The notes beneath the pieces were generated by a model. That model ran no database searches, was not told the origin of the DNA, and saw only the letters and a list, made by a program, of their open reading frames with translations. Shown piece after piece: positions 1 through 37,344 of a stretch of 37,344 nt of DNA. Positions within the stretch are counted from its first letter, which is position 1. Each line of letters begins with the position of its first letter. This stretch comes from a virus. The DNA lies in the IMG/VR virus record IMGVR_UViG_3300024355_000334, positions 1 to 37,344 of that record. One strand, 5' to 3'. The position numbers and the translations under genes were made by a program.

Positions 1-1
1 T

Positions 2-2593
2 GGTAGTAAAGGCACTGTATCAACTGGAGCAGATGGACGAACTACTGGAAATGTAGCTCACATTGATAAACCAACGGATTACATAATTCAAGATGTGACT
101 AGTCTTCCAACATACTCACAAAATGGAGGTACGGCTAAAGTCAATGGTTTATTTAAGTTGTCGTTTTACTTAATGAACTATGATGATGCAAAGCCATTTA
201 ATGGTCAATATCTAAACGTAACAGTGTATGGGCATAGTAGTACAACAGTAGCTGCCGGTAATGTAATTCCGGGCGCATATTTTGCTGCTGTAGCAGATGC
301 TGCACCAAAACAAACGACTGCTGACTGGATTCAATTTGAATACATTATTGATTTCCGTGAATACGAAGGCACATTACAGGCACTGCGTTTGCAGATTAGT
401 AACAGTGGTTGGTCACGTGATAACGACCCCGGCGTATTAATTGATGGAGTTTATTTATATAGCGTTTTATGTTCACCAAATGACAATGCTACTACTACGG
501 ATCTTGGTTTAGCTGGGTTTAAAGCAGCACAGATCAACACAAATGTACGAGGTTTATATGGTGGTTATGTACAAAATAGGCTAATCAAGTTAGCTATTAG
601 TGGCACACCAGATATGTCCAATGATAAAGGCATAGGCATACGGTGTGAGTTACATCCAAATATTAGAACCTCAGAAATACCTATTAGCTTGGGTATACAA
701 GAAGCCGGATCAATTGTGTGGACTGGACAGGCTGCTTATAATGCCCAAACACGGTTCCTAGAGTTTCAGTTATTTCCTATTCCCGGCGCCAACAGAGATG
801 CGGTCACAGCGATATATCTAAGGTTTGACGAAGATATAGCCGATGTCCCCAATGACGCTGTCCTTATAGGGCTGGGTGATGTTGTACGTCAGGGTGGATT
901 ATCTCCAGATAATAGGTACAAGTATTTATATACTCGATGGAAATCAGCTCCAGCTGCGTGGCGAGCAACATCAGCATATAACATAGTTGCACCACCCGGA
1001 GAAGGTGTAGAAACTCCACCGTCTGAATTTAGTCCTGAGATCGAATCTTCTGTGGCGTATAGTCGTGGCCGAATCACATTTACAGATTCTGGTTTAAGAA
1101 CATCTACAACCGATTATGTGTACGATTATATTTTGTTATATCGACGGTGCGATACGTTATTCACTGACGGTATGCCTAGATTAATAGCCATGATACCTAC
1201 AAACTTAGGTACAGGTACATCGTATACAAATCAAACTGCAAAGGTATTTGACTATACTACTGGTGCTCTGGTCAACAGTGATGGCGTGACATTTGATGTC
1301 AGTTGGTCAACTAATACAGCAACATACACAATATATGACGACGTACGAGATACAGACATACTGTTTTCGACCAATGTTGGTAGACCGGGCATGTTTCATC
1401 ACTCTGGTAGAGATCAGTTACCGACTGGTTTAAGCACTATTGCAAATCATAAACAACGATTGTTTGTTTCAAAAGACAATGGTTTATATGCTACATGGCC
1501 TCTGAACAAAGATAATGAATATGGTGTGTACACCACTAATATCCCAAATGTCCAAGACCCATTTATGGCAATCAAAGGTTCATTCATGACCATAGGGTCA
1601 CAGGATGATAATGAGAAGATAGTCAATCTGCTGTCGTATGTAGCTGACGGCATGGTAGCTGCGGGTGGTGACACTTCTGCCGTATTGATTGCGTACAGAG
1701 AGAATAGTATTGTCCCAATTATGGGATTTGATCCAACGTCATTTCAAGCCCAACAGTTTGTACGAGAACCCGGTGCTGGTCTACTTGCAAGTAAAGGTAT
1801 TGCTAGTTTAGTTGGTAAAGCAATGCACGTATCAAGCTTTGGGATAAGCGTGATGAATGGCACAAGCATTGAACCTATAAGTCTTCCACTGGAAGGTGTA
1901 CTTAATCCACGGTCAATGGATTACGGACCAACGGGTTCTGCTAACTATATTTCAGCAGCAGCCTACAGTGACATTATATTATTGCCACACGAAAGGCGTT
2001 TATATGCAATAGCGCCAGTCGCTGGTGCGACAACAGGTAACTCTAATAGTGTTATATATGTGTTTGATACTAGAACCACGGGTTGGGTTAAATGGAAACT
2101 ACCAGTCTTTAGCACTGTGCAAATGTATGCTACGAGCGCTGTGTCATGTACATCTACTAACGATGTTGCTGATATGTACATAGGAGCGTCTAACGGACAG
2201 ATATATAGGTTAGAAGGTTTTAGTGACAGGCCTACATATTCTGGTGCGACGCAAGGTATTGATTGGAAGATTACCACTAGGCGTTACGGTCAAACGTACG
2301 CTGAAGGAGTGGCATACTACGGTATAAATAGACCACATCAAGTAAATGTTCATTACTACACGCCATCAATAACAACGTTTACATGGAAGTTGACTAACAA
2401 CAAAAACGTGAGTACAACTGGTCAATACACAACACTAGCAAATCAGGACAAGGCAATAGGTTTTAGACAAGTATCAAACGAGCTACGTGGCACATGGCTG
2501 GAATTAGAAGTGTATGGGACTAATGCTACATCTAGAATAGAGATACACGCTTTATCAGTTCAAACGACAGAAAGTTCAGTTAGGAGGAGTTAA
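2..2593 (+). CDS. Tail hub/nozzle-like virion protein (5' partial)
   Basis: The reading frame is open from the first complete codon of the window. The GTG at 95 is therefore only an internal codon, and the gene starts upstream of the window. The visible 863 residues are beta-rich with many Gly, Thr, Tyr and Asn. A run of propeller-like repeats in the middle (for example HKQRLFVSKDNGLYATWP and RENSIVPIMGFDP) resembles the nozzle or stabilisation proteins of short-tailed phages (T7 gp12, P22 gp10 type). That assignment rests on pattern and position: it lies directly before the putative ejection proteins, as gp12 does in T7. The stop codon overlaps the next start by one base (TAATG), and AGGAGG near the end of the gene serves as the next ribosome-binding site. 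It could also be another beta-rich tail component. Confidence 0.6.
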   Translation, partial: GSKGTVSTGADGRTTGNVAHIDKPTDYIIQDVTSLPTYSQNGGTAKVNGLFKLSFYLMNYDDAKPFNGQYLNVTVYGHSSTTVAAGNVIPGAYFAAVADAAPKQTTADWIQFEYIIDFREYEGTLQALRLQISNSGWSRDNDPGVLIDGVYLYSVLCSPNDNATTTDLGLAGFKAAQINTNVRGLYGGYVQNRLIKLAISGTPDMSNDKGIGIRCELHPNIRTSEIPISLGIQEAGSIVWTGQAAYNAQTRFLEFQLFPIPGANRDAVTAIYLRFDEDIADVPNDAVLIGLGDVVRQGGLSPDNRYKYLYTRWKSAPAAWRATSAYNIVAPPGEGVETPPSEFSPEIESSVAYSRGRITFTDSGLRTSTTDYVYDYILLYRRCDTLFTDGMPRLIAMIPTNLGTGTSYTNQTAKVFDYTTGALVNSDGVTFDVSWSTNTATYTIYDDVRDTDILFSTNVGRPGMFHHSGRDQLPTGLSTIANHKQRLFVSKDNGLYATWPLNKDNEYGVYTTNIPNVQDPFMAIKGSFMTIGSQDDNEKIVNLLSYVADGMVAAGGDTSAVLIAYRENSIVPIMGFDPTSFQAQQFVREPGAGLLASKGIASLVGKAMHVSSFGISVMNGTSIEPISLPLEGVLNPRSMDYGPTGSANYISAAAYSDIILLPHERRLYAIAPVAGATTGNSNSVIYVFDTRTTGWVKWKLPVFSTVQMYATSAVSCTSTNDVADMYIGASNGQIYRLEGFSDRPTYSGATQGIDWKITTRRYGQTYAEGVAYYGINRPHQVNVHYYTPSITTFTWKLTNNKNVSTTGQYTTLANQDKAIGFRQVSNELRGTWLELEVYGTNATSRIEIHALSVQTTESSVRRS

Positions 2594-3036
2594 TGCCTAT
2601 AATTGGTGGGTTGTCTAGTCCGGACACAGCTTCTCCTCCTGCTGGTGGAATAATAGGTCCGGGTAAAAGTGTTGTTGTACAGCAGACAAATGATCAGAAG
2701 CGAGGTGCATTTGCACCTGCATATCCGCCTGCAAATTTTACATCTATAGCAATAAGTGCAAGTACTACAGTTGATACAGGGCAACTCATTGTAAGTGTTA
2801 ACGCAACATCTGCTGCTGTAGTAGTTACATTACCCAGAGCGTATTATGCTAATGGTCAATTTGTACATATAATCAAAACAGATAGCACTACAAATCAAGT
2901 CAGTGCTGCTGTGCAAACTGGCGATACTTTGGGCAAGGCCACTGCAAAAGCGTGGCCAGCTGCACAATATGAAACTGTAACATTAGTGGCTCAAGTAGAT
3001 TCTGCGGGCGCAGGAATATGGTACGTTTTACAATAG
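2593..3036 (+). CDS. Small beta-rich structural protein
   Basis: 147 residues, with the ATG overlapping the previous stop and AGGAGG 5-10 bases upstream. The N-terminal 45 residues are rich in Pro, Gly and Ser and probably flexible. The rest alternates short hydrophobic strands with Thr/Ser/Ala and ends in WYVLQ. This layout, a flexible arm followed by a compact beta domain ending in W-Y-V-L, is seen in phage fibre, decoration and tail appendage proteins. I do not recognise a specific family. Its place between the nozzle-like gene and the ejection-protein candidates supports a virion role. Confidence 0.45.
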   Translation: MPIIGGLSSPDTASPPAGGIIGPGKSVVVQQTNDQKRGAFAPAYPPANFTSIAISASTTVDTGQLIVSVNATSAAVVVTLPRAYYANGQFVHIIKTDSTTNQVSAAVQTGDTLGKATAKAWPAAQYETVTLVAQVDSAGAGIWYVLQ

Positions 3037-3046
3037 GAGGAAATAA

Positions 3047-3787
3047 ATGCCGATACCAGCATATGCAATAGGATTAGGGAGCACGTTATTAGGTAACGCT
3101 GCTGGCTCACTTTTTGGTAAGCAGAAAAATCCATATCAAGATCAACTATCGCAGCAACGTATGTTCAATCAAAATATACAGAATCAACAATATCAATTAG
3201 GGCAACAAAACCAGACTAAAGCAAACCAGTTTTCAAATATGTATAGTCGCGGCATTACTAATGAGATGGAACGCTTAAATAATCCAGATGCTACAAATGC
3301 AATGTTAAGACAAGCTGGTGCTCAGATGGGTGCTATTACTAGCAACGCTGCACAAGCGCAAGCCCGTTATAACCAAATGCCAAATGCATTAAATTTAGGT
3401 GGCGGTATGACTAACTATCAAATGCAAGATAATTTTTACAACAATCCAATTGCACAAGCCATGTCTCAGGGAGCCGTGCAATACGCAATGGGTGCTGATG
3501 CGCGTAGGCAGCAAGCTCTTGGTATGGCTGGGCAAGCATTTGGTACATATCAGGGTGGTGCAAACACTGCGTTTGGAACAGCATCTAACATGGCAAACAA
3601 TATGTATAACCAGTACATGGGCGAGGCTAAACAACAGATGGAACTTGATGCTCAGACGCAAAATCAACGCAATCAAATTGCAAGTCAGTTCGGCGCACTT
3701 GGTGGTCAATACATTAATCAGATGAACTCTGATCGTGACTTTGGTTTACGTCAAGCTGAATTCAAGAAAAAATATGGAATAGCCTAA
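3047..3787 (+). CDS. Gln/Asn-rich putative internal virion protein (gp14-like position)
   Basis: 246 residues with an ideal AGGAGG ribosome-binding site seven bases before the ATG. The first 25 residues are hydrophobic and glycine-rich (AYAIGLGSTLLGNAAGSLFG), which suggests membrane contact. The remainder is very rich in Gln, Asn, Met and Ala (residues about 30-65 and 185-225) and predicted helical. Small proteins of this composition with a hydrophobic N-terminus, followed by a medium and then a giant protein, match the T7 series gp14, gp15, gp16, whose members are ejected into the host envelope. The assignment is by position and composition only. Confidence 0.45.
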   Translation: MPIPAYAIGLGSTLLGNAAGSLFGKQKNPYQDQLSQQRMFNQNIQNQQYQLGQQNQTKANQFSNMYSRGITNEMERLNNPDATNAMLRQAGAQMGAITSNAAQAQARYNQMPNALNLGGGMTNYQMQDNFYNNPIAQAMSQGAVQYAMGADARRQQALGMAGQAFGTYQGGANTAFGTASNMANNMYNQYMGEAKQQMELDAQTQNQRNQIASQFGALGGQYINQMNSDRDFGLRQAEFKKKYGIA

Positions 3788-3788
3788 C

Positions 3789-5621
3789 ATGTTAAAGCAA
3801 TCTCAAACTGGCGCATCGGCTTTATTAGGGTTTCTGCAGTCGTTGCAGCAAGGCAATGCACAACGCAATCAACAGCGAGAACAAAAACTGGCTAGTGATA
3901 TTCAGTTAGCTGAGGCCGACAAATCGTTTCAGTTGCAAAAAACAGCAGCTGATTTACAAGCAGAAGCAGCAAGACGACAACAAGAGAAAGATAAATTAAA
4001 TGCTCCCGGCGAGGCACTTGTAAGACAACAGACCCTAGATGCTCCTAATCAACAAGCATTTGCTGACTGGAATACAGGAACAGCCACACATGCAACAGCA
4101 TTGTCCAATGCTGCTAAATTGCGTCTAGAAGCAGCAACAACTCGTGACCCCAACAAAGCTAGGCTTTTGCTAGATGAAGCTACAAGATTGCAAACATCCG
4201 CAGATCAAAGCCTAGCAAATTTAAAATCCAACATTTCGGGTCGCGTAGGTTTAACTAGATTTCCATGGGAACCTCCAATTGGACCTGCAGATCGCTTTGC
4301 TGCAGGTATGGCTGGAGGTGTAATGTCTGGGCTTGGTATTGGTGGTGCTATATCACAAATGGCTCTAGGCGGACCAATGCAACAAAATATAACTGGCACT
4401 CAGCAGCAGGGTGGTATGGGTGGCCAACAGGGTGGCATGACTGGCCAACAGGGTGGTATGGGTGGACAGACAGGTACTACACCTACCAGTGTGCCAGTTA
4501 AAAAACCCGGCACAGGTTTGTTGTCTACCGACTTACCAGATCCAAGTAGTATTCCTTTAACGGTTGAAGAGATGAAACTGTTAGACGAGAAGTTTGGTGG
4601 AACTAATTTAGGTGCTTTGTTAAGTCCTGATTACTACGATATGCCTATAAAGGGCGTCCGAACATTGGAAAACGGTAATTTGGTTAATTTTGGTCCAGCT
4701 TTGTATATTAGAAATCCAACAAGGTTTGGAGCCGATCTTAATAAATTTGTTAAAAATAATGAGCAAGTTATTGGTGAGGCCGTACTTGATGTGTTAGGTG
4801 CTGGTGCTGGTCAATATATACCAGAGCGTACAGTACTAACACATTATTTTGGCAAGGATGAAAGTTTATGGCCTGTAGAGGAAAAAGGTGGTCAGTATGT
4901 TCCAAGAACAAATTGGTTTGGTAGTTTGTCAGACGATAAGAAGCAACGTGTTGTAGGACGATTATCTAAATTTATTGCTCCAACAAAAGACACTGTTGCT
5001 GAAGTTGGCCAAGCACGTGAGTTAGCCATTAAGGGTATTGAATCTGAAATTGAAAACGAAAAAGAATTACGAAAGCGGCGGTGGGCAAATTCTGATCGAC
5101 TCTTTGATGCTCAATTACAGAAGGAACTTGTAAAAGCGCGTGGTGCTAACCAAAGAGTGCCAACAGATCCAGTGGTTACATATCAATTAGGCATGGCTAG
5201 TGCCACGGTTAAATCGGCATACGATGACGCAAAAGATAATTTAGATAATTTTAAAACACTTAGTGTCGCTGATGTAAAACAACCAGACACTATGGCTAGT
5301 TTACTTAACATCCCAGCCACAACATTAACTGGTATTGATCTGTCAACTGTTACAAGATTGTTTGCTACAGCTGCTACGGAAGGAGAGAAGTTATTGACTA
5401 ATATAATCAAAACAAATAAAAACTTTAATCCAGACAATGCTGCTGCTATTGCTGGAAGATATAACAATGTACCCAGTGAAGCATTAAGAGTGGCAGCTAC
5501 AAAACTTATTACACAAAAACAAAACGAACGCGCAACAGCTGTTCTCCCAGAAGTGAAAGCGCAGATTGATAGGGATATTAAATGGGTTGCTTTACGAGCT
5601 GGGTTGCCAGTGCCAGAGTGA
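3789..5621 (+). CDS. Putative internal virion (ejection) protein, coiled-coil N-terminus
   Basis: 610 residues, starting two bases after the previous stop; no strong ribosome-binding site, so probably translationally coupled. Residues 1-70 are a Gln/Ala/Lys/Glu-rich likely coiled coil. Residues about 170-200 are Gly/Ala/Met-rich and hydrophobic. Residues 207-227 are three tandem heptads of the type QGGMGGQ, encoded by a 21-base direct repeat. The C-terminal 300 residues are mixed alpha-helical and charged. It sits where T7 gp15 would be. No enzymatic motif was seen. Confidence 0.45.
   Translation: MLKQSQTGASALLGFLQSLQQGNAQRNQQREQKLASDIQLAEADKSFQLQKTAADLQAEAARRQQEKDKLNAPGEALVRQQTLDAPNQQAFADWNTGTATHATALSNAAKLRLEAATTRDPNKARLLLDEATRLQTSADQSLANLKSNISGRVGLTRFPWEPPIGPADRFAAGMAGGVMSGLGIGGAISQMALGGPMQQNITGTQQQGGMGGQQGGMTGQQGGMGGQTGTTPTSVPVKKPGTGLLSTDLPDPSSIPLTVEEMKLLDEKFGGTNLGALLSPDYYDMPIKGVRTLENGNLVNFGPALYIRNPTRFGADLNKFVKNNEQVIGEAVLDVLGAGAGQYIPERTVLTHYFGKDESLWPVEEKGGQYVPRTNWFGSLSDDKKQRVVGRLSKFIAPTKDTVAEVGQARELAIKGIESEIENEKELRKRRWANSDRLFDAQLQKELVKARGANQRVPTDPVVTYQLGMASATVKSAYDDAKDNLDNFKTLSVADVKQPDTMASLLNIPATTLTGIDLSTVTRLFATAATEGEKLLTNIIKTNKNFNPDNAAAIAGRYNNVPSEALRVAATKLITQKQNERATAVLPEVKAQIDRDIKWVALRAGLPVPE
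4407..4469 (+). repeat. Three tandem 21-bp units encoding QGGMGGQ-type heptads
   Basis: Units begin at 4407, 4428 and 4449. The second unit differs at three positions (giving a Thr) and the third in its last bases. The period is a multiple of three, so unit-number changes by slippage would keep the frame and only alter the length of the Gly/Gln/Met linker. Confidence 0.85.
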
Positions 5622-5644
5622 ATACAATAAGGTTACAATAGAAT

Positions 5645-8600
5645 ATGCGTAAACCACCCGTCACTCAAATCAAAAAGCCACGCCGTTTAACATATGCTGA
5701 ACAAGCCGTAGTGAACGACTTGGAGGATTACGGTAAACCGACAGAACAAACGAAAGCATATAAAGAACGTCAAGCTGCTATCCAGCAGTTTAAAACAAAC
5801 TTTTATAATCCAGCTTTAAAAAACCTTAAATCCAATGCATGGCGTAATACTGGCATTAATAGCAATGATGAGTTCACTATTGATGAGGCGTACCGTAACG
5901 GTCTTATTACTGCTAATGAAAGACGTGAATATCATCAACTTGCGTCAGAACGTCTTCTCGAAGCACGGCGTTCTGTATTTAATATCTATGGAACGCCTAA
6001 AAAAGGTAATGAATTAGTATCTGGGCGTAATTTTTATCCTGATCCAAGTAAAGCATCAGACGCAAAAGCAGAACGGTATAAGATTTATAAAAGTGCATTA
6101 GCACGAGAACAAGGCAAGTTGCCAACTGCAATACGAGAAGGCATGGCAACAGTAAGTGCTGGTGCTGGTGCTATTGCTGGTCTTGGTTTAGGTACAGGTC
6201 GCGCACTGCTAAATGTAGGGCGATTTGCTACCGGGTCTCAAACTCTTGATGATCTGTACGAGTCTGGTGAAGCAAGTGAACAAAAATATTTAAAGAGTGT
6301 TGCTGATGGTGCTGACACTAACATGTTCTTAGAAGGCATGTATGGTAGCGCTGCTGGTACAGAAACAACTCTGTTATCTCCATTTACTGTAGGTGGAGAG
6401 CTTGGTCGTAGATCTTTCATTGGTCGTGGATTTGGTTCCATGATGGGTATGACAAAAGATCAGCAGGATCAAGCGTATGCTAACTTAGGTATTGGTGATT
6501 GGTATGCTCAGAAGGTTGGTGACCCAGATAATCTTGTAAGGCAAGCTGCATTTTTATCTGGTCAGGTTTTAGCTGGTTCTATTCCCGGCATGGGTCCAGA
6601 GCTTGTAACGATGCGTTTAGCTGGTACAGCATTTGCAGCAGCAACACGTCCTCTCGTTAAAACAATGTTGCAGTCACAAGTTGCACGTACTGTAGGCAGT
6701 ATGACGCCAATGGCAATTGGCGCCGTTGGTCAAGCTGGTGTTCCCGGTCAAGTTACAAAAGCATTTGGTGGAACGCAAGAGCAAGCGGAATTTGCTAACA
6801 GAGCTACAGAGTTTGCTGGTGCTCCTATTCGTAGCACTATAGAAGCTATTCCATCTGTATATGATACACAAGCGGGTGGTCAAATTGACGCGAACAAGAT
6901 GGCAGCAATGCGTCAGGCTGAAGTTGACCCACAAGGCATATCTGAAACTGCTGCAATGGTGGGAATGTTTGGATCTGGTGCTGCTAGTTTTTACAGTGAC
7001 GCAAAACAGTTGTTTAAGGTTAATCGCCTACTTGCAAAAGCAAATGCAACGCAACATAAAGGTCGTTTTTTAAATGCTGGCGATAGGTTACTAAGAGAGC
7101 GTTCTGAATTAATGGCATCTGTTGGGCCTGATGCTGCATTTGGAATGAACAACATGTTTACTCCTATTGCACAGGCATATCGAGCTGCAACTGATAAATC
7201 TGTAGATGAAACTGGTCAGCCAAAATATCAGCCACCTACTATGTCTGACTTAGGTCGTGCTGCATTATTAACATTTACGGCAGTTAGACCGCATGGAAAG
7301 CTTGGTGCGTTTATGACACCAGCCCTGCGGGGTAAGTTACTAGCTGAAGGTTCGGATATAAAAACGCAAGCCATGTTTATGGCACGTGATTGGGTTGATA
7401 GCGGTGAGTGGCGAGGTCAGGCTATTAACCGCCGTTTCCAATCTATTACGGGTCGCCCAGAAGCGAATCCTGATGATGTTAAAAGAGCAGTAAGTAAGGC
7501 TTACGAATTGATTGGTGAACGCGCCCGTCAAGCTGTTATTAGTGGCGAGGTACTACCAAGTAGTGCTGGTGAAATATTTTTCCAAAAGTTAGTTTCTGGA
7601 AGACTTGATGATCCTACGACGCAACGAGAATTTAATCGCATAATTGCAAACATGCGTGTGAAAGGTGACAATGCACCTTTATCAGATGACAACCCACTAG
7701 CTGGGCAAAAAATAAATACAAATATTTACATTACTGATCCCGCTGCAAGAAATCGTGCTGTTGCAGAATTAGTCCCACAGTTTGAACAGATCTTGTTAAA
7801 GGCAATGGCAGAGCAGTCTGAAACGCCAGCGACAAAACAGGGTAGTGAACAATCACAAGAACCTACAAAAACTACACCTGTTCGTCAAAGTGGGCAGCAA
7901 TTTTTTGGTATACGTATAGCAGACACGCCTGATGGAATACCGCAATATTTAGCATTTAATACACACCGTGGACCAAATGGTCATACATTTAGAGCTGTCG
8001 AACTAGTGCGTGGCGATCAAGATGTGTCTGATTTGATTATGCTTGATCAGCCTACAGTAACTCGTAAAAACGCATTTTTCACGGGCGCTAGTATCCTCCA
8101 AGCATTACAGTCACGCATTGATATATTTAATCCGTATTACCAGAAGAACAAATGGACTGAAGGTGGCCGGACGCGTACTATCGCTGGATTTAATCCAGAC
8201 GGAACAGTGCTAGTTAAAAGCATTACGTCCGACGGCAAAGTTTCTATAGACCGAATGGGAAGTATCGACCTGCTTAAATCGTTGTCTAAATTTAATGCAC
8301 GTCTATACGATATATTAGGCCCAATTTTAAAAACACTAAACACTAATGCTGTTGACGAGACCGCAGAGTTATTAGACTATACGGAAAGCACTGACTTTCC
8401 AGATCGTATTCCTTATACGTCTGATGACGGCAATATTCGTTACGTTAATGGTCGTAAGGTAGCTACTAGTGGTGGTCCTACACCTGTAGGTATTTATCAG
8501 TTGCCTAACGGCACTGTATTAATTCAACCAATGACTGGTGAGCAAGCTCAAACACCTACAAGACCAGTGATGGATACAGGCCAAATTGAAAGATCACCAG

Positions 8601-11600
8601 ACATCTTAAACAGTATTACTATACGAGATGCAAAAGCAGCAGTGGAGTCTCGTAGTGGTTACATGCGCATGGATATACACAATAGTGGAATCCTTTCACG
8701 TGTTCCTGTATCTGCAGATGCATTAGCGCAGATAGAAGAAGTCATTAATACAGAAGACAGTCTTGCAGACAAAGCAGAAACTATTCGTGGGATTGTCGCT
8801 GAAGACGTAGCTATTTCTACTAGTGGTGATCGTCGTGGATTGCGTTATTCCGACGAGGCTGATGACTATGTAAACGATGTAATTGTTAGGGCAGGGGATT
8901 TAGTTCGTGGATCATTTACAAATGAGTCCGACTTGCAAGCTGCTGTTGTAGTTAAATCTGATTCTAATCTTGTAACCGTCCGTCTTTTATCTGATCCTAC
9001 TGGTGATGCGTACACTGTTCCTGTAGATCAAGTTGTTGTAGATGTACAACAGGATTTTGACGCATTATCTACTGCAGCTGACAATTTTGTTCCAACCGAA
9101 GAACGACCATTACATAGGCCTTATCAACGAACAGTGTTAGACGAAGAAGAGTTTAACACTGCTATGACGATACAGAAGTCTGGCAAGCAACGACAACGCT
9201 TATTAAATACGTCTACCGAGGAATTGCCAACGGTATTAATTGATCTCTTGAAAAAAGGAGAAATTTTACCGGGTGATTTAAAACTAGGATTATTGTCATG
9301 GGCAGCTAGTACACAAAATACAGAAGCTGTTATAGATGCTATAGTTGCAGCATTTGACGATGCAGTAAAACCCGGCGTTACTATTTACAACTACTTGACT
9401 CGTGTAGCAAATCTTTATTCGGACTCTAGTTTCTTTGACCAGTTATATTATGTTGATTCATTAAACACTAGTATTAAGACTGGTGCGTTATTGAGTGCAA
9501 CATCAATACGGTCTAAAGCCACAGCTCAGAGTGTGGCTCGTAGGATGAATATACTTGCGTATCGTAGTCAACGTAATCTTTCACCAGATCAACTATACCG
9601 ACAAGCCATTAATTCATTAGGGGTTGAAGATAACAAGCAGACAAGAGCTGATGCTATTTCCTACGCAAAATTAATGCGCGGTATAGCATCTCATGCTGCA
9701 TTTCACATTGACAATATTTGGCAAATGCGAGCACTATCTGGGACAAATGCTCAAACCCAAGTGTTCCTTGGTCGCGCTATAGCTGCTGTTAGTAGCCCGG
9801 ATTTCGCTGATCAGTTAACCAGACAAGATTTTACTCCAGCACAAGCTTCTGCTTTAATTAGATTCTGGAAGTCAGAACGAAGTTATGCGACTGCCATCAG
9901 ATTAGTCAATGAAATGGTTAAGAATGATAGCAGTGGCGGTGAAACTGTACGAGAACTATTGAGTTCCGTTGGGTTAGAATTTTTATATTATGCATCGGCT
10001 ACTCCAAAGATAAAAAATTTGGCAGACCAACTTATGGATGCCAACTCGTATCGTCGATACCAACAAGAAATGAATGCGTATATCGCTAACCAAGCTATAC
10101 CTACCATCATTTTAAAATCAATTGAAAACGACATCGTTAACGGTGATTTTATGGGGTGGACTGACGAGACGTCCGCTCATCAAACAAATCGAGTTTCATT
10201 TATTCAGACTCTAGCACTGCTTGGTACTGAGATTGCTAATCGTGTAGCAACATCTCCTGCACTTGACGAGAATTCTAAAACTAGTCTATTGACTATATTG
10301 TCCGATTTACGCAATCAAATTAATGACATGGATCCTGCAACTTTAGCTAGGATTGGGTCATATACGCCTTCACCCATTAGTGGCAACCGAGAGTTTTCAT
10401 TAACAAGTGATGGAACTGCTACAAATTTAGCATACATAGATTCACAACAGTCACTTGATCGTGCAGTGCAAGTGATATTAGATCAGGCCTTATCGGAAAC
10501 CGAAGCTAAGACAATTATCGAAGAAGGTAAGGATGATCAGGGACGACAGCAAGCCGATGTGTTAGCTGTTGCACGTAGAAGTGTTTATGAGCAACTAAAG
10601 AACAACACTCATGCTGTTGCTTTTGCCATGGCACTTGCACATTTTGATGTTAAAGATATCTCTTCTCTCAATCGGATTTTAAAAGTATTTGAAGATCAAT
10701 TTGATGTAACAGGTTTAAAACGAGCATACGATCGTGCTGTCGAAGCAAAAGATTCGGATTTAATTCAAGCGACTAAGATGGCATTGGAGACGGCTCGCGT
10801 AAATGCATTTAACAAAGCATTTAAAAGCTTTGACAAAGTATTGGAAGTAGCAAAACAAATTGATGCTTTGTATTCCGATTTACTTGATGACACATTTACA
10901 TCTCTTGTAGATGAATTAGGTAATGCATATGAATATATGCGTTCATTTTATACAAGTGAAAACTCAGCAAATGAAGTACTGATTAGCACTGGTGATGTTG
11001 CTGCTAGTAGTCAGGCATATGGCAATCGACTTATTGCTGATACATCAGGTGATTCCGAGACAGCAGATACAACTAGTACTGTACGTTCATCGTTAGATGA
11101 TCAGAAAACCAAGGATATTTATCTTGCTAATGTTGCACGTGAAGAGCAAGCTGAACTAGCAAAAGCTCAGGCTGATAACGAATCACCAGAATTTATTGCT
11201 GACATTAGATACAAGTATGACACGATACGCAAAGAATTCATGGATTCGCAAGCGCAGAAAACTGAATCTAATGAAGATGGTAAAGATGATTTTATTAAAG
11301 CCTTAAACGCATTCAATACGTATACCTCCGAGCAGTTACCGGCATTTCTAGCAATAGACAATGGCGAAAATATGGCGGATAAAGTTGCGTTACTAATGAC
11401 AATGTCTGGTGAGTTAATGACATTGCTTACTAAAGATAACCTATTAAGCAATAACTTCTTACCAGCAGTGACACACAAAACAACTACAAGTATTGCTCGT
11501 CAGTACGATCGCACACGTGGGATTAACGAGGACCTAGCAGCCATGAGACGTGCTAGTGCTCCTATAGAGGTGATCGAAAATCCAGTAACTGGTGAGATAA

Positions 11601-14600
11601 CTATAGCTGGATTAACTCAGTCTGTTATTGCTGGTAGGAGACCCGTATCGCCACGCAGTACGCGCATTGACTCAATGAATCCAGATGCACCAGATAATTC
11701 TGTCGTAATTACGGAACAGGATTTAATGTTATCTAGAGATGATGCTGATGAGGATTTAGTTGATTTTCTAAGTAGTGATGCCCTTGTAGAAATTACTGAA
11801 TTAGTTGGGACTACAGTTAACGAAGAAGCCTTTGATGGAATGGCTACATCGGAAACACCAACTGAAAAGATTAGATTATATGCATTACATGCTCGTAACT
11901 ATTCTGGTATGCAAGCGATGCTTGAAGGGTTACTGTTAAAACAATTTGATTTTAGGACAACATTAGATCATTTATCAGCAATGGGTGATGCCGAAAACTC
12001 ACAGCGACGCATTGCCCGTGCAGGTGCTGCTGCACCAGAACGTATCGGTAAATTATCAGAACAAAACTTTGACAATCCAGATATTGCAAGAGCAGCGCAG
12101 AATAATTGGAAAGTACGCGTAGCTGATGTACTTAAAAAACAACTCAGAAACATTGAGCGGAATGAACGGTTTAGACTTCAACGTGTAATAGATTCACTTG
12201 ATGTTTTATTTAACCCAGAGATGCAAGTAGCGGATCAAACCGTAGAGACGTTTGTAACCGAAGCGAGTATATACCTGAAGGGTCAACTAAAAAATGTTAA
12301 CCTTCCAGATGATGTATTCACGGAATTATCTGCTGCATTTTCTGTTAATGGGATGTTGAGATTATTTTCTCAGCCAGATTATTCGGGTGCTTATTACAGT
12401 CACAGAGCAGGTTATGTTGACACACCATATGAGATTGCCACAGCGATTGGTGCATTGGAAGGCGATGACGTCTCTTATTTACACAGAGATGTATTACCAA
12501 CCATTTATTCACAACCAGCTGATATCAACTCCATAACACCTGCAACAGCAGAATACTTAGTCAGCTTGTATGACAAGTTGGACATGTCTGTTTATTCACA
12601 AGCAGATAGAGATGAAATTATAAAAACAAAACGCTTGTACGAAGAGCGGATGACAAATTCATCAGCCACTGTTGACATGCAGGTTGACCTTGGTTTTATG
12701 CGTACTGCTAAAGACTTATCTATAGGCTTAGCTAAGCTGTATGACAATTTTGCTTTTGGTTATGCACAAAAACAGTACGCAATGCTATTAACATCTGACA
12801 GACCAGAACACCGTGCTGAAATTGTAGATGCAATGCGGAAAGTAGGTGTATCTCCAGAGATTGTCGATGTATTTAAAGGTAGTGCTGGATCATTTGCAGC
12901 AATCTTAGATGCACTAGCGGAAAATATGGGTGTTATTCGGTCTGATGTTCGTCGTCAATTATTGACTGATGAGCAAAAGAATGCATTGCAAACCTATCTT
13001 ATTGCTAAATATCGCATGAATTACTACATGCATAGTGGCAAGATGTTAATGACATCTTCTGAGTTGATGCGTTCTACTAGTGCACAAATGGTGACCGCGA
13101 AAGATGGTCGCCAAATACATGGTGCGTTTTTGGCTGCTCAGAGATTAATGATGATTGCATCCGAGGCTAATGGGCCACGTACTGCGGATACTCTCTATCA
13201 CGAAATGACTCATGCTTTGTTCACAGCATTGGACGACATGACTCAGGTTAACTTTTTAAGTTCGTTATTACCATCTATAGAAGATATTTCGGATCCTAAA
13301 CTGAAAGACAATCCTCTGTTTCCAGCAATATTACAGATGCGAGCCATAGAGATATTTAATAAGGCATATCCGGAATCTGTAAATGAACCATTATCTACAA
13401 AGTGGCGCAGTGATGAGGTAGTGCAGTTCTGGCAAGAACAAGGCATGAGTGAAGATCGCATCAAGATGATGCAACGCGATTGGTTTGGATCTGCACATGA
13501 AATGTTTGCAGTGGCTTTACAAAATTTTATTGCTGATTTTGGCGAACCAATTTCTGACAATCCATCACGTGCGGTGGACACAGATGCTGCAGCAATTTTC
13601 CAACAGGTAGCTGCTCCTATTAGGAGTATGTGGACACTGCTTGCTAGGAGTAGTCCTGCAGATATGATTTTGGAAAATGGAAAGCCACATAAAGCATGGT
13701 CTGCACCAATTCCTACAGCTCAATACATGACTGGCAACAAACGTGTTATTGAATATCCAGCCGTTCGTCAAGGTGATTACGTACGGTTGTATGTGCCTAA
13801 TAAAGGCCGTCTAGATACTGATGCACATAACATCTTTAATGTATCTGACCTATTAAAGATGTGGATGTCAACTGGTCAAACAGACTCTGTGCATCACAAG
13901 TTTGGTTTTAAGGTTCAATATACAATAGCGGGTCCAAACGGCGAGCCTATTAATCGTCAGGTTAATGTGCCATTTGATAACAAGAATGCTTTGGCATATA
14001 TACATCAGTTAGTTAATGCAGGTGGCGATGTAGACTTTTTTGTAATACCAGCCGGAAGCGACAAGCTTACAGATCTAACGGAAAGTCAAAACTGGTCGCA
14101 ACCGTACAATGGTCGCATTGTTGACAAAGTAGTTCTCCGTAACAAGGGAGATTATCAACGTCAAACAGTTTTTGCTTACACTATCGGCGGAAAGCAATTT
14201 GATTTTGTTAGTCTTAGGGACAACGATGGCGTACTGCCTGATGGATTTTTCAGCACTCGTTTTGCTGTAACTGACGATGCTGCTGATGCCGGACCAAAAG
14301 ATCCACGGTATACAACTGTTCCAAATACTGATTCTTATTTTGTAATTGAAGCTCCAGTTACTGTTGCAATACGTGACAAAAATAAACGCGGTTCAAGCAG
14401 GCGCTTTGAGGGCACTGCTAGATATCTAGTTTCATCTCGTGATTTGATGGATTCAACCTACAATCCCCAGTTATTAGGTTATTCTGGAGATTTTAATCCT
14501 AAATTTTCAGCTACGCTGTATGACCTAAATAGTAAGTTAGATACGATCACTAGGTCTATATCCGACTATCATTCCTATCAAGATCAACTTACCCTTGAGA

Positions 14601-17600
14601 AGAAATTGTTTACTGGCACTGCAAATGATTTCCGAACTAACACTCGTGATATGTTTACGCCAGCCCAACGGATTGCTGCTTATCATGGAGACCAAGGTAA
14701 AGATGTGCGAGCTGCTGGTGTTGACATGTATGCACCAATTGTTGCTGGTCGTAATACATTTGAAGCCAATGTACTAGAGATAATGCGTAGCCGGGGTTTA
14801 ATGAATCCGGAAGGTGGATATACAGAAGAAGGTTATGCTTTTCTTGAACGTTTAAATACGTTTGGAGTTACACCACTAGCTCAATTTATGCAACGCGAAG
14901 GCATATTCCGGCATGCACTAAAAGATTCTCGTCATGGTGTATACAACAATAATGTATTCACAATTGACTATGGCAGTGCGGAATACAACGCGTTATCTAA
15001 CTTCTCTAAATCCCTTGAAGGCAGTTTGCGACAAAAAGCGCTGGCAGCAGGTGTTCCATTTTCGGAGCTAGATACGTTTATTGTTGATGGGCAAAATGAA
15101 TTCTTTAATCAGTTGTACTCAGCAATGTTTGTACGCCCAGTCAATAGAGCTGCTGTAAAAGAAGGGCGGCGTCCGGTCGAAGATAGAGTGCAGGATGTTA
15201 TAGATGCATTCAATGAGGGGCTTCCAGAAGAACAACAGTTATCGTTAAACTACATTGATGGGACAACAGCTGGTAGTGTGTTACCTATTTTTGAATACGT
15301 ACTTAATTCCAGCCAGATAGGTGGATCTGATGCATTTTCTGGAATACGTATCATCAATGATTTACTAACGGCTCTTGCCACTAACCAGCCTATCGAACTA
15401 GAAGGACGCCCACATCATGTAAACGGTGCTGGTTATGTTCTCAACAGGACAATGGATGTTATTTTTGGAAGAGATAACTTTGTAGGAAAGACTGAGTTCC
15501 TTGATCGTTTAACAAGTTTAAATGAAAATGAACGCGCTAAAGCAATAAGGCTTGTAACTAGTACAGCAAGTATCCTTGATTTACAAGAACGCGTTATCGC
15601 TAATGCTAGATATAACTGGCAGAAGTATAGTCTTCCAACAGGTGCATTTGTTGACAATGGAAAGGTCAGGATTGTTGATGATTCTGGACGGATGCTGCAA
15701 GTCAACTTACGTACGAACGAGGTAGTAAATATTGCTCCAGACTATCTGCGTTCTGGAAAAGTAATTAAGGCTGATATTCACAGTAACAGATATCCTTTGT
15801 ATAACCCTGAAGCTCCAGTGCGTTATGCAAGTGTAGGTGATCCGCTAGATGTTCGCGTTGCAGAAACCATTTTAAATTCTTTAAGTAAGATGGAGGCCGA
15901 GCAATTAGCCATTGATCCTAAAGGTATCGTTATTTTGCGCGAGCGTGATTACAGTTCTACTAGTAGTGATGTAGGTATACACCTCTACCGCCTCAGTAAA
16001 AACACAAACAAAGATTTCCTTGAGACTGGCCTACGTTACAAGGTTTACCAAGTAAATAATCCATACAAGGGTTTCTACCATGTACATGGTGATGACGGAA
16101 CTCTTACTGAGGTTAACAACCAGCGCATCCTTACTCAAAGCCCTGCGTTTTTAATGGGTGTGGCAATGAATCAATATTTTGATACAGCCAACCCAGAAAA
16201 CTATGAGTCTTTAGAACGTATACGAAAGACTTCTATCATTCGTCCTGAAGTGTTTATTGCGAAGATGTTAATTGCTCGCGCTCAAAGAACAAATCCTGAG
16301 ACTGTAAGTTCTGCATGGCGCAAAGATATGTCTAAGCAATTTAAGGTCAACAATGTAACCATTGGAAGTGGCGATCAATCTTACTCAATGCTTCAGTCAG
16401 CCATTGTAAATAATAGGCGTGAAGGAACATGGATGTCTAGTGGTGACATGCCAAGTGAACATTCTAAACCATTTAGCGAATTGGAAATGAGTTTAGTTCG
16501 TGGCCTTGGGGAATTACCAGTAGAGGCAGTTGGCAATGAAGATGTCAAAAGAGAGTGGCAATTGCAACGTCTTGAAGACATTGAAAAGCGCATCAGTGTT
16601 AATAGGCAACCAGAAAACATCATCATTCAAAAGCATAATGATGTTGACCAAGTTGGCGTGTCAGTTGATGGCGATGACGTGTACTTTACTATCCCTGAGA
16701 ATCAATACGATGATGTTATCTCAGCCATGTTTAGTTCTAGTCCAGCTGAAATTGACCAACTAAAAAATTTACCTAACGGACAAGGTGCAACTTTACCGAC
16801 TAATAGTTTGCCACCTGACTATCCTGTATGGCGTGCTATTGCAGATGTTTGGACAGAAGGTTCCGGATGGGAAGTTGTAAAACGACTTAGCCGTGACTTT
16901 GCTCGTCCGTTTATTCAGAATTATGCATTAGTTTCTATGCGACCAAAAGATATGGCTATGCAGATGTATGGCTTATTAGGCATGGCTCCTAACATTTGGT
17001 TCCCACATGGAAGTAATGGTAAAGGGACACTATTCCAAAAACTATTTGCTCATCAGAAAGATACTGCTTACGGCGACATCATGTATCACAGAATTATTGA
17101 TGGCATTTTCCGTAAATATGGTCGCATTGGAAGTCAGTTTAGTATTGGCGCAATACCATTTACAAAAAAAGCAACAGTACCCGGAATATACGACAAAGAA
17201 CTTGGCCGTAGTCGCAGTTATACCATTGAAGATTTAAACGAGTTTGGTTTATCGACATCATATGGAGAATGGTATGCGACAGCAGCTGCTATTAAAGCGG
17301 CTAACCCGTTAATTGAATTGAAAGATGTCCCTATTCAGTTAACTGGTGCTGAAAATTTAGGAGGAGGAGTATTAGGTCAACGACTAATTCCATTTGTTGG
17401 TATGACTGAGCGTGGTGGGTTACTGTCAACTGACTTATTGCGAATAAAACAGTTTTTAGAATTAGCTAGAATTGTCGATCGCAAAGTTTTTGAAAGTTTA
17501 GGAAGAAGCGATTCGTTAGTTACTATGGAGCAAAATAAACTTAAGCGAAATTTTGCTCGTATTATTAACACTATTTCTGGCTCACCAGTTGGTGATGACG

Positions 17601-18937
17601 TGTTATTACATCCAGTCGCACGGGAGGTTCAATACAAAGCCCAAGCCATATTTACCGCACCTAACTGGGGTAAGTCACTTAAGATGTTTACTCTATTACC
17701 TATGGTGCCAGAGTTGACAGCTGGTTATTTAGTGAATATGGCGTTTAGGCCAGTATGGCGTAAGTTCTTTAAAGGTGTTGGTTACAACACAGTTAATCTA
17801 GGTGCATACCATAATTTCTTATCGGCTATTGGTCAAGTAAAAACGGCTGATGGAAATATTATTAACACACCATTTAGTTATTATTTGACTCGTTTTACAG
17901 GAACCGCTATTAATACGGCTTTACTTTTTGGTGCTGCTTTGTTTATGCAAAACATCGCACAAAGCCGTGCTTTACTAGCAGCTCAAGGAAAGCAGACACA
18001 CTGGTATCAGATAGCAAAAATTAAACATTTAATGGATGAACAGAAACTAGGAGTTACCCAACCACCAGCTGGTACAGCAAAGGTTGTGACATTAGGAAAT
18101 ATGGAGGTGCAGGCTCCACCTATTATTATGGGATGGAATAGGTTTTTACTACAGCCATATTTGCAAATGCAACGCAACATGAAGGCTGGTGAATCATTAC
18201 CAGCTGCTGCAGCAGAGGCTATGTTTAGCACAGAATTTACATCTCGTGTTAACCCAATGTACGTTGCAATGAAAGATCAACTTACAGGTAAAACCAACAT
18301 ATTTAACTCTGCAACATATCAAGAGCATCCCGGATGGAGATATTTTCTTGCGCATTATGATGAGCTTATTGCGCAATCTGGACCATTCGGTTATCAACTG
18401 GCGTTACTCAAACTTGCATATCCAAATGGAATGAGTCGTGCAGCAATGAATGGTCAAATGGTGCCAATTCAAAAAATGATGAATGATCTTGAGCGTATGC
18501 AATATGTTGATAACGCTGATTATAATCATTCGTTGGCTAACTGGATGCGTTTCATTGGATTGGAAAATGAGTATTACAACTACGATTTAGATGTCAAAAT
18601 TCCAAATATGTCAAAAGGTGGAATTAGATATGGCGATATAACTCGTCTTCAAAAACAGTTTGAATATGATTATCCGGGAATATTTCAAACCATTAGTGAA
18701 TTTGGGTTAGGTGCATTGTGGAGTGGAATACCGGGAACTGGAGATATAAGTGGTAAGGGCTTTGAAAGAAAACAACCTGTGCCATATCCGTTGATGCCAA
18801 CACAAAAACTTATTGAGTCATCAACTCGTCGTCCAGATAGATTGAAGAGCGAAGTTATAGAGCAACAAGCAAGACAGACTTTACCAGCGGTTAGTTGGGA
18901 ACAGTTACAGCGAGCATCTGAGAGAGGTTCTAGATAA
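5645..18937 (+). CDS. Giant virion protein with zinc metallopeptidase motif
   Basis: A single uninterrupted frame of 4430 residues, 36% of the window. The N-terminal 450 residues contain several Gly/Ala-rich hydrophobic stretches (for example residues 170-195) that could insert into membranes. Residues 2519-2523 are HEMTH in the context LYHEMTHALF, the zincin signature. SAHEMFAVAL, with Glu2619 about 100 residues later, could supply the third zinc ligand. Near the C-terminus, IFTAPNWGKSLKMF and a hydrophobic segment (INTALLFGAALFMQNIA) recall the C-terminal parts of large phage polyvalent proteins. The order after the nozzle-like and two smaller proteins matches T7 gp16, though gp16 carries a transglycosylase rather than a protease. 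Inference: it is packaged and injected, and cleaves host envelope or host defence proteins, or itself. T7-like or N4-like RNA polymerase motifs were looked for and not seen. Confidence 0.6.
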   Translation: MRKPPVTQIKKPRRLTYAEQAVVNDLEDYGKPTEQTKAYKERQAAIQQFKTNFYNPALKNLKSNAWRNTGINSNDEFTIDEAYRNGLITANERREYHQLASERLLEARRSVFNIYGTPKKGNELVSGRNFYPDPSKASDAKAERYKIYKSALAREQGKLPTAIREGMATVSAGAGAIAGLGLGTGRALLNVGRFATGSQTLDDLYESGEASEQKYLKSVADGADTNMFLEGMYGSAAGTETTLLSPFTVGGELGRRSFIGRGFGSMMGMTKDQQDQAYANLGIGDWYAQKVGDPDNLVRQAAFLSGQVLAGSIPGMGPELVTMRLAGTAFAAATRPLVKTMLQSQVARTVGSMTPMAIGAVGQAGVPGQVTKAFGGTQEQAEFANRATEFAGAPIRSTIEAIPSVYDTQAGGQIDANKMAAMRQAEVDPQGISETAAMVGMFGSGAASFYSDAKQLFKVNRLLAKANATQHKGRFLNAGDRLLRERSELMASVGPDAAFGMNNMFTPIAQAYRAATDKSVDETGQPKYQPPTMSDLGRAALLTFTAVRPHGKLGAFMTPALRGKLLAEGSDIKTQAMFMARDWVDSGEWRGQAINRRFQSITGRPEANPDDVKRAVSKAYELIGERARQAVISGEVLPSSAGEIFFQKLVSGRLDDPTTQREFNRIIANMRVKGDNAPLSDDNPLAGQKINTNIYITDPAARNRAVAELVPQFEQILLKAMAEQSETPATKQGSEQSQEPTKTTPVRQSGQQFFGIRIADTPDGIPQYLAFNTHRGPNGHTFRAVELVRGDQDVSDLIMLDQPTVTRKNAFFTGASILQALQSRIDIFNPYYQKNKWTEGGRTRTIAGFNPDGTVLVKSITSDGKVSIDRMGSIDLLKSLSKFNARLYDILGPILKTLNTNAVDETAELLDYTESTDFPDRIPYTSDDGNIRYVNGRKVATSGGPTPVGIYQLPNGTVLIQPMTGEQAQTPTRPVMDTGQIERSPDILNSITIRDAKAAVESRSGYMRMDIHNSGILSRVPVSADALAQIEEVINTEDSLADKAETIRGIVAEDVAISTSGDRRGLRYSDEADDYVNDVIVRAGDLVRGSFTNESDLQAAVVVKSDSNLVTVRLLSDPTGDAYTVPVDQVVVDVQQDFDALSTAADNFVPTEERPLHRPYQRTVLDEEEFNTAMTIQKSGKQRQRLLNTSTEELPTVLIDLLKKGEILPGDLKLGLLSWAASTQNTEAVIDAIVAAFDDAVKPGVTIYNYLTRVANLYSDSSFFDQLYYVDSLNTSIKTGALLSATSIRSKATAQSVARRMNILAYRSQRNLSPDQLYRQAINSLGVEDNKQTRADAISYAKLMRGIASHAAFHIDNIWQMRALSGTNAQTQVFLGRAIAAVSSPDFADQLTRQDFTPAQASALIRFWKSERSYATAIRLVNEMVKNDSSGGETVRELLSSVGLEFLYYASATPKIKNLADQLMDANSYRRYQQEMNAYIANQAIPTIILKSIENDIVNGDFMGWTDETSAHQTNRVSFIQTLALLGTEIANRVATSPALDENSKTSLLTILSDLRNQINDMDPATLARIGSYTPSPISGNREFSLTSDGTATNLAYIDSQQSLDRAVQVILDQALSETEAKTIIEEGKDDQGRQQADVLAVARRSVYEQLKNNTHAVAFAMALAHFDVKDISSLNRILKVFEDQFDVTGLKRAYDRAVEAKDSDLIQATKMALETARVNAFNKAFKSFDKVLEVAKQIDALYSDLLDDTFTSLVDELGNAYEYMRSFYTSENSANEVLISTGDVAASSQAYGNRLIADTSGDSETADTTSTVRSSLDDQKTKDIYLANVAREEQAELAKAQADNESPEFIADIRYKYDTIRKEFMDSQAQKTESNEDGKDDFIKALNAFNTYTSEQLPAFLAIDNGENMADKVALLMTMSGELMTLLTKDNLLSNNFLPAVTHKTTTSIARQYDRTRGINEDLAAMRRASAPIEVIENPVTGEITIAGLTQSVIAGRRPVSPRSTRIDSMNPDAPDNSVVITEQDLMLSRDDADEDLVDFLSSDALVEITELVGTTVNEEAFDGMATSETPTEKIRLYALHARNYSGMQAMLEGLLLKQFDFRTTLDHLSAMGDAENSQRRIARAGAAAPERIGKLSEQNFDNPDIARAAQNNWKVRVADVLKKQLRNIERNERFRLQRVIDSLDVLFNPEMQVADQTVETFVTEASIYLKGQLKNVNLPDDVFTELSAAFSVNGMLRLFSQPDYSGAYYSHRAGYVDTPYEIATAIGALEGDDVSYLHRDVLPTIYSQPADINSITPATAEYLVSLYDKLDMSVYSQADRDEIIKTKRLYEERMTNSSATVDMQVDLGFMRTAKDLSIGLAKLYDNFAFGYAQKQYAMLLTSDRPEHRAEIVDAMRKVGVSPEIVDVFKGSAGSFAAILDALAENMGVIRSDVRRQLLTDEQKNALQTYLIAKYRMNYYMHSGKMLMTSSELMRSTSAQMVTAKDGRQIHGAFLAAQRLMMIASEANGPRTADTLYHEMTHALFTALDDMTQVNFLSSLLPSIEDISDPKLKDNPLFPAILQMRAIEIFNKAYPESVNEPLSTKWRSDEVVQFWQEQGMSEDRIKMMQRDWFGSAHEMFAVALQNFIADFGEPISDNPSRAVDTDAAAIFQQVAAPIRSMWTLLARSSPADMILENGKPHKAWSAPIPTAQYMTGNKRVIEYPAVRQGDYVRLYVPNKGRLDTDAHNIFNVSDLLKMWMSTGQTDSVHHKFGFKVQYTIAGPNGEPINRQVNVPFDNKNALAYIHQLVNAGGDVDFFVIPAGSDKLTDLTESQNWSQPYNGRIVDKVVLRNKGDYQRQTVFAYTIGGKQFDFVSLRDNDGVLPDGFFSTRFAVTDDAADAGPKDPRYTTVPNTDSYFVIEAPVTVAIRDKNKRGSSRRFEGTARYLVSSRDLMDSTYNPQLLGYSGDFNPKFSATLYDLNSKLDTITRSISDYHSYQDQLTLEKKLFTGTANDFRTNTRDMFTPAQRIAAYHGDQGKDVRAAGVDMYAPIVAGRNTFEANVLEIMRSRGLMNPEGGYTEEGYAFLERLNTFGVTPLAQFMQREGIFRHALKDSRHGVYNNNVFTIDYGSAEYNALSNFSKSLEGSLRQKALAAGVPFSELDTFIVDGQNEFFNQLYSAMFVRPVNRAAVKEGRRPVEDRVQDVIDAFNEGLPEEQQLSLNYIDGTTAGSVLPIFEYVLNSSQIGGSDAFSGIRIINDLLTALATNQPIELEGRPHHVNGAGYVLNRTMDVIFGRDNFVGKTEFLDRLTSLNENERAKAIRLVTSTASILDLQERVIANARYNWQKYSLPTGAFVDNGKVRIVDDSGRMLQVNLRTNEVVNIAPDYLRSGKVIKADIHSNRYPLYNPEAPVRYASVGDPLDVRVAETILNSLSKMEAEQLAIDPKGIVILRERDYSSTSSDVGIHLYRLSKNTNKDFLETGLRYKVYQVNNPYKGFYHVHGDDGTLTEVNNQRILTQSPAFLMGVAMNQYFDTANPENYESLERIRKTSIIRPEVFIAKMLIARAQRTNPETVSSAWRKDMSKQFKVNNVTIGSGDQSYSMLQSAIVNNRREGTWMSSGDMPSEHSKPFSELEMSLVRGLGELPVEAVGNEDVKREWQLQRLEDIEKRISVNRQPENIIIQKHNDVDQVGVSVDGDDVYFTIPENQYDDVISAMFSSSPAEIDQLKNLPNGQGATLPTNSLPPDYPVWRAIADVWTEGSGWEVVKRLSRDFARPFIQNYALVSMRPKDMAMQMYGLLGMAPNIWFPHGSNGKGTLFQKLFAHQKDTAYGDIMYHRIIDGIFRKYGRIGSQFSIGAIPFTKKATVPGIYDKELGRSRSYTIEDLNEFGLSTSYGEWYATAAAIKAANPLIELKDVPIQLTGAENLGGGVLGQRLIPFVGMTERGGLLSTDLLRIKQFLELARIVDRKVFESLGRSDSLVTMEQNKLKRNFARIINTISGSPVGDDVLLHPVAREVQYKAQAIFTAPNWGKSLKMFTLLPMVPELTAGYLVNMAFRPVWRKFFKGVGYNTVNLGAYHNFLSAIGQVKTADGNIINTPFSYYLTRFTGTAINTALLFGAALFMQNIAQSRALLAAQGKQTHWYQIAKIKHLMDEQKLGVTQPPAGTAKVVTLGNMEVQAPPIIMGWNRFLLQPYLQMQRNMKAGESLPAAAAEAMFSTEFTSRVNPMYVAMKDQLTGKTNIFNSATYQEHPGWRYFLAHYDELIAQSGPFGYQLALLKLAYPNGMSRAAMNGQMVPIQKMMNDLERMQYVDNADYNHSLANWMRFIGLENEYYNYDLDVKIPNMSKGGIRYGDITRLQKQFEYDYPGIFQTISEFGLGALWSGIPGTGDISGKGFERKQPVPYPLMPTQKLIESSTRRPDRLKSEVIEQQARQTLPAVSWEQLQRASERGSR

Positions 18938-18939
18938 TC

Positions 18940-19722
18940 ATGGTAGAGCAGTTTATTAAAATTGCACAAAAGTATATTGGTGTGACCGAGCAGCCAATAG
19001 GCAGTAACTGTGGCCCTTTAATTGATCGTTGGAACACATTAGTAAATGCACCCATTGCAAGTTATTGGTGCGCATCGTTTGTTAGTGGAGTTGCTTCTGA
19101 ATGGGAAAGTAAGAGTGGACTTGATTGGCCGTTATGCTTTAGTGCAGACTGCGATGTCTGGTTAGCTGTTGCTAAAAAGCATGGCGTTCTTCATCGAGCG
19201 CCAATGGCAGGAGACCTTGTATTGCTTGTGAAGACCTCGAGAAATGGAAGGCAAGATGCGTTTCATATTGGTATTGTTGAAGGTCAAGATGAAAATGGGA
19301 TTTGGTATTCCATTGAAGGGAACAGTAATAACGACGGAAGCCGTAACGGATATGAGGTAGCTCATCGACCTCTATACAGAAACAGAAGTAAAGATGCACT
19401 GTATTTTGTTCGACCGTGGTCATTGTTACAAAGTGGACAAGATTGGAAGATTGTATATGGTGACAAACACATTATTGCGTTTGTGCAAAACGGTAGAACC
19501 TACGCGCCTGTCAGGGATTTTGTTCGGCTTGTCGTTGGGGATGATTCTTTATTGGCTTGGGAAGATGGGCCAGTCCTCAACGGTGAAGCACTGGCCGTTC
19601 AATGTATTCTACGAGATGGCAAATCGTATGCACCTGTCAGAGATATTGCCCGTAGTCTTGATTTTGATTGCGTCGTCAATAATGACCACAAGAAAGTCTA
19701 CTTAAAGAAACAAGTCGTCTGA
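18940..19722 (+). CDS. CHAP-type endolysin with copper-amine-oxidase-N-like repeats
   Basis: 260 residues. Residues 1-160 form a CHAP/NlpC-P60-like cysteine peptidase or amidase domain. Cys44 in YWCASFVS, His109 in FHIGIVEG and Asn129 in EGNSN fit the Cys-His-polar catalytic set. Residues 170-258 hold two repeats (NGRTYAPVRDFVR and DGKSYAPVRDIARSL) of the copper amine oxidase N-terminal 'stalk' type, found in many secreted bacterial envelope proteins, and are likely the cell-wall binding part. There is no signal peptide, so a holin or another exporter is needed; none was identified next to it. The gene starts two bases after the giant gene's stop. Its 3' end overlaps the convergent helicase gene by 21 bases. 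Confidence 0.75.
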   Translation: MVEQFIKIAQKYIGVTEQPIGSNCGPLIDRWNTLVNAPIASYWCASFVSGVASEWESKSGLDWPLCFSADCDVWLAVAKKHGVLHRAPMAGDLVLLVKTSRNGRQDAFHIGIVEGQDENGIWYSIEGNSNNDGSRNGYEVAHRPLYRNRSKDALYFVRPWSLLQSGQDWKIVYGDKHIIAFVQNGRTYAPVRDFVRLVVGDDSLLAWEDGPVLNGEALAVQCILRDGKSYAPVRDIARSLDFDCVVNNDHKKVYLKKQVV

Positions 19723-21078
19723 TGTAAAGTCAGTGAACCGGGCGTACTTACTCTCAAAGTTGAGTAGTGATACGCCCGTCCTGCCATTACGGTTCTTAGC
19801 CGTTATGATTTCTGCTTTATCAATATCATCTATGTGATCATCTGCCTGTTTCTTTTCGTAGTATCCAGCCCTGTAGATAAACTGAATCACGTCTGCATCT
19901 GATTCAATATCACCAGACTCACGTAAGTCTGACATCATTGGTCGCTTGTCTTGCCGTTGCTCCACTGCACGAGACAATGATGATAGTGCTATTACAGGGC
20001 AGTTGAACTCACGAGCAATGTCTTTTAGTCCACGACTAATCACACCAATATCCCTAGTCCTATTCTCTGACTTGACATTTGCTGGCATCGTTATCATCTG
20101 TAGGTAATCAACTACAATCAACCCAACCTCAGCAGTCTTTTTCATGCTATTGGCTGCTTCCCTAATAGATTGCAGTGTAACTGTTTGATCAGCAACCACT
20201 TGTATTGTTAGGCTCTTGGCTGTTCGAGCAATAACTGAAAGACTGTCTTTATCGTAGCTAGATAGCTTCTTTGACTGTATCGATTGGCTGTCTACTCCAC
20301 TGTATATGCTAAGCATCCTAGCAGTAACCATAGCTTTAGACATTTCTGCGCTAACTATTAGAACCCCGGTACGCTTCTCTTCTTTTCGTAATGCAAGAGC
20401 TGCATTCCATGCATACTGTAGACCAAGGCTTGATTTACCCATTGATGGACGACCACCAACGACGATTAACTCGCCGTCACGCCATCCACCAGTAATACTG
20501 TCAACTTCTATAAATCCGCTAGAGACACTGTAGTCTATGGCGTCTTCAGTACGGTGAATAGCTTCTGTTGTAATGTCAGAAATTAATACAGATAAATCAT
20601 CTACAGCCTTTCCGGATTGAATGAATGTAACAGATTTATTTAAATCGGCGATTATATTTTCAGTAGAATCATCACCAGTAGATGCTCGCTTACTTGCATG
20701 TTCGGATGCAAATATAATCTCACGCCTCTTGTGGTATTCCCACACAAGGTCAGCGTAACTATTACAGTGACCTGTAGTTGGTAGTAGTTCTGCACACTGC
20801 ATAAGATATGCAAGCCCACCACATGCCTCTAGTGCATTACGTTTTACTAACTCCTCATTGATCGTGACAATGTCTATCTCTTTGTTAGCATCATCTACAG
20901 CTTTATATGCTTCCCATATTAAACTGTGGGCAACACGATAAAACATAGACTTGTCAATCCGTTGCATTGACTTGAATAGTTTATTACCACCGAGAAGAAT
21001 TGATGCTATGAGTGATTGCTCACTCATAACATCGTATGGAATCTCTATGTTGAAACCAAGACTCTTACTGTTGCTCAT
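19702..21078 (-). CDS. dnaB: Replicative DNA helicase, DnaB family
   Basis: 458 residues, the usual length for DnaB. Residues 15-120 are the N-terminal helical domain. Walker A is GRPSMGKS (209-216) and Walker B is IVVDYLQM (321-328). Motif H4 appears as PVIALSSLSRAVEQR, with Ser where DnaB usually has Gln, followed by KRPMMSDLRESGDIESDADV. The hexamer unwinds DNA at the phage replication fork. It is the last gene of the leftward operon. Its ATG overlaps the preceding 142-residue gene by 14 bases, so translation is probably coupled with that putative loader. Confidence 0.95.
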   Translation of the reverse strand: MSNSKSLGFNIEIPYDVMSEQSLIASILLGGNKLFKSMQRIDKSMFYRVAHSLIWEAYKAVDDANKEIDIVTINEELVKRNALEACGGLAYLMQCAELLPTTGHCNSYADLVWEYHKRREIIFASEHASKRASTGDDSTENIIADLNKSVTFIQSGKAVDDLSVLISDITTEAIHRTEDAIDYSVSSGFIEVDSITGGWRDGELIVVGGRPSMGKSSLGLQYAWNAALALRKEEKRTGVLIVSAEMSKAMVTARMLSIYSGVDSQSIQSKKLSSYDKDSLSVIARTAKSLTIQVVADQTVTLQSIREAANSMKKTAEVGLIVVDYLQMITMPANVKSENRTRDIGVISRGLKDIAREFNCPVIALSSLSRAVEQRQDKRPMMSDLRESGDIESDADVIQFIYRAGYYEKKQADDHIDDIDKAEIITAKNRNGRTGVSLLNFESKYARFTDFTSDDLFL

Positions 21079-21493
21079 TAATATAATCCGTTAATCTGAC
21101 CAATAACACTTCACTAATAACATCGGCAAGTTGTTGCCCTTTGAGTGGTGGCTCTACTCGCCACGCACGTAAACCACCAGTCTTGCGCAACACTAGAACA
21201 ACAGTGGGATGTAACTTGTTTGGATCAAGCCCAAGCCGTATCGCTTCCGATATATCTTGAGTAACCATGTGTGGTTGCGCATCGCCGTACTTTGCTATTG
21301 CTACGTTTAGCAATACCTCAGATGGTGTAGGGCGAAACTTTGTGCGCGTAAGAATGCGTTGCATACCAAGCTTAATATCTTCATCTGGCAAACCTTTGAC
21401 TGCAACCCTGTATACGGTGTCGCTTGTCTCTGTCCATGGTATCGAGCTAGGTAGTTGTGAAAGAATCGCCAGCAATTTATCAGTCGTTGTCAT
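21065..21493 (-). CDS. Putative helicase loader, G39P-like
   Basis: 142 residues between the winged-helix replication protein and DnaB, overlapping each by 14 bases. AGAGGATTGG precedes the ATG. Residues 15-65 have the pattern of G39P-type loader/inhibitor N-termini: a helix with a Trp, then LGMQRIL, then FRPTPSEVLLNVA. Helicase loaders typically lie directly upstream of the helicase gene in phages. The C-terminal part (KGQQLADVISEVLL) would be the helicase-binding tail by analogy. Both similarity and position support the call, but the similarity is short. Confidence 0.5.
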   Translation of the reverse strand: MTTTDKLLAILSQLPSSIPWTETSDTVYRVAVKGLPDEDIKLGMQRILTRTKFRPTPSEVLLNVAIAKYGDAQPHMVTQDISEAIRLGLDPNKLHPTVVLVLRKTGGLRAWRVEPPLKGQQLADVISEVLLVRLTDYINEQQ

Positions 21494-22187
21494 TGAACCA
21501 ATCCTCTATCTTTGCAGTTTTTGTAACTTTGCCGTACGTCGATGAAGCATATGTGTCCCAATGCTTCCATAGTGATCTGACTGTAATCATCTCTAAGTGC
21601 CATTTGTTTTTGAGTGTCTTGACTTTCTCTATGACATCACTTGGTTTCACTCCAGCCTTGTGCATTTGCCAGATGATTAACCTATTGTTTTTCCAATCCT
21701 TGTCGCTTATGTTTTCACTTGAGAATTGACCCCACCGTTCAATCATAAATGCTTGCATTAGGGGGAACGCAGGGTCATCTTCTTTAGCCACCTCCTTTTG
21801 TGCGTGCTTCACCGCTTGTACCTTTACGTTGTCAGAATGCTGTACAGAATCTGGGAACAGTTTGTAACCATTGCTTGTTGTTCTCCCGTTGGGAGAAGTT
21901 CTGCCATTGATTTCCAGCAAGCGACAGTCATTGATTTTCATTGATGACAGGTGATGCAGTGCAGTTTTCACTGTTGTTTCCGATAATCCTGTGCATTCAC
22001 ATAAACGTTTGATACTAGGCCAACAGTATCCCTCATTGTCAACGTGCATAACTAAAGCCATGAACGTGATGAATCCGGATGGTGTAAAGCTTGCAATGTG
22101 ATTGACAAGAAGTCTGTCAATTTGTACAAAGCCAGACGACGATGCACCGGACAAGCCAAAAGACTTGCCGTTAAATACGGTAATCAT
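21480..22187 (-). CDS. Winged-helix replication initiation protein (DnaD/HTH_36-like)
   Basis: 235 residues with AAGGAATA before the ATG. Residues 30-105 contain a typical helix-turn-helix_36 winged helix: GFITFMALVMHVDNEGYCWP, then SIKRLCECTGLSETTVKTAL, then a wing. Such domains form the N-terminus of many phage replication initiators that bind the origin. The C-terminal half (residues 140-220), with SDKDWKNNRLIIWQMHKAG and DVIEKVKTLKNKW, resembles DnaD-type helicase-loading regions. Context supports this: loader and DnaB follow directly. The origin may lie inside this gene, as in other phages, but no clear iterons were seen. Confidence 0.65.
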   Translation of the reverse strand: MITVFNGKSFGLSGASSSGFVQIDRLLVNHIASFTPSGFITFMALVMHVDNEGYCWPSIKRLCECTGLSETTVKTALHHLSSMKINDCRLLEINGRTSPNGRTTSNGYKLFPDSVQHSDNVKVQAVKHAQKEVAKEDDPAFPLMQAFMIERWGQFSSENISDKDWKNNRLIIWQMHKAGVKPSDVIEKVKTLKNKWHLEMITVRSLWKHWDTYASSTYGKVTKTAKIEDWFNDND

Positions 22188-22196
22188 AGTTATTCC

Positions 22197-22814
22197 TTAT
22201 TGGTTATATGGGCATTGATCGCAGTACCTTACTCGTTGAACGTCATCATCTTCAGATAACTTAGTAAGACCTGCGTCGTATATTTCTTGTAAAGGTATTG
22301 GTGTAGTACTAATCAATGACAGTGCCTTATTGACATCATCAACTGACCAGCCTGATGGTATTTCTATTGTTTTAAGTGGTTTCTTTTCTTCTTCTTTCTC
22401 GCCTTTCAACTCACGTTCAAACTCTGTTACAGATATCCCACGAGCTTTTGCAGATTCTAGGATTTGTTTCTGTTGTTCCGTGCCCATATTTGCGACCAAG
22501 CGATGGTGAGTCCAGCTAAGACCTGCAACGCGGTTACTAATAGGAACATGATTAGAAACCCAGCTCCAGTTAGCAAGGCTTTGATAAGCGCAACCAGTAG
22601 CATCCATAGCCTGTGCATACTTTTCACCATAGCGTTTTTGTCCATAGTTAAGTGCGTCTCCAATTGCAAACTGAAACGCTGTAGTTAATTGTTGTAGTGT
22701 AGCCATTAGTCGTAACCACTGATCATATTCAATGTCGTGATTAAACTGTAAGCCTACGTCGGTAACACTTACTGCATCTGGGATACTGCCTATGTAAACT
22801 AATTCGTCACTCAT
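22197..22814 (-). CDS. Conserved phage protein, possible DNA-binding regulator
   Basis: 205 residues. Residues 35-120 carry the pattern IGDALNYGQKRYGEKYAQA, then ATGCAYQSLANWSWVS, then GLSWTHHRLVANM, then TEQQKQILESAKARGISVTEF. I recall this arrangement from unnamed proteins of phages and filamentous or photosynthetic bacteria. It looks like a helical ParB/KorB-like or helix-turn-helix protein. A C-terminal CDQCPYNQ may bind metal. The start is preceded by AGAAAGAAAGAG directly after a strong hairpin (22839-22864), so expression is probably controlled separately from the recombination genes upstream. Confidence 0.45.
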   Translation of the reverse strand: MSDELVYIGSIPDAVSVTDVGLQFNHDIEYDQWLRLMATLQQLTTAFQFAIGDALNYGQKRYGEKYAQAMDATGCAYQSLANWSWVSNHVPISNRVAGLSWTHHRLVANMGTEQQKQILESAKARGISVTEFERELKGEKEEEKKPLKTIEIPSGWSVDDVNKALSLISTTPIPLQEIYDAGLTKLSEDDDVQRVRYCDQCPYNQ

Positions 22815-22869
22815 TCTCTTTCTTTCTGTGGGACAAAAGGACCACGGTGTTGATGCCGTGGTCCTCCAT
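22807..22869 (-). CDS. Possible 20-codon upstream ORF across a hairpin
   Basis: An ATG at 22869 opens a 20-residue frame (MEDHGINTVVLLSHRKKENE) that runs through the whole 22839-22864 hairpin and ends in a TGA inside the first codons of the 205-residue gene. It has no convincing Shine-Dalgarno sequence. A ribosome translating it would melt the hairpin and stop at the downstream start site, a layout used by leader peptides. Equally possible as chance. Confidence 0.2.
   Translation of the reverse strand: MEDHGINTVVLLSHRKKENE
22839..22864 (-). terminator. Strong intercistronic hairpin, possible terminator or attenuator
   Basis: Nine-base-pair perfect stem (GGACCACGG with CCGTGGTCC, loop of 8) followed on the minus strand by TTTTG. 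The U tract is short, so termination would be partial. It separates the recombination genes from the replication genes. A weaker stem (CCCCTG with CAGGGG, 22884-22909) precedes it on the transcript. Confidence 0.6.
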
Positions 22870-22919
22870 TTGGTAGTTGTTTTCCCCTGTGTTGATATAG
22901 TTTCAGGGGCAATGCAATC

Positions 22920-23483
22920 TTACTCCTCTGTGTCTGTTGCTGTCAATGCTTTAATCGATACATTTTCTGTGGCTTCTGTCACAGAGAAAATATCTGGGTA
23001 TTGTTCTACAAGTGTAAGTTGCACTTCTTTTGGTATCTTACTTTTGTAGACTTTGTATTGAAGCTGGACAGCGTCAGTCGATATAGGAATGACCAATGCT
23101 GCTTTTTCTTCATCATGAATTGTAAACGTTGGTTGTGTGTTGCGAAATGCAACTTGACCCCATGGGCACTTCCATGTCTTAGCTTTACCAACAAGTTGTT
23201 TTTTAGCAAAGTCAGCAATCTGTGCTCCATACCGTGCTTGCAGCCACTGTACTTTGCGTTCTCTGTCCTTGACCATTTGTTTGCAACGATCAACGACAGA
23301 CTGCATGGCAAGTTGTTCAGCTTTTAATTCTGTCTCATATTTTAGTAAACGCTGCATTGCTAAAAGAACGTCATCTTCTGTTTTAAGTTCGTCGCCTAAC
23401 CAACCATCAATAGGACCAGCGTATTCGCCAGTTTCTTTGTCCCAGTAACTATCACCGATAATGTCAAACTTATTTGTGTCCAT
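22920..23483 (-). CDS. Gam/Gp157-like protein
   Basis: 187 residues. Residues 30-100 are a long helical, coiled-coil-like stretch (DDVLLAMQRLLKYETELKAE, VVDRCKQMVKDRERKVQWL). It is followed by a small beta element, KTWKCPWGQVAFRNTQPTF, the layout of Gam-like and siphovirus Gp157 proteins (helical pair, then a strand pair with a G-x-x-x-F-R pattern). Gam proteins bind DNA ends and block host exonucleases; Gp157 is often found in phage recombination modules. Here it lies directly downstream of a putative annealing protein, overlapping by one base (TAATG). Confidence 0.6.
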   Translation of the reverse strand: MDTNKFDIIGDSYWDKETGEYAGPIDGWLGDELKTEDDVLLAMQRLLKYETELKAEQLAMQSVVDRCKQMVKDRERKVQWLQARYGAQIADFAKKQLVGKAKTWKCPWGQVAFRNTQPTFTIHDEEKAALVIPISTDAVQLQYKVYKSKIPKEVQLTLVEQYPDIFSVTEATENVSIKALTATDTEE

Positions 23484-24073
23484 TAGTTATTCTCTTCCTC
23501 TGATAAAAATACTGCTTCTGCTTCTTCTGGTGTGTTGAATCCCTGTAGTACTTCAATGACAAGTCGTAGGTTTTCATCTGTTGTATTAGTATGCCCAGCA
23601 AGACGTGCGAATACACGCTTCATATCTGATGGCGTGATATCTGCACCCCATATGCGTTTGCACTCAAAAGCAAACTGCTTTCCCGGAGTTAGTGTAGAAG
23701 CCTTGGCCTGTTGTGGCGCATCGACAATGCGCATATCACCAGCTGGCGTAATAGGTTCTTCTAGTTCCTGAGCAAATAGTGTGCCGTATCCGCATAATGC
23801 AAGCGCACGACCGATTGCACCAGTCTCTGCTTTCTCTCGATAGTCAGAGAAATGTTTCTCGTGTTCTGTTTTGTGTGCTTTGGCAATCAGTCTTCCTTCA
23901 CCGTCGAGTATCTCTGCTGCAAACGTAACATAGTCAGGCCCTGATAGTTCTGCAACTGGATATGTATTGATTGTCCAGTCTGCATGATCCTCACGGAACC
24001 ATGCAATACGTGGAGCTACAGGCAAATACTGTTTGCCTTTCAGGTTAAGGAAATGATCTCGTGGGTTAAACAT
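23483..24073 (-). CDS. Putative single-strand annealing or ssDNA-binding protein
   Basis: 196 residues. The first 105 residues combine a beta-rich part (WTINTYPVAELSGPDYVTFA, AEILDGEGRLIAKAHKTE) with the helix EKAETGAIGRALALCGYG. That helix resembles the core of Rad52/ERF-like annealing proteins, where an E/A-x-x-x-A-x-G-R-A-L helix follows a beta sheet. Residues 130-190 are a separate helical tail. Its place between a Gam-like protein and, two genes upstream, a VRR-NUC nuclease supports a recombination role. The family assignment is tentative. Confidence 0.45.
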   Translation of the reverse strand: MFNPRDHFLNLKGKQYLPVAPRIAWFREDHADWTINTYPVAELSGPDYVTFAAEILDGEGRLIAKAHKTEHEKHFSDYREKAETGAIGRALALCGYGTLFAQELEEPITPAGDMRIVDAPQQAKASTLTPGKQFAFECKRIWGADITPSDMKRVFARLAGHTNTTDENLRLVIEVLQGFNTPEEAEAVFLSEEENN

Positions 24074-24728
24074 TACTATTCTCCGTTTCTGTTAATGCTC
24101 TACGATGTGATTTACTTAAGGCTAATGCCTTTTTAACGTCATACGTTTCACGATCAGTGAAAACTAATTTTGTTTTTGACACTAAACCTATGAGTGGTAT
24201 TGTTTTGATTTCATATAGTCCTTTCGCATAGTCATCATCAAAGTCAGGAACATGATCGTTCAACTCAACTAATAATCCGTGCGTTGTAAGACTGACTATT
24301 AAAGCACCATCTTTAGTTACAACGTCGTTATTATTTTTATCAACTGCATACATCCAAATGGTTGACGGACACGTAACTAATTGATTACTTGGTATATAGG
24401 TAGATGACATTATCATGGCGCTTGTAATACCAATAAGTAATTTCGGTACGCCGTCAAGAGTAATGGCCCGATAGATACTGCAAATCTCAGCAAATGGCAC
24501 TACTTGTATTTCGTAATCGTCTGGACCGTGGCCAAGTTTATTCATTGTTTCAACTACTTTGTCTCGTGTTGTCCATATGTTTAAAAATGTCCATATTCCT
24601 GATGTCAAGCATGATAGAGAACTGTCTCTCATTTGATGTCGAGCAATATACACCATTGTAAATGGGTCAATATCTAACCATGTATCATGGTCATCCATTG
24701 TGAAAGGCCACACTTTATTTAAATCCAC
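24066..24728 (-). CDS. Uncharacterised 220-residue protein
   Basis: I do not recognise this protein. It is 220 residues, mixed alpha/beta, rich in Thr, Ile and Asp. It has no membrane span long enough to call, although LIGITSAMIMSSTYI is hydrophobic. The basic tail KKALALSKSHRRAL could bind nucleic acid. It overlaps the nuclease gene upstream by 10 bases and the annealing-protein gene downstream by 8, so it belongs to the recombination cluster. A 6-bp hairpin with a 3-base loop lies at codons 13-17 (24677-24691). Confidence 0.5.
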   Translation of the reverse strand: MDLNKVWPFTMDDHDTWLDIDPFTMVYIARHQMRDSSLSCLTSGIWTFLNIWTTRDKVVETMNKLGHGPDDYEIQVVPFAEICSIYRAITLDGVPKLLIGITSAMIMSSTYIPSNQLVTCPSTIWMYAVDKNNNDVVTKDGALIVSLTTHGLLVELNDHVPDFDDDYAKGLYEIKTIPLIGLVSKTKLVFTDRETYDVKKALALSKSHRRALTETENSNV

Positions 24729-25102
24729 GTTAATTTCTCCAATTTAGTTTCATTACCAAACATTTTGTCAATAGCTAACACTTGCTGTATTACATCTTCT
24801 ATTGATCTGCATATTACGATTAATTGTTGTTCTGAAAATTGTTGTTGCTCTTTTCGCACAGCTCCTTTCTCTGTCTTCAACTCAATGCCAATAGAGCAGA
24901 AGTTCCACTGCTTGTGATGGATATAGAGGTCAGGTGCTCCAACTGTATTGCCTTGCCAGCCAGTTGAGTAACTCCAGTTCCCACACTTGACACATCTTGT
25001 TTTGCCACGTGATTTGCCAATCTCCATAACTGTATAACCACACGTTGTTAATAGGTGTACAACTTGTTGTTGCAGTGTTGCTTCTGCTCTATTACGTCTC
25101 AT
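24719..25102 (-). CDS. VRR-NUC domain nuclease with CxxC insert
   Basis: 127 residues. The PD-(D/E)xK core is clear: G-A-P-D58-L-Y, then I-G-I-E74-L-K76, then KGAVRKEQQQF. An N-terminal helix (AEATLQQQVVHLL) supplies the first acidic residue. This is the VRR-NUC layout of phage nucleases and Holliday-junction-type endonucleases. Between helix one and the PD motif there is CVKC (37-40), a possible half of a metal site. It lies upstream of the putative annealing and Gam-like genes, so a role in recombination or repair is likely. Confidence 0.8.
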   Translation of the reverse strand: MRRNRAEATLQQQVVHLLTTCGYTVMEIGKSRGKTRCVKCGNWSYSTGWQGNTVGAPDLYIHHKQWNFCSIGIELKTEKGAVRKEQQQFSEQQLIVICRSIEDVIQQVLAIDKMFGNETKLEKLTWI

Positions 25103-25203
25103 CTATTACGTATTACATCAATGTACAATGCTATTGCAACGAGTAACACCATAATAAATGTTGTGATGCATCCAACTCTTGGATCGTCACCTTTTGATCT
25201 CAT
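25099..25203 (-). CDS. Hidden 34-residue single-span membrane microprotein
   Basis: ATG at 25203 with GGGAGTT nine bases upstream. The frame ends in a TGA that shares bases with the nuclease start (ATGA). It overlaps the end of the 184-residue gene by 17 bases, so it fills the only gap in this part of the operon. Residues 1-11 are polar (RSKGDDPR). Residues 12-29 are a membrane span (ITTFIMVLLVAIALYIDV), and RNR follows. Overlapping junctions at both ends, a good ribosome-binding site and an unmistakable span argue for a real gene. Function unknown. Confidence 0.65.
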   Translation of the reverse strand: MRSKGDDPRVGCITTFIMVLLVAIALYIDVIRNR

Positions 25204-25741
25204 AATTCAAGAACTCCCATACCTGTTTGATATGGTCTATTCTTGTGCCATCCGCCCATTTAACGTAACCTTCTGTTTTTATTGCAACGTGTGCAGCCAA
25301 TGCTGTAGGTGCACGTAGTAACAATTGAAGTATGTTTGCGTCATTGAGCGCATTATCGAGCGCGTGTAAAACTGATTTCGGCAGCAAGCTGTATGTGTAT
25401 TCAGCGTTGTATTCATAATCATCTCCTGTTACTTTCATTTGTGTATTTGATAGTGTTTCTTTTGTTTCTTTGTTTTTAATTTCTGTTTTACATAACAGCC
25501 TCCACTTCCATGCGTTGTTTAACAAGCGCACTATATGTTTACGGCTCCAAGTAGACCAGCTATTGGGTGACATCAATGCATGTACAGTGATGACATTATC
25601 AATAGCTTGTTGTTGACAAATACTTATCCAGTGTTGATAAATAATCTTGGCAACAAATTGATTGCTGACTGCTACATTGCGTTTATTACTTGACACAATA
25701 TAGCAGACAGCATGGTAAGCATTACGTCTACGTGTTGGCAT
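25187..25741 (-). CDS. Uncharacterised 184-residue protein
   Basis: I do not recognise this protein. It has a basic N-terminus (MPTRRRNAYH), a Trp/Lys-rich centre (SWSTWSRKHIVRLLNNAWKWR) that could bind nucleic acid, and an Ala/Leu-rich helical C-terminal third (ANILQLLLRAPTALAAHVA). The central region has the spacing of a winged or helix-turn-helix fold. The ATG overlaps the upstream stop by one base and there is no strong ribosome-binding site, so translation is probably coupled. Confidence 0.5.
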   Translation of the reverse strand: MPTRRRNAYHAVCYIVSSNKRNVAVSNQFVAKIIYQHWISICQQQAIDNVITVHALMSPNSWSTWSRKHIVRLLNNAWKWRLLCKTEIKNKETKETLSNTQMKVTGDDYEYNAEYTYSLLPKSVLHALDNALNDANILQLLLRAPTALAAHVAIKTEGYVKWADGTRIDHIKQVWEFLNYEIKR

Positions 25742-26139
25742 TAGAACTTTGGATGCAATGAACCCTTATGTCTACTCACGCAGTACCCACATTTCCATGG
25801 TGGTGTCCACTTACCAGACAGGAACTCATCAATGATCTCCGCTATAGTTACACGCACAAGAGAAGATTCATCATATTGATTTTTGTTCTTGTCTGTAATC
25901 CATATGATTTGATCATTGTGCCAATACAAATTGTCAATGGTACGTATTTCTTCTGCTTGTTCTGTGCTGCCATCCCATTCTTTCGGCATCCTGAACGTAA
26001 CAATTTTGAGACGCCATTGTGGCCACGATAGGGACACTACACCATTTAATCCAATGAGTGGTTCTAGTTTGTCCCACCCGTCTTTGTAATCACTATTCTT
26101 CTTCATTGCATCAAGCAAATTAATTAAATCCTGTAACAT
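25741..26139 (-). CDS. Uncharacterised 132-residue protein
   Basis: Unrecognised. An N-terminal helix (MLQDLINLLDAMKK) is followed by alternating strands with several Trp (LSWPQWRLKIVTF, LYWHNDQIIWITD) and a C-terminal WKCGYCVSRH that may be a zinc-binding CxxC. AAAGG precedes the ATG. The gene is the first of a run closely joined to the recombination genes downstream. Confidence 0.5.
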   Translation of the reverse strand: MLQDLINLLDAMKKNSDYKDGWDKLEPLIGLNGVVSLSWPQWRLKIVTFRMPKEWDGSTEQAEEIRTIDNLYWHNDQIIWITDKNKNQYDESSLVRVTIAEIIDEFLSGKWTPPWKCGYCVSRHKGSLHPKF

Positions 26140-26178
26140 AAAAACCTTTCAATTATTAAAGTAATACATGAGTATATC

Positions 26179-26676
26179 CTACTCACAGGTGCATTTGTGC
26201 TCCCAGTTCTCACATTGAACACACGTTTCAGCACCCATTAGATGTAGGTCATCATCTGTTAGGTCATCATCTGAACGCTGTTCGTGACTGTATCCTTTTG
26301 GTCCTGCGTAGATATCACCAGCAAACATCATGCCGGGTTCAGCATATCTACAGTGGAACTCAAGATCAGGGAACATGTCAGACATAGTGTGTAACCATGT
26401 GTCAGCTGGACCCCATGCTGTATCAAAACCAATAACAATATGACCTTCTTTGAAGTCTAAGTAGCCTGTGTCGCAAGCTCCCCACTTAGTGCCCCAGTTA
26501 TTGTATTGCCAGTTGACATCACCACAACCATTCTCATCCAATGGCTCTGGCACAGACTTGTTGAAGTCTAGTACTGATGTGCTTGTCTCATACTTTGTAG
26601 TGTGTAACTCAGCCCAAGCAGACACTTTGTCTGCTGGGCCAGTGATTGTTAACTCGTTCATACACCAATTAGGCAT
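26179..26676 (-). CDS. Api92-like (DUF1281-type) ferredoxin-fold protein
   Basis: 165 residues with AAGGAATA upstream. Diagnostic features are the N-terminus MPNWCMNELTITGP, the central NNWGTKWGA, then FDTAWGPADTWL, FPDLEFHCRYAEPG and MMFAGDIY. This is the pattern of Api92-like/DUF1281 proteins common in phages and plasmids. Their molecular role is unknown to me. The C-terminus adds CVQCENWEHKCTC, a cysteine cluster likely to hold zinc. A 12-bp hairpin with one bulge lies at codons 13-22 (26612-26639). Confidence 0.75.
   Translation of the reverse strand: MPNWCMNELTITGPADKVSAWAELHTTKYETSTSVLDFNKSVPEPLDENGCGDVNWQYNNWGTKWGACDTGYLDFKEGHIVIGFDTAWGPADTWLHTMSDMFPDLEFHCRYAEPGMMFAGDIYAGPKGYSHEQRSDDDLTDDDLHLMGAETCVQCENWEHKCTCE
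26612..26639 (-). other. Start-proximal hairpin in the Api92-like gene
   Basis: GCAGACA pairs with TGTCTGC (loop of 3) and, across one bulged base, GCCCA pairs with TGGGC. Codons 13-22. Confidence 0.7.
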
Positions 26677-26687
26677 TGCTTTATTCC

Positions 26688-27023
26688 TTATCCGTAAATT
26701 AATTCACCAAAACATAACTCTTGTAACATTGTGTCAATAACATCTTGATCGACTTGCTGTTCTTCCTCAAACGTACGATCTCCAAGTGACCATGCTTTTT
26801 GTAACCAAGTAAGCACGTCGAGAGAAGATATTGTATGCACCTCCTCTTCTTCATCGTGAATATCTATATGAAACAATGTCTTTTGATTATCATAACCAAT
26901 CCAGCCAGCATTCCATTCAACTACCCATTCACAATGACGTATACCTTCTGTAATCTGGTCGTACCAAAACTCTCGATCAATATCACCTATTACCCACTTG
27001 ACATGTGTGTCACTTGCTTGCAT
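26688..27023 (-). CDS. Uncharacterised 111-residue acidic protein
   Basis: Unrecognised. Very acidic (DIHDEEEEVHT, FEEEQQVDQDV) and rich in Trp in its first half (WVIGDIDREFWYDQ, EWVVEWNAGWIGYD). AAGGAAG precedes the ATG, and the start overlaps the upstream gene by 14 bases. Acidity and small size are typical of phage early proteins that mimic DNA or block host enzymes, but nothing specific supports that here. Confidence 0.5.
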   Translation of the reverse strand: MQASDTHVKWVIGDIDREFWYDQITEGIRHCEWVVEWNAGWIGYDNQKTLFHIDIHDEEEEVHTISSLDVLTWLQKAWSLGDRTFEEEQQVDQDVIDTMLQELCFGELIYG

Positions 27024-27306
27024 TACGTCGTACTTCCTTTACTGTTATGTCGATCCTGTCCCAGTTTGTGCCATAGTTGGCATCAAATCCTTCGTGTAAT
27101 TCTGTTACAACTTCTGGCCATTCATCTTCTCGTTCAATGATTTCAGCCATGATTAAGTCATGTGATTGAAACTCTTCTCTATTCACTCCACAAACAAAGT
27201 CATATGGCCCCCATACTTCAATATAAAACTCCGGGTATTTCTCCCGGAGTTTGCGCAGCTCTTTTTCAAAAGCTAAGTCTTTTTCATTCCATTCTTCTTC
27301 TGTCAT
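27010..27306 (-). CDS. Uncharacterised 98-residue acidic protein
   Basis: The start is placed at the ATG at 27306 (MTEEEWNEKDLA), because GGGGAG lies about ten bases upstream and the ATG overlaps the previous stop (TAATG). An ATG 13 codons further upstream has no such support. The protein is highly charged with a helical N-terminal half. A perfect 10-bp inverted repeat with a 7-base loop lies at codons 19-27 (27226-27252). Confidence 0.55.
   Translation of the reverse strand: MTEEEWNEKDLAFEKELRKLREKYPEFYIEVWGPYDFVCGVNREEFQSHDLIMAEIIEREDEWPEVVTELHEGFDANYGTNWDRIDITVKEVRRNASK
27226..27252 (-). other. Start-proximal hairpin, 10 bp
   Basis: AAACTCCGGG pairs with CCCGGAGTTT, loop of 7. Codons 19-27 of the 98-residue gene. 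Confidence 0.75.
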
Positions 27307-27728
27307 TAGTCTTCTCCCCATCCATTTGGTTGTAGTAGTGAGCAATCATCGTACAGATCTTGACCACTGTACATGTCTGTCCACTCGCTGTATGTGCAGT
27401 CATAGATAAACTCAAACATTGCATCATTAAACTCGTCAATGTTTCTTTCGTGATATGTAGATGCAACAAGAGCACAAAACTTTTCTATATCCCAACTGTT
27501 TGGCCTATCAATTTTCATCTGTTTGACAGCCTCATCAATGAATTCGATGACACGTCTATCTTCGTACACAACACTTACGTCTGTAAATATCATCTTGCCT
27601 ACACGCGACATCAATTCTACACCAACGCACGGGGAGAGAAACTCCCCGTCTTCTGTGTAGTGCTGGTCACGTGCATAATCGTAGTGATCAGTTGACCATT
27701 CTTCGTACTCACATACTGAATAAAACAT
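27306..27728 (-). CDS. Uncharacterised 140-residue acidic protein
   Basis: Unrecognised, with GAGGTAAC before the ATG. Rich in Asp, Glu and Tyr (EYEEWSTDHYDYARDQHY). Helical segments follow (VIEFIDEAVKQMKID, FCALVASTYHERNIDEF). A perfect 8-bp hairpin lies at codons 27-33 (27629-27649). Confidence 0.5.
   Translation of the reverse strand: MFYSVCEYEEWSTDHYDYARDQHYTEDGEFLSPCVGVELMSRVGKMIFTDVSVVYEDRRVIEFIDEAVKQMKIDRPNSWDIEKFCALVASTYHERNIDEFNDAMFEFIYDCTYSEWTDMYSGQDLYDDCSLLQPNGWGED
27629..27649 (-). other. Start-proximal hairpin, 8 bp
   Basis: ACGGGGAG pairs with CTCCCCGT, loop of 5. Codons 27-33 of the 140-residue gene. Confidence 0.7.
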
Positions 27729-27761
27729 ATTGTGTTACCTCGTGTTTATTTGTTTGTTTAA

Positions 27762-28655
27762 TTAAACCCACTTAGCTGCAGGGCCGTGGGCGCGGATGAC
27801 AACATGGCTGTCGCCATCACATTGGAGAGACGCAGGGCAACCAACACACGTTGTGTGCATTGGTAGCATATTGCGATACGCTCGCATCTCATTGATAAAT
27901 GGGTCGCTGGGGCATTGCTTCATACCCTTGCTGTAGGCTACGTGCCTACGATTGACGTAGTCATGCTCAGGCAGGACAGTAAATGTACCCCAGCCAGCTT
28001 GCTCTGCCTCATACTGGTCAGTATAGTTATCACATGACGCTTGTAGTATGCCCTTGAATGGCTGAGCTAACTTCATACGCCATTGGTGTGTGTAGCCACG
28101 ATGACCAAGACTGTAGCGTAACAGGTCGCCCCATACAGGAAACGGAACGGCTACAGGATCGCCATACGAACCCATGCGAGTCTGCTTGCCAGCAACAACT
28201 TGTATTGTTGCAGCAACAGTGCTAGACACAATAGGTACATTGCCTCGCTGGAATGACTCCCAGATTGCAGTAACACCCTTGCCAATGTTAACGTAACACG
28301 TACGCACAAGCTTGACCTTGCCATTGACAATGTGTTTCTTCCAACCTTTTTTGTGTACACATTTGCCACAGATGCAGTCGTCAATCATAAAGTCAATGGC
28401 ATGTTGAGGGTGGACATCACGCATGATGATGTATGTCTGTAACATATCACCAGTCTTGATGTTGTAATCCTCTGGGTTGTATTGACAGTTGGACATAACT
28501 GCAATGATAGGCGAACGCCGATCAAGTTGTGACACGCCGTTATAAAAGCAGTACGAATTGTACTTGGGTTTCATGTGCTTGTTATTAGTTACGTTAGTAA
28601 AAAGGGCTGGATCTGCATCCAGCCCAAACTTGTTGAGATATTCTTTAGCTGTCAT
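27762..28655 (-). CDS. Conserved phage protein with Cys clusters (gp88/DUF7227-like)
   Basis: 297 residues. It contains CICGKCVHK (about residue 95), KQTRMGSYGDPVAVP, LGHRGYTHQWR, GILQASCDNYTDQYEAEQAGW and CVGCPASLQCDG (about residue 278). I recall proteins with the same GSYGDP and GYTHQW motifs from many tailed phages, annotated only as hypothetical (gp88- or DUF7227-like). The cysteine pairs at both ends suggest one or two zinc or iron-sulfur sites. Function unknown. GGAGTAAC precedes the ATG, and a 9-bp hairpin lies at codons 11-17 (28604-28625). Confidence 0.6.
   Translation of the reverse strand: MTAKEYLNKFGLDADPALFTNVTNNKHMKPKYNSYCFYNGVSQLDRRSPIIAVMSNCQYNPEDYNIKTGDMLQTYIIMRDVHPQHAIDFMIDDCICGKCVHKKGWKKHIVNGKVKLVRTCYVNIGKGVTAIWESFQRGNVPIVSSTVAATIQVVAGKQTRMGSYGDPVAVPFPVWGDLLRYSLGHRGYTHQWRMKLAQPFKGILQASCDNYTDQYEAEQAGWGTFTVLPEHDYVNRRHVAYSKGMKQCPSDPFINEMRAYRNMLPMHTTCVGCPASLQCDGDSHVVIRAHGPAAKWV
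28604..28625 (-). other. Start-proximal hairpin, 9 bp
   Basis: GGGCTGGAT pairs with ATCCAGCCC, loop of 4. Codons 11-17 of the 297-residue gene. Confidence 0.75.
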
Positions 28656-29032
28656 TTTGTTACTCCGTCATTCCAAAACCAATATTTACTATATTTGTTG
28701 TCGTCTTTATCGATAATGTCACATATATAATGCGCCTCCTCTTCGCTGATACCATCCCAGCCAATGTTTACACCGACTGTACTAAGGTCATCGCATTCGC
28801 CTTTACATTTTTTGCCTACGCAGTCAAGTGCAAAACCACACTCAATGCGGAATGTCCACGTGTAGTGTGGATCGACCTCATCAAGCACGTCAATGCTGTA
28901 TGTACGATGTGCATTGTTTGGACAGTGTTTCCATTCACTGTTATGCCATTGCAACTCCCATATGGTTGCAGCAGTTTGCATAATAAATTCTGCAGCTGCA
29001 TGGTAATACTCTTCTTTGTATCGCTTATTCAT
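28652..29032 (-). CDS. Uncharacterised 126-residue Cys/Trp-rich protein
   Basis: Unrecognised. The ATGA overlap with the next gene indicates coupled translation. The first 35 residues are an amphipathic helix. The middle contains ECGFALDCVGKKCKGECDD, four cysteines that may bind metal. The C-terminus is rich in Asp and aromatic residues. A 6-bp hairpin (28950-28970) lies at codons 21-27. Confidence 0.5.
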   Translation of the reverse strand: MNKRYKEEYYHAAAEFIMQTAATIWELQWHNSEWKHCPNNAHRTYSIDVLDEVDPHYTWTFRIECGFALDCVGKKCKGECDDLSTVGVNIGWDGISEEEAHYICDIIDKDDNKYSKYWFWNDGVTK

Positions 29033-29426
29033 AATGACTCTTTGTTGTTACTTGATTCTCACCCGGCACCGATTCAATCGTCATGTAGTATGTCGATGGT
29101 CCGTCATATCCGTCATCACTAACGTCTTCACCACGCCGATCAGCACGTTCCATGTGGCGCAGACAATCTTCGCCATCAGCAATTTTTGCTTCGTTATTTA
29201 ATTGCTCACAACGCTCCTGTAGTTTTTTCATTAGCATTTCTGCTGCCTCACGAGACGAGCATTTGCAATACTCTTTTAGTATGTGTAGATAACCCCACCA
29301 TCCTCCTTCCTCTGGTCCACCGTAATAAGATTCGACTTGATAAATAGAAAGGTAGCACTCTTGTGCTACCTCGCGGTCCTCTATAATTTCATTCCATGCT
29401 TGCAGGAATATGTTGTCATCACTCAT
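29025..29426 (-). CDS. Uncharacterised 133-residue acidic helical protein
   Basis: The start is set at the ATG at 29426 (MSDDNIFLQAW), because GAGGAGG lies eight bases upstream; the ATG five codons earlier lacks a site. The protein is Glu-rich and mostly helical (SSREAAEMLMKKLQERCEQL), with a Gly/Tyr-rich turn (SYYGGPEEGGWWGY). A perfect 9-bp hairpin lies at codons 19-26 (29350-29371). Confidence 0.55.
   Translation of the reverse strand: MSDDNIFLQAWNEIIEDREVAQECYLSIYQVESYYGGPEEGGWWGYLHILKEYCKCSSREAAEMLMKKLQERCEQLNNEAKIADGEDCLRHMERADRRGEDVSDDGYDGPSTYYMTIESVPGENQVTTKSHYE
29350..29371 (-). other. Start-proximal hairpin, 9 bp
   Basis: AGGTAGCAC pairs with GTGCTACCT, loop of 4. Codons 19-26 of the 133-residue gene. 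Confidence 0.75.
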
Positions 29427-29802
29427 AACGATCCTCCTCATTTGATTTTTTGTATATTGCTTTTCCGTACTTTACTGGCATGACTCGTTCACCATGGCAT
29501 TTGTAACAAGCCACGTCGTACACGCCCTCAAAGTAGTCCTCTTCGTAACCACCGTAATACATATCTTCAGCTGTTAGACCATCGCAATCAACAGAAGGAT
29601 TAACGTGATGGCCTTTACCATCACATGTATCGCAGGCTTCATATTTGAATTTGTACCAAACTTGTTTATTGGTCTTACTGTCATACTTGTGCCTCACTAG
29701 CATCTTGCGTTCATCAATTGCAATCCACCAACGATCACGACCACCGCGTACACGGTGGTCGTTTTGATAGTTTCTGTCTTCCAAGCTGAACCATTCACTC
29801 AT
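29419..29802 (-). CDS. Zinc-finger protein with DnaJ-like CxxCxGxG repeats
   Basis: 127 residues. CDTCDGKG (residues about 58-65) and CYKCHGE (about 99-105) form the two halves of a DnaJ-type zinc site. Between them is VNPSVDCDGLTAEDM, which I recall as conserved in small phage proteins of unknown role. The N-terminal half is basic and Trp-rich (RGGRDRWWIAID), suggesting nucleic-acid contact. A perfect 10-bp inverted repeat lies at codons 14-22 (29737-29762). Confidence 0.6.
   Translation of the reverse strand: MSEWFSLEDRNYQNDHRVRGGRDRWWIAIDERKMLVRHKYDSKTNKQVWYKFKYEACDTCDGKGHHVNPSVDCDGLTAEDMYYGGYEEDYFEGVYDVACYKCHGERVMPVKYGKAIYKKSNEEDRYE
29737..29762 (-). other. Start-proximal hairpin, 10 bp
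   Basis: ACGACCACCG pairs with CGGTGGTCGT, loop of 6. Codons 14-22 of the zinc-finger gene. Confidence 0.75.
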
Positions 29803-30011
29803 TTTTTACTCCTTGGTTGTAGGCTATTCATAAGTACCAACACACATGGTTGATTAGTGGAACGTACGTACACCATCTTCATTGGTCTTGGGTTAGGACA
29901 ACCTTGAGGTGTTGGTAGTACGGTTACCTCTTCTCCAGCATTGATGTCATGTGGATAGAATAAATCCATACCTACAGGTTGGAACGTATACTTGCAGTTT
30001 GCTTTAATCAT
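29799..30011 (-). CDS. Uncharacterised 70-residue protein
   Basis: Unrecognised. Its sequence (FYPHDINAGEEVTVLPTPQG, MKMVYVRSTNQPCVLVLMNS) looks like a small SH3-like beta barrel. It overlaps its neighbours by one base upstream and four bases downstream. Confidence 0.45.
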   Translation of the reverse strand: MIKANCKYTFQPVGMDLFYPHDINAGEEVTVLPTPQGCPNPRPMKMVYVRSTNQPCVLVLMNSLQPRSKK

Positions 30012-30328
30012 TATTGTTTTAACTCCATAAATGCACAGATAGATCTAGCCTGTGCTTTCGATTCAACGGTGATAGGTTCTAGTACCTCAGCAAAACCTAT
30101 CATGGAATGGCGTTCAGAGTACATGCTGTACTGTGTGTCATGGCAAAGCCACTCGATGCCAGTTCTCAACCCAGTGCATCCAATCTCACGAGCGAGTCGT
30201 CGTCGTATTGCTACACCATCAGCATTACCAAAACGTGGTTCGATGTAGCAAGCGATGAAGTCGTTCGGGGTGTTATCCCCGAACGTGCTCCAAAACGTGT
30301 ACTTAATCGGCCTGAATACAAAGCTCAT
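30011..30328 (-). CDS. Uncharacterised 105-residue protein
   Basis: Unrecognised. AAAGGATA lies upstream of the ATG. The start overlaps the previous gene by 26 bases. The sequence includes FIACYIEPRFGNADGVAIRR and an Arg-rich helix. A perfect 9-bp hairpin with a 6-base loop lies at codons 15-22 (30262-30285). Confidence 0.5.
   Translation of the reverse strand: MSFVFRPIKYTFWSTFGDNTPNDFIACYIEPRFGNADGVAIRRRLAREIGCTGLRTGIEWLCHDTQYSMYSERHSMIGFAEVLEPITVESKAQARSICAFMELKQ
30262..30285 (-). other. Start-proximal hairpin, 9 bp
   Basis: CGTTCGGGG pairs with CCCCGAACG, loop of 6. Codons 15-22 of the 105-residue gene. Confidence 0.75.
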
Positions 30329-30779
30329 TGTATATATCCTTTACTTGTTCAATCGTTCTGTATCGCAGATAAAACGGACTCTGATCAAAAGATTCACGAT
30401 ACTGGTTCTCCAAGAAATTCTTGTTCCATTTTGCATCTGTGTCTTGACCACAATTAGTTTTGAGTCCGAACCAATACGTCTGCACTGAGTCTTCAGTTAG
30501 AACAAGGTGAGGATACTCATCGCCGATCCATTGCAGTCCAAACTTGTCAAGCCATATACGGTCATGTGTTTGTCGCATGTGCGTCGTATCAGCCATACAT
30601 AAATACCTCCATGTTTTATTTAACAGGTTGAACCTGCGAATGAACACGGGCATTGTCTTCTTGTTCAACTCCCATCCATGACGAGTATTCATGGTTATAA
30701 AAATGATGCGTTCTGTGATTCCAGCAAGTTCTTCGCGAACAATCGGATGACAGTTGCTTGTGTCGTATGTAAGTGGCAT
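30303..30779 (-). CDS. Uncharacterised 158-residue protein
   Basis: Unrecognised. GGAGAAAA precedes the ATG, which overlaps the previous stop by one base. Basic and aromatic, with likely alternating strands and helices (IVREELAGITERIIFITMNT, WELNKKTMPVFIRRFNLLNK). Nothing points to an activity. Confidence 0.45.
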   Translation of the reverse strand: MPLTYDTSNCHPIVREELAGITERIIFITMNTRHGWELNKKTMPVFIRRFNLLNKTWRYLCMADTTHMRQTHDRIWLDKFGLQWIGDEYPHLVLTEDSVQTYWFGLKTNCGQDTDAKWNKNFLENQYRESFDQSPFYLRYRTIEQVKDIYNELCIQAD

Positions 30780-31018
30780 TAGATTTTTTCTCCATTCATG
30801 TGATGATCAAGAAGTGCTTGTTGATAGCCATACAGCCATGTCATTGCTTCGCTAAATCCACAGGCTTGTGCTCCACGGTCGGCTACAAAGTAATCGCCGT
30901 ACATGCCTTTGGGTGCAAACTTGTAGCGTGTAACACCATCTCCGGGGCTGTATGTAAACACGTCAAGATTGCAGTGTTTTAGTACTGCGGTCATATGTGC
31001 TTTATCTCGCTTGGTCAT
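30779..31018 (-). CDS. Uncharacterised 79-residue protein behind pseudoknot copy A
   Basis: The start is set at the ATG at 31018 (MTKRDKAHMTAV). The frame extends 12 codons upstream to a GTG, but that extension is only the translation of the repeated leader element, with no ribosome-binding site. AGAAAGAG lies just before the chosen ATG. The N-terminus is basic. The rest (YKFAPKGMYGDYFVAD) is unrecognised. Confidence 0.5.
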   Translation of the reverse strand: MTKRDKAHMTAVLKHCNLDVFTYSPGDGVTRYKFAPKGMYGDYFVADRGAQACGFSEAMTWLYGYQQALLDHHMNGEKI

Positions 31019-31022
31019 ATTA

Positions 31023-31063
31023 AACTCTTTCTGTGCGTTGTCAGTGAGACGCACCCCTCACAT
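31023..31063 (-). promoter_or_regulatory. Leader repeat copy A: putative H-type pseudoknot
   Basis: Identical over 41 bases to copy B. On the transcript, GTGAG (31061-31057) pairs with CTCAC (31048-31044). Loop bases GTGCGT (31054-31049) pair with ACGCAC (31038-31033). The two stems abut with no gap, loop 1 is two bases (GG) and loop 3 is TGACA. AGAAAGAG begins immediately after the last paired base, and the ATG is 14 bases from the stem. The element begins with ATGTGA, a start directly followed by a stop. Confidence 0.65.
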
Positions 31064-31067
31064 ATAA

Positions 31068-31559
31068 CTACTTTAGTGACAGGAAGTCTGAGTTGTCACG
31101 TGCAGTTGATGATGTTTGGCGATCAAACTGCTTCATGAGTTTGGCAGTCTGTGGCCAGAAGTCAAACTCAAGTTGAGGAATTGGGAAGTCCTCAATGAAT
31201 GATTTAAACTTCTCGATGGCTTCTGCCACTTGTTCAAGGAACTCAGTCTTTGTAAGTTTGACATTATAATCAACACTCTTACTTGCAGATGGCGAAAGAA
31301 CTGTAACACTTTCATCTTCATAGGCTTCAAAGGTTACGCCCATGATGACGTTAGGTACTGGCAAGGCATTACCTTCTTTGTCGGCTATTTCAATGCGGAG
31401 TTTGTACACCAACCTAAATCGATGATCGTTGATGTTCATCTGTGACTCATGTGAGTATGACTCATAGTATTCATACTTACCAAGCGTGCCTTCTTGAAGG
31501 CGAGCATGGTTAGCGGTCAAACGATCAACGAAATAGTTGGTGTAAATATTTACGGACAT
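31068..31559 (-). CDS. Uncharacterised 163-residue protein behind pseudoknot copy B
   Basis: Start at the ATG at 31559 (MSVNIYTNYFVDRL); a 13-codon in-frame extension is merely the translated leader element. Residues 1-100 alternate strands (FRLVYKLRIEIADKEG, NVIMGVTFEAYED). Residues 110-163 are helical (KTEFLEQVAEAIEKFKSFIED). Unrecognised. A 6-bp inverted repeat with a 2-base spacer (31488-31501) lies at codons 20-24. Confidence 0.5.
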   Translation of the reverse strand: MSVNIYTNYFVDRLTANHARLQEGTLGKYEYYESYSHESQMNINDHRFRLVYKLRIEIADKEGNALPVPNVIMGVTFEAYEDESVTVLSPSASKSVDYNVKLTKTEFLEQVAEAIEKFKSFIEDFPIPQLEFDFWPQTAKLMKQFDRQTSSTARDNSDFLSLK

Positions 31560-31566
31560 GATTGTT

Positions 31567-31607
31567 AACTCTTTCTGTGCGTTGTCAGTGAGACGCACCC
31601 CTCACAT
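31567..31607 (-). promoter_or_regulatory. Leader repeat copy B: putative H-type pseudoknot
   Basis: Same 41 bases as copy A, shifted by 544. Stem 1 arms are 31605-31601 and 31592-31588. Stem 2 arms are 31598-31593 and 31582-31577. AGAAAGAG follows stem 2 and the ATG is 17 bases downstream of it. Confidence 0.65.
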
Positions 31608-31610
31608 TGA

Positions 31611-31952
31611 TTAATGATGTTTGGAATCGTCGATGATGAAGTAAACAGATGTTTCTTCAAGAACATATTTTTGATAAAAAGAACTCAATGTTTCGTTCCA
31701 AGTATCAAGCCAAATATTCATTGTGCTTGGAATATCTGATTGTGTTACATCTTCGTACAAAGCTTTGATGAGAACAGATGCTGGCATAATACGTTGGATT
31801 GGTTCTTTATCAATTTTTAGTGGCATTATGCGACGAACAATGTAACGCAGTTCTTTTGTAGTAAGATCTTTGAACATTGTAGGATTTGCATCTGCAATGG
31901 CATATCTTAAATCTGTAAGTGTTGCACATTTATACTTAGTTGTGTTAATCAT
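31611..31952 (-). CDS. Uncharacterised 113-residue protein behind pseudoknot copy C
   Basis: Start ATG 13 bases after stem 2 of leader copy C. Helical and basic in the first half (LTDLRYAIADANPTMFKDLT, LRYIVRRIMPLKID). A Trp/Tyr-containing C-terminal half follows (IWLDTWNETLSSFYQKYVLE). Unrecognised. Confidence 0.5.
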   Translation of the reverse strand: MINTTKYKCATLTDLRYAIADANPTMFKDLTTKELRYIVRRIMPLKIDKEPIQRIMPASVLIKALYEDVTQSDIPSTMNIWLDTWNETLSSFYQKYVLEETSVYFIIDDSKHH

Positions 31953-31958
31953 CGGTAA

Positions 31959-31996
31959 TCTTTCTGTGCGTTTTTAGTGAGACGCACCCCTCACAT
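31959..31996 (-). promoter_or_regulatory. Leader repeat copy C: putative H-type pseudoknot
   Basis: Thirty-eight bases with two substitutions relative to copies A and B. Both fall in loop 3, which becomes TAAAA; all 22 paired bases and loop 1 are unchanged. Stem 1 arms are 31994-31990 and 31981-31977. Stem 2 arms are 31987-31982 and 31971-31966. Changes restricted to an A-rich loop 3 are what a pseudoknot would tolerate. Confidence 0.65.
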
Positions 31997-31999
31997 TAA

Positions 32000-32344
32000 T
32001 CAGACTTCGATTACAGTCCATCCTTTTGGCGTGTGCTCAAATCCATCAGCACCATACACTACTATGTATGCCATGTAGTTATGGTATTTCTGTTTTTCGT
32101 CATCAGTTGGCTCATCTGCACACCAGTCATTGAACCGAGCACGGCTATCAATGTGTGGAAGATGTGTCTCGCAGAAATCTTTGAGCTTGTGTTTGTACTC
32201 TTTAGCGTGTGAATCAAGATATGAGTCACACGCATCTAGTTCCTCATTCCCTCGTGCTTGAATAAGTCTACGCATTCCATCACCGGGATGAATATGTAGC
32301 CAAGTATACTTGGCTAACATGATTAGATAGTGTTCTATTCTCAT
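32000..32344 (-). CDS. Uncharacterised 114-residue protein
   Basis: Unrecognised. One-base overlap with the upstream stop. Rich in His, Asp and Tyr (KDFCETHLPHIDSRARFNDW), ending in GFEHTPKGWTVIEV. A perfect 20-bp palindrome at 32297-32316 covers codons 10-16. Confidence 0.5.
   Translation of the reverse strand: MRIEHYLIMLAKYTWLHIHPGDGMRRLIQARGNEELDACDSYLDSHAKEYKHKLKDFCETHLPHIDSRARFNDWCADEPTDDEKQKYHNYMAYIVVYGADGFEHTPKGWTVIEV
32297..32316 (-). other. Start-proximal perfect 20-bp palindrome
   Basis: TAGCCAAGTATACTTGGCTA, with no spacer between the arms. Codons 10-16 of the 114-residue gene. As DNA it could also be a protein-binding site. Confidence 0.75.
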
Positions 32345-32553
32345 TAACTCATTAACTCCCGCAACTCTCGTGCTTTATTCTTGTTGTAGTTCAGCATGAA
32401 TTGGTACTGAACTTCGACATCGTCTGTCTGTGGAAGTTCAGTCTGAAAGTCTTTCCGTAGGTTTTTAGGCAGACACATGTTGGTCATCTCTGCCATCAAT
32501 ATCATGTTATTCACCCACTTCCAGTAGGCGATTTTCTTTTCATCTATTGTCAT
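32344..32553 (-). CDS. Uncharacterised 69-residue helical protein
   Basis: Unrecognised. Predicted mostly helical (EKKIAYWKWVNNMILMAEMT, YNKNKARELREL). Overlaps the upstream gene by 14 bases and the next by one. The Met/Leu-rich stretch WVNNMILMAEMTNMCL is too polar to call a membrane span. Confidence 0.45.
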   Translation of the reverse strand: MTIDEKKIAYWKWVNNMILMAEMTNMCLPKNLRKDFQTELPQTDDVEVQYQFMLNYNKNKARELRELMS

Positions 32554-32902
32554 TGTTGTACTCCTGTAAAAGTAATGTCTCTACATCTGTCAACCAATAG
32601 TTGGCTGAGTCAGGATCTGACTGCCATACTATTTCTTCGTTGAATGACGGTGACGAGACAAACACCGTCACTTCTTTGTCCTGTCGAACAATGAGATCCA
32701 CTGTGGCACGAGCCACCTGATATGGTTTGTCTTTCTGACAGTGAACTTGAACCGTGGCATGAAAGCGTTTGCGACCATCAATGTATTGGTTATTGATAGT
32801 CGAACGAGAAACATTGATTTCATCAAATTTATTGTTGTATACACCTTGCAATGAGGTTGCCAAGTTCTTGACAAACTCACTAGGTGACATGAATTTACTC
32901 AT
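32540..32902 (-). CDS. Uncharacterised 120-residue protein
   Basis: The start is set at the ATG at 32902 (MSKFMSPSEFVKNL), with AGAGGATTG upstream; an ATG eight codons earlier lies inside the microprotein gene and lacks support. The middle is a beta-rich stretch (RFHATVQVHCQKDKPYQVAR, TVDLIVRQDKEVTVFVSS). Unrecognised. An 8-bp inverted repeat (32645-32670) lies late in the gene, unlike most others in this region. Confidence 0.5.
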   Translation of the reverse strand: MSKFMSPSEFVKNLATSLQGVYNNKFDEINVSRSTINNQYIDGRKRFHATVQVHCQKDKPYQVARATVDLIVRQDKEVTVFVSSPSFNEEIVWQSDPDSANYWLTDVETLLLQEYNNDNR

Positions 32903-33005
32903 TATCAATCCTCTTTTGATACTCACTGATGGTGCTGAAAAAATAACCTGCCAAGTACAAAACTGACAGGATAACTACGCCGATGGAGAACAAGAATAGC
33001 GTCAT
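32895..33005 (-). CDS. Hidden 36-residue single-span membrane microprotein
   Basis: ATG at 33005 overlaps the upstream TGA (ATGA), and the stop overlaps the next gene's start by 8 bases, so it exactly fills the gap. Residues 2-23 form a membrane span (TLFLFSIGVVILSVLYLAGY). A short charged tail follows (SEYQKRIDNE). AAAGGTTGAAAG lies upstream. With only a short polar tail, it could be a holin-like, toxin-like or regulatory peptide; there is no direct evidence for any of these. Confidence 0.65.
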   Translation of the reverse strand: MTLFLFSIGVVILSVLYLAGYFFSTISEYQKRIDNE

Positions 33006-33298
33006 AGTTCTTTCAACCTTTTATTACCAAGAATGCGACCGTATTCAGATCCGGTCAACTTTTTACCCGCAGCGGGTAACAAGCTGCGGTCCTTGCTTGA
33101 GCGCAAGTCGATGGGCAACTCGTCAAGTGTGCCTGATATCCACTGGCCTCGTGAGTTCTTTTTTACTTTGTCCCACTTGACCATAATCCTGTTGTGGTCT
33201 GGGTTAACGTGGAGGTTTCCCTCCACGCTAACCACAGTTCCATAGAATCCGGGACGGCGTATAGACTGTACGCGATCGCCGATATTCCATTTACCCAT
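33002..33298 (-). CDS. Small SH3/KOW-like domain protein
   Basis: 98 residues. The start is placed at the ATG at 33298 (MGKWNIGDRVQSI), with AAGGGTGA upstream and an 8-base overlap with the previous gene; 53 upstream codons in frame would overlap the helix-turn-helix gene and are rejected. Residues 1-60 (WNIGDRVQSIRRPGFYGTVV, then HNRIMVKWDKV) have the pattern of SH3/KOW-type barrels that often contact nucleic acid or ribosomes. The C-terminal part is basic. A 13-bp hairpin with one mismatch lies at codons 22-32 (33202-33233). Confidence 0.55.
   Translation of the reverse strand: MGKWNIGDRVQSIRRPGFYGTVVSVEGNLHVNPDHNRIMVKWDKVKKNSRGQWISGTLDELPIDLRSSKDRSLLPAAGKKLTGSEYGRILGNKRLKEL
33202..33233 (-). 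other. Start-proximal hairpin, 13 bp with one mismatch
   Basis: CGTGGAGG pairs with CCTCCACG (loop of 4); after one mismatch GGTTA pairs with TAACC. Codons 22-32 of the SH3-like gene. Longest of the set. Confidence 0.8.
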
Positions 33299-33632
33299 TA
33301 TCGATTTCACCCTTTCGTGCAACGTTACGGAACGTATTGAAGATGAACGTGACGTCACGTTGTGACGGACGTGTTGCATCCCAAAATTTATCAATGAGAC
33401 GTTGACGCGTCTCGTCGTTGGACATGTACGTAGTGAATGTGGTGCGTGTAACACCACATAGATTAGCCATTCGTGTGGTTGTAACCCATTGGCTATACCT
33501 ACACAAGTTGAACCATCTCTCTTTTACCTCCCTCATCGGGTCATGGATTGGCTGGATGATGCCAGCTTTTATGAGTCGTGTTTGCTCTTTCTTGGAGAGC
33601 AAATGTACGGGGACTGATTGTGTCGTATTCAT
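33291..33632 (-). CDS. Helix-turn-helix DNA-binding protein, putative regulator
   Basis: 113 residues. Residues about 52-71 (TTRMANLCGVTRTTFTTYMS) form a helix-turn-helix: helix, G-V turn, recognition helix. The N-terminal 30 residues contain LSKKEQTRLIKAGII. The C-terminal half is helical (TRQRLIDKFWDATRPS). It is the first gene after a terminator-like region and has its own sigma70-like promoter, as expected for a regulator that starts a transcription unit. An 8-bp hairpin lies at codons 10-17 (33581-33603). Confidence 0.55.
   Translation of the reverse strand: MNTTQSVPVHLLSKKEQTRLIKAGIIQPIHDPMREVKERWFNLCRYSQWVTTTRMANLCGVTRTTFTTYMSNDETRQRLIDKFWDATRPSQRDVTFIFNTFRNVARKGEIDNG
33581..33603 (-). 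other. Start-proximal hairpin, 8 bp
   Basis: TTTGCTCT pairs with AGAGCAAA, loop of 7. Codons 10-17 of the helix-turn-helix gene; a second, 5-bp stem follows at 33551-33566. Confidence 0.7.
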
Positions 33633-33655
33633 GGTGAACTCTTTCTGTCGGATAC

Positions 33656-33685
33656 ATTATAAGTATTACATTGATTGTTATTCAA
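33656..33685 (-). promoter_or_regulatory. Sigma70-like promoter
   Basis: Reading the minus strand: -35 TTGAAT (33685-33680), an 18-base spacer, and a perfect -10 TATAAT (33661-33656). Transcription would start near 33649 and give a leader of about 16 bases containing GACAGAAAGAG before the ATG at 33632. This is the clearest promoter in the window. Confidence 0.7.
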
Positions 33686-33691
33686 TATAAT

Positions 33692-33756
33692 GAGGGGGGT
33701 AATATCCGACCCCTCCCCCCTGTAAAAATTGGAGGGGTATAATTTTTGACCCCTCC
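33692..33756 (-). terminator. Terminator-like array of alternating GGAGGGGT/ACCCCTCC blocks
   Basis: GGAGGGGT on the transcript (33756-33749) pairs with ACCCCTCC (33738-33731) and is followed by AATTTTTAC, a moderate intrinsic terminator just after the stop at 33768. The same GGAGGGGT block recurs 40 bases later (33716-33709), followed by a complementary CCCCCCTC (33699-33692). Block 2 can therefore pair with block 1 or block 3 with block 4, or 2 with 3: mutually exclusive folds typical of attenuators. Confidence 0.6.
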
Positions 33757-33767
33757 GTGACGACGTG

Positions 33768-34004
33768 TCACTTACGACGTTTGCGTACGTTATGCAAGTA
33801 TTGTTTGACGTTGTGATTTTTATTGTTGATAACAATTTCACAGTCATCATCATCGTGTGACCAGTAACCTACATTGCCATCATTGTTAGTGAGTGCGATG
33901 TAAGTTACGTGTTGGTGATTGCTTAGTGTGAACATTCGTGCGTTCATCATGTTTGCCACATCTGACATAACTTTGTACGCCAGATGCGGTGACTTGATTA
34001 TCAT
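33768..34004 (-). CDS. Uncharacterised 78-residue protein
   Basis: Unrecognised. The ATG overlaps the upstream TGA (ATGA). The C-terminus is strongly basic (NNKNHNVKQYLHNVRKRRK) after an acidic DDDD stretch, and the middle looks beta-rich. Last gene before the terminator-like array. Confidence 0.5.
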   Translation of the reverse strand: MIIKSPHLAYKVMSDVANMMNARMFTLSNHQHVTYIALTNNDGNVGYWSHDDDDCEIVINNKNHNVKQYLHNVRKRRK

Positions 34005-34387
34005 TTGACCTCCAGATGTTCTAGCCAGCTGTGGTCGTAGCAGTATGTTTCATATGCCTTGCGATCCAGCTCGCTGTCGATCCACGACCACATGGTGCGG
34101 TCGCCTCGTCCGTGAGTTTTAATTGTGAGTGTGTACTCAGGCCCGGTGTACAGTGGGCAATGTGGGTTGTCACAGTTCGTGGGTTCTGTGACGTAGCCAG
34201 CCCATGACGGGTCTTTGAACGTCTTCAACGCCCAGATGATTTCGGCTCGGAAATCATCGAACGTGACGGTTCGTTCCCTGTATTTACGATCAGCGGTGAC
34301 TTCCACGCATCGTATTGACATGCCAGCCATTTGGCTGTCCGATTTTACCAGTGCGTTGCGTAGTGCCATGATGTTTTGCGTTGTCAA
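34001..34387 (-). CDS. Uncharacterised protein, start uncertain (up to 128 residues)
   Basis: The longest frame begins with TTG at 34387. ATG codons at 34369 and further in are alternatives, but none has a clear ribosome-binding site. Any of the first starts overlaps the membrane-protein gene at 34290-34487. The body includes RTVTFDDFRAEIIWALKTFK and CDNPHCPLYTGPEYTLTIK (possible CxxxxC metal site). Unrecognised. Confidence 0.45.
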   Translation of the reverse strand: MTTQNIMALRNALVKSDSQMAGMSIRCVEVTADRKYRERTVTFDDFRAEIIWALKTFKDPSWAGYVTEPTNCDNPHCPLYTGPEYTLTIKTHGRGDRTMWSWIDSELDRKAYETYCYDHSWLEHLEVK

Positions 34388-34487
34388 CTTTGTGTTTTGC
34401 CCCCATTCCTGCGAGTGTGAACATTACTGTCCAGAAAACGATGTAGAAACGGGCCTCTGGCGAGACCCGTGCGATTAGTTGCTTCAT
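34290..34487 (-). CDS. Small membrane protein, 65 residues
   Basis: The ATG at 34487 overlaps the upstream TGA (ATGA), implying coupled translation. Residues 13-30 form one membrane span (RFYIVFWTVMFTLAGMGA). The rest is basic and His-rich. The 3' end overlaps the next gene by roughly 80-100 bases, which is unusual in this otherwise tightly tiled operon; one of the two reading frames may end or start differently. Confidence 0.45.
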   Translation of the reverse strand: MKQLIARVSPEARFYIVFWTVMFTLAGMGAKHKVDNAKHHGTTQRTGKIGQPNGWHVNTMRGSHR

Positions 34488-34756
34488 ATTTTTACTGGAA
34501 TCCATCGTGCGTTAATGGACAGCACCCAGAGTGCGTCATAACACTCGTTTACCATCCACATTTGATCTTCGAGATTGTAAATCAGTTTTTCAAGCTGCGG
34601 GTGAGTGCGTCGTGCCTGAGCACACAATGCAACACAAGAGGTGACGATGTCGCTTGGTGTGCGACGGTTACGCACTTGAATCGACTTCAGTGCGTCTAGG
34701 TTAGCGAGAAGGCTACTAGGCGTAGCCTCCAAAATCTTTGCATCCAACTTTTTCAC
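34484..34756 (-). CDS. Uncharacterised 90-residue helical protein
   Basis: Start is GTG at 34756, with AAGGAG seven bases upstream. The start region is almost identical to that of the next upstream gene (same AGGAGTTTATTGTGAA). Helical throughout (LEKLIYNLEDQMWMVNECYD). Unrecognised. A 7-bp hairpin (34710-34728) lies at codons 10-16. Confidence 0.55.
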   Translation of the reverse strand: MKKLDAKILEATPSSLLANLDALKSIQVRNRRTPSDIVTSCVALCAQARRTHPQLEKLIYNLEDQMWMVNECYDALWVLSINARWIPVKI

Positions 34757-34978
34757 AATAAACTCCTTAATTGATGAGACTGTCGTTGTAACGACGGTCA
34801 CGCTCGATTTCGAGCATTTCGACAGCACGTTGTCTGTCTAACTCTGCTTCGTGTCGCTTACTCATTTCAACGACCAAGCAGCCAGCCACGGCGAGTGCAA
34901 TAAGCATCAATGCCATGTAGTGCATTGACCAGTCAATAGACTTGATGAACTTAATTAACTTCTTCACAATAAACTCCT
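34746..34978 (-). repeat. Duplicated 22-bp translation-start region
   Basis: The segments 34746-34767 and 34957-34978 differ at one base. Each carries the ribosome-binding site, a GTG start and the codons for MKKL. The coordinates span the pair. A recent local duplication or exchange of the start region of adjacent genes would explain it. Confidence 0.8.
34767..34967 (-). CDS. Small single-span membrane protein with charged coiled tail
   Basis: 66 residues, GTG start with TAGGAG upstream, directly after the terminator at 34981-35016. Residues 1-15 are basic, 16-34 are a membrane span (HYMALMLIALAVAGCLVV), and 35-60 are a highly charged helix (SKRHEAELDRQRAVEMLEIE). The layout resembles an inner-membrane spanin or signal-anchor protein, but the location in the early region argues against lysis. 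A 7-bp hairpin lies at codons 14-20. Confidence 0.55.
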   Translation of the reverse strand: MKKLIKFIKSIDWSMHYMALMLIALAVAGCLVVEMSKRHEAELDRQRAVEMLEIERDRRYNDSLIN

Positions 34979-34980
34979 AC

Positions 34981-35016
34981 AAAAAAAGCGCCCCGCCCAG
35001 ATTGACTGGGCAGGGC
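34981..35016 (-). terminator. Intrinsic terminator after the Csx16 cassette
   Basis: On the minus strand an 11-bp stem (GCCCTGCCCAG with CTGGGCGGGGC, one G-U pair, loop of 5) is followed by GCTTTTTTT. It lies 23 bases after the stop of the 73-residue gene and just before the next ribosome-binding site. The G-U pair becomes a C-A mismatch on the plus strand, so it is oriented leftward. Confidence 0.85.
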
Positions 35017-35039
35017 ACACGCCTCATTTCCTCAGCGTG

Positions 35040-35261
35040 TTAGCGTGTTCGGCGGAACCGACGCAGGATAGCGTCGTCGTTTGAGCGAACCCAAACGCCA
35101 CGCGCATCATCCAGCGCCGTATTCGCCGACATCGACACAGCACAGCCTGTCATGGCTTGCACCGTGTCAATGGTGTCATCGATGAGTTGCTGGTCGTCAT
35201 CCAGCCGACTGACGTCTGAACGCCAGTCACTATACCAACGAGAACGGTGTTTTAGTCCCAT
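35040..35261 (-). CDS. Uncharacterised 73-residue protein next to csx16
   Basis: Start at the ATG at 35261 (MGLKHRSRWYSDWR), with GGAGGAGGAG upstream and a 10-base overlap with the csx16-like gene. Basic N-terminus, acidic middle (SRLDDDQQLIDDTIDTV) and Arg-rich C-terminus. Unrecognised; as part of the same cassette, it is a guilt-by-association anti-defence candidate. Confidence 0.5.
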   Translation of the reverse strand: MGLKHRSRWYSDWRSDVSRLDDDQQLIDDTIDTVQAMTGCAVSMSANTALDDARGVWVRSNDDAILRRFRRTR

Positions 35262-35635
35262 TCTTTCTCCTCCTCCAGTTTCTGCTGGACCCACGCAAGG
35301 TTGTCATCCAGAGCCTTGATCTCTTCCCGAATAGCCACCCAATCTTCCATTGGGAGGACTTTGTAACTGACGATGGACGCATTGAGCGTGTCCATATCGT
35401 CAGCAGTCAATTCCTTACCACGCTTGTCAGCGGGTAAGTTGGGGATGTCGATACTGTGGACTTCCTTTGCCAGAGCGGCAAGGTGCAACGGCAATACGCC
35501 GTACACGACTTGCCCAGTTACATCTTCAGGAGTGGCGTGGTCAATCACGCTTACCTCATTAGCGTCATTAGGGATGATCTCGTGGCGAATCAGCCACTCA
35601 ACTGCCCCAAGATGCCGAGTAACAACTACAATCAT
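35252..35635 (-). CDS. csx16: Csx16-family protein (VVA1548 type), candidate anti-CRISPR ring nuclease
   Basis: 127 residues. Three blocks match the CRISPR-associated Csx16/VVA1548 family as I know it: VTRHLGAVEW (5-14), GVLPLHLAA (46-54) and KRGKELTADDM (71-81). The family is about 100 residues and normally lies beside type III CRISPR genes; it has recently been linked to breakdown of cyclic oligoadenylate second messengers (from memory, not checked). This copy has an extra charged helical tail (residues 98-127). There are no cas genes or repeats here and the context is phage early genes, so a role in blunting host type III immunity is the best inference, not shown. AAGGAGGTG is upstream; the ATGA overlap couples it to the preceding gene. 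Confidence 0.75.
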   Translation of the reverse strand: MIVVVTRHLGAVEWLIRHEIIPNDANEVSVIDHATPEDVTGQVVYGVLPLHLAALAKEVHSIDIPNLPADKRGKELTADDMDTLNASIVSYKVLPMEDWVAIREEIKALDDNLAWVQQKLEEEKEWD

Positions 35636-35946
35636 TTACACACCTCCTTGCCCAACTGGGCGTCCAAAGCAAACATGAACCGACGAGCACGATTGGCTTC
35701 AGCCAAATCAATGGCAACCAACCGCAGGAGAAGGTCGCGGTCATTCTTGTACCGCTTGACCCAATTGATTACTTCCGATGCAGTCAACGCACCCATGATG
35801 GTTGCATCAACAATACACCCCTCAGGCGTAATGTATGCAATCTCGAATAGTCCTTGTCGGTTACCAATCGTCATGCGATTACGAACGATAGAGATACACC
35901 CACTGAACCCGTTGTTTAGTTGAATCTCTGCTTTAAACTCTCTCAT
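35632..35946 (-). CDS. Uncharacterised 104-residue protein next to csx16
   Basis: Start at the ATG at 35946 (MREFKAEIQLNNGF), with GGAGTT upstream. The 45 codons before it cross the terminator hairpin and are rejected. The first half is beta-rich (GCISIVRNRMTIGNRQGLFE), the second helical and basic (TASEVINWVKRYKNDRDLLL). Unrecognised. First gene of the three-gene cassette that includes the Csx16-like protein. Confidence 0.5.
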   Translation of the reverse strand: MREFKAEIQLNNGFSGCISIVRNRMTIGNRQGLFEIAYITPEGCIVDATIMGALTASEVINWVKRYKNDRDLLLRLVAIDLAEANRARRFMFALDAQLGKEVCK

Positions 35947-35967
35947 TTTTTTAACTCCATAAGTCAT

Positions 35968-36000
35968 AAAAAAACCACCCGGTAACTTGTACCGGGTGGT
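35968..36000 (-). terminator. Intrinsic terminator before the Csx16 cassette
   Basis: Perfect 11-bp stem (ACCACCCGGTA with TACCGGGTGGT, loop of 5) running straight into seven T on the minus strand. It lies 7 bases after the stop of the 125-residue gene and 22 bases before the next ATG, so there is little room for a new promoter between it and the cassette. Confidence 0.9.
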
Positions 36001-36007
36001 CTGCCCG

Positions 36008-36385
36008 TCAGCGTGTGCGACGGGCGTAGGCATCCAGACTTCTCTGGAGCATGGTGATGGCATCCACCACCTGCTCACCACGGAGCAACTCTCGCTGGTC
36101 CAAGTGGAACTGCTTGAAGTCTACGTAGTCATCATCGGCAATCAAGCCCTGACGGTGTGCCAGACGAATGATACCAACGATATCCTGAAGCGTAACCTCA
36201 GGCTTCCACGGTGTACCCGTGCGGGCGGGCAGGTATGCGGACAGGCGGGAACGCCCTGTCTTAATGTCCTGATGCACATACTTACGTGCCTGCTCCACAC
36301 GGTCTGCCGCCGTCGTATCGGCGAACAGGTCACTCAGACCGTCAAGCAACGTAATACACTGCGAACGCACTAACTCTACTGACAT
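36008..36385 (-). CDS. Uncharacterised 125-residue protein, first leftward gene
   Basis: Start at the ATG at 36385 (MSVELVRSQCITLL), with GGAGGT seven bases upstream. Helical throughout and rich in Arg, Asp and Leu (DIVGIIRLAHRQGLIADDDY, VVDAITMLQRSLDAYARR). Unrecognised. It is first in the leftward region, behind a strong hairpin-T tract, and ends at a terminator, so it forms a one-gene unit. Confidence 0.55.
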   Translation of the reverse strand: MSVELVRSQCITLLDGLSDLFADTTAADRVEQARKYVHQDIKTGRSRLSAYLPARTGTPWKPEVTLQDIVGIIRLAHRQGLIADDDYVDFKQFHLDQRELLRGEQVVDAITMLQRSLDAYARRTR

Positions 36386-36436
36386 AATCGAACCTCCATA
36401 AACTAAACTCAAGTAAACAATCGGCGATGATACGGT

Positions 36437-36480
36437 AAAAAAAACGGGCGGGCGATGCTACCGTGAACATCGCCCGCCCG
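36437..36480 (-). terminator. Very strong leader terminator or attenuator
   Basis: A 13-bp perfect GC-rich stem (arms 36480-36468 and 36457-36445) with a 10-base loop, followed by eight T on the minus strand. It lies upstream, not downstream, of the first leftward gene. Loop bases ACGGTA can pair with TACCGT just after the T tract (36432-36437), which could compete with or lock the fold. The position suggests attenuation of the whole leftward region, or insulation from antisense transcription. Confidence 0.8.
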
Positions 36481-36652
36481 CAGGGAACGCATGGTGCGTC
36501 GCCTACACCCGTAATATGCTCAGCGGTAAAAAACGACTAGATGCTGCCGAGCCGGGGCACCCTCCCCCCACCCGCATGGCAAGCCCCTACCCCGCCTACA
36601 CTCGACTAGATACCGATTCCTACGCCTATTTTCTCTCAGCTATCTTTACTAT

Positions 36653-36668
36653 TTCTCCCATCGGAGAA
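36653..36668. promoter_or_regulatory. Operator-like dyad 1
   Basis: TTCTCC, four bases, GGAGAA: a perfect 6-4-6 inverted repeat. A second copy is centred 20 bp away on the same face of the helix, so two repressor dimers could bind side by side. The helix-turn-helix protein encoded at 33291-33632 is one candidate ligand. Confidence 0.65.
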
Positions 36669-36672
36669 CATC

Positions 36673-36688
36673 TTCTCCCCACGGAGAA
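36673..36688. promoter_or_regulatory. Operator-like dyad 2
   Basis: Identical arms to dyad 1 (TTCTCC and GGAGAA) with a different 4-base spacer (CCAC instead of CATC). The conserved arms with a varied spacer point to a protein-binding site rather than a simple duplication. Confidence 0.65.
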
Positions 36689-36714
36689 ATTAGGATCCAT
36701 ACAATTGTGGTACC

Positions 36715-36729
36715 ATATGTTATACATAT
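36715..36729. promoter_or_regulatory. AT-rich inverted repeat before the rightward genes
   Basis: ATATGT, TAT, ACATAT, a perfect 6-3-6 repeat ending three bases before GAGGTG. It could overlap a promoter -10 region or be a further operator. Confidence 0.35.
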
Positions 36730-36742
36730 ATTGAGGTGTGCT

Positions 36743-37003
36743 ATGTTTTTATTGACGCAGGGTAATGACAGTGAGGTAACGGTACAGCAGAGTGCTAAGC
36801 ACGGGTATTCAGTTACTGTGAAACGCAAGAATGACGGCAACGTGCCTGAGTACCAGACTGGGCTGTCGCTGGTGGAAGCTGCGCAGTACTGTGCTAATTT
36901 GCGTAACGACGGAGTCAAAATTCCAGCTCGTTTTGTGATTGACTTCTTGATGATGGCACTGGACAGCATTGTGACTACGTTTGATTCTGAGGCAGCGGAG
37001 TAG
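36743..37003 (+). CDS. Uncharacterised 86-residue protein
   Basis: Start at the ATG at 36743 (MFLLTQGNDSEVTV), with GAGGTG six bases upstream; the in-frame GTG at 36707 lies in the control region. A beta-rich N-terminal half (VTVQQSAKHGYSVTVKRKN) is followed by helices (LVEAAQYCANLR, ARFVIDFLMMAL). Unrecognised. Its stop overlaps the dUTPase start (TAGTG), so the two are co-translated and this may be an early nucleotide-metabolism or regulatory gene. Confidence 0.55.
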   Translation: MFLLTQGNDSEVTVQQSAKHGYSVTVKRKNDGNVPEYQTGLSLVEAAQYCANLRNDGVKIPARFVIDFLMMALDSIVTTFDSEAAE

Positions 37004-37344
37004 TGGATAGCCTTGAAATTATTTATTGCGGTGCTCGGTCTTGCGAGTATCTATTTAATCCACAACGCGCTACAGAAAAAGCGTCAGGAATAGACCTGCA
37101 GTATATAGCTGAGCGTAATGTCACTATTAGACCGGGGCAGATCATGTTGATTCCAACTGGTATGAAGATCAAGTTGGAGGATGGTTATGAGGCTCAGGTT
37201 CGTACTCGCAGCGGTATGGCTTACAAACACGGGATCGTTGTGCTTAACAGCCCCGGTACAGTGGATGCTGATTACACAGGTGAGGTAAAGGTCATCATCA
37301 AAAATATGAGTGATGAGACGTTTACGTTTGTGCCCGGTATGCGT
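37003..37344 (+). CDS. dut: dUTPase (3' partial)
   Basis: GTG start overlapping the preceding stop; 114 codons are visible and the frame is still open at the window end. Motif 1 is ATEKASGIDLQY, motif 2 is RTRSGMAYKHGI, motif 3 is LNSPGTVDADYTGEVKV and the last visible residues FVPGMR begin motif 4. These are the trimeric dUTPase signatures; the Tyr or Phe usually before D-L is Ile here. The enzyme hydrolyses dUTP to dUMP and keeps uracil out of phage DNA. The C-terminal glycine-rich motif 5 would lie outside the window. Confidence 0.9.
   Translation, partial: MDSLEIIYCGARSCEYLFNPQRATEKASGIDLQYIAERNVTIRPGQIMLIPTGMKIKLEDGYEAQVRTRSGMAYKHGIVVLNSPGTVDADYTGEVKVIIKNMSDETFTFVPGMR

Follow-up and report, generated by a model that had tools for sequence, protein, structure and literature searches.

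Analysis of the window, the whole 37,344-base stretch of an IMG/VR record of an uncultivated bacterial virus, revealed on its minus strand (35252-35635) a gene for a Csx16-like protein (PF09652) of 127 residues, which we take, with a probability of about 0.7, to be a ring nuclease from the Csx16 family in its wide sense that serves the virus as a type III anti-CRISPR. Few viral means of defeating type III CRISPR are known, and ring nucleases are among them. A preliminary description of this DNA, which delimited the reading frame exactly, had read the protein in the same way, and ring cleavage against type III immunity still appears the most economical function, given the homology to Csx16 and the absence of cas genes. 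We infer the activity, dimerisation, substrate and expression timing of the window protein, as well as its counter-defence role. The occurrence of cas-free Csx16 in 29 further IMG/VR contigs, mostly in a short form, is new; as far as the literature shows, there is no published description of this breadth of viral carriage or of the short form.

The gene opens with an ATG and encodes a short-form protein with a core of residues 2-93, followed by a long C-terminal helix (96-126). Directly upstream of the ATG, the sequence contains a Shine-Dalgarno region (AAGGAGG; 35636-35652, minus strand), and the start codon itself overlaps, as ATGA, the TGA stop of an upstream small gene (35632-35946, minus strand; start MREFKAEI at 35946), which shares the transcription unit. 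This small gene gave no family match and is absent from the corresponding place in the sister virus described below. On the other side, a downstream small ORF (35040-35294, minus strand) encodes 84 residues from a GTG; its probable ATG start at 35261 overlaps the 3' end of the Csx16 gene, where GGAGGAGGAG in the tail codons would probably serve as its ribosome site, and a homologue of this ORF also lies 3' of Csx16 in the sister virus. Intrinsic terminator-like hairpins on the minus strand are found ahead of the three-gene unit (35972-36002) and after the downstream ORF (34988-35018, with a 13-bp stem and a T run). The Shine-Dalgarno region, the ATGA overlap and the orthologue at the same place in the syntenic sister virus mark the Csx16 ORF as a real gene.

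The protein matches Pfam PF09652 (Cas_VVA1548, the Csx16 family in the wide sense) with 66.3 bits and an E-value of 2.8e-18 over residues 4-93 and profile positions 2-90 of 91, passing the gathering score of 25 bits across the whole domain. Three Csx16 models of PADLOC also match with 44-65 bits, as do two models for fusions of Csx16 with CARF-HEPN or CARF-TM effectors (CARF-HEPN-Csx16 and CARF-Csx16-TM). At the level of profile comparison, the PF09652 and PADLOC matches are far beyond chance. The match to the NCBIfam model TIGR02620 (Csx16) is weaker (35.2 bits, E 1.1e-8) and stays below the curated cut-off of 46.35 bits, so that the protein is not filed as a strict Csx16 and represents a divergent branch, not a plain Csx16. 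On the same scale, CRISPR-locus controls score 94-106 and the other short forms 25-58, only the copy of contig L002 exceeding the cut-off. TIGR02620 is further meant for proteins encoded within or next to type III CRISPR loci, and the window has neither a Cas10 palm domain nor an array. The assignment to the Csx16 family made in the preliminary description thus holds for PF09652 and not for the strict model. PHROGs offered no convincing family for the protein.

All three motifs on which that assignment had been based are present, as VTRHLGAVEW (residues 5-14), GVLPLHLAA (46-54) and RGKEL (72-76), and the overall pattern [S/T]RH...H...GxLP...RGxEL is shared with type III-locus Csx16 (PF09652/TIGR02620, VVA1548) along with full-length homology. 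Eight residues, R7, H8, H33, G46, L48, P49, R72 and G73, are conserved across 17 CRISPR-type and 36 viral or plasmid sequences, each being found in 31 to 36 of the latter 36, and the window protein keeps all of these residues of the presumed cOA-binding face. Unlike type III-locus Csx16, the window protein is four residues shorter after GxLPxxLAAxA, has no GD before strand 3 and no YxHL in the fourth strand, lies away from any cas genes and scores below the TIGR02620 cut-off. The equivalents of Tyr59 and His61 (YxHL) of CRISPR-locus Csx16 are replaced in most short forms, and specificity or rate may therefore differ from those of the cellular enzyme.

The AlphaFold2 model of the window protein (pLDDT 96) is a five-stranded alpha/beta structure and has the same topology as the model of a CRISPR-locus Csx16, a five-stranded sheet with flanking helices of the derived Rossmann, CARF-like type, in agreement with the description of Csx16 in the passages of PMC12409355 on which we draw. 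Comparison of predicted structures, proposed earlier as a check, is thus favorable at the level of topology. In Foldseek searches of the window model against viral models and the PDB, no match reached E<=0.001, nor did the CRISPR-locus control find a significant match in the PDB, so that the fold evidence stays at the topology level; the weak, non-significant matches, which included CARF deaminases for the window protein and Crn1-type ring nucleases for the control, do not count as evidence here.

The surroundings of the gene are those of a phage, with a DnaB helicase, a replication initiation protein, a Mu-Gam-like protein, a CHAP endolysin and a dUTPase. The gene had been placed among phage early genes; replication and lysis genes confirm the phage setting, while "early" would be a matter of inference. 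Neither Cas10 nor a CRISPR-like array or array-like repeat was found in the window, in line with the earlier statement that cas genes and repeats are absent. A protein of the AcrIII kind is expected to be encoded by a virus or another mobile element, and the phage replication and lysis genes of this IMG/VR record agree with that. A profile search of the window found no terminase, and the record is therefore probably a fragment. Over one third of it is taken up by a single 4,430-residue ORF (5645-18937, plus strand) with no significant Pfam match. The adjacent CHAP endolysin (18940-19722, plus strand) carries a C-terminal copper amine oxidase N1-like domain, which we take as a hint of a Bacillota host; relatives of the endolysin, of DnaB and of a 297-residue protein gave no settled host assignment.

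A sister contig (L044, IMGVR_UViG_3300043443_000284) is syntenic with the window, matching its 27-37 kb part gene by gene. It encodes at the same place a Csx16 of 109 residues with 62% identity to the window protein, and the divergent neighbors of the window gene, a 98-residue ORF and the dUTPase (36707-37344, plus strand), are likewise syntenic, with 85% and 77% identity. Between the two Csx16 genes dN is 0.32, and dS is saturated and not computable. The retention of the gene in the sister virus despite saturated synonymous divergence is consistent with purifying selection.

Scans of IMG/VR recovered 29 further contigs with a PF09652-type gene and no cas genes. The 23 contigs checked with the Pfam model were all above its cut-off, and tblastn together with a home-made profile yielded the remaining six. 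Cas10 was found in none of the 35 virus and plasmid records searched, and a terminase large subunit was present in 13 of 30 IMG/VR records. A full-length Csx16 was seen in 14 bacterial genomes, 13 of which came up, anew or again, in a scan of 695 genomes from two phyla. In eight of the 14, Cas10 is encoded no more than 11 kb away on the contig that bears Csx16; the remaining copies are on short contigs. Beyond the sister virus, the Csx16-bearing records have almost no neighbors in common and nothing that is widely shared, which indicates that viral Csx16 recurs in unrelated backgrounds. In a collection of 50,697 phage records, Csx16 occurs only in the Methanobacterium viruses Drs3 and PhiF3, where it is annotated as a putative CRISPR-associated protein. 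These are stand-alone viral homologues without Cas10, as in the window, but they belong to archaeal viruses, are of the long form and share 27-36% identity with the window protein; the Drs3 copy, with 45.3 bits, also falls narrowly below the TIGR02620 cut-off.

Several other arrangements were seen. The Allomeiothermus silvanus plasmid pMESIL02, in which no Cas10 was found, has two Csx16 genes: one for a 672-residue protein whose N-terminal part is a short-form Csx16 and which has a second copy of degenerate appearance (L008:6001-8016), and one, adjoining a type IV secretion gene, for a 262-residue tandem short-form protein whose second copy has lost the RH and RG motifs (L080:8303-9088). Cas10-free short forms are also present on the uncultured archaeon plasmid P-10H_0 (L007:7992-8288; 57% identity to the viral L002 copy) and on Deinococcus proteolyticus pDEIPR02 (L009:5992-6276). 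One viral Csx16 forms the N-terminal domain of a 328-residue protein with a cysteine-bearing tail that has no Pfam match (L023:7998-8984), and a pentapeptide-repeat-like protein lies less than 1 kb from the viral Csx16 in L014, L045 and L046, two of these three contigs being near-identical.

The short form is defined by a deletion of four residues right after GxLPxxLAAxA, observed in 24 of 29 distinct IMG/VR records (window included) and in three plasmids. In an alignment of 49 sequences, comprising 31 from viruses (with Drs3 and PhiF3), three from plasmids and 15 cellular or CRISPR-plasmid copies, 24 of the 31 virus sequences have the deletion (that of the window and those of 23 more IMG/VR records), and both cultured methanogen viruses, Drs3 and PhiF3, lack it. 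None of the 17 cellular or CRISPR-plasmid copies carries it (the 15 aligned and two CRISPR-plasmid copies checked later), a statement about CRISPR loci that covers these 17 sequences, with cellular sampling from Pseudomonadota, Nitrospirota and a few plasmids. The short form is thus virus/plasmid-enriched. In the AlphaFold2 models, the helix after GxLPxxLAA has four residues in the window protein (50-53) compared to nine in a CRISPR-locus Csx16 (47-55). The charged tail of about 30 residues, which the preliminary description had put forward as a possible feature of the viral form, turned out to be peculiar to the window virus: it is a single predicted helix (96-126) that the 109-residue sister protein and most of the viral set do not have, and the tails of other viral copies, where present, are unrelated to it. 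As far as the alignment goes, the internal deletion and not the tail is the real viral hallmark.

In a tree built without the deletion columns, a branch with support of 99/97 sets apart the cellular copies, accompanied by just three viral ones (L019, L020 and L022). Two changes between short and long form are needed on this tree. The AU test does not reject a single origin for the short form (p 0.40), nor does it reject a single clade of all virus and plasmid copies (p 0.27) or one uniting all the cellular copies (p 0.25).

The activity itself has a precedent, in the passages of PMC12409355 on which we draw. Hoikkala et al. 2025 purified a Csx16 that showed cA4 ring-nuclease activity by HPLC, with cA6 activity not seen, so that the function treated as a proposal in the preliminary description is now established for cA4. 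According to the same passages, conserved residues of Csx16 cluster where AMP was modelled, and the family was met in 68 type III loci and, among 28,114 phage genomes, in two that the passages leave unnamed. Since both cA4 activity and phage carriage are already published, the core idea is not new and the present finding is less surprising. By analogy, the host Cas10 would sense viral RNA and make cyclic tetra-adenylate, which the viral protein, presumably a dimer with a CARF-like alpha/beta fold, would bind in a pocket formed by the conserved [S/T]RH loop, His33, the GxLP loop and Arg72-Gly73. Cutting the ring to linear products would leave the host effectors inactive. The eight conserved residues may both bind and cleave the ring.

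The features that set the short form apart may be read in other ways. As a phosphodiesterase, the virus/plasmid form could have moved from cA4 to another messenger, such as cA3, cA5, cA6, SAM-AMP or a CBASS cyclic nucleotide; the separate branch, the diagnostic deletion and the changed strand-4 residues would fit such a move, and Crn4 shows that broad ring nucleases are possible (PMC12830947). However, the sole Csx16 tested is strictly cA4-specific in the passages of PMC12409355 cited above, and we consider this move unlikely. The loss of the Tyr/His pair of CRISPR-locus copies and the shortening of the adjacent helix would also suit a sponge, a protein that binds cA4 or another cyclic nucleotide with cleavage lost or slowed and so sequesters the signal, and Csx15 provides the precedent of a strong cA4 binder with slow ring-nuclease activity (PMC13148439). 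The retention of the [S/T]RH, H33 and RG residues in nearly all copies makes this rather improbable, as does the argument that the messenger output of type III systems is too high for sponging to be worthwhile (PMC13148439).

The fragmentary state of the window, without a terminase by profile search, would allow for a remnant of a host CRISPR locus taken up by the virus, or for a misbinned chromosomal fragment, in either case functionless in the virus. Against this stand an intact gene with a ribosome site, the syntenic orthologue in a second viral contig, the lack of Cas10 in every virus and plasmid record searched, the terminases of other records and a branch separate from CRISPR-locus copies, and we regard it as very improbable. 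An ankyrin-like protein is hardly credible: the likeness to an ankyrin repeat lies in the segment DVTGQVVYGVLPLHLAA, and phmmer and profile searches match designed ankyrin proteins with E-values down to 9e-10 over about 28 residues, but these matches are confined to the PLHLAA segment. The whole-length PF09652 match and a model with a five-stranded alpha/beta sheet instead of helix pairs identify the likeness as a short-motif coincidence and rule out this identity.

As a viral ring nuclease, the window protein would work like AcrIII-1 (viral Crn2), a small viral enzyme that degrades cA4 and blocks type III immunity; AcrIII-1 belongs to another family, and its reported structural similarity to Csx16 is weak (DALI 4.8 for Csx16 against 2J6B), both according to the passages of PMC12409355. 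Crn4b and AcrIII-2 (a viral SAVED ring nuclease) are likewise phage-carried ring nucleases, of protein families other than Csx16, the Crn4 fold being unrelated (PMC12830947). The cas-free short form suggests that viruses use it to silence bacterial immunity. More tentatively, the short form could be a separate family of enzymes, akin to Csx16 and adapted to viruses, whose kinetics or messenger specificity has changed. Many uncultivated viruses and some plasmids would then carry it as a counter-defence gene of general use, directed at type III CRISPR or at other immunity based on cyclic nucleotides. If the ring-nuclease reading is true, Csx16 would be another genuine virus-borne ring nuclease beside AcrIII-1, and the viral short forms would offer natural variants for finding the residues that set cA4 cleavage and specificity.
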